A stretch of 64,000 nt of DNA from Halalkalicoccus paucihalophilus. Lineage in GTDB: Archaea > Halobacteriota > Halobacteria > Halobacteriales > Halalkalicoccaceae. The stretch spans positions 1 to 64,000 of the forward strand of contig NZ_LTAZ01000003.1 of NCBI RefSeq assembly GCF_001593955.1. Direction: 5' to 3'. Both the position numbers and the translations under genes were made by a program. The notes beneath the pieces are model-generated. The model was given only the letters and a program-made list of their open reading frames with translations. It had not been told where the DNA came from and did no database searches. Positions 1 through 64,000 of the stretch are shown piece after piece. Every line of letters starts with the position of its first letter. Position 1 is the stretch's first letter.

Positions 1-1371
1 CATCCCGCCGCCACCACCGCCCTGGTTCTCCATCTGTTTCATCATCCGCTCCATGTCCATGTTGCCCTGGCCCATGCCCTGGAACTGCTTGAGGGTTCGC
101 TCCATCATCTTGTGCTGTTGGAGCAGTTCACGCACGGTTTCCTCGTCGGTGCCCGACCCGCGGACGATGCGCTCGATCTGGCTCTGACCGATCGCTCGCG
201 GGTGTTCTAGCTCCGCGTCGGTCATCGAGTCCATGACGAACTCGAAGCGGCGCAGTCGCTCCTGGGTGACGTCCATCGCGTCGTCGGGCAACTGGTCCAT
301 GAGCCCGCCGCCGAGTCCGGGGATCATGTCCATGATCTGATCCAGCGGGCCCATACGGTTCATCGCGTTCATCTGCTTTCGCATGTCGTGGAGCGTAAAG
401 GTGCCAGACAGCAGGTCCTCGGGGTCCCAGTCCTCCTCTTCCTCCTGGGTTTCTGCCATCGCGCGCTCGACGCGTTCGGTGAGCTGTTTCAGGTCGCCCA
501 TGCCCAGTAGGCGAGAAATGAAGCCGTTTGGCTCGAAGCGCTCGATGTCCTCGACCTCCTCGCCGGTTCCCAGGAAGGCGATCGTCGAGTCGGTCTCGTT
601 CACTGCGGTCAGTGCTCCGCCACCCTTCGCGGTCCCGTCGAGTTTCGTGATCGCCACCCCCTGAATGCCGATCGACTCCTCGAACCGGCGGGCCTGTTCT
701 TTCGCCCCCTGCCCGATCGCGGCGTCGAGCACCAGAAGCGAGCGGTCGGGCTCGACCGCCTCGCCGATCGCCTCGATCTCCTCGATCAGTTCGTCCTCCA
801 GGGCGTGACGACCCGCCGTGTCGACGATGTGGACGTCGGCGTCGGCCGTCTCCGCCATCCCATCGCGGGCGATCTGGACGGGATCGTCGGCGTCGGGGTC
901 GCCGTAGAACTCGACCTCGGCGCGTTCGCACATCTGTTTGGCCTGATCGTACGCGCCTGGCCGGAACGTGTCGGTCTGAATCACGGCGGGACGCAGTCCT
1001 TTCTTCGAGAACCACCACGCCATCTTCGCGGCGGTCGTGGTCTTCCCCGAGCCCTGCAGGCCCGCGAGCATGATCGTCTGTTCTTCGAGCGGGAGTTCCG
1101 TCGAGTCGCCGACGAGCGCGACGAGTTCCTCGTAGACGATCCGCAGGACGTGGTCGCGGGCGGTCGTCCCACCTGGCGGCTCCTCTTCGAGGGCGCGGGT
1201 CTTGATCGAATCGGAGAGCTCCATCACCAACGAGACGTCGACGTCGGCCTGTAACAGCGAGCGCTGGATCTCCTTGACGACCGCCTGTACGTCGTCTTCC
1301 GTGAGCCGGGACTTCCCTCTGAGGTCCTCCAGGGTCCCCCTGAGGGAGGTTCCGAGATCGTCGAGTACCAT
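1..1371 (-). CDS. srp54: Signal recognition particle 54 kDa protein (C-terminus beyond window)
   Basis: GTPase of the signal recognition particle: it binds 7S RNA and emerging signal sequences and docks ribosomes on FtsY at the membrane. The 457 visible residues show the helical N domain, then a G domain with P-loop [18 protein letters not shown] and [10 protein letters not shown], then a Met-rich M domain (repeated GM, MM and MDM near the end). The ATG at 1371 gives the usual start [11 protein letters not shown]. The frame is still open at base 1, in a Gly-rich tail ending GGGGGM, so only a short C-terminus is missing. The receptor gene ftsY lies about 9 kb upstream in the same orientation. 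Confidence 0.97.
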
Positions 1372-1417
1372 TTACCCCGAGTAGACGACCCAGGCGCTAA
1401 AGGCTTTGTTCGTCGGG

Positions 1418-2989
1418 TCAGTGATCGCTCTCGTGGGGATTCACCTGGGTGCCGTAGTTCTCGGCGTGCTCGGTGTACTCGATGAACCGGGGTGCATCGG
1501 GGTCGAAGGGGCGCTCGAGGGACTCGAAGGCCTTCCTCTTGTCCCAGCCCTGTAGTTTGCCGACCGCGCTCCTGTCCTCCAGGTCGTGGTAGTCGAGGTC
1601 CGGTGCGGTCAGTTCCCAGGCGTCCATCCCGCGCTCGGTGCGGACGATCACACTGGAGTACTCGTCGCTCGATCCCACGGAACCGACGGTGAGGTCCGCA
1701 CAGAAACCCGTGAAATCGGCACACTCGTTACAGCCCTTGAGGGTGGCGTCGTGGAACTCCGTGACGTCCTCGCGCAGGACCTCCTCGCCCTCGTGGTCGT
1801 AGACGATCATGTCGCCGTGAAGCACGTCCATCTTCCCGATCCCCTCGGGGGAAATCCCGCGGCGCTCCTCTAGTTGCTCGCCGATGAGCTTGTGGTAGTT
1901 GAAGTTCTTCGTACACATCAGTGCGATCGTATAATCGATCGCGCGGACGCCCGCGTTCTGGCTCCGATAGTCCCACTCGAAGTCCTGGAGCGCGCGGATC
2001 CCCTCGACCTCGCAGGGCGTTCCCACGAGCGCGAGGCTCGCCTCCTCGAGGGGGACGTCGAGCTTTCCGGCCCACCGGTCGAGGTCGAGGTTGCCGAGCG
2101 CCATCGTCTGGTTGTAGAAACTCCCCGCGTTCGCGACCAGCTCCTCGTGGGTGGTCGCGAGGAAGCTTTCGGCCTTCCACGGTTCGTCCTCCGACTCGGT
2201 GGCGATCAGCGCGCCGTCGATCTCGCCGGCTTCGAGCAGGTGGCTGAGCACGCTCGTGACGACGCCGCCGTCCTGTGCATTGCGCTGCCAGGACTCGCCG
2301 ACCTTCGCGGAGAACTCGGTGATGGGGTCGCCCGCGCCCTTGACGTTGTCCTCGCCGCCCGTAACCACCCACTGGCGCTCGTATCGGAGGCCACCGCGAG
2401 GACAGAAGTCCCAGCACAGCGAACAGCCGGTACACATCTTCACCAATTCCGGCAGGTCGTCCTCGCCGATCCCGATCGAGTCGGAGGGACACGCGGCAAC
2501 ACAGGTCCCACACTGGATACAGCGTCCGTCGTCGATGACGGCGGTATCGAGCTCCATGAACCACGTCTTCTCGTCGGGTGTCTCGATGTCGTTCATCTCC
2601 GAACGAATCGAATAGGACGGGGTGTCGAGGTCGACACCCTCCGGCGCATTCACGCGCTCTGTCGGATCGCCCTCTAGAGTCTGGCTCGTTCCCTCGGCCG
2701 GCGTCGTGAACTGCAGGTCGCCGAGGCTTCCATCGGGGGCGACGTTGACCGCGCCGCCGCTGCCGTCGGCGGCCGCGTTCGAACCGCCGCCACAGCCGCC
2801 GTCCCAGCAGCCACACCCGTCGGTGGCGTGATCCGTGGTCGTTTCGCCCCCGTTCCCGTCGGCCCGCCGGTACCGGATCGGCTTCGCGTCCGGATCCGCG
2901 TTGGCGGGATCGCGCGCCCCACTCGTCGGCGGGACCCCCGTTCCCGCTCTATCGACATCGGGAACACGGGGGAGCGGCCGATCAGTCAT
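1418..2989 (-). CDS. FrhB-type coenzyme F420 dehydrogenase subunit with two 4Fe-4S motifs
   Basis: A 523-residue homologue of the F420 hydrogenase/dehydrogenase beta-subunit family (FrhB, FpoF, N-half of Fsr), which oxidises reduced F420 with FAD and passes electrons through Fe-S clusters. Two ferredoxin motifs are visible: CIQCGTCVAACP (Cys157, 160, 163, 167) and CTGCSLCWDFCP (Cys186, 189, 192, 196). The C-terminal FrhB domain follows, with LGTPCEVEGIRAL and GCNECADFTGFC. The first 140 residues are a low-complexity acidic extension containing a small Cys/Gly cluster, CGCWDGGCGGG (Cys59, 61, 66). Its ATG overlaps the end of the upstream sulfite reductase gene by 8 bases, so the two are co-transcribed and probably act as one enzyme. 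F420 as donor is inferred from family. Confidence 0.88.
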   Translation of the reverse strand: MTDRPLPRVPDVDRAGTGVPPTSGARDPANADPDAKPIRYRRADGNGGETTTDHATDGCGCWDGGCGGGSNAAADGSGGAVNVAPDGSLGDLQFTTPAEGTSQTLEGDPTERVNAPEGVDLDTPSYSIRSEMNDIETPDEKTWFMELDTAVIDDGRCIQCGTCVAACPSDSIGIGEDDLPELVKMCTGCSLCWDFCPRGGLRYERQWVVTGGEDNVKGAGDPITEFSAKVGESWQRNAQDGGVVTSVLSHLLEAGEIDGALIATESEDEPWKAESFLATTHEELVANAGSFYNQTMALGNLDLDRWAGKLDVPLEEASLALVGTPCEVEGIRALQDFEWDYRSQNAGVRAIDYTIALMCTKNFNYHKLIGEQLEERRGISPEGIGKMDVLHGDMIVYDHEGEEVLREDVTEFHDATLKGCNECADFTGFCADLTVGSVGSSDEYSSVIVRTERGMDAWELTAPDLDYHDLEDRSAVGKLQGWDKRKAFESLERPFDPDAPRFIEYTEHAENYGTQVNPHESDH

Positions 2990-4688
2990 CGGCGGCGATC
3001 CCCTTCGAGACGGGCGCGTCGGCCCCCCGCATCACCGTCCGCAGGCGGGCGTTATCGACGCGACGACACCACTCGTAGAAGCGTTCGTCCTCTTGGCGCT
3101 CCTCGGCGTACGCCGAAAACAGCTGTTCGAGCGCCGGGATGACCGCGTCGGCGGGAACGGCGGTCTCGACCCAGTCGAGAAACGCATTGTCGGTCCCGAG
3201 GCTGCCGCCGAGACCGAAATCCATCCCCTCGACGATGTCGTCGGCATCGCCGTCGCCATCGGTGTCCAGTTGGACCGTCTCGCCGCGGAAGCCGATGTCG
3301 GCGATCTGGGGCTGGGCACACGAGGCCGAACAGCCGCTCATGTGCATGCGCACCATCTCGAGGTCCTCGGGGGTCTCGATCCGCTCGTCTAGTTCGCGCG
3401 CCCACCGCCTGATGCGGTTCTTCGTCTCGATGATCCCGTAGTTGCAGAACTCGCTGCCGGTGCAGCCGACCGCCCCCCGCGAGAACGGGCCGGGATCGGG
3501 CTGGTAGTCGGCGGCGAAGGGCTCGGCGAGGAGGTCCTCGACGCGCTCTTCTGGAACGTGAGTGATCAGGAAGTTCTGATCCGTTGCGAGCCGGATCGAG
3601 GCCTCGTCGGTGCCGTACTCGCGGGCGGCGCGGGCGGCTTCGGCGAACTCCTCGCCGCCCATCCGCCCGGCGATCACGTTGAACCCGACGTAGTTCAACC
3701 CCTCTTCGCGCTGGTCGTGGACGCCGACGTGATCGCCCCGGTAGCCCTCGGTGAGGCCCTCGCCGCGCGTCGGGAGGTCGACCGAACACCGGTCGCGGAC
3801 GGCCTCCTCGAAGGCCGCGGGACCCATCTGCTGGACGAGATAGCGCATCCGGCAGACGCCGCGGTTGTGCCGGTCGCCCAACTCCTTGAACGTCTGGGCG
3901 ATCGCCCGGCAGAACTCGACGGCGTCCTCCGGGCGGACGAAGACGTCGAGTTCGGAGGCCATCCGCGGGCCGTCCGAGAGGCCGCCGCCGACGCGGGCGT
4001 GAAATCCGTAGTGGGGTTCGCCCTCGATCCCCTTGCGGGCGGGCACCAGTCCGATGTCGTTGATCTGCGACTGGGCGCAGTCATGCTTGCAGCCCGTGAT
4101 CGTCATCTTGAATTTTCTGGGCAAGTTCGCGTACTCGCGGTTACCAGTGAAAAAGTCTGAGACCGCCTCGATCACCGGTTGGGCGTCGAAACACTCGTGA
4201 TCGTCGAGACCCGCAGCTGGACAGCCCAGCACGTTTCGCGCGCCGTCGCCACAGCCCTGGATCGTCGTCAGGCCGACCGCCTCGTACCGATCCCAGATCT
4301 CGGGGACGTCCTCGATCTCGATCCAGTGGATCTGAACGTCCTGCCGGGTCGTGATATCGAGGTAGGCGTCACCCCAGAGTTCGTTCTGCTCGCTGCCGCC
4401 GTAGGCCTCGGGGGCGGTGGCGAAGTCGCGTGCGACCTCGCCGATCGTTTCGGCCTGTTCAGGCGTGAGATACCCCCCGGGAACCTTCGTGCGCATCATC
4501 AAGTAGCCCCGCTGGCGGCCGTGGGTGTACATCCCGGTCCACTTCATGCGCTCCCAGACGCCCTCGCCGCCACGCTCCTCGATCTCGTCGAACGAGAGCC
4601 CTTCTTCGGCGTACTCGTAGACGTCCTCGATGGCGTCCAGCGGGTGTTTCTCCTGTTTCCAGCGTTCTACTGCGTTCACGGCGGCCAC
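2982..4688 (-). CDS. Siroheme/4Fe-4S sulfite reductase-type protein (NirA/SirA family)
   Basis: A 568-residue assimilatory siroheme reductase (six-electron reduction of sulfite or nitrite). Duplicated ferredoxin-like half-domains are followed by the cluster ligands CTGSEFC (Cys409, 415) and CSASC (Cys453, 457). Putative anion-binding residues are Arg115 (TTRQ), Arg151 (ARNVLG) and the pair Lys192/Lys194 in RKFK. In characterised enzymes Lys-x-Lys here goes with sulfite reductase and Lys-x-Asn with nitrite reductase, so sulfite is the more likely substrate. A second Cys pair, GCKHDC (200, 204), follows. The start is a GTG at 4688 (another GTG lies at 4679). It is the first gene of a pair with the FrhB-like gene, which suggests F420H2 rather than ferredoxin as donor. 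Confidence 0.9.
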   Translation of the reverse strand: MAAVNAVERWKQEKHPLDAIEDVYEYAEEGLSFDEIEERGGEGVWERMKWTGMYTHGRQRGYLMMRTKVPGGYLTPEQAETIGEVARDFATAPEAYGGSEQNELWGDAYLDITTRQDVQIHWIEIEDVPEIWDRYEAVGLTTIQGCGDGARNVLGCPAAGLDDHECFDAQPVIEAVSDFFTGNREYANLPRKFKMTITGCKHDCAQSQINDIGLVPARKGIEGEPHYGFHARVGGGLSDGPRMASELDVFVRPEDAVEFCRAIAQTFKELGDRHNRGVCRMRYLVQQMGPAAFEEAVRDRCSVDLPTRGEGLTEGYRGDHVGVHDQREEGLNYVGFNVIAGRMGGEEFAEAARAAREYGTDEASIRLATDQNFLITHVPEERVEDLLAEPFAADYQPDPGPFSRGAVGCTGSEFCNYGIIETKNRIRRWARELDERIETPEDLEMVRMHMSGCSASCAQPQIADIGFRGETVQLDTDGDGDADDIVEGMDFGLGGSLGTDNAFLDWVETAVPADAVIPALEQLFSAYAEERQEDERFYEWCRRVDNARLRTVMRGADAPVSKGIAADD

Positions 4689-4846
4689 CCCCTGTAGTCG
4701 GTCGACACGGATTGATACTCGGTCACAATTCTCATGCGATGAAATCGGGAGCGCGACCTAAAGGTACCCCTATCAGGGCGAAGACTGTCACGGATACCGA
4801 TTAGCGGCGAGTACTGCTGCTAGCTGTGACACATGACGGCCAGTTG

Positions 4847-4861
4847 CCCGGCGACGCCGGG
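4847..4861 (-). terminator. Short GC hairpin after the 640-residue membrane gene
   Basis: CCCGGC-GAC-GCCGGG forms a 6-bp stem with a 3-base loop a few bases beyond the stop codon at 4868, in the position expected for a transcript end. There is no long T run, so this is only a candidate. Confidence 0.3.
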
Positions 4862-4867
4862 GCGTGA

Positions 4868-6790
4868 TCAGCGCTCACAGAGCGTGACATCCCCGTTGTC
4901 GTAGCCGATCGAACGGGTACCACACATCTCCTCGATGGAGGTCTGGCGGACGTGGTTCCGACCGTCGGCGGTGTCGAACTGAGGGGCACCCTCGCGCTGG
5001 TAGTCGCGGTAGACGATCGTCTCGTGGTCGGGTGGTTCGCCGTCGACGGTGGCCGAGGTGAAACGCTCTTCGCCCCCGTAGCGGTTCAGAACGCTGGTGT
5101 AGGGGCTATCGCTGTAGATGGGGTTCTCGGCGCTACTCTCGGTCGTCTCGACGAGCGTCTCCATCGCCGTCACCTCCGCCTGCGTGTAGCCATAGCGGAT
5201 GTTCTGCTCGGGGAAGGCGGGAGCGTCCTGTGTCGCGTCGCTATTCAGTACCATGCCGCCGGAGAAGACGAGCGCGAAGACGAGAACGACCGCCGCGAGC
5301 AGTTGGGGCGAGCAGTCCCGACGCAGCCGGTCGAACCCGACGGCGGTGAGGATCGCCATCACCGCATAGAGGAACGCGAACCACCGTCCGGGCAGGAAGT
5401 TGCGCAGACCAAAGAGCGGCGGAACGACCGTAAAGACCACCATGATCAGCGCGGCGACGATCAGCGTGAGTCCTGACTGGCTCGTGCGCTCTCGCCCGAG
5501 GAGATAGAGGCTGCCGACGACGGTCCCGAACAAGAAGAGGAGGAACCCGGTCTGGTCGATCAACGGGATGACGGTCCCCCCGAGGAACGATCCGGGCTCG
5601 CCGCCGCCCGCACCCGCGGCCGCGGCACCGCCGCGGTCGAACAGTCCGCTGCCCTCGATCGATCCCCATAGCACCACGAGGACCGCCTCGGTGAACGTCC
5701 GATCGCCCCACGGGGTCATGCTCCAGACCAGCATGAGCAACCCGAGTGCGAACGCCGAATACCCGTGGACGCTGTGGATGCGGATCGAGTAGCCGTCCTC
5801 GGAGAGGAGCCGTTGTCGGAGTTGGCCGGCGCTCAAGACGATCTGTGCGAGCGACCCGGCACCGAACAGCACGACCATGATGAACGCCGAGACCTGGTGG
5901 GTGAGCGCCATCGCGAACATGAACCCGATCAGCAGGGCGACCTCGGCGGGGCGGGGCCCGTGTTGTTGGATCCGGACGAACAGCAACAGGATCGCGAGGA
6001 AGACCACCAGTCCCAGACTCGTCGGAATGAGGTGGATCGACCAGACCACGACGAAGTCGCTGATCGAGTAGGCCGCCGTGGCGAAGACCGCCCAGCGCGG
6101 GTCGACGAACCGGACGGCCGTCAGGTAGACCAGCAGGCTCACGACGGCCATCACGACGCCGATCGAGCCGAAGAGCGCGAGACGTGGCGTGACACCGGTG
6201 AGAAGCGTCGTCGCGGCGACTACGAGGTGGTAGAACGGCGCGGCGCTGTACTTCGTCCGCCCCATTCCCGCGATCGAACCGGTGTCGAGGATCCCCCGGA
6301 CGTACTGTGGCATATGTACCCAGACGTCGATCCCGACGTAGCCCGCCGATCCTAGGAGTCCGGCGAAACGGACCACGAACCCCAGCGCGACCACCTGTGC
6401 CAGCAACAGGCCGACCGAGAAATCACGGTCGGGTGTGAACGCGATCTGGACGAACACCAGCACCGAGAGGGCGATCGTGATCGCATAGAACGCGGGCCCG
6501 CGTCCGCCGGTCAGGAGCGACAGGGCTATCAGTCCGGTCGTACCGAGGAAAACGACGCCCGGGAGGGCGTAGACGACCGATCGGGAGACGGTCGCGACCC
6601 GATCGACCGACTGGGACCGCGTCGCGACCAGATAGAGCAGACAGGCGACCGCGAGCACCGGCGGGACTGTCCGCACCAGAACGTGGGAGAGGTAGAGGTT
6701 GAGCGGGATCAACAGCGCCGCGAGGAGGAGACCCCCAACTGCGCCGAGGGTCCCGAACCCGACCCGGTAGCCCCGGACGGAGAGATGCAT
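4868..6790 (-). CDS. Large polytopic membrane protein, possible GT-C-type glycosyltransferase
   Basis: A 640-residue protein with roughly a dozen hydrophobic segments over residues 10-500, then a soluble C-terminal part of about 120 residues ending in a Cys pair (EEMCGT and TLCER). Around residue 153 an extracellular-loop motif DVWVHMPQ with an acidic residue is followed by KYSAAPFYH; this layout recalls GT-C membrane glycosyltransferases, which use an Asp/Glu in the first outer loop. A flippase and a secreted beta-helix protein lie in the same 6-kb block, which fits a surface-polysaccharide or S-layer glycosylation role. The exact family is not recognised; function is inference. Confidence 0.6.
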   Translation of the reverse strand: MHLSVRGYRVGFGTLGAVGGLLLAALLIPLNLYLSHVLVRTVPPVLAVACLLYLVATRSQSVDRVATVSRSVVYALPGVVFLGTTGLIALSLLTGGRGPAFYAITIALSVLVFVQIAFTPDRDFSVGLLLAQVVALGFVVRFAGLLGSAGYVGIDVWVHMPQYVRGILDTGSIAGMGRTKYSAAPFYHLVVAATTLLTGVTPRLALFGSIGVVMAVVSLLVYLTAVRFVDPRWAVFATAAYSISDFVVVWSIHLIPTSLGLVVFLAILLLFVRIQQHGPRPAEVALLIGFMFAMALTHQVSAFIMVVLFGAGSLAQIVLSAGQLRQRLLSEDGYSIRIHSVHGYSAFALGLLMLVWSMTPWGDRTFTEAVLVVLWGSIEGSGLFDRGGAAAAGAGGGEPGSFLGGTVIPLIDQTGFLLFLFGTVVGSLYLLGRERTSQSGLTLIVAALIMVVFTVVPPLFGLRNFLPGRWFAFLYAVMAILTAVGFDRLRRDCSPQLLAAVVLVFALVFSGGMVLNSDATQDAPAFPEQNIRYGYTQAEVTAMETLVETTESSAENPIYSDSPYTSVLNRYGGEERFTSATVDGEPPDHETIVYRDYQREGAPQFDTADGRNHVRQTSIEEMCGTRSIGYDNGDVTLCER

Positions 6791-6877
6791 CTACGATACC
6801 CCCCTTCCGATCGGTCCCGAACTGCGCCGCTGATACCGTCCCCTCCCTCGCATCGCCCGCTCTTTCGGGCCCACCCG

Positions 6878-7020
6878 CTTTATTATGGCCGGGGTAACAT
6901 CGCGGCACGGTATATCGGCACACGATCACAGACCGAACTCAATTCGAAATCCGAAATCCGTCGAGAGAGGGTATGATAGGCGGTATATGGGGGAATTAAT
7001 CTCAACAAGAGTGAAAGAAT
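6878..7020. promoter_or_regulatory. AT-rich upstream gap of the membrane gene
   Basis: Between the membrane gene start (6790) and the beta-helix stop (7029) lie about 240 bases. They hold TTTATTATGG near 6880, which reads as a TATA-like box on the minus strand, and a short direct repeat GAAATCC GAAATCC near 6943. No open frame is convincing. Confidence 0.3.
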
Positions 7021-7028
7021 AGCGTTAC

Positions 7029-8381
7029 TCAGGGACCGAGATCGATTCGGTCGCCGTCGATCGTGGTCTCGACCGGTGCGCTGGTCTCGAAGTCGGTGAT
7101 CTCGCCCGTGAACGCGTAGGAGTCGGGTTCCCGGGTGGTACGGCCCGTTACCTTCGAGCCGTCGACCGAGTCGTAGTCGTTGATCGTACCCCCGTAGGCG
7201 GTGGATTTCTCGACCTCGCCCGAGACGGAAAGCTCGTAGTTCGCGGTCGAGCCACGGCCCGCGACGGTGAGTACGTCCCGGTCGGCGTTGGTATCGCCCG
7301 CGTCGTCCGTCTCGCGGGGATGGCCGACGTCCGCAGTCGGTTCGTCGGGTCCGAAGTGGTTGCCCGAGAGCGTGACCTCATCCCACCCGTTGCCGTCCGC
7401 GTCGTTGTGGTACTGGACAATGGGCGAGCCGTCGACGTACCGATCCGCGCCGGGATCGGTCGGATTGAAAAACCAGTTGTCGGCCACGCGAGCGCCCGAA
7501 CCGGGCGTGCCGCGGATGGCGATCGCCGCGGTCGCGTTCCCGCTCCGGTTTTCGACGAGTTCGAACGTGTTGTGGTGGACGTCGATCCGGTCGCCGCCAG
7601 GGGCGTGCATCTCGAAGCCGAAGATCAGGCCGTTCGGCCCCTGCAGGTTGTAGCGGGCCTCGTAGCTACAGCCGGCTCGACCGCCACCGGCGATACTGTG
7701 GCGGTTGGCGTCGAAGTAGTTGTGCTCGATCAGCGGGTCGCCCCGATAGACGACGACGCCGTAACCCAACCTTCCATCATGTTGTCGTGGATCGAGCAGT
7801 GGTGGACGTGGGCCGCGCTGTCCAGCGGATCCGAGCCGTGGCGACCGATCCCGATCGCGGCGTGGGTCCAGCCGTAGAGTTCGCAGTTGTCGATCTCGCA
7901 GTCGGCGTACGCCCGCAGCGCCAGCGAGTCGTTGTCCCAGGCGTTCCCCGCGGGATCGTAGTAACCGACGTGGTGGCCCCGAAACCGCAGGCCCGTGATC
8001 CGCACGCCCGCCTCGTATATCTGGAAGAGTCGCGAGGCGCGTTCGTCGGCGGTGATCAGCGCGCCCGATAACCCGTTCCGGCCGCGCCCGCTGGCGAGGG
8101 TCACATCGCCCGGAATCGTGATCCGATGGACGCTCAGGTCGATGACCGCGTCGTCGCCACGTAGATCGTCTTCGATCCCCCGTCGAGCGCCGAGAGCAGT
8201 TCCTCGCGCGTCGAGACGACGACGTCGGCCTCCTCGGGCGAGACCGTCCGGTCATAGCCCTCGCCGCCGCCTACTTCCCCGCTCGGCGCTGGGTCCTCAC
8301 GTGCCATGACTGGGGTGGACCCACACCGACCGCGCTCGCGGCGGCCGTGAGTCCGAGCGTGAGATAGGCGCGACGCCCCAT
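7029..8381 (-). pseudogene. Secreted right-handed beta-helix protein, broken by three frameshifts
   Basis: Starting at ATG 8381 the reading begins MGRRAYLTLGLTAAASAVG, a Tat/Sec-like signal. It then continues in a second frame (MAREDPAPSGEVG through STREELLSALDGG to about 8158), a third frame (VIDLSVHRITIPGDVTLASG through HHCSIHDNMMEG to about 7768) and a fourth stretch (GYGVVVYRGDPLIEHNYFD to the stop at 7029). Read together they give about 450 residues of a parallel beta-helix (CEIDNCELYGW, HVHHCSIHDN, IDVHHNTFELVENRSG), the fold of NosD and pectate-lyase-type proteins. Each junction is repaired by adding one G:C in a short run (near 8317, 8158 and 7768). Either a decaying gene or sequence errors; the substrate is unknown. 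Confidence 0.75.
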
Positions 8382-8405
8382 TGAACTGTCGTCCTGTCCG
8401 TGGTG

Positions 8406-8463
8406 CATGATTTCTAAATATATATTAATAATAAATTTTGTGTAATTAATCATGGATTATACG
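8406..8463. promoter_or_regulatory. AT-rich divergent promoter region
   Basis: A strongly AT-rich block (TTTCTAAATATATATTAATA and following) separates the beta-helix gene from the phosphoribosyltransferase gene. GGATTATACG at 8454-8463 is about 45 bases before ATG 8506, a fitting place for a TATA box with a short leader. Confidence 0.4.
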
Positions 8464-8505
8464 CACGGCCGGCAGACTTTTCGAGCCGGTCGGTCAGGTT
8501 CCGGT

Positions 8506-9057
8506 ATGGACCGGCTCGTTCGCTCGCTCGAGAGCGCGCCCGTCGTCTCACGCGACGGGTACGATTACTTCGTCCATCCCGTGACCGACGCCATCCCGGC
8601 GGTCGAGGCGCCGTTGCTCCGGGAGATCGCCGAGGGGATCGCCCGCGTCGCAGATCTGGAGGGGGTCGATCGAATCCTCACCGCCGAGTCGATGGGGATC
8701 CACCACGCGACGGCGCTCACCCTCGAAACCGAGATCCCCTTCAGCGTCGCCAGAAAGCGCTCCTACGGGTTCGAGACCGAGGTCGCCGTCCACCAGGAGA
8801 CGGGCTACTCCGAGGGTGAACTCTACGTCAACGGAATCGAGGCCGGCGACCGCGTCCTGCTCGTCGACGACGTCTGCTCGACCGGCGGCACCCTCCGAGC
8901 GCTGTGTGGGGCTCTCGTCGAACTCGGGGCGGAGCCGACGGAGGTCGTGGTTGTGATCCGGCGCGTGGGCGACCCCGTCGATCTCCCGGTGTCGCTCACG
9001 TCGCTGGTCGAGGTCGAGATCCGGAACGGGGCCGTCGTCGTCAACGAGACGCCCTAG
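8506..9057 (+). CDS. hpt: Hypoxanthine/guanine (purine) phosphoribosyltransferase
   Basis: A 183-residue purine salvage enzyme that joins PRPP to a free base in the cytoplasm. The PRPP-binding loop VLLVDDVCSTGGTLRAL is clear, as is the upstream ARKRSYGFETEV region typical of the archaeal HPRT-like branch of the PRTase family. The start MDRLVRSLESAPVV at 8506 is preferred over the in-frame ATG at 8452, because family members begin here and the longer version adds a basic, unrelated leader. Its stop overlaps that of the flippase gene on the other strand in a shared CTAG. Base specificity cannot be settled from sequence. Confidence 0.9.
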   Translation: MDRLVRSLESAPVVSRDGYDYFVHPVTDAIPAVEAPLLREIAEGIARVADLEGVDRILTAESMGIHHATALTLETEIPFSVARKRSYGFETEVAVHQETGYSEGELYVNGIEAGDRVLLVDDVCSTGGTLRALCGALVELGAEPTEVVVVIRRVGDPVDLPVSLTSLVEVEIRNGAVVVNETP

Positions 9058-10580
9058 AGGAGGCGCTTTGCGATCGTTTTGGCCGGGCCGAGATCCACAC
9101 CTAGCCGTTCTTCGAGGTCGAGGACGAGGACGATCTCCTCGCGTTCGATCCCGCCGAACCGGAGCGTGACGAGGGCATGGATCCCGAGAAAGAGCGCGAA
9201 CAGCACGAAGAATACCGGGAGCGTGACGGTCACGAGCGAGGTGACGAGGAAGTAGAGCCCGCCGATCGCCACGAGCGCGGCGGTCGCGGGTTTCAACAGC
9301 GACGCGCTGAACGGGTGGATCCCGGTGCGGGTGTAGAGTTGGAGCGAGTAGGCGACGTTGAGCAGGAAATACGAGATGACGGTGGCGACCGCAGCGCCGA
9401 GATACGAATAGCGAGGAATGAGGACGACGTTGAGCGCGATGTTCAGTCCCGCGGCCCCGATGTTGTCGAGCATGATGAGGCGGGTATGACCCATCGCGGT
9501 CAGCGTCTTGTAGTTCGGGCCGACGACCGCGTGGACGAAGAAGCCGACCGCGAGGACCGAGAGGGCGAGCGCACCCTCGGTGTACTGGGGGCCGAACGTC
9601 AGACGGATCAGCAGGTCGGGAAACAGCGCGATGACGATGAAGATCGGAAGGGAGGCCATGAAGATCCACTTCGTGACCAGTTGGTAGATGTGGCCCATCT
9701 CCTCGGTGTCCCCCTCGGCGTGCAGTTCCGAGAGGATCGGGACGAACAGAAAGCCGAAGGAGGCGAGCACGACCGTCAGCATCGTCGCCAGCGGGTAGAG
9801 CACGTTGTAGACGCCGACGTCGGCCGTCGAGACGAAATACCCCAGCAGGAAGGTGTCGATGTCGGCGAGGATCTTTACCATGATCGCCGAGATGATCAAC
9901 GGGGCCGAAAACGCGAGCAACTCGCGGTGCATCGAGGTCGCCTCGGTTCGCGTAAACAGCGGCGTGTACCGGTACAGGTAGTAGAGCCCGAGTCCCGCCG
10001 CGGCGGCGTGCCCGACGACGTAGGCCCACGCGACCCCGGCGGCGCTGTAGCCCAGCCAGAGGATCACTACTGCGAGGAGGAGGCGGGTGACGTGGGCGGT
10101 GACGTTCTCGACGAGCACCTTCGGGAACGTGCGTTTCGTCCCTTGAATCCCGCCGATGGCGAGCTTCTCGATCGACGCGAACGGCATCGCGAGCCCGAAC
10201 ACCCGTAACACCGGCACGACGTTCGGATCGCCGAACGCGCGGGTGGCGATCGGCTCGGCGAAGACGATCAACACGCCACCCGCGAGGATCGAGAGGGGCA
10301 ACACGAGCTGGAACGCCGAGACGAGGACTCCCCGTCGCCGTTCGGGATCGTCGTAGCGCGGAAGGAACCGTCCGACGCCCGTATGCATGCCTAAGAGAAC
10401 GACCGTCGAGACGGTCGCGAGCGCCGCCGTGCCGAGTGCGATCGCACCGTAGCCCTCGGGGCCGAGTAGTCGGCCGATGACGAGCGCGGAGAGAAACGAG
10501 ATCCCGAGCCCGAACATCTCGCCGACGAAGACGATGCTCCCGCCGGTGAACAGTTTCTGAAAGGGTTCGGCGTCGGCCAT
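9054..10580 (-). CDS. MOP-superfamily polysaccharide flippase (Wzx/RfbX-like)
   Basis: A 508-residue membrane protein with about 12-14 hydrophobic helices, beginning with FTGGSIVFVGEMFGLGISFL and including the family-typical GRLLGPEGYGAIALG loop. The family moves lipid-linked oligosaccharides across the membrane (Wzx, AglR-like in haloarchaea). A short hydrophilic tail follows the last helix. It is separated from ftsY by 63 bases and may share a promoter with other surface genes. Role in glycan export is inferred from family and from the neighbouring GT-C-like and beta-helix genes. Confidence 0.85.
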   Translation of the reverse strand: MADAEPFQKLFTGGSIVFVGEMFGLGISFLSALVIGRLLGPEGYGAIALGTAALATVSTVVLLGMHTGVGRFLPRYDDPERRRGVLVSAFQLVLPLSILAGGVLIVFAEPIATRAFGDPNVVPVLRVFGLAMPFASIEKLAIGGIQGTKRTFPKVLVENVTAHVTRLLLAVVILWLGYSAAGVAWAYVVGHAAAAGLGLYYLYRYTPLFTRTEATSMHRELLAFSAPLIISAIMVKILADIDTFLLGYFVSTADVGVYNVLYPLATMLTVVLASFGFLFVPILSELHAEGDTEEMGHIYQLVTKWIFMASLPIFIVIALFPDLLIRLTFGPQYTEGALALSVLAVGFFVHAVVGPNYKTLTAMGHTRLIMLDNIGAAGLNIALNVVLIPRYSYLGAAVATVISYFLLNVAYSLQLYTRTGIHPFSASLLKPATAALVAIGGLYFLVTSLVTVTLPVFFVLFALFLGIHALVTLRFGGIEREEIVLVLDLEERLGVDLGPAKTIAKRLL

Positions 10581-10643
10581 CGAGGAGTTACACCGACCCG
10601 TCGAGAAGGTACATTCCGAATGGCGAACGGTGAACGGCCGCCA

Positions 10644-11828
10644 TCACTCGCCCAACAGCTGGTCGACCAGCCAGTCGGGGTCGAACGGTTCGAGGTCGTC
10701 GTAGCCCTGACCGGTGCCCAAAAAGAGGATGGGTTTGCCGGTGACGTACGCGATCGAGATCGCCGCCCCGCCGTTGGCGTCGGCGTCGGCCTTCGTGAGG
10801 ATCGCGCCGTCGATCTCGGCGGCGTCGTTGAACTTCTTCGCGCGCTGGACGGCGTCCTGTCCGGCGACGGCCTCGTCGGTGAACAGGGTCATGTCGGGCC
10901 CGACGACACGGTTTATCTTCTCGAGTTGGTCCATCAGCCCCTCGTTGGTGTGAAGGCGTCCCGCGGTGTCGCCGAGCACCACGTCGACCCCGTGGGCCTC
11001 GGCGTACTCGACGGCGTCGTAGATCACCGCCGCCGGATCACCGCCCTGTTCGTGGGAGATGAGCTTCGTGCCCAGTCGGTCGGCGTGCTCGCGGACCTGT
11101 TCGTTCGCGCCCGCACGGTAGGTATCGCCGTTTGCGATCACCGTGGAGTAGCCCCGCTCCTCGAGATAGCGCGAGAGTTTCGCGATCGAGGTGGTCTTGC
11201 CGACGCCGTTGACGCCGGTGAAGATGACGGTGACGGGCTTTTCGGCCGCGGCGATCCGCTCGTCGAAGTCGAACTGCCCGACGCTGATGACCTCCAAGAG
11301 AGCCTCGCGAAGCGCCTCGTCGACCCGTTCCTCGACCGTCTGGGTCATTCCACGGGTCGCGTTCTCCAACTCGTCTCGGAGGTTCGCGACGATCTCTTGG
11401 GCGACGGTGAACTCGACGTCGCTTTCGAGCAGCGCGAACTCCAGATCGTCCAAGGGTCCTTCGATGACCTCCGGGTCGATGACGATCTGGCCGGTCGCGA
11501 GCGACTTCGCCCGGTGCATGAACCCGCTGCCCGAGGAGCGCTCGTCGGCTGTATCCGCGACCTCGGTACCGGCCTCGTCGTCCTCGACGGCGTTTTCGGG
11601 CTCGACGGGTTCGCCCGAACCGGCCGGTTCGGGTTCGGCATCCGGCGTCGCTCGGTCGGCCGGCTCCGCCGACGGATCCGATTCCACCGTCGGTTCGGCC
11701 GCCTCGGCCTCGGCCGTCTCCGCTTCGGGTTCCGTGGCATCCTCCGGTTCGGTCGATTCGGTCGCTTCGGCCTCCTCCTCGACGTCCTCACGGAAGCGAC
11801 CGAGCTTCTCTTTCAGCCCGTCGAACAT
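10644..11828 (-). CDS. ftsY: Signal recognition particle receptor FtsY
   Basis: A 394-residue SRP receptor GTPase. An acidic Glu/Ala/Thr-rich A region (about residues 12-110) leads into the N domain and a G domain with GVNGVGKTTSIAKL, NGDTYRAGANEQ, DTAGRLHTN and TKADADANGG. The protein ends FDPDWLVDQLLGE, as usual. Its ATG is one base after the prefoldin alpha stop, so it is the distal gene of the rpl39e-rpl31e-eif6-pfdA-ftsY operon. It works with Srp54 at the cytoplasmic membrane. Confidence 0.97.
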   Translation of the reverse strand: MFDGLKEKLGRFREDVEEEAEATESTEPEDATEPEAETAEAEAAEPTVESDPSAEPADRATPDAEPEPAGSGEPVEPENAVEDDEAGTEVADTADERSSGSGFMHRAKSLATGQIVIDPEVIEGPLDDLEFALLESDVEFTVAQEIVANLRDELENATRGMTQTVEERVDEALREALLEVISVGQFDFDERIAAAEKPVTVIFTGVNGVGKTTSIAKLSRYLEERGYSTVIANGDTYRAGANEQVREHADRLGTKLISHEQGGDPAAVIYDAVEYAEAHGVDVVLGDTAGRLHTNEGLMDQLEKINRVVGPDMTLFTDEAVAGQDAVQRAKKFNDAAEIDGAILTKADADANGGAAISIAYVTGKPILFLGTGQGYDDLEPFDPDWLVDQLLGE

Positions 11829-11829
11829 G

Positions 11830-12291
11830 TCACTGCTCGTCGTTCTGTTGTTGCTGGAGCTGCTGCATCGCCTGCTGTTGGCTCTGCTGTTGGACCTGTT
11901 GGGCTCGCTGTTCGACCTCGTCGATCTCGGCCGAGACCTCGTCGATCTCGGCTTCGATCTCGTCGATGCGCTCCGAGAGGGTGTTGCGTTTCGCCTGGAG
12001 CGTCTCGGTCGCGTCGTCGCGTTTCTGTTCTGCGGCGAAGCCGCCGCCGACGTCGACGATCACCTCGTCGATATCATCGACCGTCGCGCGGACGTACGCG
12101 CCGCCGCCGACCGGGACCTGCACCGTCGAACCGGTCTCGAGCGAATCGAGCGCCGAGACGGCGTCCGTGATCTCGGCCTGTTCGTCCTGCAGGCTCTCGA
12201 CCTCGTCTTCGAGGGCGTTTTGCTGTGCGTCGAGCTCCTGAAGCTGCTGGGAGAGCTCCTGCAGTTCGGGGCTTGCACCGCCCATGCTCAT
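11830..12291 (-). CDS. pfdA: Prefoldin subunit alpha
   Basis: A 153-residue alpha subunit of the hexameric prefoldin (GimC) chaperone that holds unfolded proteins for the thermosome. Two long coiled coils (residues 8-45 and 90-135) flank the beta-hairpin region VQVPVGGGAYVRATV...IVDVGGGFAAEQ that is diagnostic of the alpha subunit. The tail is Gln-rich (QQQSQQQAMQQLQQQQ). The start MSMGGASPEL at 12291 has a GGTGA six bases ahead; ATG 12285 is an alternative. It lies between eif6 and ftsY in the operon. Confidence 0.95.
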   Translation of the reverse strand: MSMGGASPELQELSQQLQELDAQQNALEDEVESLQDEQAEITDAVSALDSLETGSTVQVPVGGGAYVRATVDDIDEVIVDVGGGFAAEQKRDDATETLQAKRNTLSERIDEIEAEIDEVSAEIDEVEQRAQQVQQQSQQQAMQQLQQQQNDEQ

Positions 12292-12361
12292 CGCGCGATC
12301 ACCGTGTTGAGAGAAACGAACGTCATGCCCACAACTGGGCCCGCGAGCCGGAAGTATCTTC

Positions 12362-13027
12362 CTAGTCGAGATAGCCAAGCGCGTCCTCGATCCGCCCGAG
12401 TTCGGGCCCCGTGGTGTCCCTGCCCGCGACGTAGCCGAAGGCGTTCGCCACCAGGCCGGAGCCGACGAGCGGCCCGCCGTAGTTGATCGTCCCGATGTCG
12501 GCGTAGACGTCGAGGAGCTCTTCGAGAAAGTCGAGCTCCCCGTCCGTGGCCTTGGGGTGACAGAGCACGCCGTCGTTCGTCGCCACGGCGGCGGTTCCAA
12601 CGGTTCTGAGACTCGCGAGTTCGCCCCGTTCGACCGGCACGTCGAGCCCGTCTTCGGCCGCCTGTACGGCCTCCCGTGAGAGGTCGGGATGGACGTACGC
12701 GCCGCTGTCGTTGGCGAGCACGACGTTGCCCGCGGCGTTGATCTTCCCCGGCAGTTCGGTGATCGGGAGGTCGACGACGTCGGCGATCGTTTCGCGTTCG
12801 GCCTCCGTGATCCGGTTGCTGACGAGCAACCCCCGCGAGTTGCCGACACAGAGCGCACCCACAGTAGAGGAGCCGCCGATCGTCGTCGGGATCACCGGAA
12901 CGGCGAGTTCGTCCTCCAACACCTCGCGCAGGTCGTCCTCGACGTCGTTGCGCACGAGGACTGCGTCGTCGGTCGCGGCCGCGAAGACGCCGACCGACGA
13001 CGAGCCGAAGAAGGCGGTGCGAAGCAC
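12362..13027 (-). CDS. eif6: Translation initiation factor aIF6
   Basis: A 221-residue pentein-fold protein that binds the large ribosomal subunit and prevents premature 30S joining. Family features: start [51 protein letters not shown] and [15 protein letters not shown]. Length matches the family. The ATG overlaps the last base of rpl31e. In many haloarchaea a small L18a/LX gene follows; here only 70 non-coding bases separate it from pfdA. Confidence 0.97.
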
Positions 13028-13305
13028 TATCGAGCGAGCTCGGCTTCGACGAGCGCCTCGCCCTCCTCGGTGAACCGAGCCGCCCGCACGCGGAGCTTGC
13101 TCGGGGGCTTTCGCCGGCCCCGTTCCCAGACCGCCTCGTTGATCGAGGGGTCGAGCCGCACGGCGTCCTCGTCGACCTTGAAGTGTTTCGCGAGATGCTC
13201 GCGGACGAGCGACATCGCCTTGTCCGCGCGCTCGTGGCTGGCCTGTGCTTTGGCGTCCCGCAGCGGGACCGTCACCACACGCTCCTCGAAGTCGTTGGCG
13301 CTCAT
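13027..13305 (-). CDS. rpl31e: Large-subunit ribosomal protein L31e
   Basis: A 92-residue ribosomal protein with the family stretches [40 protein letters not shown] and [11 protein letters not shown]. The ATG shares one base with the stop of rpl39e (TAATG), and the stop touches the aIF6 start, so translation is tightly coupled in this operon. Confidence 0.97.
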
Positions 13306-13457
13306 TATTCGTCGGTGTCGCTACGGCGCCAGTTTCGCCGCTTGGGGTTTCGCGTCACGTCGCGGTCGGTCTTGAGCATCACCCACGCGGGGATGCGCGA
13401 GTTCTGGCGATCCAGCTTCGCCAGCCGCTTCTTCTTTGCCTTCGATTTCTTGCCCAT
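13305..13457 (-). CDS. rpl39e: Large-subunit ribosomal protein L39e
   Basis: A 50-residue, very basic ribosomal protein lining the exit tunnel. Start [15 protein letters not shown] and internal [12 protein letters not shown] are the canonical L39e sequence; the end is halophile-acidic (RRSDTDE). It is the first gene of the operon and is easily missed because of its size. Confidence 0.95.
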
Positions 13458-13500
13458 AGTACCCGGCAGTACCCCGTCGGCGCATAAAATCCTGTCCTTT

Positions 13501-13806
13501 TCAGAACAGCCCCGAGACCGCTTTCCCGACCCGACCGAACCGACCGGCGAAAGGTTCGGTCTCGGACCCCTCGCCTTCTTCCGTCGTGAGGGCCTCGCTC
13601 CGGCCCGTCGTTGAGGACCCGTCGTCCGTCTCGAACTCGCTCATCTTGAAGGTCAATTTGCGCTCCGGACGCTCCTCGTGTCCGTCCTCGTTCTCGACCC
13701 ACTCGACGGGGCAGTTCGGGCAGGAGGCGACCTGATCGTCGTTGTCACCGAACACGCGGGCGTAGTCGCGCGAAACGTAGCCATCACAGCGGTTACATCG
13801 AACCAT
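13501..13806 (-). CDS. Small zinc-ribbon protein, haloarchaeal
   Basis: A 101-residue protein with two CxxC knuckles (CNRCDG at residues 4-7 and CPNCPVEW near 29-32) around [13 protein letters not shown], a pattern seen in small haloarchaeal zinc-ribbon proteins. The second half is disordered, Thr/Glu-rich, and ends with an amphipathic [14 protein letters not shown]. It has its own AT-rich upstream region (13807-13860). Function unknown; RNA, DNA or protein binding through the ribbon is possible. Confidence 0.75.
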
Positions 13807-13886
13807 GTAAACATATAATATCTAAAGTATAATAATCTTATAGTTACTGGATAGTGACAGGGTGGCCGACTCCGGGGTAAGTACTA

Positions 13887-14447
13887 TCACGTATCGAGCG
13901 GATACGATCCGACCGTCGAGTAGACCGGTCCGTCCGGACCGAGTTCGCTCCTCATCAGCGTCACCTCTTCGACGGGGGTTCGGCCGACGGGCGGGTCGCA
14001 CTCGCGGACGAGCGTCCGGACGAGTTCCTTCCCGCCGGCGTGGTCCATCCGTGCGATGGTCGCGTGGGGCGTAAAGTCGTGGTCCTCGGGGTCGAATCCC
14101 AGTTCGACCGTCTCGCGCTCGATGGCCTCGTGGAGTCGAGTCATCTCCGCGGCTCCGTCCCGGACCCCGAGCCAGACGACGCTGATATACTCGAGGGAGG
14201 GGAAGACCCCCAGACCGCCGTATTCGGCCTCGAAGGGGCTGACGCCGGCGTCGGCGACGGCGGTTTCCAACCCGGTTTCGAGTTCGGGAACACGGTCTTC
14301 GGAAACCTCGCCGAGGAACTTCAGCGTGACGTGGGTCTGGGTCGGGTCGGTGGGTCGGATCCCACCGGCGTCCGAAAGCTCCTCCTGAACGGCGGCGATG
14401 CGCTCGGCGAACGCCTCGGGGAGGTCGATGCTGACGAACAGGCGCAT
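13887..14447 (-). CDS. thpR: RNA 2',3'-cyclic phosphodiesterase ThpR (2H family)
   Basis: A 186-residue 2H phosphoesterase, formerly called 2'-5' RNA ligase, which opens 2',3'-cyclic phosphate RNA ends. The two HxT motifs are visible: HVTLKFLGEV near residue 40 and HATIARM near residue 129, with the start MRLFVSIDLPEAF typical of the family. It stands alone; its upstream gap holds the hairpin cluster described separately. Confidence 0.93.
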   Translation of the reverse strand: MRLFVSIDLPEAFAERIAAVQEELSDAGGIRPTDPTQTHVTLKFLGEVSEDRVPELETGLETAVADAGVSPFEAEYGGLGVFPSLEYISVVWLGVRDGAAEMTRLHEAIERETVELGFDPEDHDFTPHATIARMDHAGGKELVRTLVRECDPPVGRTPVEEVTLMRSELGPDGPVYSTVGSYPLDT

Positions 14448-14531
14448 GGCGGGTGTTCGACGGCCAGCGAGTAATCGCTGTGGGTCAGTAGTGCGGCGGG
14501 TGGTGCTGTAGCGGTGCGGTGGCCGGCGCGA

Positions 14532-14728
14532 GCGTGGCTGCCATCTCCGGCAGCTACGCGAGCGGGGCGGGGAAGGGCAGGTCCCCTACGCGAGCAGTTC
14601 GGAACCGAACTGCTCGCGATGCTGCCTGGCGGTCCTCGGAAATCGGAGATTTCCGGGACCCAGAAAGGCCGCTTTGCGGCCTTTCTTAGGGAAATGAAAA
14701 GGGCGAGCAGCAGACGCCAGTCTGCTGC
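14532..14728. repeat. Cluster of five consecutive hairpins in a divergent gap
   Basis: Five inverted repeats follow one another. (A) 14532-14559, 11-bp arms with one G-T pair around ATCTCC. (B) 14589-14618, perfect 14-bp arms CGCGAGCAGTTCGG around AA. (C) 14631-14660, GGTCC-T-CGGAAAT around CGGAG with a bulged T. (D) 14662-14686, perfect 11-bp arms AGAAAGGCCGC around TTT. (E) 14707-14728, 9-bp arms GCAGCAGAC around GCCA. The decamer CTACGCGAGC occurs twice (14554, 14586). They lie between the thpR start and the TPR gene start, where terminators are not expected. Could be a structured RNA, a REP/MITE-like array or a chromatin/replication feature. Confidence 0.75.
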
Positions 14729-14777
14729 GAGGGCTTTCGTGCGTAGGGCTTAACACCGTACCTCGCCTAGCCGGGTT

Positions 14778-15515
14778 ATGACCGATTCAGAGGACCGAGA
14801 CCACCGCTTTTCCGAGGGACAGGGCTTCTCCGACGCCTACGAGGAGTTCGATCTCGATCCCCCCGAACTCCGGGTCGATCCCGAGAAGGTCGACCCCGTC
14901 GATTCGCGTGTCCTCACCGACCTGCTCGACGAGCACAACGTCTCGCGCGAGGACATCGACGTCGAGTCGCTGATCGAGGTCGGCCTTTCGTACATGGGAA
15001 TCAATCGTCACGAGCAGGCGACCACGACCTTCGAGCGCGCCGCACGCTTCGCCGAGGAGGACTCGTTGCTCGCCCAAGAAGCGTGGGCGAACAAGGGCGT
15101 CGCCCACGCCGAACTCGAGGAATACGACGAGGCGATCGGCGCCTACCGGGAAGCGCTCCGGATCAGCGAGAGCTCGGAACACGCCGCAGTCGCAGAGACC
15201 AACCTCGCGTACGCGCTCTGGGAGACGGGAAAAACCGAGCAGGCGTTGGATCACGCCGAACGCGCCGTCGAGATCGATAATCGATCCCCGCACGCCTGGT
15301 ACAACCGCGGGTTCTTCCTGCTCGAACGTGGGCTCGCCGAAGAGGCGGTCAACTGCTTCGACAACGCGATGCGACTGGGACTCAGAAACGCGGATCTGCT
15401 CGCGGAGAAGGCTCGCGCCCACGAAGAACTGGGCGAGGACGAACAGGCCGAGGAACTCGCAGAGGAGGCCGAGGACCTGCGCGCCGAGACGGAACAACAG
15501 CTGCTGGAGCGATGA
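14778..15515 (+). CDS. TPR-repeat protein
   Basis: A 245-residue soluble, very acidic protein. Tetratricopeptide repeats fill residues 70-230 (for example NKGVAHAELEEYDEAIGAYR, NLAYALWETGKTEQALDHAE, NRGFFLLERGLAEEAVNCFD). Such repeats are protein-docking scaffolds. The N-terminal 65 residues carry LTDLLDEHNVSREDIDVESL. The last codons overlap the DUF424 start (ATGA), so the two are translationally coupled. Partner unknown. Confidence 0.88.
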   Translation: MTDSEDRDHRFSEGQGFSDAYEEFDLDPPELRVDPEKVDPVDSRVLTDLLDEHNVSREDIDVESLIEVGLSYMGINRHEQATTTFERAARFAEEDSLLAQEAWANKGVAHAELEEYDEAIGAYREALRISESSEHAAVAETNLAYALWETGKTEQALDHAERAVEIDNRSPHAWYNRGFFLLERGLAEEAVNCFDNAMRLGLRNADLLAEKARAHEELGEDEQAEELAEEAEDLRAETEQQLLER

Positions 15516-15802
15516 TCCTCACGGAGCGGCAAACCCCGAAAGGGCTGTTGGTTTCCGTGTGTGATCGGAACGTCCTCGGAGAGACCTTCGAGAACGGCGA
15601 CGTCTCCATTACCGTGACCGAGGAGTTCTACGGCGGCGAGGAGGCCGACGAATCCGAGGTCGCGGCGACGCTCGCACGCGCCAGCGTCGCGAACCTCGTG
15701 GGCGAGCGGGCGGTCGCGCTCGCGATCGAACGGGGCCACGTCGACGAAACCAACGTTCTCGACATCGACGGGACGCCCCACGCACAGTTCTTGCGGATGT
15801 AA
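15512..15802 (+). CDS. DUF424 family archaeal protein
   Basis: A 96-residue protein matching the archaeal DUF424 family by length and the pattern LLVSVCDRNVLGETFENG...ITVTEEFYGGEEA...ASVANLVGERAV...LDIDGTPHAQFLRM. The family is conserved in archaea and its role is not established; translation or RNA-related work is often supposed. It overlaps the TPR gene by 4 bases and abuts the TatD gene on the other strand with no gap. Confidence 0.85.
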   Translation: MILTERQTPKGLLVSVCDRNVLGETFENGDVSITVTEEFYGGEEADESEVAATLARASVANLVGERAVALAIERGHVDETNVLDIDGTPHAQFLRM

Positions 15803-16771
15803 TCAGTCGATATCGAGGAGTTTCGAGGGGTTTTCGTAGACGACGGTTCGGATGTCTTCGCGGTCGACGCCGAGACGACACAGGTCCATGATCGTCCGCT
15901 TCATCGCGAAGGCGTCGTGTTCCATCGCGCCGATGAGATCGGTGTCGAGGACGATCCTATCGCTTCCGTACTCCTCGATCGCGCTCGCGACATCGGCGGG
16001 ATCGAACCCACGTAGCCACGGCGCGCTGACGCTGAAGCTCAGATAACAATCGGTCGTCTCCAAGACGAGCGGAACGATCTGCGGGCTCGCATGGTCGATC
16101 ACCACCTGCTCGTCGGGAAGGCCTGCCTCGTCTACGAGTTCGAGGTCGATCTCGACGGCGTCTCGCTTCGCGGTCTCGGGGTCGAGCAATGGGTCGGTAA
16201 AACTCTCGTTGGCCTCCTCGTAGCTGTGGCTATATCTCGCGGAAAGGCCGCCTTTGCTCGATCCGGGCGTGTGGATCAGGATGGGGAGACCGGTTTCGTA
16301 TGCGACGTGCATCTGTTCGCGCACGACGTCGCGCTGTTCGTCGAGTCCCCATCCAACCGTGTGGTGGGTCGACTCGATCCCCGTCTCACCGATTGCGACC
16401 ACCCGCTCGTCCGCACAGTACTCGGGCAGGGCCGCAAGCAGGTCCTCCGCTCCTTCGACCCCGGCCCACGTGTGGACGCCGACGGCGACGTACTGATCGT
16501 AGAAATGGCGGTGGTCGAAACACGCCGCTCGTCTGAGGGCGTCGTCCCAGAGAAATCGGACGTCATCGGCTGAGACGGGGCGATACGGTGCCCAGTAGTA
16601 GCCCGCCGCGATCATCACCGCCGCACGAGCACCGCTCAGATCGAATTTCTCGCGGTCGTTCCACGTGAGCGACTGGGTGTGCTGGTGGATGTCGATCCAG
16701 GGGATCTCGATCGGATCGGGTGTCTTCCCGTCGGGCGTGTCGCCGAGTGGCCGGTTCGCGAACGAAGCCAT
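15803..16771 (-). CDS. TatD-family metal-dependent hydrolase
   Basis: A 322-residue TIM-barrel amidohydrolase-like protein. Metal ligands appear as DIHQHT (near residue 28), GETGIES (about 137), IHTPGSSKGG (about 172) and VIDHASPQ (about 226), with a late LDTDLIG Asp. TatD enzymes are Mg-dependent 3'-5' nucleases; this archaeal subgroup may act on other phosphoesters. Divergent from sufS with a 145-base gap. Confidence 0.8.
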   Translation of the reverse strand: MASFANRPLGDTPDGKTPDPIEIPWIDIHQHTQSLTWNDREKFDLSGARAAVMIAAGYYWAPYRPVSADDVRFLWDDALRRAACFDHRHFYDQYVAVGVHTWAGVEGAEDLLAALPEYCADERVVAIGETGIESTHHTVGWGLDEQRDVVREQMHVAYETGLPILIHTPGSSKGGLSARYSHSYEEANESFTDPLLDPETAKRDAVEIDLELVDEAGLPDEQVVIDHASPQIVPLVLETTDCYLSFSVSAPWLRGFDPADVASAIEEYGSDRIVLDTDLIGAMEHDAFAMKRTIMDLCRLGVDREDIRTVVYENPSKLLDID

Positions 16772-16916
16772 GCCGGGCCTACTCCAGGTGGGATAGTAAC
16801 GGTATGGAAACCCATCGCATGAATCGCGGGCCGGGCGGGTACGTGAAACCGGTTCCAGTTACGTCTCCCCGTGAGGACCGAAGGAATGTTCTCCCTCGAA
16901 CCCGTCTCCCTCATCA

Positions 16917-18164
16917 ATGGGAGTTCAGGAATCCGCGCCGCTCGACGTCGAACGAATCCGGGAGGATTTCCCGATCCTCGAGCGGGAGTTCGACGGCAAC
17001 CGGGTGGTGTACCTCGACAACGCCGCCACCACGCAGACGCCGAACCAGGTGATCGACGCGATCAGCGACTACTATCGGACCACCAACGCGAACGTCCACC
17101 GAGGGATCCATCACCTCAGCCAGGAGGCCTCCATTCACTACGAGGAGGCCCACGACACACTGGCGGCGTTCGTCGGTGCCTCGGGCGGGCGCGAGGAGAT
17201 GGTGTTTACGAAGAACACCACCGAGGCCGAGAACCTCGTCGCCTACGCGTGGGGGCTGAACGAGCTCGAAGAGGGCGACGAAGTCGTGCTGACCGAAATG
17301 GAACACCACGCGTCGCTGGTGACGTGGCAACAGATAGCGAAGAAGACGGGTGCAACGGTTCGCTACATCCGGATCACCGAGGAGGGGAAGCTGGACATGA
17401 ACCACGCCCGCGAACTGATCGGCCCGGACACCCGGATGGTCTCCGTAGTCCACGTCTCGAACGCGCTCGGGACGATCAACCCCGTGGGCGAACTCGCGGA
17501 CCTCGCTCACGAACAGGACGCGCTGATCTTCGTCGACGGCGCACAGGCGGTCCCGAACCGACCGGTGGACGTCGAGTCGATCGACGCCGACTTCTACGCC
17601 TTCTCGGGCCACAAGATGGCCGGGCCAACCGGCATCGGCTGTCTGTATGGGAAAAAATCGATCCTCGAGGAAATGGAGCCGTTCCTCTACGGCGGCGAGA
17701 TGATCCGCAAGGTCGAGTTCGAGGACTCGACATGGAACGACCTACCCTGGAAATACGAGGCCGGCACCCCGCTGATCGCCCAGGGGATCGCCCTCGATCG
17801 CGCTGTCGAGTACCTCGAAGGGATCGGCATGGACCGGATCCGCGCCCACGAGGAGTGGCTCACCGAGTACGCCTTGGAGCGATTAGGGGCGTTCGACGAC
17901 ATCGAAATCTACGGACCGCCGGAGGCCGAGAATCGGGGCGGACTCGTCGGCTTCAACCTCGACGGCGTTCACGCCCACGACATGGCCTCGATCATGAACG
18001 ACCACGCCGTGGCGATCCGGGCGGGCGATCACTGCACCCAGCCGCTGCACGACAAACTCGGCGTCGCGGCCTCCGCGCGGGCCTCCTTTTACCTCTACAA
18101 CACCCGCGAAGAGGTCGACAAACTGGTCGAGGCGGTCGACGACGCGCGACAGCTGTTCGCGTGA
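16917..18164 (+). CDS. sufS: Cysteine desulfurase SufS
   Basis: A 415-residue PLP enzyme that takes sulfur from cysteine for Fe-S cluster assembly. Visible: VYLDNAATTQTPNQV, NVHRGIHHLSQEAS, TKNTTEAENLVA, the PLP lysine in FSGHKMAGPTGIG and the persulfide Cys in RAGDHCTQPLHD. The start MGVQESAPLDVERI at 16917 is GTG-free and gives family length. The scaffold gene sufU is 1.7 kb downstream in the same orientation. The 3' end appears duplicated 113 bases downstream. Confidence 0.95.
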   Translation: MGVQESAPLDVERIREDFPILEREFDGNRVVYLDNAATTQTPNQVIDAISDYYRTTNANVHRGIHHLSQEASIHYEEAHDTLAAFVGASGGREEMVFTKNTTEAENLVAYAWGLNELEEGDEVVLTEMEHHASLVTWQQIAKKTGATVRYIRITEEGKLDMNHARELIGPDTRMVSVVHVSNALGTINPVGELADLAHEQDALIFVDGAQAVPNRPVDVESIDADFYAFSGHKMAGPTGIGCLYGKKSILEEMEPFLYGGEMIRKVEFEDSTWNDLPWKYEAGTPLIAQGIALDRAVEYLEGIGMDRIRAHEEWLTEYALERLGAFDDIEIYGPPEAENRGGLVGFNLDGVHAHDMASIMNDHAVAIRAGDHCTQPLHDKLGVAASARASFYLYNTREEVDKLVEAVDDARQLFA

Positions 18165-18277
18165 GCGAACGCTGACCGCAAAGGAGATCGCGAGCGGTCG
18201 ACGTGTTCACGAGCGAAGCGAGTGGACGCTCGGAGCAGCTCTGTTGCTCCGGTGACGCGTGGCAGCTGTTCGCGTAA
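18140..18277 (+). repeat. Duplicated 3' end of sufS with a hairpin between
   Basis: The last 25 bases of sufS (18140-18164, ending GACAGCTGTTCGCGTGA) recur with four differences at 18253-18277 (ending GGCAGCTGTTCGCGTAA). Both copies end with a stop in the same frame phase. Between them is a 7-bp hairpin CGGAGCA/TGCTCCG at 18231-18251 and the halophile-type string CGAGCGAAGCGAG at 18210. This looks like a small insertion or local duplication after the gene. Confidence 0.6.
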
Positions 18278-18472
18278 TCATCCGCGAACCAACGAGACGA
18301 CGGCCGCAACCAGCGCGAGCGGACTCACAGCGACCAGCGTGATCCCGAGGCCGGGGTAGCCGGCGAAGATCAGGCTCGTACCGACGGTCAGGAGGACGAC
18401 GAACAGTCCGACGAGTCCGAACAGCAGGCGTCTACGGCGGGTAGTACGGGCGAGTGCCCCATCGGAGTCCAT
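18278..18472 (-). CDS. Small two-helix membrane protein
   Basis: A 64-residue protein: basic, Arg-rich N-terminus (TTRRRRLLFG) and two hydrophobic helices (about 18-36 and 41-61) joined by FAGYPGLG. This architecture is common among haloarchaeal small membrane proteins. It faces sufS tail-to-tail and diverges from the PQQ lipoprotein gene. Function unknown. Confidence 0.6.
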   Translation of the reverse strand: MDSDGALARTTRRRRLLFGLVGLFVVLLTVGTSLIFAGYPGLGITLVAVSPLALVAAVVSLVRG

Positions 18473-18568
18473 ACGGGAGGTCCGTGACGGGACGCATTAG
18501 TTGTCCACTTTTTGTCGTACTGCGGGTTGAGCGAAACACTCAGGGCGACTCGGCGAGACGGCCTCGCC

Positions 18569-19783
18569 ATGGACGGGAGTCCGGACGCGAGACGACGGCG
18601 GCTCCTTCGGGCACTTGGTGTCGGCGTGCTCGGCGGCCTCGCCGGCTGTACCGACACCGGGGACACGGACGCAGAGGACCAACCGGGTGACGGATCCTCG
18701 GGCGGCGGAGCCGGCGAGGGCGGTGAGGAGCCCCTCGCAGAGGACGACGGAGCAGCGGGGTCAGAAACGACGGACTGGCCGACCTACCGCGCGGACCCCG
18801 CAAACACGGGCCATCGGCCGGATGCGAGCGGCCCCGAGGACCCCGGGATCGCGTGGACGGCTGAAACCGGCGACTCGATCTACGCCTCGCCGACCGTTTT
18901 CGATGGCGTGGTCTACGTCGGCAGCTACGACGACAGGCTGTACGCGCTGGGGACGGAATCGGGCGAGGAGACGTGGGCGTTCGAGGCGGGCGGAAACGTC
19001 TTCTCGTCGGTGGCGGTCGCGGGCGAGTTCGCCTACGTCGGGAGCTTCGACGACGGGGTCCACGCGATCGACCTCTCGGACGGCACGGAGGCCGAGCGCC
19101 TCGAAACCGGTGGGCCGGTAGGCTCCTCGCCGGCGATCGTCGACGGAACCCTGTACGTCGGCTGTGACGACGGGAGCGTCTACGCGCGCGGGAACAGCGA
19201 GTGGGGGGCCGAAACCGGCGCGGAGGTCGTCGCCAGTCCGGCCGTCTCCGGGGGAACGGTCTTCGTCGGGAGCTTCGACGAGGTCTTCTACGCGCTCGAC
19301 GCCGCGACCGGCGAGGAACTGTGGACGGTCGAGGGGGCAGGGGAGTTCGAGGGACCCGCCGCTGTCTCCGAGGGGACGGTCTTCGTCGGCGACAGGGGAG
19401 GGGTTTTCTACGCGCTGGAGGCCGAGACCGGTGAGGAGCGCTGGCGACTCGAGACCGGTGACTGGACCGGGTCGGGGCCGGCGATCGCGAACGACACCGT
19501 CTACACCGCCAACCGCGACGGCAACGTCTACGCGCTCGACGCCGCGACCGGCGAGGAGCGCTGGCGCTTTCGGACTGGCGGGGAGGTCTGGTCCTCGCCG
19601 ACGGTCGCGGGCGATCGGGTCTACGTCGCAAATCGTGCGGGCAGCGTCTATGCACTCGACGCCGCCGAGGGAACCAACCAGTGGAGCCGTTCGATCGGCG
19701 AGGTGGTCTTCTCCTCGCCAGCAGTGGTCGGCGGGACGCTCTACGTCGGCAGTACGGACGGGAGCCTCTACGCGCTCAGATAG
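18569..19783 (+). CDS. PQQ-type beta-propeller lipoprotein
   Basis: A 404-residue secreted protein. The N-terminus RRRRLLRALGVG...GGLAGC carries an Arg-rich Tat-like signal with a lipobox Cys near residue 30, then a Gly/Glu/Asp-rich linker to about residue 65. The rest is seven or eight PQQ-like blade repeats of about 38 residues with the pattern VYVGSYDDRLYALG, VFVGSFDEVFYALDA, GEERWR. Such propellers act as outer-membrane-type scaffolds (BamB) or dehydrogenase modules; no PQQ enzyme active site is evident. The start at 18569 places the signal correctly; upstream extensions lack a signal. Why it sits between sufS and sufU is unclear. Confidence 0.85.
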   Translation: MDGSPDARRRRLLRALGVGVLGGLAGCTDTGDTDAEDQPGDGSSGGGAGEGGEEPLAEDDGAAGSETTDWPTYRADPANTGHRPDASGPEDPGIAWTAETGDSIYASPTVFDGVVYVGSYDDRLYALGTESGEETWAFEAGGNVFSSVAVAGEFAYVGSFDDGVHAIDLSDGTEAERLETGGPVGSSPAIVDGTLYVGCDDGSVYARGNSEWGAETGAEVVASPAVSGGTVFVGSFDEVFYALDAATGEELWTVEGAGEFEGPAAVSEGTVFVGDRGGVFYALEAETGEERWRLETGDWTGSGPAIANDTVYTANRDGNVYALDAATGEERWRFRTGGEVWSSPTVAGDRVYVANRAGSVYALDAAEGTNQWSRSIGEVVFSSPAVVGGTLYVGSTDGSLYALR

Positions 19784-19828
19784 CCCTGCGGAACCCTTTT
19801 GGCTGCCACTCCCGTACTCGATTTCACT

Positions 19829-20248
19829 ATGAGCATGGGATCGGACATGTATCGCGAGCAGATCCTCGATCACTACAAGAACCCGCGGAACTACGGCGAA
19901 CTCGAGGATCCCACCTTCTCGCACGTCGGCGAGAATCCGATGTGTGGCGACGAGATCACGGTCGACGTACTCCTCGAAGACGACGGCGAGACCATCGAAT
20001 ACGTCGCCTTCTCGGGGGATGGCTGTGCGATCAGCCAAGCCAGTGCGAGCCTGCTGACCCAGGAGCTACCAGGGATGAGTCTCGACGAGCTCGACGAGAT
20101 GGATCGGGACGACATCACCGAGATGCTCGGCATCGAGATCAGCCCGATGCGCATCAAGTGTGCGGTACTCGCCGAAAAGGTTGCTCAGGACGGCGCCGAG
20201 ATCTATCGGGGCGAGAAGAACCTCGACAAAACGACGACCGAAGACTAA
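19829..20248 (+). CDS. sufU: Fe-S cluster scaffold SufU/IscU-type
   Basis: A 139-residue scaffold that accepts sulfur from SufS and assembles Fe-S clusters. The three ligand Cys are in NPMCGDEITV, GDGCAISQASASLL and RIKCAVLAEK, with the conserved Asp after the first Cys (CGDE). The start MSMGSDMYREQILDHYKNP at 19829 is chosen; ATG 19835 is possible. The spacing between Cys 2 and 3 is IscU-like, without the zinc-site insertion of Bacillus SufU, although motifs are SufU-like. Its stop overlaps the ferredoxin stop on the other strand (CTAA). Confidence 0.93.
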   Translation: MSMGSDMYREQILDHYKNPRNYGELEDPTFSHVGENPMCGDEITVDVLLEDDGETIEYVAFSGDGCAISQASASLLTQELPGMSLDELDEMDRDDITEMLGIEISPMRIKCAVLAEKVAQDGAEIYRGEKNLDKTTTED

Positions 20249-20562
20249 CCCCACGGGCTCGACCCGAGTTCGGCCGTGAGCCGCGACCCCGTCCGGATCC
20301 GACAGTCCTCCCGTGGAACTGCGATACACAGCAGTGCGTAGCCTTCCGTTCTATCTGACTCTTCAAGCGCGCGTGGCATCCGCCGGTGTTCGATACTTCC
20401 CTTCAGAACCTGCCCGACACATTCGGCGCAAGTACCGCTCCGACAGTCGTAGGGAAGCCGGATCCCCGCCCGGGCGGCGGCCTCGAGGACCGTTTCGTTT
20501 TCCTCCGCGGAGAACGTCTCCTCGCGGTCGTCGGGCCATTCGAGGGTGATCTCGTGGGTCAT
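20245..20562 (-). CDS. Plant-type 2Fe-2S ferredoxin
   Basis: A 105-residue electron carrier with the cluster motif DCRSGTCAECVG and a fourth Cys in ALLCIAVP, the plant/halophile 2Fe-2S layout (C-x4-C-x2-C...C). It is shorter than the main haloarchaeal ferredoxin and lacks its acidic N-terminal insertion. ATG 20562 (MTHEITLEW) is preferred over 20589 because the domain begins there. It could serve the Suf machinery or other redox enzymes. Confidence 0.9.
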   Translation of the reverse strand: MTHEITLEWPDDREETFSAEENETVLEAAARAGIRLPYDCRSGTCAECVGQVLKGSIEHRRMPRALEESDRTEGYALLCIAVPREDCRIRTGSRLTAELGSSPWG

Positions 20563-20628
20563 ACTCGATGGGAGGGGCTGTAGGCTCACATACCCGTCGA
20601 CGAGGAAGAAAACGAAAGGAGGTGAGGC

Positions 20629-21663
20629 TTACTCTGGTTTCAGGCCGGCACCCTCGACGCGCATAACCGACTCGCCGTCGGGGAGGTTCGGTGCGTCGAC
20701 GAGGCGAACGATCCGCTTGTTACCCTTCGATTTCCGCAGATACATCCGAAAGGTGGACTTGTGCCCGAGGATGTTCCCGCCGATGGGCTGGGTCGGATCC
20801 CCGAAGAAGGAATCGGGGTTCGAGGCGACCTGGTTGGTCACGAGGATCGCGGTGTTGTAGAGGTCGGCGATCCGCGAGAGGTCGTGGAGGTGCTTGTTGA
20901 GCTTCTGCTGGCGTTCTGCGAGCTGGCCACGCCCGACGTACTCCGCACGGAAGTGCGCGGTGAGCGAGTCGACACAGACCAGTCGGACCGGCCACTCGCT
21001 CTCTTCGTTGTCGGCGACGAGCTCCTTTGCCTTCTCGGCCAGCAGCATCTGGTGGTTGGAGTTGAACGCCTTTGCGACGTGGATCTTGTCCAGCACGTCC
21101 TCGACGAGCGCATCGAGTGCGACCTCGTCTTCGGGTCCGCCGTCGATCTCGCGGTCTGCGAGCATCGCTTTGAGGACGTCGTCCTCCAGTCCGCGGACCA
21201 TGTCGTCGATCCGTTCGGGACGGAAGGTGTCCTCCGAATCGATGAAGATCGCACTCCCCTCCAATCCGCCCTGCTCACTGGGGAGCTGGACGTTGACTGC
21301 GAGCTGGTGGGTGACCTGCGATTTTCCGGCCCCGAACTCGCCGTAGACCTCGGTGATCGACTGGGTCTCGACGCCACCGCCGAGCATCTCGTCGACCTCG
21401 GGGATCTGCCACGAGAGCTTCCCGATGCGCTCGCGACGCTCTAGCACTGTCGATCCGGTCTCGAAGCCGCCGACGTCGGCGGCCTTGCGGGCGGCACGGA
21501 TGATATCGGCGGCGCTCGACTCGCCGACGTCAGCGGTGTTCGAGAGTTCAGCGGGGCTCGCTACTGCGAGTCCGGTGTAGGAGTCGTAGCCGTTGTCGAT
21601 GAGCTTCTCGGCGGTTGCCGGGCCGACGCCGGGGAGGTCTTCGAGGTCTGATTCTGCTGCCAT
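20629..21663 (-). CDS. radA: DNA repair and recombination protein RadA
   Basis: A 344-residue archaeal RecA/Rad51 recombinase for homologous strand exchange. N-terminal helix-hairpin-helix ([19 protein letters not shown]), Walker [10 protein letters not shown] near residue 107, Walker [16 protein letters not shown], and the L2/ATP-cap region [18 protein letters not shown]...ILVTNQV. No intein. Start [10 protein letters not shown] at 21663; an in-frame ATG at 21669 adds two residues. Confidence 0.97.
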
Positions 21664-21772
21664 ACCCATCCCTTGTTCCCAGATCCGTATAAACGCTCGT
21701 TAACAGGAAGGTGAAAGTATAATTGACCGACGGAAGGGGGAACGGATCACAGCGGTCCGAACGTTTACCCGG

Positions 21773-22378
21773 CTAGTCCCACGGGTGATTGCCTGGGGAC
21801 TCGGGCCACAGAGGATACCAGTAGTCGGTATCGTCCTCGACGCCGAGTTCCCCGTCCAGAACGCTCTGAAGTTTGAACTCGACCGACTGATCGCGTTCGC
21901 GGCCTCGCGTCGGCGCGAAGGGATAGTAGGCGCCCCGGCGGAACGAGTAGACCCAGTAGACGTAGTTCGAGTCCTTTTCGAAGGTAAAGAGCGCCGCCAA
22001 CAGTCTGGATCCGTAGCCTCGCTCGATGAACGTGTCGGCCGCGAAGTGGATGCTGGTGACGAGGTCCTCGGGGTCCGAGTCGGTGAGGACGACCCAGTGG
22101 TATCCCTGCTGATCCATCCGAATCGAAGCGCTGGTTCCGGTCTCGGCCTCGCCGGCTTCGAGGATGTCCCGGACCTCCCGGAGGGTGTCCTCGAAGTCCG
22201 TGCTGTCGACGCTCGAAAAGCAGAGCGCCGCGGTGCCCTCGTTGGGGAAGTCGAGATCGGCCTCCATGGTCATGTAGGCCGTACTCATCCCGAAGAGGTC
22301 CTCGGGATCGGCCTCGCGGGTGGCGTCGTGCTCCGCGCTGTTACCCAAGACCGCACGAATAGTATCCATGATGCCCAT
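21773..22378 (-). CDS. pspAB: PspA-associated protein PspAB
   Basis: A 201-residue soluble acidic protein. Sequence (MGIMDTIRAVLGNS...DPEDLFGMSTAYMTME...GAYYPFAPTRGRERD...WPESPGNHPWD) and its position next to htpX match the PspAB family found beside HtpX and PspA genes. It is thought to belong to an envelope-stress response. It is 60 bases after htpX on the same strand and probably in one operon. Confidence 0.75.
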   Translation of the reverse strand: MGIMDTIRAVLGNSAEHDATREADPEDLFGMSTAYMTMEADLDFPNEGTAALCFSSVDSTDFEDTLREVRDILEAGEAETGTSASIRMDQQGYHWVVLTDSDPEDLVTSIHFAADTFIERGYGSRLLAALFTFEKDSNYVYWVYSFRRGAYYPFAPTRGRERDQSVEFKLQSVLDGELGVEDDTDYWYPLWPESPGNHPWD

Positions 22379-22438
22379 ATCCCACGATGGGACACCGGAA
22401 GTAAAGGTGTTGTAGGTCGCGGCCTCGTCCGGTCGGTT

Positions 22439-23314
22439 TCAGGCCGTTTCGAGTTCGCGTTCGAGGTCGCGGAGCTTCTCGATCCGACGCTCGGTCGGGG
22501 GATGGGTACTCGCGATCCTACCGATGAAACCCGAGCGAATCGGGATGATGAAAAACGCGTTCATCTCGGCCTGCTCGCGGAGGTCCTCCTTCGGGACGCT
22601 GTCCATCCGTCCGGAGATCTTCATCAGCGCGCTCGCGAGCGCGGAGGGTTTGCCGGTGATGGTCGCCGCGCCGCGGTCGGCGCTGTACTCGCGATAGCGC
22701 GAGAGCGCCCGGATGAGTAGGAAACTGATCGCCCAGACGACCAGCGAGACGAGGATCGCGACCCAGATCGGCGCTTGGTTCCTGCTGTCGCCACCGCCGC
22801 TGAACAGCCAGCCCCAGCGAACGATGATGAAGGCGATCGTCGAGAGAAACGACGCGATGGTCATCACCATCACGTCACGGTTCTTGATGTGGGCGAGTTC
22901 GTGAGCGAGCACGCCCTCTAGCTCCTCGCGATCGAGCGTGTTCATGATGCCCGTCGTCACGCAGACGGTCGCGTTCTTCTGGTTTCGCCCCGTCGCGAAG
23001 GCGTTGGGAACCCGCGAGTCGGCGACCGCCACCTTCGGCTTGGGGAGGTCGGCCTGTCGCGAGAGCCGGGTAACCATATCGTGAAGCGCCGGCTGTTCGT
23101 CCTCGCTGACCTCGTGTGCGCCCATGCTTTTGAGCGCGAGCGTGTCGCTGAAGTAGTACTGGAGGAGCGAGAACCCCCCGAGCATGATCAGCATGGGGAT
23201 GACGTTCCCGAAGTACGCGACCAGTAGCCCGGCGAAGACGATATAGAGGGCGAACAGGAGGAACCCGGTCAGGGCCATCCGGCCACGTAGCCCCCAGTCC
23301 GTTTGCCACTGCAT
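22439..23314 (-). CDS. htpX: Membrane zinc metalloprotease HtpX
   Basis: A 291-residue M48 protease for membrane protein quality control. Two N-terminal helices (residues 12-55), the zinc motif HELAHIKNRDV (about 139-149), two more helices, and a third ligand in SADRGAATITGKP. The C-terminus STHPPTERRIEKLRDLE is typical. Co-directional with pspAB. Confidence 0.95.
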   Translation of the reverse strand: MQWQTDWGLRGRMALTGFLLFALYIVFAGLLVAYFGNVIPMLIMLGGFSLLQYYFSDTLALKSMGAHEVSEDEQPALHDMVTRLSRQADLPKPKVAVADSRVPNAFATGRNQKNATVCVTTGIMNTLDREELEGVLAHELAHIKNRDVMVMTIASFLSTIAFIIVRWGWLFSGGGDSRNQAPIWVAILVSLVVWAISFLLIRALSRYREYSADRGAATITGKPSALASALMKISGRMDSVPKEDLREQAEMNAFFIIPIRSGFIGRIASTHPPTERRIEKLRDLERELETA

Positions 23315-23435
23315 ACCCGGGATACGGTCCCGAACATCTAAAGGGTTGAGTATTTCCCGTGGGACGGGGGGCGGGTTCGGTCTCGCTGCGCTAGCGGAGC
23401 GCGACGCTTAACCGAATCAAGCCGATAGCTCGGGT

Positions 23436-24551
23436 ATGAGCCGATCCGCCTTCTGCCCTCGCTGTGGAGAGCCCGTCGAGGGCGGCGATCGCCCGGAGCT
23501 ACCGGGTGCGCCCGCTGCCGCCGAAACGGGGCTCTGTGACGCCTGTTACTTCGAGGACTTCGAACTCGTCTCCGCACCCGAGAAGCTCACTATTCGCGTG
23601 TGTGCCCAGTGTGGGGCCGTCCACCGCGGGAACCGTTGGGTCGATGTCGGCGCCGAGGATTATACCGACGTGGCGATCGATGCCGTGGCCGAGTCGCTGG
23701 GCGTGCATCTGGACGCGGCGGAGGTCGCCTGGCAGGTCGAACCCGAGCAGGTCGATCAGAACACGATCCGGATGCACTGTCTGTTCACCGGTGTGGTCCG
23801 CGGTGAGGCGATCGAGGAGGAGGTCGTCGTCCCGGTGACGATCTCCCGGGAGACCTGCACGCGCTGTGGCCGGATCGCGGGCAGTTACTACGCGAGCGTC
23901 GTCCAACTGCGTGCGAGAGAGCGGACGCCAACCAAAGAGGAGCGCGAGGCGGCGAAGGAGATCTCACACGAGATCGTCGAGGAGATGGAGGCGACGGGGG
24001 ATCGAAACGCGTTCGTCACCGAGATCGACGACACCGCGGACGGCGTCGACGTCAAAGTGTCGACCACGAACATCGGCAAGAAGATCTCCCAGCGTCTCGT
24101 GAACCGCTTCGGCGGCTCGTTCAGCGATTCGGAGACGCTCGTTACTGAGGACGAGGACGGAAACGAGGTCTACAGAGTCACCTACGCGGTGCGACTGCCG
24201 CCGTTTACGAAAGGGGACGTCATCGACCCCGAGGACGGCGAGGGACCGGTGCTCGTGGGGAGCGCGCGGGGCACCGTCAAGGGCCGGCGCCTCGCGACCG
24301 GCGAGCGCTACGAGTCGGGTTTCGAGGAGGGCGACGCGCCCGAGGCTCGCCGGCTCGGACGGCGCGAGGACGCCCAGCAGACGACGCTCGTCTCCGTCGA
24401 GGACGAGCGGGCGGTCCAGGTGCTCGACCCCGAGACCTACGAGTCGAAGACCATCCCTCGACCCGACTTCCTCGACACCGAGTCGGGAACCGTTTCGGTG
24501 TTGAAGAGCCGCGCCGGATTGCACGCCGTCCCCGAGGACGGGCCGGAATGA
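23436..24551 (+). CDS. NMD3-family 60S/50S ribosome-associated protein
   Basis: A 371-residue homologue of the N-terminal domains of eukaryotic NMD3, the large-subunit export adaptor. Four zinc-type pairs are visible: CPRCGEPV, CDACYFEDF, CAQCGAVHRG and CTRCGRIAGSYY, followed by an alpha/beta region (TTNIGKKISQRLVNRFGGSF) and an OB-like domain. In archaea, without a nucleus, it probably aids late large-subunit maturation. Overlaps the next gene by 4 bases. Confidence 0.9.
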   Translation: MSRSAFCPRCGEPVEGGDRPELPGAPAAAETGLCDACYFEDFELVSAPEKLTIRVCAQCGAVHRGNRWVDVGAEDYTDVAIDAVAESLGVHLDAAEVAWQVEPEQVDQNTIRMHCLFTGVVRGEAIEEEVVVPVTISRETCTRCGRIAGSYYASVVQLRARERTPTKEEREAAKEISHEIVEEMEATGDRNAFVTEIDDTADGVDVKVSTTNIGKKISQRLVNRFGGSFSDSETLVTEDEDGNEVYRVTYAVRLPPFTKGDVIDPEDGEGPVLVGSARGTVKGRRLATGERYESGFEEGDAPEARRLGRREDAQQTTLVSVEDERAVQVLDPETYESKTIPRPDFLDTESGTVSVLKSRAGLHAVPEDGPE

Positions 24552-25564
24552 GCGACGATCCGCTCGCGGCGATCGTCCCGAAGAAGGAGGGGGAGGAGGC
24601 GATCGCCGCGCTCCGCGAGGAGGGCGTCTACGACGATTCGAGGAGCGTACGCGAGGCGGGCAGCGACGCGCTCGCACTGCCCGTGATTCGTCCCCCGAAA
24701 GGGACCGAGGTCCACGAGGTGATCCGCCAGCCCGATCCCGAGCCACGGGCCCCCGGCCTGGCGGACCTGCTGGCCGAGCGGGGCTGGGACGACGCGGAGA
24801 TCGAACGCGCGCCCAAATCGTGGGCGGTCATCGGGAGCGTGATCCTCGCGGACTTCGGGGGCTGTCCCCGCGAGCGAGAGATCGGCGAGGCACTGCTGGA
24901 ACTCCACGGCGGCGCGGATACGGTCCTCGCACGCGAGGGGATCTCCGGCGAGCACCGCGAGCCGTCCGTGAGAGCCGTTGCGGGCGCGGGCGACACCGAG
25001 ACGGTCCACACCGAACACGGGACGGAATACGCGCTGGACCTATCGAAGGTGATGTTCTCGCCGGGCAACAAGGCGGAACGCGCGCGGATGGGCGAGGTCG
25101 TAGAACAGGGCGAACGCGTACTTGACATGTTCGCCGGGATCGGCTACTTCACCCTGCCGATGGCGCGCGCCGGCGCGGGCGTGACGGCCGTCGAACGGAA
25201 CCCCGTCGCGTTCCGATACCTGCTCGAGAACGCGGTACTGAACGGCGTCGAGGAACGTATCGACGCCTACCGGGCGGACTGCCGGGACGTCGAGGTGCAG
25301 GGGATCGACCGCGTGGTGATGGGCTACTACGAGGCCCACGACTACCTCCCAGCGGCGTTGGAGGCGCTGGGGGACGGCAGCGTCCTCCACATGCACGAGG
25401 CGACCCCTGAAGCCGAACTGTGGGAACGACCCGTCTCGCGGCTCCGGGAGGCCGGGAAAACCGCCGGTAGGGACGTCGAGGTCCTCGACGAACGGCGAGT
25501 GAAGAGCCACAGCGCGGGGGTCGCCCACGTCGTCGTCGACGCCCGGATCGGCCGGAGCCGTTAA
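24548..25564 (+). CDS. tRNA G37-modification SAM enzyme (TYW2/Trm5 family)
   Basis: A 338-residue Rossmann SAM enzyme. The linker motif MFSPGNKAERARMGEV precedes motif I DMFAGIGYFTLPMARAG, then VERNPVAFRYLLENAVLNGV and MGYYEAHDYLPAALEAL. The pattern MFSxGNxxER favours the TYW2/Taw2 branch (aminocarboxypropyl transfer to wyosine at tRNA-Phe position 37) over Trm5 (m1G37 methylation), but I cannot exclude either. Coupled to the NMD3 gene by an ATGA overlap. Confidence 0.8.
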   Translation: MSDDPLAAIVPKKEGEEAIAALREEGVYDDSRSVREAGSDALALPVIRPPKGTEVHEVIRQPDPEPRAPGLADLLAERGWDDAEIERAPKSWAVIGSVILADFGGCPREREIGEALLELHGGADTVLAREGISGEHREPSVRAVAGAGDTETVHTEHGTEYALDLSKVMFSPGNKAERARMGEVVEQGERVLDMFAGIGYFTLPMARAGAGVTAVERNPVAFRYLLENAVLNGVEERIDAYRADCRDVEVQGIDRVVMGYYEAHDYLPAALEALGDGSVLHMHEATPEAELWERPVSRLREAGKTAGRDVEVLDERRVKSHSAGVAHVVVDARIGRSR

Positions 25565-25588
25565 TTGGGTCGAACGGGTTTCGGGGAC

Positions 25589-25669
25589 ATGGACAGACAA
25601 CAGGTCATCGCGCTCGTTCTCGTGGCCCTGATGGTCGGCTCGATGATCGGTAGCCTCGCGCTGATCTAG
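25589..25669 (+). CDS. 26-residue single-helix membrane peptide
   Basis: ATG at 25589 opens MDRQQVIALVLVALMVGS, one transmembrane helix with a charged N-terminus and no other domain. The stop TAG overlaps the helicase stop in a CTAG shared by both strands, the same junction type seen at established genes in this window. It follows the tRNA enzyme gene by 24 bases, with a weak GGGG element ahead. Function unknown. Confidence 0.55.
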   Translation: MDRQQVIALVLVALMVGSMIGSLALI

Positions 25670-27447
25670 CCGTCGCCCCAGACGTCGTTCAGCGGGTGGT
25701 TCGCACGTCCGTTCGAGCGCGAGGACGCCGAGGAACCGTCGGGAGAGCGGGTCGACCGGGACCCGGATACCTGCCGGGAACGTGACTGATCGGGCCGCGT
25801 CCGCGAGCGGTCCCCGCCCGCCCCCGTACTCGCCTCGAAGGCCGGCAACTCGGGCGGGACCATCCGCTCGACCTGCGCTTCGAACCACGGCGGCATCTCC
25901 CCTCGCGTGCGCTCAAAGAGGTCGAGCAGGCTCGAATCCGCCAGATAGGTCGCTCCCTGATCCTCGGGCGAACGGACGACCCGTCCGCAGGCCTGGATCA
26001 CGGTGCGGAGCGCCGCCCGGTGATACCACGCCCACTGGCCGCGTTCGAGGCGGTGGGCCACCCGCGAGTCGTTCGTGTTCAGGTAGGGCGCCTTACAGAG
26101 CACCTGCCAGCGCGCGAGATCCCCCTCTAGATCGAGCGCCTCCTCCATCTTCACCGAGAGGAAGACGTCCGCGCCCCCGCTCGCCTTCCACGCTTCGAGG
26201 GCCGCGTTGCGGTCCTCGCGGTCGTGGGTCCGCACCCGGTCGCCGACGCCGAAATCGGCGAGGAGGTCGGCGAGGCGCTCCTGGATCGCGTACGAGTGGG
26301 CGTGGACGATCCCCTTGTGATCGCTGTGCTCGGCCATGATCCGGACGAGGACGCGCGCGACCCTCGGGATCGTCTCCTCTCGTTCATCGTAGGTCATCTT
26401 CCCCTGCGTGACGTCGTATAGGGGGCGGTTCTCGACGGGAAACGTATGCCCGACGTCGACGAGCGCGACCCGGTCGGGATCGAGGCCGACCCCCCGACAA
26501 AACGCCTCCTTGTTCAGGATCGTCGCCGAAAGCAGGGCAAAGCGGTTCGCTCGCTCCCAGACGGTATGCGAGAGGTAGCGCTCGGGGTTCATCGGCTTGA
26601 TCGACAGCGAGCCCTCTTCGCCCCGGTCGACAGCCCACGTCGTCGGGCTCTCGGGGTCCCGGTAGTCCGTGACGAACCAGTCGAGTTCCGAGATCAGCTC
26701 CTGCAGACGGTCGCGTTCGGCGGCCTCGTTGGGGGTGAGTTCCTCGCGTGCGAGCAGGTCGTCCTTCCGGCGGGCGCAGGTCTGAGACAGGGAATCGGCG
26801 TAGCGGGCCGCCCGAGAAACCGAGGCGATCTCGGGTACGGAAAGGTCCTCCCACATCGGCACGGTTCGCGGACCGAGGTCGATGGTCGCGTACATCTCGG
26901 CCCAGTCGGCGAGCCCGTGGGCCTCGTCGATCACACAGACGTCCCGCGTGCGGAAGACCTCCGAGCCGGCGGTCTGCATGAAGTAGGCGAGCGTCATCGC
27001 CGCGATCGCCCGGTTGGAGGCGATCGCCCGATCCGAGAAGTACGGACAGCGGTGTTTCACTGCACAGTCGTAGCCCCGTTCCCGCACGCAGGGCGCGCGG
27101 TTCACTTTCGTGTCCTCCTCGCCGGGCAGGAGACACGTGTAATTGCCCTTCCCGCGGATGACCTGAAGGTCCGAAAGCAGCGGGTCGCTCGCCACGTCGT
27201 CCAGTTGCGACACCTGCGGCGTAGTGTAGTACGCGCCGGTCGCCTGTTTGGGTTCGGCCTCCTCGGGAGTCCTCGCGGCCCCGCAGATCGCGCGGGCCAG
27301 TAGCGACTTGCCGCTGCCGGTGGGCGCACGCACCAGTACCACGTCGTTTCCGGCCTCGAACGCTTGGCGGATATCGGACAGAGCCTCGCGCTGGTTGCCC
27401 CGGTAGGAGGGCGCGGGGAACTCGCTCTCGATGCGGGCGGACTGCAC
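25666..27447 (-). CDS. Rad3/XPD-DinG-like Fe-S DNA helicase
   Basis: A 593-residue superfamily 2 helicase. Motif I APTGSGKSLLARA (about residue 40), Fe-S domain Cys in NYTCLLPG, APCVRERGYDC and KHRCPYFSD, the DEAH box CVIDEAHGLADW, motif V/VI QACGRVVRSPEDQG. The family unwinds DNA 5'-3' in repair. The last 70 residues are Ser/Arg-rich and disordered. Ends against the small peptide gene in a shared CTAG. Confidence 0.9.
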   Translation of the reverse strand: MQSARIESEFPAPSYRGNQREALSDIRQAFEAGNDVVLVRAPTGSGKSLLARAICGAARTPEEAEPKQATGAYYTTPQVSQLDDVASDPLLSDLQVIRGKGNYTCLLPGEEDTKVNRAPCVRERGYDCAVKHRCPYFSDRAIASNRAIAAMTLAYFMQTAGSEVFRTRDVCVIDEAHGLADWAEMYATIDLGPRTVPMWEDLSVPEIASVSRAARYADSLSQTCARRKDDLLAREELTPNEAAERDRLQELISELDWFVTDYRDPESPTTWAVDRGEEGSLSIKPMNPERYLSHTVWERANRFALLSATILNKEAFCRGVGLDPDRVALVDVGHTFPVENRPLYDVTQGKMTYDEREETIPRVARVLVRIMAEHSDHKGIVHAHSYAIQERLADLLADFGVGDRVRTHDREDRNAALEAWKASGGADVFLSVKMEEALDLEGDLARWQVLCKAPYLNTNDSRVAHRLERGQWAWYHRAALRTVIQACGRVVRSPEDQGATYLADSSLLDLFERTRGEMPPWFEAQVERMVPPELPAFEASTGAGGDRSRTRPDQSRSRQVSGSRSTRSPDGSSASSRSNGRANHPLNDVWGDG

Positions 27448-27486
27448 TACCGGAGACGGGGCCGGGACGGCCCTAAAGGTAGCGCC

Positions 27487-27690
27487 TCACTCCGAGAGCG
27501 CCCCGACGTCCCCGGCGTTCGGATGGTCGGGCAGGCGCTCGATACACTCGTAGCAGAGGAAGTGTTCTGTGTCGTCCCCGAACTCGAGGATCATCCCGCC
27601 AGTGGACTCCTGAGAGAACGACCACATGTCCGCGACGCCGCCCGCGATGTGGACGTCCGCACCACAGCCGTCACACGGTTCGGAAGCCAT
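27487..27690 (-). CDS. Small two-knuckle zinc protein, haloarchaeal
   Basis: A 67-residue protein with CDGCGADVHIAGG and FLCYECIERLPD, two CxxC pairs about 42 residues apart that should hold one zinc. ATG 27690 begins MASEPCDGC; the longer upstream frame lacks such character. Just upstream (27 bases) of the helicase gene start on the same strand? No: it lies ahead of the helicase and reads toward it, so the two may be one transcript. Function unknown. Confidence 0.75.
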   Translation of the reverse strand: MASEPCDGCGADVHIAGGVADMWSFSQESTGGMILEFGDDTEHFLCYECIERLPDHPNAGDVGALSE

Positions 27691-28117
27691 ACCCGTAGCT
27701 GGCACGCGCGGATTAAACGCCTGTCGCGTCCACTCGGGGCCGATAGGGCAGCCGTTTCGGACAGTCCCTCTAAACGACAGATAGGACGATCGAGGGACGG
27801 TACGAACAGTCCGGTACGACGACAGGTTCGAGGATCGACCGCCGACCATGCCCATCGATAGCCAGTGACGGGTATCGGTTCCGCCCTCGAGAGCCGTAAA
27901 GCGGGCCCCGAACCCCTCCCGAAGACTGTTCGAACTTCAAGATGATTAATAGGTATAGATATTTTTTTCTTAAAATAGACTAAAATGAATACTAATAGCT
28001 CTGTATTTCGATTGTTTTCACAGTTTTGTCTTCTTTTACTCGCTAGAGGTGCCCATCTTTTCGACAAGTTTTTATTCAACTATCTGAAATAGGGAGTATC
28101 GCGGCAGAACACGAATC
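27691..28117. promoter_or_regulatory. 427-base gap with the dpp promoter
   Basis: No convincing gene. From 27945 to 28080 the DNA is strongly AT-rich, including a T7 run (27960s) and TTAATAGGTATAGATA. TTTTTATT at 28069-28076 lies 42 bases before the dppA start and is the likely TATA box. The long AT-rich tract could also carry regulator sites. Confidence 0.45.
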
Positions 28118-29734
28118 ATGAAAGACACTATTCGAAACCACGATACTCTCGATCGTCGGAGCCTTCTGAAGTACGTCGGTGCCGCTGGCGCCGTCGGTCT
28201 GGCCGGCTGTGCCGGCGGCGGGACCGGCGAGGACGGTTCGGGCGGCGGTGGCGGCACCTCGGGCGAACTCTACTTCGCACAGGTAAAGGGCGCGCTCGAT
28301 TTCGATCCGATCGTCCTCAACGACGTCCCCTCCCAGCAGATCGTCGGCCAGATGTTCGAGGGGCTGTACACGTACAATGAGGACGCGACCGGCATCGAAC
28401 CCGCGCTCGCCGCGGGCGAACCCGAAGTCGAAAACAACGGTCAGCGATACATCGTCGAACTCAACGAGGACGCGACGTTCCACAACGGCGATCCCGTGAC
28501 CGCCGAGGACGCCGCCTACTCCTATATCGCTCCCTTCGAGGAGGAAACGGAGAACGCCGGCGAGGTCGACATGATCGACTCGGCCGAAGCCATCGACGAG
28601 CAGACCGTCCAGTTCGATCTGTCCTACCCCTACGGCGCGTTCGACTACACGCTGATCCGCGAGGTCGTCCCGCAGGCCGTCCGCGAGGAGGACCCCAACG
28701 CGTTCAACCAGGAAAACCCGATCGGCTCGGGCCCCTTCCAGTTCAGCGAGTGGCAGGAAGGCGAGTACGTCCGCATCGAGAGCTACGACGACTACTGGGG
28801 CGAGAACGCCGCCGAGCTCGATTTCGTCGAGTTCAGCGGCGTCGAGGAACAGTCCACCCGGGTGACGTCGCTACAGACCGGCGAGAACGATGTCATCGAG
28901 ACCATCCCCCCGCAGTTGTACGACCAGGTCGAGGGGATGGGCGACGTGACCATCGACGAGACGCCCGGCATCGGGTACTTCTATCTGGCCTTCAACTGCG
29001 GCGAGGGGCCGACCTCGGACCCGCTGGTCCGCGAGGCCATTGACTACTGCTTCTCGATGGACCAGGAGGTCGCGAACTACGTCGAACCCGCGGGCGTACG
29101 CCAGTACAGCCCGTTTCCCGACTCCATCATCGAGGCCTGGGACTTCCCGACCGACCAGTGGGCCGAGATTCCCCATGACCCGGACATCGAGCAGGCCCAG
29201 CAGCTCTTCGAGGAAGCCGGCGTTCCGTCAGACTACAACTGGCGGATCATCGTCCCGCCGGACGACATGCGCGAGCAGATCGGCGTCGGCGTGGGCAACG
29301 GCCTGCAGGAGGCCGGCTTCGAGAACGTCGAGGTCCAGCGCCTCGATTGGGGAGCCTTCACCGACGCCTACACTTCCGGGGCCGAGGACGACTTCAACAT
29401 GTACTCGCTCGGGTGGTCCGGATCGCCGGACCCCGAGGCCTTTACCTACTACATGTTCGCCCAGGAGAACGAAGGCGTCACGCAGGGGGTCTTCTACGAC
29501 AACGACGAGGTCGACCAGCAGATCATCGACGCACGACAGTCGACCGACCGGGAGGAACGCCGTCAGCTCTACATCGAGTCGACAACGACGATCCTCGAGG
29601 ACCGCGTCCACCTGCCCGCGTACAACCTGCTCAACAGCTACGCGTTCAAGGACTATGTCTCGGGCTACCAGTCGCACCCGGTGTCGGGTACTATCCCGTT
29701 GGCGGAGTCGTTCGCGACGACGTCAGTCGAGTAG
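28118..29734 (+). CDS. dppA: Peptide ABC transporter substrate-binding lipoprotein
   Basis: A 538-residue family-5 solute-binding protein, captured peptide or similar substrate outside the cell. Signal: twin Arg in DRRSLLKYVGAAGAVGLAGC with lipobox Cys near residue 30, then a Gly/Ser linker. Family blocks: GLYTYNEDATGIEPALA, YIVELNEDATFHNGDPV, NPIGSGPFQFSEWQEGEYV. First gene of dppABCDF; the substrate cannot be told from sequence (peptide, sugar or nickel homologues exist). Confidence 0.92.
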   Translation: MKDTIRNHDTLDRRSLLKYVGAAGAVGLAGCAGGGTGEDGSGGGGGTSGELYFAQVKGALDFDPIVLNDVPSQQIVGQMFEGLYTYNEDATGIEPALAAGEPEVENNGQRYIVELNEDATFHNGDPVTAEDAAYSYIAPFEEETENAGEVDMIDSAEAIDEQTVQFDLSYPYGAFDYTLIREVVPQAVREEDPNAFNQENPIGSGPFQFSEWQEGEYVRIESYDDYWGENAAELDFVEFSGVEEQSTRVTSLQTGENDVIETIPPQLYDQVEGMGDVTIDETPGIGYFYLAFNCGEGPTSDPLVREAIDYCFSMDQEVANYVEPAGVRQYSPFPDSIIEAWDFPTDQWAEIPHDPDIEQAQQLFEEAGVPSDYNWRIIVPPDDMREQIGVGVGNGLQEAGFENVEVQRLDWGAFTDAYTSGAEDDFNMYSLGWSGSPDPEAFTYYMFAQENEGVTQGVFYDNDEVDQQIIDARQSTDREERRQLYIESTTTILEDRVHLPAYNLLNSYAFKDYVSGYQSHPVSGTIPLAESFATTSVE

Positions 29735-29776
29735 ACGAACGGTCACAATTCGGAGAGATTCGTTTTCGGATCGACG

Positions 29777-29788
29777 CGGTTATAACCG
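29777..29788. promoter_or_regulatory. Perfect 12-bp palindrome between dppA and dppB
   Basis: CGGTTATAACCG is fully self-complementary and sits 63 bases before the dppB start in the 117-base intergenic gap. The TTATAA core could be an internal TATA box or an operator; a transcript-processing role is also possible. Confidence 0.4.
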
Positions 29789-29851
29789 TGGCTCGGTTGA
29801 ATCGAATTCATAGCACGCGAACGTTCATAAAAATACCAACAGAACAACCAC

Positions 29852-30847
29852 ATGGGACTCCTCCGATACACGGTCTGGCGGTGTCTGCAAGCGATCCCCG
29901 TCCTCGTCGGCATCCTGACGATCACCTTCTTCCTCACCAATGCGATCCCGGGTGATCCCGTCAGCATCATGCTCGGGCCGACCCCGAGCGCCGAGATGGT
30001 CGAACAGATACAGGCTCGCTACGGACTCGACAGACCGCTTCACGAACGGTACTTCAGCTACTTGGCCGGCGTCGCACAGGGCGATCTCGGTCACAGCATC
30101 TACTACGACGTGCCCGTCCTGACGAAGATCATCGAGCGCCTGCCGGTGACGGCGTATCTCGTCTTCTCGGCGTTCGGATTCGCTTTGCTAACGGCGATCC
30201 CGCTGGGCGTGATCTCCGCGAAGCGGCGCAACGAGCCGGTCGATCACGTCTCGCGAATCGTCGCACTGATCGGCGTCTCGACGCCCTCCTTCTGGATCGG
30301 GCTGCTTCTGATCATCGTCTTCTCGTTCCAGTTGGGGCTGTTGCCCGCGACGGGGTTGTTCCTCCCGTGGGCCGACCCTGCGAACGTCCGGGGAGCGGCG
30401 ACCCAATTCGACGTCGTCGTCGAGTCGTTCAAACGGCTGTTGATGCCGATGGTCGCGCTCGGAACGCTCCAGATGGCCTCGATCACCCGCATCGAGCGCT
30501 CATCGATGGTCGACTCGCTGCAAAACGAGTACGTGAAACTCGCACGCGCCTACGGCGTCGACGAACGCGGCGTGATCTGGAAACACGCGTTCAAGCCGGC
30601 CCAGCTCCCGGTGATTACCATCGTCGGGCTCGGCCTGAGTACGGCCCTCGGCGGCGCGGTGCTGATCGAGACCGTCTTCGAGATCAACGGGATGGGGCGG
30701 CTCATCATCCAGGCGATCAACAATCAGGACTACCCGCTAGTGATGGGGACGACGTTCATGCTCGGCGCGCTGTATCTCGTCGGCGTCATCATCACGGACA
30801 TCTCGTATGCGTACATCGACCCGCGGGTCAGCTACGGTGAGAAATGA
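29852..30847 (+). CDS. dppB: Peptide ABC transporter permease DppB-like
   Basis: A 331-residue inner-membrane permease with six hydrophobic helices, start MGLLRYTVWRCLQAIPVLVG and family motifs FFLTNAIPGDPV and the cytoplasmic EAA-type loop (VKLARAYGVDERGVIWKHAF) that contacts the ATPase. Its stop overlaps the dppC start (ATGA). Confidence 0.95.
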   Translation: MGLLRYTVWRCLQAIPVLVGILTITFFLTNAIPGDPVSIMLGPTPSAEMVEQIQARYGLDRPLHERYFSYLAGVAQGDLGHSIYYDVPVLTKIIERLPVTAYLVFSAFGFALLTAIPLGVISAKRRNEPVDHVSRIVALIGVSTPSFWIGLLLIIVFSFQLGLLPATGLFLPWADPANVRGAATQFDVVVESFKRLLMPMVALGTLQMASITRIERSSMVDSLQNEYVKLARAYGVDERGVIWKHAFKPAQLPVITIVGLGLSTALGGAVLIETVFEINGMGRLIIQAINNQDYPLVMGTTFMLGALYLVGVIITDISYAYIDPRVSYGEK

Positions 30848-31836
30848 TGGCGGTACACGAAACCCAAGGAGAGGAGGAGTTCGCCGACGAACCAACCGAA
30901 GGCGGCGTCGACGAGGTCGAAGCCCGTGTCGGGCTGGCATACACGCTCAAACAAGTCAAACGGGACTCGACAGCCCGGATGGGCTTTTACATCATCGCGT
31001 TCATCACGGCCATCGCGGCCTTCGTGAGCATCGATTACTACCTGCTCGATTACGCGATGGCGAAGGCGATCCCCTTCCTCCACCACCCCGAGCGTGATCC
31101 CGAGGTGATCAACACGCTCTTGCCGCCGGTCGGGATGGAAAACGGACTCGGCTCGGGTACGTGGGAGCACCCGCTTGGCACCGACCATCGCGGTCGGGAC
31201 ATCCTCACCCGGCTGATCTACGGGACCCGCATCGCGATGACCGTCGGCTTCATGGCGACGGCGATCGGTCTCGTCGGAGGCACCCTCGTCGGCGCGGTCT
31301 CGGGCTATTATGGAGGATGGGTCGACGACGTCCTCCAGCGGATCACCGACACCATCTACGCCATCCCGTTTCTCGTGCTGGTCATCGCGTTCATGTCGGC
31401 GTTCGGCCGCGACATCAGCTACGCGATGGTCGGCGTCGGCATCGCCTCGATCCCGGTGTTCAACCGGCTGATCCGCTCGCGGGTCGTGAGTATCCGCGAG
31501 GAAGAGTACATCGAGGCGGCCAAAGCCGCCGGGGTGAAAGACCGGAACATCATCCTGCGCCACGTCATTCCCAACAGCTTCGCGCCGGTGTTGGTCCAGG
31601 CGACCCTGCAGGTCGGGGTGAGCATCCTCATCGTCGCGGGGCTGTCCTTCCTGGGCTTCGGCGCACAACCGCCGACCCCGTCGTGGGGACAGATGCTCGC
31701 GGCATCGCGAAACTACATGCTGCCGGCGCCGACGTTCAGCATCTGGCCGGGTATCGCCATCCTCGTCACCGTGGTCGCCTTTAACCTCCTCGGCGACGGG
31801 CTGCAAGACGCGCTCGATCCGCGGATCAACAACTGA
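30844..31836 (+). CDS. dppC: Peptide ABC transporter permease DppC-like
   Basis: A 330-residue partner permease with an acidic cytoplasmic N-terminus of about 45 residues, six helices, the GTDHRGRD-type loop (LGTDHRGRDILTRLIYGTR) and EAA loop YIEAAKAAGVKDRNIILRHV. An ATG at 30847 is an alternative start. Coupled to dppB by overlap and two bases from dppD. Confidence 0.95.
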   Translation: MMAVHETQGEEEFADEPTEGGVDEVEARVGLAYTLKQVKRDSTARMGFYIIAFITAIAAFVSIDYYLLDYAMAKAIPFLHHPERDPEVINTLLPPVGMENGLGSGTWEHPLGTDHRGRDILTRLIYGTRIAMTVGFMATAIGLVGGTLVGAVSGYYGGWVDDVLQRITDTIYAIPFLVLVIAFMSAFGRDISYAMVGVGIASIPVFNRLIRSRVVSIREEEYIEAAKAAGVKDRNIILRHVIPNSFAPVLVQATLQVGVSILIVAGLSFLGFGAQPPTPSWGQMLAASRNYMLPAPTFSIWPGIAILVTVVAFNLLGDGLQDALDPRINN

Positions 31837-31838
31837 CC

Positions 31839-32990
31839 ATGAGCGAAGAACCACTGCTGAAAGTCGAGAACCTGAAGACCCAGTTCTTCACCGAGGACGG
31901 AACCGTTCGGGCCGTCGACGGCATCTCCTTCGAGGTCTACGAGGGCGAACTCGTCGGCCTCGTCGGCGAATCGGGGGCCGGAAAGAGCGTCGCCGCGCTG
32001 AGCGTCATGCGGCTGATCGACAGTCCCGGCGTCATCGTCGACGGCGAGGTGACGTTCAAAGGAAAGACCCTCGTCGGCTACGAGGAGACCACTGGAGAGC
32101 CGGGCGAACCGCCCGAACTGGTCGAGCGCGAGGAGATGCTCACCGAAGAGGAGATGCGGACGCAGATCCGCGGCCGAGAGATCGCCATCATCTTCCAAGA
32201 CCCGATGGAGAGCCTGAATCCGGTGTTTACCGTCGGCTCGCAGCTCCGGGAGTTCATCGAGCTCAATCGCGACCTCTCGGGTACGGAGGCGAGAGCGGAA
32301 GCCGTTCAGATGCTTCGGGAGGTCGGTATCCCCGAACCCGAGAAGCGCTACGAGCAGTACCCCCACCAGTTCTCGGGCGGGATGCGCCAGCGCGTCCTGA
32401 TCGCGATGGCGCTCGCCTGCGAACCCAGCCTGATCATCGCCGACGAGCCGACGACGGCGCTTGACGTCACCGTCGAGGGACAGATCCTCGATCTCGTCGA
32501 GGAGCTCCAACGGAAGTACGACACCGCCTTCGTCTGGGTGACCCACGACATGGGCGTCGTCGCCGAGATCTGTGACCGGGTCAACGTGATGTATCTGGGC
32601 GAGGTGATCGAGCAAGCCAACGTCGAGGAGCTGTTCTACGACACCAAACACCCCTACACCGAGGCGCTTTTGGCCTCGATGCCCCGACCCGACCGGACGA
32701 CCGGGGAGTTGAACCCCATTCGCGGGGTGATGCCCGAGGCGATCAACCCGCCCTCGGGCTGTCGGTTCCACTCGCGGTGTCCCGACGCCCGCGAGGTCTG
32801 CCGGCGCGTCCACCCCGACCTCCGAGCGATCGAAAACGGGGACCACGACGGTGACGAGAACGGGCGCGTCCACCGGGCGGCCTGCGTCAAACACGACGCC
32901 TTCGACGTGGGCTACCCCGAGAGCGAGCCGCTCGAAAACGAGGCGACCGGCGGGTTCGAGGTCGGCCTCACGCAGGAGGGAAGCCGATGA
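31839..32990 (+). CDS. dppD: Peptide ABC transporter ATPase DppD-like
   Basis: A 383-residue ATPase: Walker A GESGAGKS, signature [14 protein letters not shown], Walker [13 protein letters not shown], and the oligopeptide C-terminal domain with [20 protein letters not shown] plus AACVKH that can bind an Fe-S cluster in some homologues. An acidic insert (about residues 75-105, [17 protein letters not shown]) is halophile-typical. Overlaps dppF by 4 bases. Confidence 0.95.
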
Positions 32991-34360
32991 GCGGAACCGA
33001 CGAACCCCTCCTCCGCGTCGAGGGGCTGACCAAGCACTTCTCGAACGACGAGGGGCTGTTCGGCGGGTTCAAGCGGAATCCCGATGGAATGGTACCGCCC
33101 GTGGTCCACGAACCGGAGCTGGTTCGTGCCGTCGAGGACGTCTCCTTCGACATCCGGAAGGGCGAGACCCTCGGGCTGGTCGGCGAGTCGGGCTGTGGGA
33201 AGTCGACCCTCGCACGGAACATCCTCCAACTGATCAAGCCGACCGACGGTACCGTCTACTTCAAGGGCGAGGACATCACCGCGATGGGCGGCGAGAGCCT
33301 GCGGAAGAAACGCCGGGAGATGCAGCTCATCTTTCAGGACCCCCAGTCCTCGCTCGACCCGCGGATGAAGGTCGGCCAGATCGTCGAGGAGCCCATGGAG
33401 GCCCACGGCATGCTCGACGACGAGGGACGGGAGGTCCGTGCGAAGGAACTGCTCGCGAAGGTCGGACTCGATCCCCAACACTACAACCGCTACCCCCACG
33501 CCTTTTCGGGGGGCCAGCGCCAGCGCGTCAACCTCGCGCGTGCGCTGTCGGTCAACCCGGATTTCATCGTTTGTGACGAGCCGGTGAGCGCGCTCGACGT
33601 CTCGATCCAGGCGCAGGTCTTGAACACGATGAAGGAGCTTCAGGAGGAGTTCGACCTGACATACCTCTTTATCGCCCACGACCTCTCCGTGATTCGTCAC
33701 ATCTCGGATCGGGTAGCGGTGATGTATCTCGGACAGCTCGTCGAACTCGCGGACAAGGAGGAACTCTACGAGAACCCCCAACACCCCTACACGCGGGCGC
33801 TTCTGGATTCGATTCCTGTTCCCGACCCGCGCTCGTCCGGGGTTCGTGGCGTCCTCGAAGGCGACGTTCCGAGTCCGATCGACCCACCCTCGGGCTGTCG
33901 CTTTCGCACGCGCTGTCCCGAACTCATCGCACCGGAGGAGTACGACCTCTCGGCGACCGAGTGGGAGGAGACGCGCGCGTTCATGCGCGCGATCGACCGC
34001 CGGACCGTCGAGACGAACGACCCCGAGGAACTCCGGCGGCGATTCTTCGGGCAGGTACCCTCGGGCGAGGCGGGCACCGTCGTCGAGACGGCCCTCGACC
34101 ACCTCGAACGCGAGGAGTGGGAGGAAGCCGCCGACCTGCTCGTCGCGGAGTTCGCAGAGAAGAGCATCTGTGCGCGGGAGGTCCCGGCCTACGAGATCAC
34201 ACCGGAGTACGGCAGCGACACCCATTATGCGGCCTGTCACCTCCATCGCGACGAAGGGATTCGCCTCGATCCGAAAACGGGAGAGCGGGCGGACGGCGTG
34301 AGAACGGCCGATTCCGGGACCGAAGCGTCGGAATCGGCCTCGGCCGTCTCGGACGACTGA
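32987..34360 (+). CDS. dppF: Peptide ABC transporter ATPase DppF-like, with insertions
   Basis: A 457-residue ATPase: Walker [10 protein letters not shown], signature [14 protein letters not shown], Walker [13 protein letters not shown]. Two departures from E. coli DppF: an insert near residues 20-45 before the core, and about 100 acidic residues (about 315-412) inside the C-terminal Cys domain, between CRFRTRCPE and YAACHLH. The latter contains a helical [19 protein letters not shown] segment. Last gene of the transporter operon. Confidence 0.92.
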
Positions 34361-34402
34361 GCCGGCCGTCACACCGTCGCCGCACGAGCCGTCGAGCGAC
34401 CA

Positions 34403-34897
34403 CTACTCGATGCTGACGGTAGTGGAATCGGCGGGCCGATCGGCGTCCGTCGAAAGCGAGACGCTGATGGTGTGTTCACCGGGGGTGGCAGGCTCGAACG
34501 CGGGAAGGCCATCGACTCCCTCCGCCCGTCGGAAGTGACCGTTCCACCGGTTGACGACGCGCTTTCGCTCGCCCCCACGAAACGCGATGGAGCCGGGCGA
34601 TCGGTCCACGTACCGAGGCTCGTCGGTCGCCTCCAGTACGCCGTCGACGCGCCACTCCCAAAGACGGCGCTCGGCGGTCGGCACGGCGATCGGGAGCGGG
34701 AGGCGGTTTTTGAACTCGACGACGATCTCGACGGGTTCGCCCCGCCGGTAGCTGTCCTTCGGGGTATCGACCGAGACGCTCACGGCGCGGCGGGCGAGCC
34801 AGTTGGGGACGAGTTTCGAGAGCGCGCTCGTGAGGTAGTTGGTGGTCTCGTCGAAGCCGTATCGGTCGTCCTCCGAGCGGTGGCGCGGTTGGGGCAT
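34403..34897 (-). CDS. Haloarchaeal arrestin-like/beta-sandwich protein
   Basis: A 164-residue soluble protein whose centre (VSVSVDTPKDSYRRGEPVEI, VEFKNRLPLPIAV) looks like an Ig/arrestin-like beta sandwich, as in Spo0M-type and related haloarchaeal families; the end (EPATPGEHTISVSL) has the same style. The exact family is not recognised. Convergent with dppF across 42 bases. Confidence 0.6.
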   Translation of the reverse strand: MPQPRHRSEDDRYGFDETTNYLTSALSKLVPNWLARRAVSVSVDTPKDSYRRGEPVEIVVEFKNRLPLPIAVPTAERRLWEWRVDGVLEATDEPRYVDRSPGSIAFRGGERKRVVNRWNGHFRRAEGVDGLPAFEPATPGEHTISVSLSTDADRPADSTTVSIE

Positions 34898-35070
34898 TCG
34901 CGGTTAGCGGTCGCGGTCGGTGTCGTTCGTGGACGATGCGTCGCTCATGGGAGCGATTGGGTGGCGAGGATCTTTTCGGTGTCGGTCCCACGAGCCAGTA
35001 GAGCAGCGTCTCGGCCGTCTCGACGGAGGAGGTCGAAAGGAGTACGCCAGCGGGAGACGCGGGATACGGA
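34898..35070. other. Short gap, no gene
   Basis: The gap between the beta-sandwich gene and nirA holds only a 14-codon frame (MSDASSTNDTDRDR) that is unlikely to be a gene. No hairpin-plus-T terminator is evident. Confidence 0.5.
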
Positions 35071-36831
35071 TCAGTCGTCGGCCGACAGCGGCGTTCCGTC
35101 CGCGGTCGTCGGTGCGGGACTTTCCCCCTCCGCGAAGGGGTACCACGAGCCCTTCGCGTCGTACATCCACGGATCTTCATAACTACTCTCCTCGGGGTCG
35201 GCGAGTTCGACGAGCGTCTCGGTTCCGGTTTCCTCGACCCACGCGCGGAACGACTGGCCCGGAGAGCGATGGGCCGCGTAGCCCTCAACGAGCTTCTTGA
35301 TCACTGCGGGCGCCTCATCGGCGGGCACGCGCTGGTGGACCCACTCGATAAAGGAGGGGGTTTCACCTATGCCGCCGCCGACGCCGATGTCGAGCGCCTC
35401 GACCATCTCGCCGTTCTTCCGGGCGCGCATCCCCTGTAGGCCGATGTCGGCGGTCAGCGCCTGCCCGCAGTCGGCCGTACAGCCCGAGTAGTGGATGTGG
35501 ATGTCCTCGACGTCGTCGGGCAGCTCGCAGTTGTCGCGCAGCCAGCGGATGGTTCGAGCGAGGCGGGCCTTCGTCTCTGTCAGCGCCAGCGGGCAGAACT
35601 CCGTCCCCGTGCACGCGATCGAACCCCGCTGGAACGGGTGGGGTTCGGGGGTGTGCGTCTCCAATACGGGTTCGGAAAGGAGCGGATCGAGGTCTGCCTC
35701 GGGGACGTCCATGATCAGGGGGTTCTGCCGGCGGCTCAGGCGCACCTCCCCGCTCCCGTACTCGCTCGCGCAGTTCGCGATCGCGATCGCCTCCTTGGCG
35801 CGAAGCCTCCCCACCGGGACGCTCAGGCCCACGTAGTACTTCCCGTCGTGCTGTTCGTGGACACCGACGTGGTCGCCGCCACGACAGGTCCCGGCGTTGT
35901 ACGTGTACTCCTCGCGGAGGTCCGCGCCCGCCCCGCGGAGCTCGAAGTCGACGTACTCCTCCTGGAGGAGCTCGCGGATCTCCTCGACGCCCCAGTCGTC
36001 GACGAAGAAGCGCGACCGGGACTTCTGGCGGTTCTCGCGTTCGCCGTGGTCTTGATACAGTTCGACGAAGCCCCGGACGACGTCGTAGGCTTCCGCTTCG
36101 GTGACGAAGACGTCGAGCGGACGGGCCTCTCGGGGCTGTCTCCCTCCGAGACCGCCACCGATCCGGACGTTATACCCCTTCGTCAGCTCGCCCTCGGTCG
36201 GTTTCTCGGCGGGTTCGAGCCCGATGTCGTTGATCGAGTCCTGTGCACAGCCCTCCCGACAGCCCGTCACCGAGACGTTGAACTTCCGGGGGAGGTCCGC
36301 GAGCGAGTCGTCCTCGCGCAACTCAGAGTTCAGCCGTTCGAGCAGGTCCGGCGAGTCGATAAATTCTCGCCTATCGCGCCCGGCGACGGGACAACCGGCC
36401 ATGTTGCGCATCGAATCCCCGCCGGAGGAGCGACTGGAGACCCCCACGGATTCGAGCTTCTCCCAGATCTCGGGAATGTCCTCGAGCTTGAGCCAGTGCA
36501 GTTGGATCGACTGGCGCGTCGTCAGGTCGAGAAAGCCGTTGCCGAACTCCGGGTTCTCTGCGGGTCCGGTCGCGTAGTCGCGCGCGACCTCGCCGATGGC
36601 CCGGAGTTGGCCCGGCCGGAGGACGCCCCCGGCGTTCTGCAGACGCATCATGAAGTAGCTCTCCTGGCCGTCGCGCTGGTGGAAGACCCCCCAGTGTTTG
36701 AACAGCGAGAACCACTTCTTTCGCTCCCCCTCGGGGATCGACTCCCAACCGCCCTCGGCGAACTCGAGGAGCCTCTCGCGGAGCTCCTCGCCGTAGCACT
36801 CGTCTTTCCACTGCTCGATCTCAGGCGCCAC
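35071..36831 (-). CDS. nirA: Assimilatory ferredoxin-nitrite reductase NirA
   Basis: A 586-residue siroheme/4Fe-4S reductase, nitrite to ammonium in the cytoplasm. Cluster ligands CTGTEFC and CTADC. The active-site pair is Lys183/Asn185 in LPRKFNVSV, the nitrite-type signature, unlike the RKFK of the paralogue at 2982-4688. Start GTG 36831 (MAPEIEQWKDECYG) with GAGGTGG ten bases ahead. Diverges from narK and shares the locus with nasA, which together give nitrate uptake and two-step reduction to ammonium. Confidence 0.94.
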   Translation of the reverse strand: MAPEIEQWKDECYGEELRERLLEFAEGGWESIPEGERKKWFSLFKHWGVFHQRDGQESYFMMRLQNAGGVLRPGQLRAIGEVARDYATGPAENPEFGNGFLDLTTRQSIQLHWLKLEDIPEIWEKLESVGVSSRSSGGDSMRNMAGCPVAGRDRREFIDSPDLLERLNSELREDDSLADLPRKFNVSVTGCREGCAQDSINDIGLEPAEKPTEGELTKGYNVRIGGGLGGRQPREARPLDVFVTEAEAYDVVRGFVELYQDHGERENRQKSRSRFFVDDWGVEEIRELLQEEYVDFELRGAGADLREEYTYNAGTCRGGDHVGVHEQHDGKYYVGLSVPVGRLRAKEAIAIANCASEYGSGEVRLSRRQNPLIMDVPEADLDPLLSEPVLETHTPEPHPFQRGSIACTGTEFCPLALTETKARLARTIRWLRDNCELPDDVEDIHIHYSGCTADCGQALTADIGLQGMRARKNGEMVEALDIGVGGGIGETPSFIEWVHQRVPADEAPAVIKKLVEGYAAHRSPGQSFRAWVEETGTETLVELADPEESSYEDPWMYDAKGSWYPFAEGESPAPTTADGTPLSADD

Positions 36832-37334
36832 GCCCGACCACCTCGTTTGAATGAATGTTCGATAGTTTGGCCATGCGGATCACGTTGATAGGTTCTTACG
36901 CGAAATACTGCTCGAATCGGACTAATAACGCTGTCCACTAGATAATTCAGACACTTCTATAGCCTACGGTACGCCTCCTATTCCCCGTATTTGACTTAGT
37001 ACATATAAGGTAGAATCGGAGTAAAAGTAGAAGAACTCAGTTATCCTATAGATTTATGTCTGAAAACAAAATTTTTGGTCCTATTTCGAAAAGTCATCGA
37101 AAAGCATCTCGAATTACCAGTTGAATCGTCCTTATATCCCCTAAGCGTCTCCCCATCCCGTCCGGGGTCACCCCATACAAACCCACATTTATTAATACTA
37201 CTATCGGAGAGATTATTACGGATACTCGGTCAGGTTCGGTCGAGATTCAGGATGAATTCGGTGAAAATCGGAATTAAGATGGATGTTTGTAAACAAAGTC
37301 CGTTCGGTCACGGTGGTCCGGGAGGTGAGGAGGA
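36832..37334. promoter_or_regulatory. 503-base AT-rich regulatory gap between nirA and narK
   Basis: This gap separates two divergent nitrogen genes and is much more AT-rich than its surroundings. TATA-like elements: TACATATAAG at 37001-37010 and TTTATTAATA at 37188-37197. A possible operator TTTGT-AA-ACAAA lies at 37286-37297, and a strong ribosome site GGAGGTGAGG at 37321-37330 precedes the GTG start of narK by a few bases. The 87-codon frame at 37075-37338 has no family character and is not called. Confidence 0.55.
37321..37328 (+). promoter_or_regulatory. Strong ribosome binding site for narK
   Basis: GGAGGTGA lies six bases before a GTG at 37335, matching the 16S rRNA tail very well. 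It decides the GTG start over later ATG codons. Many haloarchaeal messages are leaderless, so a good site implies a leader transcript. Confidence 0.7.
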
Positions 37335-38657
37335 GTGATCGACGGGAAGTGGAAGAACCTGCTCCTCGCGACGGTCATGTTCAACCTCGGGTTCGTCATC
37401 TGGTTCTCCTTTGCCCCCTTTACCGGCGGGATCGCCGAGGAGTTCGACCTCTCGGTCGCAGAGTTAGGAATCGTCTCGAGCGCCGCGGTCATCGCCGTGC
37501 CGCTGGGACGGATCGTCATCGGGCCGCTCACCGATCGCTTCGGCGCGCCCGTCACCGCGGGCTGTACGATGGTGCTCGTGGGTACGTTCTCGATCATCAG
37601 CGCGTTCGCGGGGAGCTACGAGATCTTTACGGCCTCGCGGATCGTCGCCTCGCTCGCGGGGATCACCTTCGTCATCGGGATCCAACACGTTGCCGAGTGG
37701 TTCGAGGAGGAGAACCTCGGGCTCGCAGAAGGTATCTTCGCCGGGATCGGCAACGCCGGCGCGGGCCTCGGCGCGTACTTCACGCTCCCGCGGATCTTCG
37801 GCGAGGGCTACGCCGGGCCGTTGTTCTCGACAAACTGGCGGGCCGCCTTCTTCTACACCGGCGTACTGGCGATCGGCGTGGGAGTGGTCTACTTCCTCAT
37901 GGGCGATGCGGCCAAAAGCGAGGCCAAGCGCCGGGCCACGAGGGAGAGCACGAGCGTAGACCAGTGGCTCTACATCGCGACCCGTTACGGCGCGGTGGTC
38001 CTCGCGGCCGCCTACGTCATGACCTTCGGGCTCGAACTCGCGATGAACGGGTGGCTCGGCACCTACTACCGCGAGGCGTTCGGCCGGAGCGACATCGTGA
38101 TCGCGGCGACGTTCGCGGCGACGTTCTCGGTCGCCGCCGGCCTCCTCCGGCCGATCGGCGGCTACGTCAGCGACCTCGTGGCACGGAAGGAGATCGAGCT
38201 CCTGCCGTGGTTCGACGGGCGCTACCGCGAGCAGTGGACCTTCTCGACGCTGGTGTTCGTCACGGTGGCGATGGTCGGCATGACCGCGGCGGGACTGACC
38301 GGCAGCATCTACGTCGCCGTAGTGGCCGGCTTCCTCGTCGGCCTGGGCTGTGCCTTCGCCGAAGGAGCGATTTTCGCACAGGTCCCGGCGATGTTTCCCG
38401 ATAATTCGGGTAGCGTCACCGGTATCGTCGGCGGGATCGGCTCCTCGGGCGGGTCGATCTACCCGCTCGTGTTCTCGGCGGCGTTCCTCCCGAACCTCCA
38501 CACCGGCTACGCCGTCGTCGCCGCGACGATGATCCCGATTCTGGCACTGTGTGCGTGGGTATTCCAACCACATATCGCAGAGCAGGCCACGACGGGCGGC
38601 TGGTTCGTCGAGAAGCCGGACGCGGGCGCTACTCCGGTCGCGAGCGGCGACGACTGA
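37335..38657 (+). CDS. narK: Nitrate/nitrite MFS transporter NarK/NasB-like
   Basis: A 440-residue major facilitator with about 12 helices. Nitrate-signature segments are present: [17 protein letters not shown] and [15 protein letters not shown], Gly-rich helices typical of nitrate porters. Cytoplasmic loop [16 protein letters not shown] is the MFS motif A. GTG start. Provides substrate for NasA and NirA encoded on either side. Confidence 0.92.
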
Positions 38658-38822
38658 AGAACGGATCGCGATTTCCGCCCCAGTTTTCCTGCCGCAGCGG
38701 TCGGGATGACGCGATCGAGGACAGTTTTGGGTGGGTTCGAAGCTCCGGCGTACTATCGTGGACGTTCGTCTCGTTCGATAAGAGGCATCGGAGTGATCGT
38801 GAATTAGTGCCACGATAACTAT

Positions 38823-38841
38823 ACATACATGGATAGTATGT
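38823..38841. promoter_or_regulatory. Operator-like inverted repeat
   Basis: ACATAC-ATGGATA-GTATGT has 6-bp perfect arms and overlaps a second repeat ACTAT...ATAGT (38818-38838). It ends eight bases before the ATG of the mini-HTH gene, in an AT-rich gap after narK. It may be a binding site for that protein (autoregulation) or for a nitrogen regulator. Confidence 0.4.
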
Positions 38842-38848
38842 GGAGAGT

Positions 38849-38980
38849 ATGGCGACGAAATCGCAAGTGTCGGCGGCAACCCTGTACGGATGTGGAACCT
38901 TCACGTTAGAACAGGCGGCCCGGGCGGCGGGAGTGTCGAGCGAGCGAATGCGGGCGTGCGCTCGCAGCCTCGGGTTCTAG
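38849..38980 (+). CDS. 43-residue helix-turn-helix-like protein
   Basis: MATKSQVSAATLYGCGTFTL continues as EQAARAAGVSSERMRACARS, which reads as a helix-turn-helix (the GVS turn is typical). Similar mini-HTH proteins occur across haloarchaea. Its TAG overlaps the nasA stop in CTAG. Its place between narK and nasA suggests a regulator of nitrate genes or simply of itself. Too short for confident family assignment. Confidence 0.65.
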   Translation: MATKSQVSAATLYGCGTFTLEQAARAAGVSSERMRACARSLGF

Positions 38981-41046
38981 TCGTCGCCGACGGCCACCGG
39001 CCGATCGACCGGTTCGGACGGTGCGAGTAGATCGACCGCACACTGTTTGTAGTTCGGTTCGTCCGAGCGAGGATCGGTTTCGGGAAGTGTAAGTTCGTTG
39101 ACCTCCGGATGGTGGATCGGCAGCCAGACCATCCCCTCCGGGATCCGGTCGTCGGCCTCGACGCGTGCGGTGATCGATCCTCGACGCGAGCGCACGAGGA
39201 GGCGGCCGTCGCGAACACGCCCCTCGGCGTCGCTCAGGGTGTCGGGATGGAGGCGGGCGGTCGGCGGTTCGAGCGACCCGTTCCGGGTCCGCACCCCGGT
39301 GTTGTACTCGTCGGCCTTCCGGGCCGTGGTCAGCGTCAGCGGGTACTCCTCGTCCGTGGGTTCGGGAACTTTTCCACGAGTGCCCGTCGAGAAACGAGCC
39401 CTCCCCGATGGCGTCTCGAAGGCCCAACCGTCGTCGGTGCGATAGCGGTAGCCGCCCGCGCTCGTGGCGTCGGGTGCGGGCCAGCGGATCGCGAGTTCCG
39501 CGTCCAACCGGTCGTAGCTGATCCCCGAGAGGTCGGCGGGCGTCCCACGGGTCAACTCACGGAGTTCGTCGAACACGTTCTCGGAATCGAGCGGCGGTCG
39601 ATTGAACGCCTGTGGAGCGATTTCCCGCCCGATCGCGCCGATGATGTCGAGGTCGGATCGGACCCCGCTGGGCAGGTCGGTGGCGGCGCGCACTCTCGAT
39701 ACCGTTCGCTCCATGTTCGTCGTCGTCCCCGCCGACTCGCCCCACGTCGCCGCCGGCAGGATCACGTCCGCGAGTCCGGTGGTCTCGGTCTCGAAGGCGT
39801 CCTGAGCGATCAGAAACGTATCGGAGAAGGCCTCGCGGGCGCTCGTGGCGTCGGGCAGGCCGGCGACCGGGTTGGTCGCAACCGTATAACACACCTCCAC
39901 GTCCCCGTCGGCCATCGCCTCCCCGATCCCGACGGGCCCCGGTCCGGCGTCCGCCGGCAGTCGTTTTTCGGGGATTCCCCACGTTTCTGCGACCCGCTCG
40001 CGGCCCTCGGGATCGGTAAACTCCCGATGGCCGGGCCAGGTCCCCTTCGAGGAGCAGACCCGCGTGCCCATCGAGTTCGCCTGTCCGGTCAACGAGAACG
40101 GGCCCGCGCCCTCGCCCATGTTACCCGAGGCGAGACACAGGTCGATCAGCGCACCCGCCATCTGGGTCCCCTGCGTGCTCTGGTTGACACCCATCCCCCA
40201 GTAAACGAGCGTACGCTCCTCGAAGGCCGCCGCGAGCGTCTCGCAGTCCTCGGGGGGGACCCCGGCGCTCGCGGCCGCCTCGCGAGGGTCCGGGAGGTCG
40301 GTCGTAAGTCCGTCGAACCCCTCGGTGTACTCGTCGATGAACGTTCGGTCGATCCGCCCGGTCTCGACCAAGTGGGCCAGAACGGCCCGCGCGAGCGCGA
40401 GGTCGGTACCTGGTTCCGGGGCGACGTGGGCGTCAGCGTGATCCGCGCTCTCGCTTTCGACCGGATCGACGACGATCAGTCGCCCCTCGGAATTCCGGAG
40501 CCACCGAAAGAGCACGGGATGGGCCACCGCGGGGTTGGCCCCCCAGAGCAGATGCACGTCGGCGTGGGGGACGTCGTCGTAGGTCGGCGGCGGGGCGTCG
40601 CTGCCGAAGGCGTCGTAGTAGGCGGTGACGGCGCTTGCCATACACAGCGTGGTGTTGGCGTCGTAATGGCGGGTGCCGATCGCGCCGCGGGCGAGTTTTC
40701 CCAAGAGATAGGCCGCCTCGTTGGTCTGCTGGCCGCTTCCCAGCACCGCGATCCGGTCGGGATCGCGCGCCCGGACCTCGGCGAGCCGGTCCGTGACGAC
40801 TCCGAGGGCCGTGTCCCAACTCGTCGACATCAGTTCGCCGTCCTTCCTGATGAGCGGTCGGGTAAGCCACTCGCCGTCGGGTTCTGTGGTCTCGCGCAGT
40901 CCGCGCCCGCAGGCAAGCCCCTGACTCACCGGATAGGCGGGATCGCCGCTGATCCCCGCGAGGCCATAGCCCCTGTCCGCGCCGTGCTGGAGGTGGCCAC
41001 AGCCGACCGCACACCGCATACAGGTCGTCGGAATCGGCTCGCTCAT
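38977..41046 (-). CDS. nasA: Assimilatory nitrate reductase NasA
   Basis: A 689-residue molybdopterin (bis-MGD) oxidoreductase, nitrate to nitrite. N-terminal 4Fe-4S motif CMRCAVGCGHLQH plus a later Cys in GLACGRG; Mo-binding blocks LGSGQQTNEAAYLLGKLARG, NPAVAHPVLFRW and GMGVNQSTQGTQMAGALIDL; C-terminal MGD domain PLTLTTARKADEYNTG. No signal peptide, so cytoplasmic, which together with NirA means assimilation rather than respiration. No molybdopterin-transfer gene is adjacent. Confidence 0.94.
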   Translation of the reverse strand: MSEPIPTTCMRCAVGCGHLQHGADRGYGLAGISGDPAYPVSQGLACGRGLRETTEPDGEWLTRPLIRKDGELMSTSWDTALGVVTDRLAEVRARDPDRIAVLGSGQQTNEAAYLLGKLARGAIGTRHYDANTTLCMASAVTAYYDAFGSDAPPPTYDDVPHADVHLLWGANPAVAHPVLFRWLRNSEGRLIVVDPVESESADHADAHVAPEPGTDLALARAVLAHLVETGRIDRTFIDEYTEGFDGLTTDLPDPREAAASAGVPPEDCETLAAAFEERTLVYWGMGVNQSTQGTQMAGALIDLCLASGNMGEGAGPFSLTGQANSMGTRVCSSKGTWPGHREFTDPEGRERVAETWGIPEKRLPADAGPGPVGIGEAMADGDVEVCYTVATNPVAGLPDATSAREAFSDTFLIAQDAFETETTGLADVILPAATWGESAGTTTNMERTVSRVRAATDLPSGVRSDLDIIGAIGREIAPQAFNRPPLDSENVFDELRELTRGTPADLSGISYDRLDAELAIRWPAPDATSAGGYRYRTDDGWAFETPSGRARFSTGTRGKVPEPTDEEYPLTLTTARKADEYNTGVRTRNGSLEPPTARLHPDTLSDAEGRVRDGRLLVRSRRGSITARVEADDRIPEGMVWLPIHHPEVNELTLPETDPRSDEPNYKQCAVDLLAPSEPVDRPVAVGDD

Positions 41047-41224
41047 CGGTATCTCACAGACCGATCGTCCAGTTCTCTTTCGAAAGTTCTGATATTCATC
41101 GTTCCTGATCGTAAAGAGCGACCGATCAACGGAAAAGGATAGCCCTTCAACGATGCGAGTGTCCTAGAACGCCCTAAAATACCGGATGTTCCGATCCGAA
41201 CGTGCAGTGGGACCGCCGGATCGA
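41047..41224. other. Upstream gap of nasA
   Basis: The gap contains the nasA promoter. TGATATTCATCG around 41089 is the only AT-rich stretch near the start. No gene seen. Confidence 0.4.
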
Positions 41225-41512
41225 CTACGCGGGCTCGATCGCGACCATGTTGTCGTGTGAGACGTAGGCGACCTGCTCACCTTCGTCGTCGTAGAGCGCA
41301 ATGCCGTAGACGAGTTCCTCGAAGCCGTAGCACTCGAGGCGTTCGACCGCCTCGCCGTCGGGGTCCGTCGCGTAGCTGGCGACCAGCGGCGTCTCCGAGA
41401 GGGTCGGCCCGCTCTCCCTGAGCGCCGCCAGTTCCCGCTCGATGTCCTGAATCCGGGTCTGGTATCGCTTGCCCCGCCCGCTCCGTTCACGGCCGCGTTT
41501 CGTGTCGGGCAT
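41225..41512 (-). CDS. Small haloarchaeal protein of unknown function
   Basis: A 95-residue protein. A basic N-terminus (KRGRERSGRGKRYQ) and a coiled stretch RIQDIERELAALRE precede a beta-rich domain (LVYGIALYDDEGEQVAYVSH). Co-directional with the PRTase gene across 24 bases, so probably in one transcript. Not recognised. Confidence 0.6.
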   Translation of the reverse strand: MPDTKRGRERSGRGKRYQTRIQDIERELAALRESGPTLSETPLVASYATDPDGEAVERLECYGFEELVYGIALYDDEGEQVAYVSHDNMVAIEPA

Positions 41513-41536
41513 ACCCTCAGTAGGGGTTCCGAGGGC

Positions 41537-42175
41537 TTAACCGACGAGGTAGGTCATCGCCACCTCGTCGGGCACCTGCTCGAACGACCGGTAGAAGCGC
41601 CCGACCGCCCCGAAGTTCGCCGGGGTCGAAAGCGCGATCACGCCGTCGGCTTCGGTTTCGAGGTCGGCGAGCGCCTCGGGCGGGGCGACCGGCACCGCGA
41701 CGATGACCCGGTCGGCACCCGCCGCGCGGGCCTGCCGGACGCAGGCGACGGTGGTCGCGCCGGTCGCGATCCCGTCGTCGACGATCAGGACCGCCTTTCC
41801 GACGAGGTTGAGCGGATCGCGACCGCCTCGATACCGGTCGCGCTTCTCGCGGGCGGCTTCCGCCTCGCGGGCGGCCTGTGAGTCGACGTATCCCTCCGAA
41901 ACGCCCAGTCGAGCGATCAGGTCGTCGTTGCGCCAGAGCGAGCCGTCCGCACCCACAGCCCCGACCGCGAGTTCGGGGTTTCCCGGCGCGCCGACCTTGC
42001 GCGCGACAGTCACGTCGAGGGGCACCGAGAGCGCGTCGGCGACGGCACGCCCGACCGGGAGACCCCCCCGTGGGATCGCGAGCACCAGATCGGCGCTCAC
42101 CTCGCGGTCGTCGAGGAGGGCCGCGAGACGCTCGCCGGCGTCGGTTCGGTCAGCGAAGGGAAGGGATTCAGTCAT
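41537..42175 (-). CDS. PRTase-family protein (type I phosphoribosyltransferase fold)
   Basis: A 212-residue protein with the PRPP loop VLIVDDGIATGATTVACV and an N-terminal AIPRGGLPVGRAVADAL. This family includes predicted phosphoribosyltransferases often fused to or near dienelactone hydrolase-like genes. ATG 42175 (MTESLPFADR) chosen; ATG 42184 adds three residues. Substrate unknown. Confidence 0.85.
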   Translation of the reverse strand: MTESLPFADRTDAGERLAALLDDREVSADLVLAIPRGGLPVGRAVADALSVPLDVTVARKVGAPGNPELAVGAVGADGSLWRNDDLIARLGVSEGYVDSQAAREAEAAREKRDRYRGGRDPLNLVGKAVLIVDDGIATGATTVACVRQARAAGADRVIVAVPVAPPEALADLETEADGVIALSTPANFGAVGRFYRSFEQVPDEVAMTYLVG

Positions 42176-42243
42176 GGGCCCCATAGGACCGGCGGGCTAT
42201 TCAATGGGGTCGTGTTTTTGACTCCCTGTCACGTTTCGTCGGT

Positions 42244-43095
42244 ATGGAGGTGAACTGTGCGGGCTGTGCCGGGTGTTGTATCGACTGGCGCGCACTGGCA
42301 CCGGGCGACAGCGACCACGAGCGCCGGGGTCCCCGCGAACCGATCGACGACGCCTACAACCTCGTCCCGCTGACCCGCGACGACGTTCGGAACTTCGTCG
42401 AAAGCGGGCTGGGAGACGCCATGACCCCGCGACTCTGGGAGACCGACGAGGGTGTCGAGGTCGACGGGACGACGCTCGCGGCAATCGATGGCGAGCCCGC
42501 CTTCTTCGTCGGCCTCCGTAAACCGCCCAAGCCCGTCGGGCCGTTCGAGCGGCGCCCGGAGTGGCTCCCGACCTGCGTGTTCCTCGATCCCACGACGCTG
42601 CAGTGTCGGATCCACAGCAGTGAGATCTACCCCGAGGAGTGTGCAGAGTACCCCGGTCACAACCTCGCACTGGAGGCGGAAACCGAATGCGAGCGCGTCG
42701 AGACGGCCTTCGGCGGCGAGCGACTGCTTGAGAGGGAGGTCCCCGAGGGACTGTCGGGACTCCTGCTGGGCCCCCAGGCGATCGGCCAGAAGGTGTTCGT
42801 CCACCCCGACCCCGACGGACTGGAAGGGGTGATCGACCGCCTGCGTACGGGTCGAGCCACGGACGCCGACCGCGCGGAGTTCGTCGCGTGGGCGATGGCG
42901 TCCGCACCCGGGACGACGGGACACGACCGGAGGACCTACGAGCGGGCCAGAGAGCGAGTGCTGGAGACGACCTCGTGGGTCGGGGAGTCGATCGCCGCGT
43001 GGGAGCGCCGGGCGGGGAGCGAGGCGGACCCGGCGGTTGCCCGCGAACTCGAAGAGGCACGCGGCGCGCCGGAAACGCCCGGCTGGGACGAGTAA
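42244..43095 (+). CDS. YkgJ-type Cys-cluster protein (CxxCxxCC)
   Basis: A 283-residue protein with the N-terminal metal-binding Cys set CAGCAGCC and a later CVFLDPTTLQCRIHSSEIYP, ECAEYP, the UPF0153/YkgJ pattern (a putative Fe-S or zinc cluster). The second half is helical and halophile-acidic and not recognised. Stands 46 bases before the NAD(P)-binding gene. Confidence 0.82.
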   Translation: MEVNCAGCAGCCIDWRALAPGDSDHERRGPREPIDDAYNLVPLTRDDVRNFVESGLGDAMTPRLWETDEGVEVDGTTLAAIDGEPAFFVGLRKPPKPVGPFERRPEWLPTCVFLDPTTLQCRIHSSEIYPEECAEYPGHNLALEAETECERVETAFGGERLLEREVPEGLSGLLLGPQAIGQKVFVHPDPDGLEGVIDRLRTGRATDADRAEFVAWAMASAPGTTGHDRRTYERARERVLETTSWVGESIAAWERRAGSEADPAVARELEEARGAPETPGWDE

Positions 43096-43141
43096 CGATA
43101 TCCGGGCCACAGTATAAGGACCGCCCGCCCTAGTTTCGGGC

Positions 43142-44026
43142 ATGCACGTGCTGGTGACGGGCGCGACCGGGTTCGTCGGCGAGCGACTGGTAGACCCCCT
43201 TCTGGAGGCGGGCCACGAGGTCCGGGTGTTCGTCCGCGACGCCGCCGACTATCGCGGGCCCCGAGGGGTCGACGTCTACGAGGGCGACCTCCTCGAACCC
43301 GAGACGATCCCGCCCGCCCTCGAGGGGATCGATGCGGTCTACTACCTCGTCCACTCGATGGGCGGCGGGGGCGAGTTCGAGGAGATGGACCGCAAACTCG
43401 CGGCGAACGTCCGGGATGCGGTGAGCGACGCCGGGATCGAGCGGGTGATCTACCTCGGCGGGCTGGGCGACGAGCACGACGAACTCTCGGGCCATCTCCG
43501 GTCGCGCCGGGAGGTCGAGTACGTTCTCGAGGAGGGCGAGTACGACCTGACGGCGCTTCGGGCCGCGGTCATCATCGGTGACGAGAGCGCGAGCTTCGAG
43601 CTGATCGAACAGCTCGCGAGCCGACTGCCGGTGATGATCACCCCCCGGTGGGTTCGCACCGACTGCCAGCCCATCGCCATCGACGACGTGATCGCGTATC
43701 TCGTGGGCGTTCTCGACGAACCCGAAACGGCCGGGAAGACCTTCGAGATCGGCGGTCCCGATGTGTTGAGCTACCAAGAGATGCTCCACGTGGTGTCCGG
43801 GCGGCTCGGAAAGCGCCTCTACATCCTGCCGGTTCCCGTGTTGACGCCGACGCTGTCGGCGTACTGGGTCAGCCTCGTCACCAACGTCGACCGGAACGTC
43901 GCCCACGCGCTCGCGGCCGGGTTGAAAAACCCCGTCGTCGTCACCGACGACCGGATCCGCGAGTACCTCCCCATCGATCTCACTCCCTTCGAGACCGCGG
44001 TGTCGCGGGCGCTGGGGAGCGAGTGA
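43142..44026 (+). CDS. NAD(P)-binding atypical SDR protein (NmrA/NDUFA9-like)
   Basis: A 294-residue Rossmann protein: GATGFVGERLVDPLLEAGHE nucleotide loop, VYYLVHSMGGG, and VIYLGGLGDEHDELSGHLRS. The catalytic Tyr-x3-Lys of classical SDRs is absent, as in NmrA-like and complex-I NDUFA9-like members, so it is a sensor, isomerase or reductase. Its stop shares an A with the next gene's ATG (TGATG). Confidence 0.85.
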   Translation: MHVLVTGATGFVGERLVDPLLEAGHEVRVFVRDAADYRGPRGVDVYEGDLLEPETIPPALEGIDAVYYLVHSMGGGGEFEEMDRKLAANVRDAVSDAGIERVIYLGGLGDEHDELSGHLRSRREVEYVLEEGEYDLTALRAAVIIGDESASFELIEQLASRLPVMITPRWVRTDCQPIAIDDVIAYLVGVLDEPETAGKTFEIGGPDVLSYQEMLHVVSGRLGKRLYILPVPVLTPTLSAYWVSLVTNVDRNVAHALAAGLKNPVVVTDDRIREYLPIDLTPFETAVSRALGSE

Positions 44027-44727
44027 TGGCATCGGAGCCCGACTTCGGCGAGGCGTGGACCTACGAGAGCATCGTCAGTGCGCTCCCGGGGATCGACCTT
44101 TCCGACCGGGTGGCAGTCGCGTTCCAGCTCGCGCTGTTTCAGGTCGGTGTGATCCTCTTCGCGGCGATCTACGACGCCTGGACGGCGTTTCTCGCCGGGA
44201 CGGCCGCCGTCGTCGTCGCCGCCGGCGGCAGCGTGATGATGCTGCGGATGGGGGCGCTCGTCCGATCAGTATCGGTCTCGTCGGCCTACCGGCGGATGCT
44301 CTTCGGCTCGAACATCGAGGTCGTCCTCAGCGTGCTCGCCTTCATCGCGTTCGTAACCTACCTGTTCGTGGTCGATCCCGCACAGTCGGAGACGCCTCTA
44401 TTGAACGAACTGTTCGGCCCCGAGCCGTCGATGGTGCTCGTCTATTTCGCGCTGCTGGTCTGTTGGGACCTCTGTTATCGGATCGGCGTGAGCTGGTGGA
44501 TCGGCGTCGTCTCGCTGTGGCGCGCCCTCCGGTATCCGGTCGATCCCGAGACGGCAGCGACGCTCGGGCGCGTCGACCGGCTCAACGTTGGCTTCGGCCT
44601 GCTACAGGTGATCCTGATCCCCTTCGTCATCGCCCACCCGTCGCTGGTCGTGGCGCTGGGTGGTCACATCCTCGCGGTGACGACTTTCTCCGGACTGTCG
44701 TACCTGATCGCTAAAAGTCGGCGTTAG
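44026..44727 (+). CDS. Multi-helix membrane protein, haloarchaeal
   Basis: A 233-residue protein with about six hydrophobic helices (first near residues 31-50, last near 205-225) and a WDLCYRIGVSWWIGV helix. Overlaps the SDR gene by one base, suggesting a joint role at the membrane. Family not recognised. Confidence 0.7.
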   Translation: MASEPDFGEAWTYESIVSALPGIDLSDRVAVAFQLALFQVGVILFAAIYDAWTAFLAGTAAVVVAAGGSVMMLRMGALVRSVSVSSAYRRMLFGSNIEVVLSVLAFIAFVTYLFVVDPAQSETPLLNELFGPEPSMVLVYFALLVCWDLCYRIGVSWWIGVVSLWRALRYPVDPETAATLGRVDRLNVGFGLLQVILIPFVIAHPSLVVALGGHILAVTTFSGLSYLIAKSRR

Positions 44728-44897
44728 CTCGATTTGATCCGCCGGAACTGATCGAGGAGGGCTTCGGCCGAGTCACCGGAGTCGAACTCGAGCTTTCCTC
44801 GGTACTCCGACCGGTCGTCGTCGAAGTCCGTGTCGACGGTCGTGTTCTTCTGCTCGCGGCGCTCGTGTTCGTCGTCGTCGTAGGCACCCATTGACAT
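44724..44897 (-). CDS. DUF5786-type small acidic protein
   Basis: A 57-residue, very acidic protein MSMGAYDDDEHERREQKNTT with an end AEALLDQFRRIKSS, matching a small haloarchaeal family. ATG 44897 preferred; ATG 44891 possible. Stop overlaps the upstream membrane gene stop (TTAG). Function unknown. Confidence 0.7.
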   Translation of the reverse strand: MSMGAYDDDEHERREQKNTTVDTDFDDDRSEYRGKLEFDSGDSAEALLDQFRRIKSS

Positions 44898-45002
44898 TGC
44901 GAACCACACCCAATGTTTGGAAACCCCGGATTATCAATGTAACGGATAATCACACGGTCGTGGGTCGGAACGCTAAACCGGTCCGGTCCCCTGAGAGGAA
45001 GC

Positions 45003-46004
45003 GTGGCCCGCCCGCTTCGCTTTCGACGCTCCCCCCAGTCGTGGTCCGAAGACCGCCTCCAACGCGACCTGTTTCGTTCGCTCGACGACGCCATCGGCGC
45101 GCGCTGCTCGACCCCATGGTTCAGCCCGGGCGGGGGGTACGAGGCCCGTCGGTTCGACATGGATAACGGCGATACGGCCCTCTTTATCTGGGACGACGAC
45201 GAGGCCTACTGGCTCGGCAACACCCAGACGCCGAGTACCCTCTGGCGAACCGAGAAGTACACGTTCGACGAGGTTCCCTACCCCGTCGCGCGGTGGGCCC
45301 AGCGCGAACTACTCGCGGAACTCCACGAGGCCGAGCCGTGGCTCGCGGCCTATCCGCACCTCTCGTGGTTCTTCCTGCCCGTGTTCTGCTCGAAGGACGG
45401 CCGCGAGACCACCCGCGAGTTCTTCCGCGAGCACACCGCGGGCTTTCCCGACACCACCCGAGCGGACGCCTGTGGGTTCTATGAGTCGGTCCTCCACTCG
45501 GGCGTCCTCGACGAGTATCGATACGTCATGGCGAGCAAACTCGGGACCAGCGACCGCCTCGACCCCGTCCGCATGAGCGCGACGATGAGCGAGTTCACCG
45601 TCGCCCACCTCCTGACACGGGCGGGCTACGAGATCACCCCCGAGATCGAGGTGACGACCGGCCACTCGATCGACTTTCGAGCCGAGAAGACGGGGACCAG
45701 TACGCTCGTCGAGGTGACGAGACCCCTGCCGCCGACGCGACGGGCGGCGAACACGGCGGTCGCCGCCGTCACGGAGACGGCCAAAACGAAGACCTCCGGC
45801 CAACTCAGCGAACACGGCGGCGGGATCTCCCTGTTCGTCGACTGTTCGTCGTTTCGCGACGACGAGTGGGCTCGAGTCAGGGGCGAGCAGCCCTCGGTCG
45901 GCCACCGCCCGGCGGTGGTCTTTCGGGCCCGCCCGTCGGGTCGGATCGAGGCCTACAGCAAGGGATCGGTACCGCTCGACCTCGGAAACGTCGAGTGGTT
46001 CTAG
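45003..46004 (+). CDS. DUF5784-type haloarchaeal protein, possible nuclease-like core
   Basis: A 333-residue soluble protein with GTG start at 45003 (MARPLRFRRSPQSWSEDRLQ). The stretch HSIDFRAEKTGTSTLVEVTR at about residues 219-238 recalls the D...ExK core of the PD-(D/E)xK fold, though the Lys is replaced by Thr, so activity is doubtful. Length and start agree with haloarchaeal homologues as I know them. Ends in a shared CTAG. Confidence 0.65.
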   Translation: MARPLRFRRSPQSWSEDRLQRDLFRSLDDAIGARCSTPWFSPGGGYEARRFDMDNGDTALFIWDDDEAYWLGNTQTPSTLWRTEKYTFDEVPYPVARWAQRELLAELHEAEPWLAAYPHLSWFFLPVFCSKDGRETTREFFREHTAGFPDTTRADACGFYESVLHSGVLDEYRYVMASKLGTSDRLDPVRMSATMSEFTVAHLLTRAGYEITPEIEVTTGHSIDFRAEKTGTSTLVEVTRPLPPTRRAANTAVAAVTETAKTKTSGQLSEHGGGISLFVDCSSFRDDEWARVRGEQPSVGHRPAVVFRARPSGRIEAYSKGSVPLDLGNVEWF

Positions 46005-46285
46005 AAGGAGACCGGAACGTGACCGTTGGTTCCCGGCGGCTCGGGGTCGCGGTCGGTGTAGCCCACCCGACCGATCGCCTCGCTACCGAGGCCGGCATAG
46101 ATCGCGTATCGAGCCTCTTCTGCGCTCTCAAAGGTCTCGTCGCCGGCCACGCTCAGGACCTCGCCGACCGTCTGTGAGCCGCCGGCCAGTTCGAGGGTCT
46201 GCTCGCCGTAGCGATCGATCAGATCGCTAGTGGTGGCCGGATAGCTCTCGTCTTCGAACAGCGCGCCGGTGCTGGTGTAACACAT
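46001..46285 (-). CDS. DUF5789/DUF2795-like small protein
   Basis: A 94-residue acidic protein. TSDLIDRYGEQTLELAGGSQ, TVGEVLSVAGDETFESAEEA and GSEAIGRVGYTDRDPEPPG match a small haloarchaeal family, with the second block a short helical domain. ATG 46285. Divergent from the PHP gene. Function unknown. Confidence 0.75.
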   Translation of the reverse strand: MCYTSTGALFEDESYPATTSDLIDRYGEQTLELAGGSQTVGEVLSVAGDETFESAEEARYAIYAGLGSEAIGRVGYTDRDPEPPGTNGHVPVSF

Positions 46286-46350
46286 CGTACCCCTATCTGG
46301 ATGAACGATGATTATAACGATTGTCCATAAAGGTCCTTTGACTCCTCTAG

Positions 46351-46360
46351 GCGTATAATG
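46351..46360 (+). promoter_or_regulatory. TATA-like box for the PHP gene
   Basis: GCGTATAATG sits about 42 bases before ATG 46396, a good distance for a short leader. The same 110-base divergent gap holds GATTATAACG at about 46311 for the opposite gene. Confidence 0.4.
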
Positions 46361-46395
46361 CACAACGACTTCGGCGGTCGGGTAGTAGGGGGGGT

Positions 46396-47175
46396 ATGGT
46401 GTATGCGGATCTGCACGTTCATACGACCGCATCCGACGGCACGATGGCCCTGGCGGAGGTCCCCGTCGCCGCGCGAGCGGCCGGCGTGCAGGTCGTCGCG
46501 ATCACCGACCACGACCGCCCGCACCCAGATTTCGATAGTCCAATCGACGAACACGGCGGCGTGACCCTCGTGCGCGGGATCGAACTCCGGATCGACTCGC
46601 CGAAGGGAGCGGTCGACCTGCTGGGATACGGCGTTCGGGAGACCGAGGGGTTGAACGCGCTCGTCGAGCGAATCCAGCGAAGCAGGGTCGAACGCGGGGG
46701 CGAGATCATCCGTCGCGTCGAAAACGAGTTGCAAATCGAACTCGACCTCGAACCCGTCGCCGGATTGGGGCGACCGCACATCGCCCGCGCGATCGACGAC
46801 CATCCCGAATCGGGGTACGACTACGAGGGGGCGTTCGCCGAGTTGATCGGGGCGGACTGTCCGTGTTACGTCCCGCGGGATATCCCCGACTTCGAGCGGG
46901 GTCTCGCGGCGCTTCGCGAGTCGTGTGCGCTCGTCGGCCTCGCACACCCGTTTCGGTACCGCGATCCCGAGAGCGCCCTCACGCTCACGCGCTATCTGGA
47001 CTGTGTCGAGCGGTGGTACCCCTACGGGCGGCCCGTCGACACCGGCCTTCTAGAGCGGGTTATCGAGGAGAACGAACTGCTTCCGATGGGGGGAAGCGAC
47101 GCCCACGACGACCGACTGGGGCGGGCAGGGTTGGACGAGTCCGCCTATCGGGCGGTCGAAGCCCGACTGCCGTAA
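46396..47175 (+). CDS. PHP-domain phosphoesterase
   Basis: A 259-residue metal-dependent phosphoesterase with the PHP motifs DLHVHTTASDG, AITDHDRPH, GIELRID, GLAHPFR and GGSDAHDDRLG. Related to 3',5'-nucleoside bisphosphate phosphatases (YciV) and histidinol-phosphatase. Starts with MVYADLHVH, as many haloarchaeal copies do. Substrate uncertain. Confidence 0.9.
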   Translation: MVYADLHVHTTASDGTMALAEVPVAARAAGVQVVAITDHDRPHPDFDSPIDEHGGVTLVRGIELRIDSPKGAVDLLGYGVRETEGLNALVERIQRSRVERGGEIIRRVENELQIELDLEPVAGLGRPHIARAIDDHPESGYDYEGAFAELIGADCPCYVPRDIPDFERGLAALRESCALVGLAHPFRYRDPESALTLTRYLDCVERWYPYGRPVDTGLLERVIEENELLPMGGSDAHDDRLGRAGLDESAYRAVEARLP

Positions 47176-47212
47176 ACGGTGCCTTCAACCGTGTGCGAGC
47201 CCTACTAGGGGT

Positions 47213-48181
<969 letters not shown>

Positions 48182-48794
48182 TCCACGGGCGACCCCAAGA
48201 ACGTTCGATGGCCAGCGAGACGATCGTAGACGCCGCCGAGAACGAGCCCGTAGCGAGGTACGCGCTCAACATGACGACCAAAAGCGGGAGGCTCGCCACG
48301 AGCGTCTCCCCGCCGATTCCGATCCCGTAGAGAACGGTCCCGACGTATCCCGTCCAGAGAACGAGCCCGAATATCACCCCGTGAGTGAGGCCGGACTTCC
48401 CCGGGAGGCCCCACGTGAATCCAGCAAAGAGGAGCGGCCACGCGAGGGTGAACAGTGCGAGAAACGAGACGAACGTCAGTGCGGCCGCCATCAGACCACC
48501 CGGCTCACAGTACGGGGGGCCGCCGATGGCACACAGGCTCATGAACGTGGCAAGGACGAAGAGGTTGGTTCCGGCGAGGAGAGAATCGGCGACGAGTAGA
48601 AAGACCGTCAAAACTCCTGTAGCGGCGATTCCACCGACGATACTGCTTCGGACGATCTCCATCCCTATCGGATACGACGGGTAGGGGCATATAGACCATA
48701 GACAGTTGACAGCTATCGCCCATAAACACGTTTCGAGGTGACAGTCCTTACAGTCGGCGGACGGGGCGAAAGCCACAGCGGGATTACGACAGTA

Positions 48795-49958
48795 TCACTC
48801 GAAGGCCGCGATACCGGTGAGATCCTGTCCCAGTATGAGGGTGTGGATGTCGTGGGTGCCCTCGTAGGTGTAGACCGTCTCCATGTTCGCCATGTGGCGC
48901 ATCGGCGAGTAGTCAGTAGTGATGCCGTTGCCCCCGAGCATCTCCCTCGCGATTCGGGCCTGATCGCGCGCCATGCGCACGTTGTTCCGTTTCGCCATCG
49001 AGACGTGCTGGGGGCGCAGGTCGCCCCGTTCTTTGAGGTCGGCCAGTCGGTGGACGAGCAGCTGGCTCGTCGTGATCTGCGTCGCCATCTCCGCGAGTTT
49101 CTGCTGTTGGATCTGGAAACCCCCGATGGGCTTGCCGAACTGCTCGCGGTCGCTCGCGTACGCGCGTGCGGTTTCGAAGCAGTCACGGGCCGCCCCGACC
49201 GCGCCCCACGCGATGCCGTAGCGCGCCTGCGTGAGACACGACAGCGGCCCCTTCATGCCCGATACGTTCGGAAGAACGTTCTCCTCGGGGATCCGGACGT
49301 CCGAGAGGCCGATCTCGCCGGTGATGGAGGCGCGCATCGAGAGCTTCTCGTCGATCTTGTTCGTACTGACGCCGTCGTGATCCGTCTCGACGAGAAAGCC
49401 CCGGACGGGCGACTCGTCGGCGGAGGTATCGCGCGCCCAGACGACCGCCACGTCCGCGACCGGGGAGTTCGTGATCCACGTCTTCGACCCCGAGAGGACG
49501 TACTCGTCGCCGTCCTTCTCCGCACGCGTCTCCATGCTCGCCGGGTCAGAACCGTGTTCGGGTTCGGTCAGGCCGAAACAGCCGACCGCCTCGCCCGTCC
49601 CGAGTTTCGGGAGCCACTCCTCCTTCTGTTCGTCGCTCCCGAAGGCATAGATTGGGTACATCACCAGCGCCCCCTGAACGCTCGCCGCAGAGCGGATCCC
49701 CGAGTCGCCGGCTTCGAGTTCCTGCATCAGTAGTCCGTAGGCGGTCTCGCTCACTCCCGGCAGACCGTATCCCTCGAGGTTGGGCGCGAAAAACCCCAGT
49801 TCGCCCATTTCGGCCATCAACCCCTCGGGGAAGGTCCCCTCCTCGAAGTGGGTTCCGATGTCGGGTCTGATGCGGTCGTCGACGAACTCGCGGGCCGTAT
49901 CGCGGATCATCCGCTCCTCGCTGTCGAGATCGGCCTCCAGTGCCACGTAATCGAGCAT
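48795..49958 (-). CDS. Acyl-CoA dehydrogenase (glutaryl-CoA type)
   Basis: A 387-residue flavoenzyme: FAD/substrate blocks CFGLTEPEHGSDPASMETRA, KTWITNSPVADVAVVWARD, and the catalytic Glu in YTYEGTHDIHTLILG. GTH instead of GTR-type and the overall pattern suit glutaryl-CoA dehydrogenases. ATG 49958 (MLDYVALEADL) chosen. Role in fatty- or amino-acid breakdown; electron acceptor ETF is encoded elsewhere. Confidence 0.92.
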   Translation of the reverse strand: MLDYVALEADLDSEERMIRDTAREFVDDRIRPDIGTHFEEGTFPEGLMAEMGELGFFAPNLEGYGLPGVSETAYGLLMQELEAGDSGIRSAASVQGALVMYPIYAFGSDEQKEEWLPKLGTGEAVGCFGLTEPEHGSDPASMETRAEKDGDEYVLSGSKTWITNSPVADVAVVWARDTSADESPVRGFLVETDHDGVSTNKIDEKLSMRASITGEIGLSDVRIPEENVLPNVSGMKGPLSCLTQARYGIAWGAVGAARDCFETARAYASDREQFGKPIGGFQIQQQKLAEMATQITTSQLLVHRLADLKERGDLRPQHVSMAKRNNVRMARDQARIAREMLGGNGITTDYSPMRHMANMETVYTYEGTHDIHTLILGQDLTGIAAFE

Positions 49959-50128
49959 GGGAGAGAGTCGTTCCCACCCGTGAAAAGGACTCCTATCCGG
50001 CGGGGTTTCGAGCACCATCGGTAACGATAGGAGGACGCAGGATACCGCTCGAAAATCGGCTATCGAAAAGGGTACCAAACGTAGAAGCGACAGCGCGGAT
50101 CGGGAAATAGGCGCAGGGAGAGCGGTCG
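49959..50128. other. Short gap, no gene
   Basis: 170 bases upstream of the acyl-CoA dehydrogenase, presumably its promoter. AT content is only slightly raised and no clear box stands out. Confidence 0.4.
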
Positions 50129-50827
50129 TCAGTCGGCGGCGATGGGCTGTTCGGTGCGATCGGCGACGAACTCGACGAAGTTATCGAAGACGCGTTTCGC
50201 CTCACAGGCGGCGGCGTAGTTCTCCTCGGTGATGCCCGCGAGTACCTCCTCGCGGCGCTCCTCGGTGAGGTCCTTGCGGCGGGTGAGCTGTGCTGCGGTG
50301 TCCATGTCGTACTCGGGATGGAACTGGACGCCGAAGACCTGCCCCTTCCGGAAGCCGTGGTTCGAGTATTCGTTCTCCGCGAGCGCCTCGGCGCCCGGCG
50401 GGAGGTCGACGACGGCGTCCGAGTGGGTCGTAAACGCGAGGAAGTCCTCGCCGATCCCGTCGAGGATCCGGCTCTCGCCCGTGCGGGTAATCTCGTTGTA
50501 ACCGATCTCGTAGACGCCCATCCCCTCGACGGTGCCCCCGAGGACGTCGGCCAGAAGCTGATGACCGTAACAGACCCCGAGAAACGGGACCTCGTGGTCG
50601 ATGGCCTCGTCGACCCACTCCTTTGTGGGGTCGATCCACGGTTCGTCCCAGTAGACCGACGAGCGCGAGCCCGTGACGATCGCGCCGTCGAAGGCGAACG
50701 TGTCGGGAAGCTGGCCGGCCGTGACGTCGAACTCCGTCAGGGAGGCGTCGAGTTCGCGTCGGAAGTTCCGTTTCGTGTTTCTATCTCCGTGGGAGGCGTC
50801 GAGAACCGCAATGCGGGGGGGACTCAC
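50129..50827 (-). CDS. Class I glutamine amidotransferase-like protein
   Basis: A 232-residue GATase with nucleophile Cys in GVCYGHQLLADVLGG and the His of VQFHPEYDMDTAAQ. It resembles stand-alone GMP-synthase-like GATases. GTG start at 50827 (reads VSPPRIAVLD). The acceptor enzyme is not adjacent. Divergent from the serine hydrolase gene. Confidence 0.88.
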   Translation of the reverse strand: MSPPRIAVLDASHGDRNTKRNFRRELDASLTEFDVTAGQLPDTFAFDGAIVTGSRSSVYWDEPWIDPTKEWVDEAIDHEVPFLGVCYGHQLLADVLGGTVEGMGVYEIGYNEITRTGESRILDGIGEDFLAFTTHSDAVVDLPPGAEALAENEYSNHGFRKGQVFGVQFHPEYDMDTAAQLTRRKDLTEERREEVLAGITEENYAAACEAKRVFDNFVEFVADRTEQPIAAD

Positions 50828-50926
50828 TATCGTATCCACGGAGTCGATGCCAAAGACGGTTACGGATCGAATCGATTTCGCCGGATCGACGGTGAACCTT
50901 TGGAGACGGCCCTCGTTTTCGGGAAC

Positions 50927-52039
50927 ATGGACACGATCGAACAGGTCGAGGCGGCCTTCGAGACGCATCTCGAGGCGGGGCTGCACCACGGCGCACAGCT
51001 CGCGGTCTACCACGAGGGCGACCTCGTACTGGATCTCGCGGGCGGGACGACCGGGCCGGACGGCGAAGAGACCACCTCCGATCGGAAGCACGTCCTCTTT
51101 TCGTGTACCAAACCGTACGCCGGGGTCGCACTCCACCGGTGTGTCGAGGGCGGTCTCCTGAGCTACGACGACCCCGTCGTCGAGCACTGGCCCGAGTTCG
51201 CCTCGGGCGGGGAGAAGAGCGAAATTACCGTCCGGCAGGTCCTCTCACACCAGGCGGGGCTCCACGAGACCGCCTTCGACACCGAGTTCGAACGGTGGAG
51301 CGACTGGGAGGCCGCAGTCGAGGCGATGGAAGCGGCCGAGACGACGTTCTCGCCCGGCGAGACGGCGGCGTACCACTCTCTTTCCTACGGATTTCTGGTC
51401 GGTGAACTCGTCCGGCGGGCGAGCGGGACGCCGGTCGAGGAGTTCCTCGACGAGCGCGTCTTTGCCCCCTTGGGAATGGCCGACACCGACTTGGGGATCC
51501 CCGAGGGCGAACCCGACACGACCGCGAGCCTCGCGGGCTTTGCGCCCGGCGAGCGCGCCCGTGAGACCGACGCGGGTCTCGACGCCTTCTCGAACGCCGA
51601 GGCCGCGGCGCTGTTCGGCGAGGAGTGGCTCCACCGTGCGGTGGTCCCCGCGGCCTCCGCGACGGGCACTGCGAGGGACATGGCGCGATTCTATAGCTGT
51701 CTCGCAAAGGGCGGCGAGCTGGACGGGACGAGGGTTCTGGCGGAGGAGACGGTACAGGAGATGGCCACCGAGCAGGTCGCAGTCGAGCGCGACGATACCC
51801 TCGGGGTTCCCCGGCGCTACGGGCTGGGCGTCGTCCTCGGGGGCACCCCGTGGAACAAGTTCGGGACGATATCCCCAGGACGGGTCTTCGGACACGGCGG
51901 ACTCGGCAGCATCGTCGGCTGGGCCGACCCCGAGGCGGATCTGGCCTTCTCCTACGTCACCAACGGGATCCGCGAGGAGACCGAACACGCCCTCCGGGTG
52001 AACGCGCTTTCGGATGCGGTGCGAATCGCGTTCGCGTGA
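50927..52039 (+). CDS. Class C beta-lactamase-family serine hydrolase
   Basis: A 370-residue esterase/peptidase-like enzyme. SxxK motif SCTK (Ser59, Lys62), a Tyr motif YHSLSYG and C-terminal FGHGGLGSIVGWADPEADL. No signal peptide, so probably cytoplasmic esterase rather than a lactamase. Start ATG 50927 is the natural domain start; a much longer frame upstream antisense to the GATase is ignored. Confidence 0.88.
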   Translation: MDTIEQVEAAFETHLEAGLHHGAQLAVYHEGDLVLDLAGGTTGPDGEETTSDRKHVLFSCTKPYAGVALHRCVEGGLLSYDDPVVEHWPEFASGGEKSEITVRQVLSHQAGLHETAFDTEFERWSDWEAAVEAMEAAETTFSPGETAAYHSLSYGFLVGELVRRASGTPVEEFLDERVFAPLGMADTDLGIPEGEPDTTASLAGFAPGERARETDAGLDAFSNAEAAALFGEEWLHRAVVPAASATGTARDMARFYSCLAKGGELDGTRVLAEETVQEMATEQVAVERDDTLGVPRRYGLGVVLGGTPWNKFGTISPGRVFGHGGLGSIVGWADPEADLAFSYVTNGIREETEHALRVNALSDAVRIAFA

Positions 52040-52139
52040 CGGCCGTCCGGCTTTCCGAGGACGATACGGTCGGTTCGACCGCGGATCCCCTGTTCCGAGA
52101 CGACGAGGGTCGGCGGGTTGTCGCCCCGAGGACCGACCG

Positions 52140-53045
52140 CTATTGTCGGTCCTCGATCTGTCCGAGTCCCGGAATGGCGACGCGCCGCTCGACGTAGTTC
52201 ATCGCGCTCGACGCGCTCAACACCAGACAGAGGTAGATCGCGCCCACGGTGATGAACACCGCCGTGTACCGGAAGTTCGAGGAGGCGATCGACTGGGCCC
52301 GCCTGAACAGTTCGGGAACGGTGATGAACGCGGCGAGCGAGGAGTACTTGATCAGGTAGACCAGTTCGTTCGTCCAACCGGGGATCGCGTATCGAAGCCC
52401 CTGCGGGAGCACCACGTATCGGATTCCCTCCAGTTTCGAGAGCCCGATCGAGCGGGCGGCGGTCAGCTGGCCGGCCTCGACGCTCTGGAGGGCCGCCCGG
52501 ATGTACTCGCCCTGATAGGCCGCGCTGTTGATCGTAAATCCGATGATCGCGACCCAGACGGCCTGACCGGGGATCGCCCCGTAGCCGATGTAGGGCAGTT
52601 CGCGGATCCAACTCGAGAGGCCGAGCCCGTAGTACAGCACGAACAGCTGAGCCAGAAGGGGCGTCCCGCGGATCAACTCGGTGTAGACGAGCGCCACGCG
52701 ACTCGACCAGCGCCCGTAGACCCGCGCGACGCTCAGCGGGACGGCGATGAGAAAGCCAAGAACCATCCCGCCGACCGTCAGCCAGATCCCGCTCGCGAAG
52801 GTCGGAAGCAGGGAGAGGGCGAAGCCGATCGGTTCGAGCGCGCCCCCGAGGACCCCGCTCGATTCGAGCCACGCCAGCGGCGGCAGGGGCTCGCCCCGCG
52901 GGACGCCCGCGCCCACCCGGACGAGCACCCAGTCGTTGAACCAGCGCACGAGCAAACAGCCCCAGAACAGGACCGCGCCACAGAGGAGCACTAGCCGGCG
53001 AACCGGGTAGCGACCGTCGGGCGCGTGGGGCGCGTCGTCGCTCAC
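52140..53045 (-). CDS. Polar amino-acid ABC transporter permease
   Basis: A 301-residue permease of the His/Glu/Gln type. The HisM-like EAA loop is ALQSVEAGQLTAARSIGLSK, with YVVLPQGLRYAIPGWTNEL and RGTPLLAQLFVLYYGLGL, and a long N-terminal extension with one extra helix. Distal gene of a four-gene operon; the ATPase and binding-protein partners upstream are damaged. Confidence 0.9.
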   Translation of the reverse strand: MSDDAPHAPDGRYPVRRLVLLCGAVLFWGCLLVRWFNDWVLVRVGAGVPRGEPLPPLAWLESSGVLGGALEPIGFALSLLPTFASGIWLTVGGMVLGFLIAVPLSVARVYGRWSSRVALVYTELIRGTPLLAQLFVLYYGLGLSSWIRELPYIGYGAIPGQAVWVAIIGFTINSAAYQGEYIRAALQSVEAGQLTAARSIGLSKLEGIRYVVLPQGLRYAIPGWTNELVYLIKYSSLAAFITVPELFRRAQSIASSNFRYTAVFITVGAIYLCLVLSASSAMNYVERRVAIPGLGQIEDRQ

Positions 53046-53081
53046 CGACCTACCCTCCCGAACCGGATTGACGCCCCCACG

Positions 53082-53837
53082 TCAGGCCTCCGGTCCGTCG
53101 TCGGTGAGCCGACCGAGAAACGCCTTCGTCCGGTCGTGCTCGGGGCGATCGAAGAGCCGTTTCGGTGGAGCGGTCTCGACGACCCGTCCCTCGTCGAGAA
53201 ATGTCACCTGCGAGGCGACCGAGCGGGCAAAGCCCATCTCGTGGGTCGCGACGAGCATCGTCATGCCCTCGTCGGCGAGCCGGCGCATAACGCTCAGGAC
53301 CTCCCCGACGAGTTCGGGGTCGAGCGCGCTGGTGGGTTCGTCGAACAGCATGAGCTCGGGTTCCATCGCCAGCGCGCGGGCGATCCCTACACGCTGTTGT
53401 TAACCACCCGAGAGCTCGGCGGGATAGGAGTCGGCCTGTCGTGCGATGCTGACCTGTTCGAGTTGCTCGTCGGCGACCCGGCGGGCGTCCTCCTTGCTCA
53501 TCCCGCGGACCCGTCGCAGCCCCAACTCGATGTTTCCCCGGGCGGTCAGGTGCGAAAAGAGGTTGAAGTCCTGAAACACCATGCCGACCTGCCGGCGCAG
53601 TTCGTCCACGTCGGTGTCGGGACCCGAAACGAGGTCGCCATCGAGGTAGATCTCCCCGCCGTCGATCTCGGTGAGCCGGTTGACACACCGCAGCAGCGTG
53701 GACTTGCCGCTTCCGCTGGGCCCAATCAGCACGCCGACGTCGCCCCGGTCCATCGTCAGACTCACGCCGTCGAGGGCGGTCTCCTCGTCGTAGCGTTTGA
53801 CCACGTCCTCGATTCGGAGGAGCGGCTCGTGGCTCAC
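53082..53837 (-). pseudogene. Polar amino-acid ABC transporter ATPase with internal stop
   Basis: Reading from 53837 (MSHEPLLRIEDVVKRYDEET) gives an ordinary GlnQ/HisP-type ATPase: Walker A GPSGSGKSTLLRC, Q-loop FQDFNLF, then the signature LSGG followed directly by TAA (53402-53400), then QQRVGIARALAMEPELMLFD to the end, DDGPEA. The usual residue there is Gln, so this is a CAA-to-TAA change in the heart of the ABC signature. Two half-proteins of 145 and about 105 residues would result. Overlaps the permease start by 4 bases. Confidence 0.85.
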
Positions 53838-54526
53838 GCGGTCTCACCCCCGGGAATCGCGTATGCCTCGGCCAGCCGGTCGAGCGCGCGGTTCGTCGAG
53901 AACGTGAGCACGAAGTAGATCGCGCTCGCGAAGAGGACGATCTCCAGGACGGCGGTCGTCTGCTGAACGAACAGGTCGTAGGAGCGACTCAGCAGTTCGG
54001 CCAGCCCGATCGCGAAGGCGATGCTCGTGTCCTTCAGGACGATGGTGAACTCGTTTTGAAAGCCCGGCACGCTCCGGCGCAGTGACTGGGGGACGACGAC
54101 GTGCCTGATCGCTTTCAGTTGGCTCATCCCCACGGATCGGGCGGCCTCGATCTGGCCCGAATCGACGCTCTGGATCGCACCCCGGAAGATCTGTGACTGG
54201 TAGGCCGCACTCCGGAGCCCGAGCCCGAGGATCGCGGCGAGAAACGCGCTGTCGATCGAGACGACGAAGAACAGCACGATGAGGATGACGAGGATCGGCG
54301 TTCCCCGAAGCACGACGCCCGCGGTCGAGACGACGCCCGCGGAGTAGCGCCCGCCGTAGACCTCGATCGCGCCCGCCGGAAACCCCAACAGGAAGCCGAG
54401 CAGGACGCTCGCGACCGTCAGGACGATCGTGATCGCGGTCCCGCCGAGCAGGTAGCCCGCGTTCTCGAAGACGAACGCCCAGTCGCCGGCCTGGAGGGGC
54501 GTCGCCGCGAATGAGAGCCGTTCCAT
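53834..54526 (-). CDS. Polar amino-acid ABC transporter permease (second subunit)
   Basis: A 230-residue permease with about five helices: GLRSAAYQSQIFRGAIQSVD, RSVGMSQLKAIRHVVVPQSL and RGTPILVILIVLFFVVSID. Pairs with the permease at 52140. Six bases separate it from the binding-protein pseudogene. Intact itself but likely useless if its partners are truly broken. Confidence 0.9.
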   Translation of the reverse strand: MERLSFAATPLQAGDWAFVFENAGYLLGGTAITIVLTVASVLLGFLLGFPAGAIEVYGGRYSAGVVSTAGVVLRGTPILVILIVLFFVVSIDSAFLAAILGLGLRSAAYQSQIFRGAIQSVDSGQIEAARSVGMSQLKAIRHVVVPQSLRRSVPGFQNEFTIVLKDTSIAFAIGLAELLSRSYDLFVQQTTAVLEIVLFASAIYFVLTFSTNRALDRLAEAYAIPGGETA

Positions 54527-54532
54527 CCGCGA

Positions 54533-55308
54533 TCAGTTGCCGAACCACTCGTTGACGAGTTCGTCGTACCGACCGCTGTCCCGAACGGCCGCCAACCCGT
54601 CGTTGAGCGCGGTCTGGAGCTCCTCTTCGCCCTGACGCAGCCCGAAGCCGTACTGTTCGTCGGTCTCGTGGGTAAAGGCGACCGTGACCGCCCGCTCGCT
54701 CGCGAACGTCTCCGCGACGGGGACGTCCAGCACGAGCGCGTCGACGTTGCCGTTTTCCAGGTCCTCGACCCCGAGGACGTAGTTGTCGTAGGTGTTGTAA
54801 TCGCCCTGTGCGATGATACCCGGCTCGATCAGTTCGCTCTCGACAACGGACTCGCCGGTGGTGCCGCTCTGTGCGCCGACGGTCGCGCCCTCGAGGTCCT
54901 CGAGGGACTGCCAGTCGACGGTCGCGTCCTCGCTGACCAGCACCGACTGGTTGGCGTCGTAGTAGGGGTCCGAGAAGGCGATCGTCTCCTCGCGGCCGGG
55001 CTCGATCGTCATCGCCGCCGCGATCACGTCGATCCGGTCGTTCTGGAGCGCGGGGATGAGCGAATCGAACTCGAACTCCTCCCACTCGTCGGCGAGCGTG
55101 TAGTCGGTCTCCTCGACGACGGCCGAAAGCAGGTCGACGTCGAACCCGACCAGATCGCCCCCTCCTTCATCTCGAACGGCGGGAACCCCGGCGCGGTCCC
55201 GGCGACGATCTCCGAGTCGTCGCCGCCGCCGAGCCCGCCGAGACAACCCGCAAGCGAGATCCCGGTGACCGCCCCGCCGGTCGTCTTCAAATACGTCCGT
55301 CTGTCCAT
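54533..55308 (-). pseudogene. Amino-acid-binding lipoprotein with frameshift
   Basis: From ATG 55308, MDRRTYLKTTGGAVTGISLA leads to a lipobox GCLGGLGGG and then AGTAPGFPPFEMKEG. At a run of five C (55158-55162) the frame is lost; one more base would continue GDLVGFDVDLLSAVVEETDY through to ELVNEWFGN at 54533. The full protein would be a family-3 solute-binding protein of about 258 residues. First gene of the amino-acid ABC operon. Confidence 0.85.
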
Positions 55309-55370
55309 ACACTGATGTACGAAGCGGACGTTTATAACTACCTTTCGATGACAGCTATCGGCTTCGGTCG

Positions 55371-56162
55371 CTACTCGGGGATCGATTCGAAAAAGCCCGA
55401 CAGGCGGTCGTTGACGGGGCGTGAGCGCTCGATCCACACCCCGTGGCCCGCCCCCTCGTAGACCTCGCGGGTCGCCCTCGGGAACCCCTCGGCCAGCAGA
55501 TCTGCGTGCTCGACGGGAACGACCTCGTCTGCCCCGCCGTGGAGAACGAGCGCCGGGATCGTGACCTCGTAGAGCCAGTCGCTCGCGTCGAAGGCCTCGA
55601 AGGCGGCGTTCTGTGCCTCCCAGCCCGCACGATCCGCATCACCCGCCGCCCGCCACTCGACGATCCCCTCGATCACGTCGGGCTGTTCGGAGACGAAGTC
55701 CTCGGAAAGGAGTGCCAACAGCGAGTCCCGGAGCGCCTCGGGGTCGTCGGGCGGCGCGAACAGCCGCTTGCGGGGTTCCTCCGGGAGTCGCGACCGCGGT
55801 CCACCGGGGCTCGTCCCGATCAGGGCGAGGCTCCGCGCCCGTCCGTACTCGCGGGCGTACTGGAGCGCGACCATTCCTCCCAGTCCAGCGCCGACGAGGT
55901 GGGCACGGCGAATCCCGTGATCCGCGAGGACGGCCTCCAGATCGGCAGCGAGATCCCCGACCGAGTAGGGACCCGGCGGTGCATCCGACCGACCGGCCCC
56001 CCGCATATCGTAGCCGAGGACCTCGTAGGGCCCCGCGAGCGCGGCGTGCTGCCAACCCCACTGCCACGCACCCAGTCCGAGATCCGGGAGGAAGACGATT
56101 GTCTCGCCCGATCCCTCGCGTTCGTAGTACAGCGAAACCCCCTCGTGGTGTGCGCTGGCCAT
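55371..56162 (-). CDS. Alpha/beta hydrolase lacking the nucleophile Ser
   Basis: A 263-residue alpha/beta hydrolase fold protein: VFLPDLGLGAWQW oxyanion region, YDMRGAGRSDAPPG, HGGADEVVPVEHADLL with the acid, GAGHGVWIE with the His. The nucleophile elbow, normally GxSxGG, reads GAGLGGMVA, with Gly93 in place of Ser/Cys/Asp. So classical hydrolysis is unlikely unless another residue serves. Start 56162 (MASAHHEG); ATG 56204 adds 14 residues. Substrate unknown. Confidence 0.85.
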   Translation of the reverse strand: MASAHHEGVSLYYEREGSGETIVFLPDLGLGAWQWGWQHAALAGPYEVLGYDMRGAGRSDAPPGPYSVGDLAADLEAVLADHGIRRAHLVGAGLGGMVALQYAREYGRARSLALIGTSPGGPRSRLPEEPRKRLFAPPDDPEALRDSLLALLSEDFVSEQPDVIEGIVEWRAAGDADRAGWEAQNAAFEAFDASDWLYEVTIPALVLHGGADEVVPVEHADLLAEGFPRATREVYEGAGHGVWIERSRPVNDRLSGFFESIPE

Positions 56163-56206
56163 CACCGACGGTATCGTCCGGCGCAGGGTAAGATGCTCGA
56201 TCACCA

Positions 56207-56239
56207 GTTCATGAACGATGATATAAATTTACAATCGTT
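56207..56239. promoter_or_regulatory. Palindrome and inverted repeat over a TATA-like box
   Basis: GTTCATGAAC (56207-56216) is a perfect palindrome. AACGAT (56214-56219) and ATCGTT (56234-56239) flank ATATAAATTTA. The position between divergent hydrolase and sugar-porter genes fits an operator plus promoter. Confidence 0.4.
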
Positions 56240-56296
56240 GTAGATAAATCGAGAGATTCGTAACGGTATGGTTCAGAGTCTCGGAAACGATCGATA

Positions 56297-57724
56297 ATGA
56301 GTGTACGAGACGGGGCGGGCCTCGCGGGAGATCGCAACCGATTCGTCGTGATCACCGCCGCGCTGGCCGCGCTGAACGGGCTGTTGTTCGGGTTCGACAC
56401 CGGCGTCATCTCGGGGGCGCTGCTGTACATCGGCGAGACGTTCCCCGCACTGGAGGAGTCGGCGTTCCTCGAAGGGGTGGTCGTCAGCGGCGCGCTGGTC
56501 GGGGCGGCAATCGGCGCGGCGATCGGCGGCCGACTCGCCGATCGAATCGGTCGGCGGCGGCTGATCATCCTCGGGGCGTGTATCTTCTTCGTCGGATCGC
56601 TGGGAATGGCGACCGCACAGAGCGTCGCGTGGCTCATCGCCGCGCGGGTGTTCAACGGGATCGCGATCGGCTTCGCCTCGATCGTCGGGCCGCTCTATAT
56701 CTCGGAGATATCGCCGCCCGAGATCCGCGGCTCGCTCGTCTCGTTCAACCAACTGGCGATTACCAGCGGGATCCTCGTCTCGTACGTGGTGAACTACGCG
56801 CTGGCGAGTCAGGGCGCGTGGCGACTCATGCTCGGTACGGGGATGATTCCCGCCCTCGCGTTGCTCGCCGGGATGTACTTCATGCCCGAGAGCCCCCGCT
56901 GGCTGATCGAGCAGGGCCGTGAGAGCGAGGCCCGCGGGACGCTCTCTCGGATCAGGAGCGAGGCGGGTCTCGACGAGGAGATCGCCGAGATGAAGCGGAT
57001 GGCGGCCGTCGAGGACGGCGATCTGGGTGAGCTGGTGAAACCGTGGATCCGCCCCGCGATGGTCGTCGGAATCGGGCTCGCGGTCTTCCAGCAGATTACC
57101 GGAATCAACACGGTCATCTACTACGCGCCGACCATCCTCGCATCGACCGGCTTCGGCAGCGTCGGCTCGATCCTCGCCACCGTCGGAGTCGGCGTCATCA
57201 ACGTCGCCATGACGGTCGTCGCCATCCTGCTGCTCGACCGGGTGGGTCGCCGCCCGCTCCTGATCGGCGGCATGGTCGGGATGTTCGCCACGCTGCTGGT
57301 GCTGGGTGGTGCCTTCTACCTGCCCGGGTTGGGCGGCACGCTTGGTTACGTCGCCACCGGCAGCCTGATGCTCTACGTCGCCTTCTTCGCCATCGGCCTC
57401 GGGCCGGTCTTCTGGCTGCTCATCTCGGAGATCTACCCGCTCAACGTCCGCGGGACCGCGATGGGCGTCGCGACGGTCGTCAACTGGCTCGCGAACCTCG
57501 CGGTCGCCCAGCTGTTCCCCCAGCTGTTCGAGCTGATCGGGCCCGCCTTTACGTTCTGGCTGTTCGCCCTGCTGACTGCCGGGGCCGTCGTGTTCTCTCA
57601 CTACGTCGTCCCCGAGACGAACAGACGGACGTTAGAGGAGATCGAGGACGACCTCCGCGAGACGGCGCTCGGAAACGAGCAGCTGTCGATGGCCGATCGA
57701 TCGACACAGGACGGCGGCGACTAA
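56297..57724 (+). CDS. Sugar porter family MFS transporter
   Basis: A 475-residue 12-helix sugar/H+ symporter. Family signatures: FGFDTGVISGALLYIG, GRLADRIGRRRLI, PESPRWLIEQGR, QQITGINTVIYYAPTI, DRVGRRPLL and PETNRRTLEEIEDDL. Highly typical of XylE/GLUT relatives. ATG 56297. Substrate not deducible. Confidence 0.93.
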   Translation: MSVRDGAGLAGDRNRFVVITAALAALNGLLFGFDTGVISGALLYIGETFPALEESAFLEGVVVSGALVGAAIGAAIGGRLADRIGRRRLIILGACIFFVGSLGMATAQSVAWLIAARVFNGIAIGFASIVGPLYISEISPPEIRGSLVSFNQLAITSGILVSYVVNYALASQGAWRLMLGTGMIPALALLAGMYFMPESPRWLIEQGRESEARGTLSRIRSEAGLDEEIAEMKRMAAVEDGDLGELVKPWIRPAMVVGIGLAVFQQITGINTVIYYAPTILASTGFGSVGSILATVGVGVINVAMTVVAILLLDRVGRRPLLIGGMVGMFATLLVLGGAFYLPGLGGTLGYVATGSLMLYVAFFAIGLGPVFWLLISEIYPLNVRGTAMGVATVVNWLANLAVAQLFPQLFELIGPAFTFWLFALLTAGAVVFSHYVVPETNRRTLEEIEDDLRETALGNEQLSMADRSTQDGGD

Positions 57725-57757
57725 GTCCCGGCGGTCTGAAACCGCAAAAAGGCTATT

Positions 57758-60523
57758 TCAGGCGTTCAGGACCCGCTTGAGGACATCGGGGGCGTCTTCG
57801 AGCGCCTCGTCGAGTTTTCCAGCGTCGGGGCCGCCACCCTGTGCGAAATCCGGTGGGCCGCCCCCGCCGCCGCCGACGCGATCCGCGAGCGTGCCGACGA
57901 CCTCACCGGCGTTGATGCCGACGCCGTCGGGGACCGCGACGACGAACTGCGCGCCGTCGGCACCGCTTCCGAGGACGGCGACCTTGCCCTCGCCCACGAG
58001 CGCGTTCGCCGTGGCGCGCAGCTCGTCGCTGTCGGCGTCGAGTCGCTGGATCACGGCGGTCGCCTCGCCCAGTTCGACCACCTCGCCCTCGCCGGCGCGT
58101 AGCTCGGCGAGTTCCTCGGTCAGCGCCTCGATCTCTTTTCCTCTGGCCTTCCACTCCTCGAAGAAGCGCTCGGCGGTACCGGGGACCTCCGCCGGTGAGA
58201 CGTCGAGGACCGCGGCGGCCTCGTAGAGGGCGTCCTCGGTCTCCTGGGTCGCCTCGATGGCGGCCGCGCCCGCCGAGAAGGTCAGCCGTTCGACCCCGTC
58301 CTGAACCCGCTCGGTCGAAACGATCTTGATCGCGCCGATGTCGCCGGTTCGCGAGACGTGGGTGCCCCCGCAGGCCTGGACGTCCTCCGCGACGTGGATC
58401 AGTCGGATCCGCTCGCCCGGCGGGATCCCGCCCTGATAGAGGTCGAAACCGTGTTCGGCCTCGGCCTCGTTTCTGTGGGGCCACTCCTCGGTGACGGGGA
58501 CGTTGTCACGGACAAGGTGGTTCGCGATCCGCTCGATCTCCTTTACCTGCTCCCGGCCGATCCGGTCGTAGTGCCGGACGTCGAGCCGGGCGCTCTCGAC
58601 CCCCTTCTGTGCGCCGGCCTGCCGGATGTGCTCGCCGAGCACCTCGCGGGTCGCGTGCCCGACGATGTGGGTCGCGGTGTGATGGGCCATGAGCCGCTGA
58701 CGGCGCTCGGGGTCGACCCGGCCGCGCACGAGCGCCCCTTTCTCGGGTTCCTCTTCGACCCGGTGGAGGACCACGCCTTCGTCTTCCTGTACGTCCGAGA
58801 CGGCATAGCTACCGTCGTCGGTCGAAATGGTTCCGCGGTCGGCGGGCTGGCCGCCGCCCTCGGGGTAGAACATCGTCTGATCGAGGACGACGTCAAAGCC
58901 CTCCGCCCGGTCGATCACGTCGAGGATCACCGCCTCGAACTCCGTCCGGGTCTGGTCCTCGTAGTAGAGCTTCTCGGTGTCGGGAAGCTCCGCGACCCGC
59001 TCGTCGCGCTCCTCGGTATCGCGCATCGCTTCGCCGGCGTCGTGGCGACCCGCAACCAAACTGTAGAAGTCGTCGGGGATCTCGACGCTCGCCCCGACTT
59101 CCTCCGCGATCTTCTCGACCATGTCGGGCTGGATCCCATGGGAGTCGTAGAGTTCCAGCAGTTCCTCCGTGGGGATCGGCTCGTCGCGTTCGGCGTACTC
59201 CTGTGCGAGCTGTTCGACCCGCCGGCCGCCCCGTTCGAGGGTTTCACGGTACTTCTCGACCTCCGTGCGCACGATGTCGCGAATGGTATCGCGGTTCTCG
59301 TAGCCCAACCGTTCTGCCTGCATGTCGACGAGCTCGTCGAGCGGCGCGTCGACGCCCACCGTATCACAGAGCCGTTTGGTGCGCCGCAGGACCATTCTGG
59401 TCAGGTATCCCGTCGCGACGTTCGAGGGGACGATCCCGTCCCCGAGCATATAAGCCAAAGTCCGGCAGTGGTCGGCGATGGCGTAGACGGCCTCCATCGG
59501 TTCCATCAGCGCTTCGAGTTCGCTCACGTCGACGCCGACGCCGGCGGCGATCTCGCCGCGAGCGCTCTCCATGTCCTCGGCCTCGTCGATGTCCATGTGA
59601 CCCGCGAGCTTCGAGGCCGAATGCAGCAGGGCCGCCTCCTCGTCAGTGTGGGTTATCCCGGCGTTAGTAGTCAAGAAGTCGATCATCTCCGGGTAGATCG
59701 CCTCGTAGACGGTCGGGGTACCTTGAGACACCCAGGTCCAGCGTTCGAGCCCGTAGCCCGTATCGACGATGTAGGTGTCCATCTTCGAGTAGCGGTTGCC
59801 GTCCTTGAGTTCGTACTCGCCCTCGGGGTCGGCCTCCATCGACATGAAGACGAGGGTGGCGAGTTCTACCCCCCGATAGATGACCTCGATGGCGGGCCCG
59901 GCGTTGCCGCCGCCGACCCACGGGTCCTCGATGTAGGTGATCTCCTCGGGATCCGCTCCGAGGGAAGTGAAAAACTCGTCGCAGTACTCCACCGTTTCGT
60001 CCTTCCAGTAGACCTCGCCGTGGTAGGCGTACTCGTCGGAGTCGACGTCCTCGCGGGTGTTGAAGGCGTGGTGGGCCATCATCTCGAAGGCCATCGTGTG
60101 CCGGCCCGTTTTACCGACGTTGTCGATGTCCTGCATTCGGATGCAGGGCTGGGAGATCGTCAGCGGGTTCGCCGGCGGCGGGGTCTTGCCCGAGGTGACG
60201 AGCGGCTGGAAGTCGTAGATCGAGGCCTGCGTCAGCAACACGTCGTCGCGCCAGCGGTTCGCGGCGACCGGATACGGATCGACCCGTTCGTGGCCATTCT
60301 CCTCGAAGAAAGAAAGAAAGTTCTCTCGCATCTCCTCCAGGGAGTATTCCCCCTCGAACCCGGGGTTGTCGATGAAGGAGTACTCGACACAGGGGGGCTC
60401 CCCACAGAGCTCCTGGTCGTGATCGCGCGTCCAGAAGTGGGCCCCACACTCCGGACACTCCCGCCTGACGAAGTCGTTCTCCTCGAAATAGTCGAGGCGG
60501 TATTCGGCCTCAAGCGCACTCAT
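57758..60523 (-). CDS. alaS: Alanyl-tRNA synthetase, archaeal type
   Basis: A 921-residue class II synthetase. N-terminal [19 protein letters not shown] zinc site of archaeal AlaRS, motif 2 region [18 protein letters not shown], an editing domain [17 protein letters not shown] and [13 protein letters not shown], then a Gly-rich C-terminal DHHA1 domain ending VLKRVLNA. The start [16 protein letters not shown] at 60523 is the family start. Confidence 0.96.
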
Positions 60524-60603
60524 GATACCGCTAGTGGCCAATCGGCGCGTAAAACTGTTGCGCAACACCCGTCCGAATGGCGCTCGACGGCCGCCGCCGG
60601 CCA

Positions 60604-61095
60604 TCAGGCCTCGATCCGGCCGTAGTCGAACTGCTCGCCCAACGTGGCGAGTTCGTCGAGCGCGTCCTGTTCCTCGCGCATGTTCCGTTCGAGGATGTCG
60701 GCGGCCTCGTCGAGGCCGAGCTGGTCTGCCATCGGCGTGAGGTTGCCGTAGCAGGCGATCTCGTAGTGCTCGGACTTCTGGCCGGCGGCGATGTTGAACC
60801 GGTCGAGCGCGCCATCGCTCGGCTCCTTCTCGACGAACTCCTCGTGGGCCTCGATCATCCCCTCGACGACGGGGTCTTCCGCGGCCTCGGGCTCCCGGCC
60901 GACGGCCTCGAAGACCTCCTCGAGGCGCTCGACGTGCTGCTGGGTCTCCTCGCGGTGCTCGGCGAAGCCCTCTTGAAGCTCCTCCTCGCTGGAGCTCTCC
61001 TCGAGCTCGGAGAGCGCGTCGAGCAGTCGCTGTTCGGTGTAGTAGACGTGCTGTAGCCCCTCGACGAACAGGTCCTCGGTGTTTTCGATGGTCAT
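60604..61095 (-). CDS. DUF892 (YciF/ferritin-like) protein
   Basis: A 163-residue all-helical protein with [40 protein letters not shown] and [15 protein letters not shown]. The family has a ferritin-like four-helix bundle with E and H di-metal ligands and is linked to stress. Stands between alaS and the acylphosphatase. Confidence 0.88.
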
Positions 61096-61242
61096 CGTGA
61101 TCTCCGTCTGGGACCACTACTGGTATTTCAATAAACAGTCGGCTTGCACATGTGAGATGGCCGTATTCCGGCGATACGCTCGACGGAAACGTTGCGACTG
61201 ACGGGCGAAGGGTTTTGAGAGGTGAACCGGAACGTCGGAGGA

Positions 61243-61517
61243 ATGCCAGACTCCCGGTCCACGTGTTCATCGAGGGAAACGTCCAGGACGTCCACTTCCG
61301 CGACAACGCCCACGAGACCGCCCGTGCCCACGACCTCACCGGCTGGATCCGCAACTTGGAGGACGGCCGGGTCGAGGGGGTCTTCGAGGGCTCGGAGGAG
61401 GACGTCGAGACGATGATCGAGTGGTGTCGAACCGGGCCGATTAAGGCCGACGTCGAGGACGTCGAGGTCGAAGTCGGGAACCCGCAGGGCGACCTCGAGG
61501 ACTTCGAGAAACAGTAG
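61243..61517 (+). pseudogene. Acylphosphatase, frameshifted at the fifth codon
   Basis: A GGAGGA ribosome site precedes ATG 61243 (MPDSR). The next frame then gives [20 protein letters not shown]...[17 protein letters not shown]...[12 protein letters not shown], an acylphosphatase with catalytic Arg (HFR) and Asn (RNLEDG) retained, ending at 61517. One extra G in CGGTCC (61255-61260) would join the two. If not an error, a GTG inside the domain (61263) would make a shortened protein. The usual VQG motif reads VQD. Confidence 0.7.
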
Positions 61518-62507
61518 TTACTCTTCCTCTGCGAGCGCGAGCGAGGCCAGAAACGCCTCCAGCTGGATCTTCTCGTTTGCACCCTCGGTGATTCGATAAT
61601 CGGTCTCGCCGATCCGATCGAGGGTGTGCACCGCCTTCCTGTCGCTGAGTCCGAGGTCCCACACCGAGCGGTGCAGTTGGTCGATGATGTCCCCACCCGA
61701 GAGACCTTTGTTCGACAACAGATCGTCGAGTGTCGCGCGCGCACCCGTGAAATCGCCCTCCAGCGCGCTCGTGACCATCGCCTCGATCTCCTCGGGGCGG
61801 GCGGTGGCGGTGATGGTGTAGACGGCGTCCTCGTCGACGGTCTCGCCCATGACCGCGGCGGCCTGTAGGGAGTTGACCGCCCGGCGCATGTCGCCGGCGG
61901 CGGCGTACACCAGCGCTTCGACACCCCCGTCGGTGATCTCGATCCCCTCGATCTCGGCGATCTCGCGGATCCGTCCCGCGACCGCCTCGTCGGAGATCGA
62001 GGAGAAGCGAAAGACCGCACACCGCGACTGGATCGGGTCGATGATCTTCGAGGAGTAGTTACACGAGAGGATAAAGCGCGTGTTCCCCGAGAACTGCTCC
62101 ATCGTCCGCCTGAGGGCCGACTGGGCGTCCGACGTGAGCGAGTCGGCCTCGTCGAGGAAGATGATTCTGTAATTGTAACCCCCGAAGCTCGCGCGTGCGA
62201 ACTCCTTGATTCGTCCTCTTACCACGTCGATTCCGCGGTCGTCCGAGGCGTTGAGTTCGAGGAAATTCTCGCGCCAGTCCTCGCCGTAGACCTCGCGGGC
62301 GATGGCGGTCGCACACGTCGTCTTGCCGATCCCCGCCGACCCCGAGAACAACAGATTGGGGAGGTCGTCGCGCTCGACGTACCGTTTCAGCCGGTCGGTG
62401 ATCTCCTCCTGACCGATGACCTCCGAAAGCGTCCCCGGACGGTATTTCTCGACCCAGATCTCGTCGCGGCCGGGTCTCGACGCGCCGCCAGCCTCGGTCT
62501 CGCTCAT
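61518..62507 (-). CDS. rfcS: Replication factor C small subunit
   Basis: A 329-residue AAA+ clamp-loader subunit. Walker [21 protein letters not shown], Walker [19 protein letters not shown] motif [11 protein letters not shown], sensor NYSSKI. No intein at the P-loop. ATG 62507 ([20 protein letters not shown]). Abuts the acylphosphatase stop directly. Confidence 0.96.
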
Positions 62508-62603
62508 ACCCGATTCACGCACCGCGGGCGTGATAAACTCCCCGAGACGAACGGATGTATCCTTCCCGACACCTATATTCTCGGTCGTCACCTGAACACC
62601 TTC

Positions 62604-63650
62604 ATGAAACGGGCACTCTCGGTTCTGGCAGCGGTACTGGTGGTGCTCTCGCTGTTTTCCGGCGTCGCCGCCGCCCAGGAGACCCGGTCGGGCGAAACCG
62701 TCGTCATCGAGGAGGGCGAGACCGTCAAGGGTGACCTGACCGCCGTCGCGGGCACCGTCGTCGTACAGGGGACGGTCGACGGCGACCTGACGGCCTTCGG
62801 CGGCGACGTGCTAGTCGAGGGCGAGGTGACCGGCGACGCCGACGCGTTCGCGGGCACCGTCCGCGTGGCCGGCGACGTGGGCGGCGAGGTGAGCGCCGCG
62901 GCGGGCACCGTCGTCGTAAGCGAGGACGCAAGCGTCGGGGCGCTCTCGACGGCGGGCGGCAACGTCGCGATCGATGGAACTGTCGCGGGCGACGTCGAGG
63001 CCGCCGCCGGCAGCGTCTCGCTCGGACCCGACGCCGTCGTCGGTGGCGACCTGACTTACGACGGGGCGCTGAACCGCCACCCCGACGCGACGGTCGCCGG
63101 GACCGTACGCGAGGGGTCGCCGGCCAGCCCCGTCCCGGCCCCGATCGGAGAGATCCCCACCCCGCCGCCGTGGCTGGGACCGGTCTACTGGCTGCTCGTC
63201 AATCTCGTCCTCGGCGCGGTCCTGCTTGCGGCGTTTCCGCGCTTTTCCGACGGCGTCTCGACCACGGCGAGGACGGAGACGCTCAAAAGCGTCGGCGTCG
63301 GCGTCCTCGCGCTCGTGGGGGTTCCGATCGCGCTCGGACTCGTCGCGATCACGCTCGTCGGGATCCCCCTCTCGGTCGCGGGAGCGTTGGTGTTCGCCCT
63401 GTTGCTCTGGGTCGGGTCGGTCTACGGCCGATTCGCCCTCGGGGCGTGGCTGCTCGCGCTCGCCGACGCCGAGAACCGCTGGGTCGCGCTGGCTCTCGGG
63501 CTGGTCGTCGTCGCCGTCGTCGGCCTCCTCCCGTATCTCGGCGGGTTCGTCGACCTCCTCGTGTTGCTCGTGGGGCTGGGTGCGCTCTCGCTCGCGCTGT
63601 ACGGCCGGTACGGCGAGGCATGGAACGACGAGCGGACCACGACAGCCTGA
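62604..63650 (+). CDS. Bactofilin-like beta-helix membrane protein
   Basis: A 348-residue protein: cleavable signal ([20 protein letters not shown]), residues 30-165 forming repeated short beta-helix turns ([32 protein letters not shown]), a Pro linker ([18 protein letters not shown]) and about five helices to the end. Polymer-forming cytoskeletal/bactofilin-type turns joined to a membrane part. Likely outside the cell or in the membrane; role unknown. Confidence 0.85.
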
Positions 63651-63675
63651 AACCCCTCGCAGGGGTACTCGGCGC

Positions 63676-63873
63676 ATGGACGTTACCGTCGAGGTCGTCG
63701 GCGAGGGCACCCACGACCTCTCGCTCCCGGAGCCGACCTACGCGGATCTGCTCTCGGAACTCGATCTCAGCCCCCACGAGGTCAGCGTCATGGTCGATGG
63801 TCGGCCCGTTCCCGAGGACCAGCCCGTCGAGGCCGAACGAGTACAGGTGCTCCGGCTGATCAAGGGCGGATGA
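63676..63873 (+). CDS. samp2: Small archaeal ubiquitin-like modifier SAMP2
   Basis: A 65-residue beta-grasp protein, start MDVTVEVVGEGTHDLSL, ending VLRLIKGG with the C-terminal di-Gly needed for activation by UbaA and conjugation to lysines. In Haloferax SAMP2 also supplies sulfur for tRNA thiolation. Its stop overlaps the GNAT start. Confidence 0.93.
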   Translation: MDVTVEVVGEGTHDLSLPEPTYADLLSELDLSPHEVSVMVDGRPVPEDQPVEAERVQVLRLIKGG

Positions 63874-64000
63874 TCCGCGAGGCCCGCGAGGACGAGTTCG
63901 ACGCGGTCATGCGGGTCGTGGAGGGCGCGCTGCTGGAGGTCGATCCCGAAACCGTACGCGGGGCGATCGCCGCGGGCGACGCGCTCGTCGCCGTGAATCG
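63870..64000 (+). CDS. Start of a GNAT-type N-acetyltransferase (cut by right edge)
   Basis: Only 43 residues are present. MIREAREDEFDAVMRVVEGA is a typical GNAT N-terminus. ATG overlaps the samp2 stop by 4 bases (ATGA). Acceptor unknown. Confidence 0.55.
   Translation, partial: MIREAREDEFDAVMRVVEGALLEVDPETVRGAIAAGDALVAVN

What the first reader, a model, noticed from the sequence alone, without database searches (positions are those of the whole stretch)
1418..4688. Two-gene F420-linked sulfite reductase, a split version of methanogen Fsr
An FrhB-type F420 oxidoreductase gene (two 4Fe-4S motifs) overlaps by 8 bases a siroheme reductase gene with the sulfite-type active-site motif RKFK. In methanogens Fsr is one polypeptide with an F420-dehydrogenase half and a siroheme reductase half. 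Here the same two parts are adjacent genes, so F420H2 may drive assimilatory sulfite reduction in this halophile. The gene order and motifs are seen; the F420-sulfite link is inferred.
Basis: partly seen in the sequence, partly recalled or inferred. Interest (0 to 1): 0.75.

Follow-up and report, generated by a model that had tools for sequence, protein, structure and literature searches.

The report
F420-linked sulfite reductase gene pair
Two overlapping genes of a salt-loving archaeon encode a siroheme reductase with sulfite-type active-site residues and a partner protein predicted to feed it electrons from the cofactor F420, likely a way to make sulfide; the pairing was already predicted in print in 2012, and the activity would still have to be tested.

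Summary
The idea is not new: Susanti & Mukhopadhyay (2012, PMC3448663) predicted this haloarchaeal pair as aFsr; their tree legend lists Halalkalicoccus jeotgali, and the window's nearest named relatives are Halalkalicoccus. 'Split Fsr' is half true: the F420 half resembles Fsr's, but the reductase is the double-repeat plant/NirA type. The link is strong: in 292 haloarchaeal genomes the reductase orthologue was found in 82 and lay just upstream of FrhB in 82 of 82. Added here: a sister branch (25 of 292, linked 25 of 25) with rhodanese domains fused to the reductase, and a Hydrothermarchaeota MAG with the pair followed, at a one-base overlap, by cysH (PAPS reductase). Both tie the family to sulfite. 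K-x-K occurs in 33 of 33 aligned haloarchaeal reductases of both branches; the nitrate-locus paralogue in this window has K-x-N. ATP sulfurylase (PF01747) was not found here, so sulfate as the source is unsupported, though not excluded. F420H2-dependent activity remains untested.

The parts
1418..2989 (-). aFsr-beta: FrhB-type F420 oxidoreductase subunit, 523 aa, ATG start; its stop is 46 bases before the start (1371, -) of an ORF that clusters with the window's SRP54-type GTPase
2402..2521 (-). two CX2CX2CX3CP ferredoxin motifs, residues C157-C196
   Evidence: all 8 Cys in 22 of 22 type-1, 11 of 11 type-2, 2 of 2 type-3 rows
1721..2014 (-). span of the FrhB-domain [4Fe-4S] ligands C326, C359, C420, C423
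   Evidence: in 55 of 55 aligned rows, outgroups included
2573..2989 (-). N-terminal extension, residues 1-139, predicted disordered, with a Cys-rich patch; the stretch at about residues 121-147 looks conserved in the type-1 rows
   Evidence: pLDDT < 50; the model begins at residue 2
2982..4688 (-). aFsr-alpha: double-repeat assimilatory siroheme reductase, 568 aa (or from GTG 4679), first gene of the pair
2982..2989 (-). 8-base overlap of the two genes
4107..4118 (-). RKFK, K192 and K194: sulfite-type active-site pair (K-x-K)
3318..3464 (-). siroheme-linked [4Fe-4S] ligands CX5C...CX3C, C409, C415, C453, C457
35071..36831 (-). comparison paralogue, not part of the pair: siroheme reductase with K-x-N (nitrite type), about 2.1 kb from a molybdopterin oxidoreductase at 38977-41046(-)

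Best explanation
The two overlapping genes encode an assimilatory-type siroheme reductase with the sulfite-type K-x-K motif and an FrhB-type flavoprotein-family subunit carrying a ferredoxin domain, and together they are predicted to form a two-subunit F420H2-driven sulfite reductase, the 'aFsr' already predicted for haloarchaea. Likely route (inferred from the anatomy): F420H2 reduces FAD in the FrhB domain; electrons pass through the FrhB [4Fe-4S] and the two clusters of the N-terminal ferredoxin domain, which would stand in for the soluble ferredoxin used by plant reductases, to the siroheme-[4Fe-4S] of the partner; three F420H2 would reduce one sulfite to sulfide. Shown here: gene order, overlap, domain content, cluster ligands, active-site residues, 82 of 82 linkage, and kinship with pairs tied to rhodanese or cysH. 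Inferred: complex formation, F420H2 as donor, sulfite as physiological substrate, and that the sulfite comes from thiosulfate or organosulfur rather than by the classical sulfate route.
For: Linkage: reductase orthologue (E <= 1e-180) in 82 of 292 genomes, 35 of 77 genera, FrhB just downstream on the same strand in 82 of 82. Donor: the closest solved relatives of the FrhB protein are F420-linked: CODH component and formylmethanofuran dehydrogenase complex of Ca. Ethanoperedens, Fsr, Frh; plant HCAR, ferredoxin-using by recall, is more distant (best E 9.3e-17 against 5.0e-28). Substrate: K-x-K in 22 of 22 type-1 and 11 of 11 type-2 reductases aligned, against K-x-N in the window's nitrate-locus paralogue; R66 and R151 also kept. 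Sister branch with rhodanese fused to the reductase, FrhB linked 25 of 25; cysH overlapping the pair in a Hydrothermarchaeota MAG. The trees of the two subunits both separate type 1 from type 2, as expected if they evolved together.
Against: No activity data. An Fsr relative (FsrII, ANME-2c) reduces nitrite but not sulfite with F420H2, which its authors lay to its electron-delivery module, not its substrate site (PMC9295563 abstract and passages), so K-x-K is not proof. The genome has a second K-x-K reductase (L038) and only one FrhB gene, so the pair is not needed a priori. A type-2 pair lies beside nosZ in Natronococcus occultus, which could be read as a nitrogen-oxide link. One type-3 FrhB gene lies near an FAD flavoprotein gene instead. 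The genomes counted are related, so 82 of 82 is not 82 independent events; a few of the matches contain a stop or are split (G050, G089, G118, G136, G249, G255).
Confidence: 0.7

Rival explanations
1. F420H2-dependent nitrite (or hydroxylamine) reductase: same electron path, but nitrite is the physiological acceptor, as in ANME FsrII.
For: FsrII precedent. NCBIfam's best match for the reductase is 'ferredoxin--nitrite reductase', below its cut-off, and the plasmid record names the H. mediterranei copy so. One type-2 pair lies beside nosZ.
Against: K-x-K in 33 of 33 aligned, K-x-N in the nitrate-locus paralogue of the same window; rhodanese fusion and cysH operon in relatives; this genome already has a nitrate-locus reductase.
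Confidence: 0.12
2. The reductase uses ferredoxin or another donor; the FrhB subunit is an adapter that does not use F420, like plant HCAR, or runs the other way and reduces F420.
For: HCAR, a ferredoxin-using FrhB relative (recalled), shares the fold; the reductase itself is of the ferredoxin-dependent family. No F420-bound structure or F420-residue test was done here.
Against: Nearest relatives by sequence and fold are F420 enzymes; F420 has been found in halophilic archaea (passages in PMC8305020 and PMC8498797); the pair carries its own ferredoxin domain.
Confidence: 0.13
3. Plain neighbours: adjacent genes without a joint enzyme.
For: No protein-protein data.
Against: 82 of 82 and 25 of 25 linkage in fixed order, also on plasmids and outside haloarchaea; both subunit trees separate the two types.
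Confidence: 0.03

Closest known systems
aFsr, putative F420H2-dependent assimilatory sulfite reductase of haloarchaea (Susanti & Mukhopadhyay 2012, PMC3448663)
   Same: aSir-type alpha plus Fsr-N-type beta in haloarchaea; the tree legend lists Halalkalicoccus jeotgali, and the window gene is 85% identical to a protein named from Halalkalicoccus jeotgali
   Different: Nothing essential. This report adds counts, the rhodanese-fused sister type, and the cysH-linked relative
Fsr group I of Methanocaldococcus/Methanothermococcus (PDB 7NP8, 7NPA)
   Same: FrhB domain with N-terminal ferredoxin domain; four basic active-site residues; same overall reaction if the prediction holds
   Different: One polypeptide; reductase half is a single repeat (PMC10229431 passages); motif B lacks the second Cys that is present here (PMC9295563 section 11)
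FsrII / FNiR of ANME-2c (PMC9295563)
   Same: F420H2 dehydrogenase module joined to a siroheme reductase
   Different: One polypeptide; reduces nitrite, not sulfite, with F420H2
Ferredoxin-dependent NirA/NiR/SiR (spinach and tobacco NiR, M. tuberculosis NirA)
   Same: Double-repeat fold of aFsr-alpha
   Different: They use soluble ferredoxin (recalled); here an F420-type subunit with its own ferredoxin domain is encoded next door
Rhodanese plus anaerobic sulfite reductase (Asr) thiosulfate reduction in Halanaerobium (PMC5497025, abstract and passages)
   Same: Works like the proposed role of the type-2 relatives: rhodanese frees sulfite, a siroheme enzyme reduces it
   Different: Separate proteins, Asr-type reductase; concerns the sister branch, not the window pair

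Membership tests
aFsr (haloarchaeal, predicted 2012) | aSir-type siroheme reductase subunit | tested here: met
aFsr (haloarchaeal, predicted 2012) | adjacent Fsr-N-type subunit (FrhB plus two N-terminal ferredoxin clusters) | tested here: met
aFsr (haloarchaeal, predicted 2012) | F420H2-dependent sulfite reduction | not testable with these tools
   needs enzyme assay; none was seen in the parts of the papers opened
Fsr group I (methanogen) | both halves on one polypeptide | tested here: not met
   separate overlapping genes
Fsr group I (methanogen) | C-half a single S/NiR repeat homologous to Fsr-C | tested here: not met
   double repeat, best match NiR/NirA; Fsr E 1.5e-07, TM 0.31-0.33
Fsr group I (methanogen) | F420H2-oxidase half with N-terminal ferredoxin domain | tested here: met
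   E 9.9e-41 to 7np8, fold match
Siroheme nitrite reductase (K-x-N; rule recalled from plant NiR) | Asn at the second position of the loop | tested here: not met
   RKFK here, RKFN in the window's 35071-36831 paralogue
Sulfite-type siroheme reductase | two Arg and two Lys around the substrate | tested here: met
   R66, R151, K192 invariant and K194 nearly so in 22 aligned rows; that they correspond to Fsr R355, R423, K460, K462 (PMC10229431 passages) is my reading, not computed
Sulfate-assimilation pathway member | ATP sulfurylase in the same genome | tested here: not met
   PF01747: 0 hits in the own draft genome, 7 of 292 genomes, none with either pair type; a CysDN route was not excluded

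The most novel reading that the evidence does not exclude
The window pair is one branch of an old, modular F420H2:sulfite reductase family. In a sister haloarchaeal branch two rhodanese domains are fused to the reductase, making one F420H2-driven enzyme that splits thiosulfate and reduces the released sulfite to sulfide; in Hydrothermarchaeota the same pair forms an operon with PAPS reductase. This would give F420 a concrete job in haloarchaea and answer where they get sulfide without ATP sulfurylase.
Probability: 0.45. Interest if true: 0.7.

Novelty: new member of a known kind. Interest (0 to 1): 0.45.

Why it matters
The role of F420 in haloarchaea is called enigmatic or undetermined in passages of two reviews (PMC8305020; PMC8498797), and sulfide formation in haloarchaea is called little known (PMC3402447, passage). 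A pair linked in 82 of 82 genomes, with a copy on plasmid pHME505 of Haloferax mediterranei ATCC 33500, makes both questions testable in a cultured strain. The rhodanese-fused sister type suggests a direct thiosulfate-to-sulfide enzyme.

Tried and rejected
Rejected: 'split Fsr' by descent. Rejected: nitrite-type active site. Not supported: classical sulfate assimilation as the source of sulfite in this genome, at least by ATP sulfurylase PF01747 (the draft is 94.55% complete). The four PF01507 matches lie on three ORFs; two of these, in tandem, match CysD only below its cut-off; the third, the 538-aa frame at C1:111753, was not scanned. Against me here: PMC3402447 (passage) reports a haloarchaeon that grows on sulfate as sole sulfur source and proposes a sulfite oxidoreductase as the way in, so sulfate is not excluded.

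Tried, weak: co-occurrence with the other K-x-K reductase (NirA3). Of the 219 genomes listed, I dropped 16 rows with best E between 5.8e-238 and 1e-230 as probable nitrate-type paralogues (judged by score only) before counting; 203 stayed. Pair genomes with NirA3: 45 of 89; genomes without a pair: 158 of 203 (Fisher p 7e-6, not corrected for kinship); 45 of 292 have neither. It hints at partial replacement only.

Tried, uninformative: CofD PF01933 in the own genome rings in 10 of 14 control genomes, some of them without F420 by recall, so it is weak evidence for F420. The first motif script found 4 of 30 rows and was replaced by BLAST. Trees carry long-branch warnings; with the extra rows the type-1 FrhB and rhodanese-reductase branches drop to 86 and 89, and the place of the Dehalococcoidia and Hydrothermarchaeota rows is unsure. 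The homologue search listed only the best 120 of 2206. Unlinked FrhB rows: two type-3 genes (G105:C7, G241:C1), a 205-residue fragment (G192) and the second piece of a split match (G136).

Literature: no enzymology of aFsr was seen in the listings of searches of the held open library or in the parts opened; most subscription papers are not in it. The FrhB link of the rhodanese-reductase fusion was not seen in section 9 of PMC11237513, which reports the fusion itself (19 of 529 NirA); PMC4725937 from one search was not opened. The passages shown of two Hydrothermarchaeota papers (PMC6759336, PMC6775978) speak of Dsr, AsrC/Fsr-C and F420 hydrogenase subunits, not of this pair.
Full report
What is there. 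They share eight bases, ATGACTGA, which hold the start of one and the stop of the other. The reductase is first in transcription order and lies 179 bases after ORF 4868-6790(-). Its orthologues mostly start (M/V)NxVE, so GTG 4679 may be the true start. Downstream, 46 bases after the FrhB stop, an ORF begins at 1371(-) and runs off the contig's edge; it falls in one BLAST cluster with the window's SRP54-domain protein at 10644-11828(-), so the pair sits in a core gene neighbourhood.

Anatomy of the FrhB protein. It has FrhB_FdhB_N and _C domains and Fer4 domains. In an alignment of 55 relatives, the eight cysteines of two CX2CX2CX3CP motifs (C157-C196) occur in all 22 type-1, 11 type-2 and 2 type-3 haloarchaeal rows, and the four FrhB ligands (C326, C359, C420, C423) in 55 of 55. 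FsrI and FsrII lack the second cysteine of motif B, while FpoF and FqoF have it (PMC9295563 section 11); the haloarchaeal protein has it. The nearest solved relatives by sequence are 8riu, Fsr, a further Fsr-like entry (9tn7) and Frh subunits; 8riu is an F420-reducing CODH component and 8rja an F420-reducing formylmethanofuran dehydrogenase complex (titles). An AlphaFold2 model (mean pLDDT 72; the first 138 modelled residues below 50) matches the same set, with plant HCAR, which by recall uses ferredoxin, further down (E 9.3e-17 against 5.0e-28). No F420- or FAD-contact residues were tested.

Anatomy of the reductase. NIR_SIR and NIR_SIR_ferr each match in two stretches. Best solved matches are tobacco and spinach NiR (best E 7.8e-86) and M. 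tuberculosis NirA; the Fsr entries come last (E 1.5e-07 and weaker). The model (pLDDT 83) has TM 0.78-0.81 to NiR/NirA and 0.31-0.33 to Fsr. So the reductase is not the Fsr C-half. R66, R151, K192, K194 and the ligands C409, C415, C453, C457 are conserved. R-K-x-K is present in 22 of 22 type-1 and 11 of 11 type-2 reductases aligned. The window's own second siroheme reductase, 35071-36831(-), about 2.1 kb from a molybdopterin oxidoreductase, has K-x-N, the nitrite type (the K/N rule is recalled from plant NiR work). This is an internal contrast within one window. A third reductase of the genome (C3:283296-285068, L038) has K-x-K; it has no FrhB neighbour, since the only PF04432 match in the genome is the window's gene.

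Prior art. PMC3448663 (abstract, section 11, passages) predicted this arrangement in 2012 as aFsr, with aFsr-alpha of aSir type and aFsr-beta of Fsr-N type, and its tree legend lists Halalkalicoccus jeotgali. The window gene is 85% identical to a protein named from H. jeotgali and 92% to one from a MAG named Halalkalicoccus, so I take the genus to be Halalkalicoccus. I found no activity test in the parts of papers opened; a 2022 figure legend still calls it putative (PMC9295563).

Conservation. In 292 genomes of the class, the own one included, FrhB homologues (E <= 1e-20) occur in 89, in 38 of 77 genera. The reductase orthologue (E <= 1e-180) occurs in 82, in 35 of 77 genera. It lies upstream of FrhB on the same strand, at most 367 bases from match to match, in 82 of 82 (coordinates typed). 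Only the best 3-5 candidates per genome were scored, so counts are lower bounds. Some matches hold a stop, are cut short or are split (G050, G089, G118, G136, G249, G255). H. mediterranei carries the pair on plasmid pHME505 with an 11-base overlap.

A sister type. FrhB proteins of 40-50% identity, mostly about 410-440 aa, lie just downstream of a reductase of about 800 aa with a rhodanese part at its N-terminus; Pfam finds two Rhodanese stretches in the one that was scanned (L068). This fusion occurs in 25 of 292 genomes (12 of 77 genera; E <= 1e-220) and is linked to FrhB in 25 of 25; 18 genomes have both types and 89 have either. The rhodanese part of L074 matches rhodaneses/thiosulfate sulfurtransferases best, and the active-site CNTARR loop is present in 11 of 11. 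The FrhB tree and the reductase tree both separate type 1 from type 2. The fusion itself was reported, without mention of this neighbour, in section 9 of PMC11237513.

Outside haloarchaea. A scan with the type-2 FrhB found 14 loci: 10 haloarchaeal (rhodanese-reductase upstream in 10 of 10), one Ca. Pyrohabitans MAG, one MAG labelled Thermococcus (FrhB 96% identical to the former), one Dehalococcoidia MAG, and one weak Bacteroidales match of 73 residues. The three middle ones have reductase sequence just upstream, without a detected rhodanese; at the Dehalococcoidia locus only the reductase tail is on the contig. The Thermococcus-labelled MAG's reductase has K-x-K. In the Pyrohabitans MAG (Ca. 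Hydrothermarchaeota) the reductase reads in two frames, and FrhB is followed, with a one-base TGATG overlap, by a PAPS reductase above its curated cut-off (265 bits against 154). PAPS reductase makes sulfite (established knowledge). This, with the rhodanese fusion, is the best context evidence that the family handles sulfite.

Where the sulfite comes from. ATP sulfurylase PF01747 was not found in this genome and is present in 7 of 292, none with either pair. PMC3402447 (passage) states that the APS/PAPS route is absent from sequenced haloarchaea and that thiosulfate sulfurtransferase plus sulfite reductase has been proposed; it also reports growth of its strain on sulfate and proposes a sulfite oxidoreductase for that. 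So sulfate is not excluded, but sulfite and thiosulfate are the better first tests for this pair.

How it would work. F420H2 (-360 mV) to sulfite (-116 mV) is downhill (values from PMC9295563). The beta subunit's ferredoxin domain would replace soluble ferredoxin in docking to alpha. The type-1 N-terminal extension may help docking; this is a guess. The main caution is FsrII, which does not pass F420H2 electrons to sulfite although it reduces sulfite with methyl viologen.

Verdict. Real, well conserved, already predicted. The wider family (rhodanese-fused and cysH-linked relatives) is the part worth following.

Noticed in passing
L067-L078, e.g. L074:3960-6371(+) and 6373-7626(+): Rhodanese plus siroheme reductase fusion directly followed by a type-2 FrhB gene, in 25 of 292 haloarchaeal genomes.
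   Followed up: yes
L139:2568-6046 (Ca. Pyrohabitans MAG), L140, L143 (Dehalococcoidia MAG): Reductase-FrhB pair outside haloarchaea; in L139 followed by cysH with a one-base overlap; the L139 reductase is broken into two frames.
   Followed up: partly
L071:6801-9886(-) and L073: A type-3 FrhB (68-70% identical to the window's, without its N-terminal extension) with no siroheme reductase found at either locus (L073 ends just after the gene); in L071 an FAD_binding_2 flavoprotein gene lies upstream. The F420 module seems to be re-used with another partner.
   Followed up: partly
window 2573-2989 (-): Cys-rich patch (here CGCWDGGCGGG) in the predicted disordered N-terminal extension, recurring in varied CxC forms in most of the 22 type-1 proteins listed, not in all (not in L064); function unknown.
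   Followed up: no
window 35071-36831 (-) and 38977-41046 (-): Nitrite-type (K-x-N) siroheme reductase near a molybdopterin oxidoreductase: probable nitrate assimilation locus in the same window.
   Followed up: partly
L046:8759-9730(+) and 10270-11226(+) (G000:C1): Two tandem PAPS_reduct-domain ORFs, similar to CysD only below its cut-off; a relative lies divergently next to a rhodanese-reductase fusion in L069.
   Followed up: no
L100:3628-11629: In Natronococcus occultus SP4 plasmid 2 the type-2 pair is followed by nosZ and nosD.
   Followed up: no
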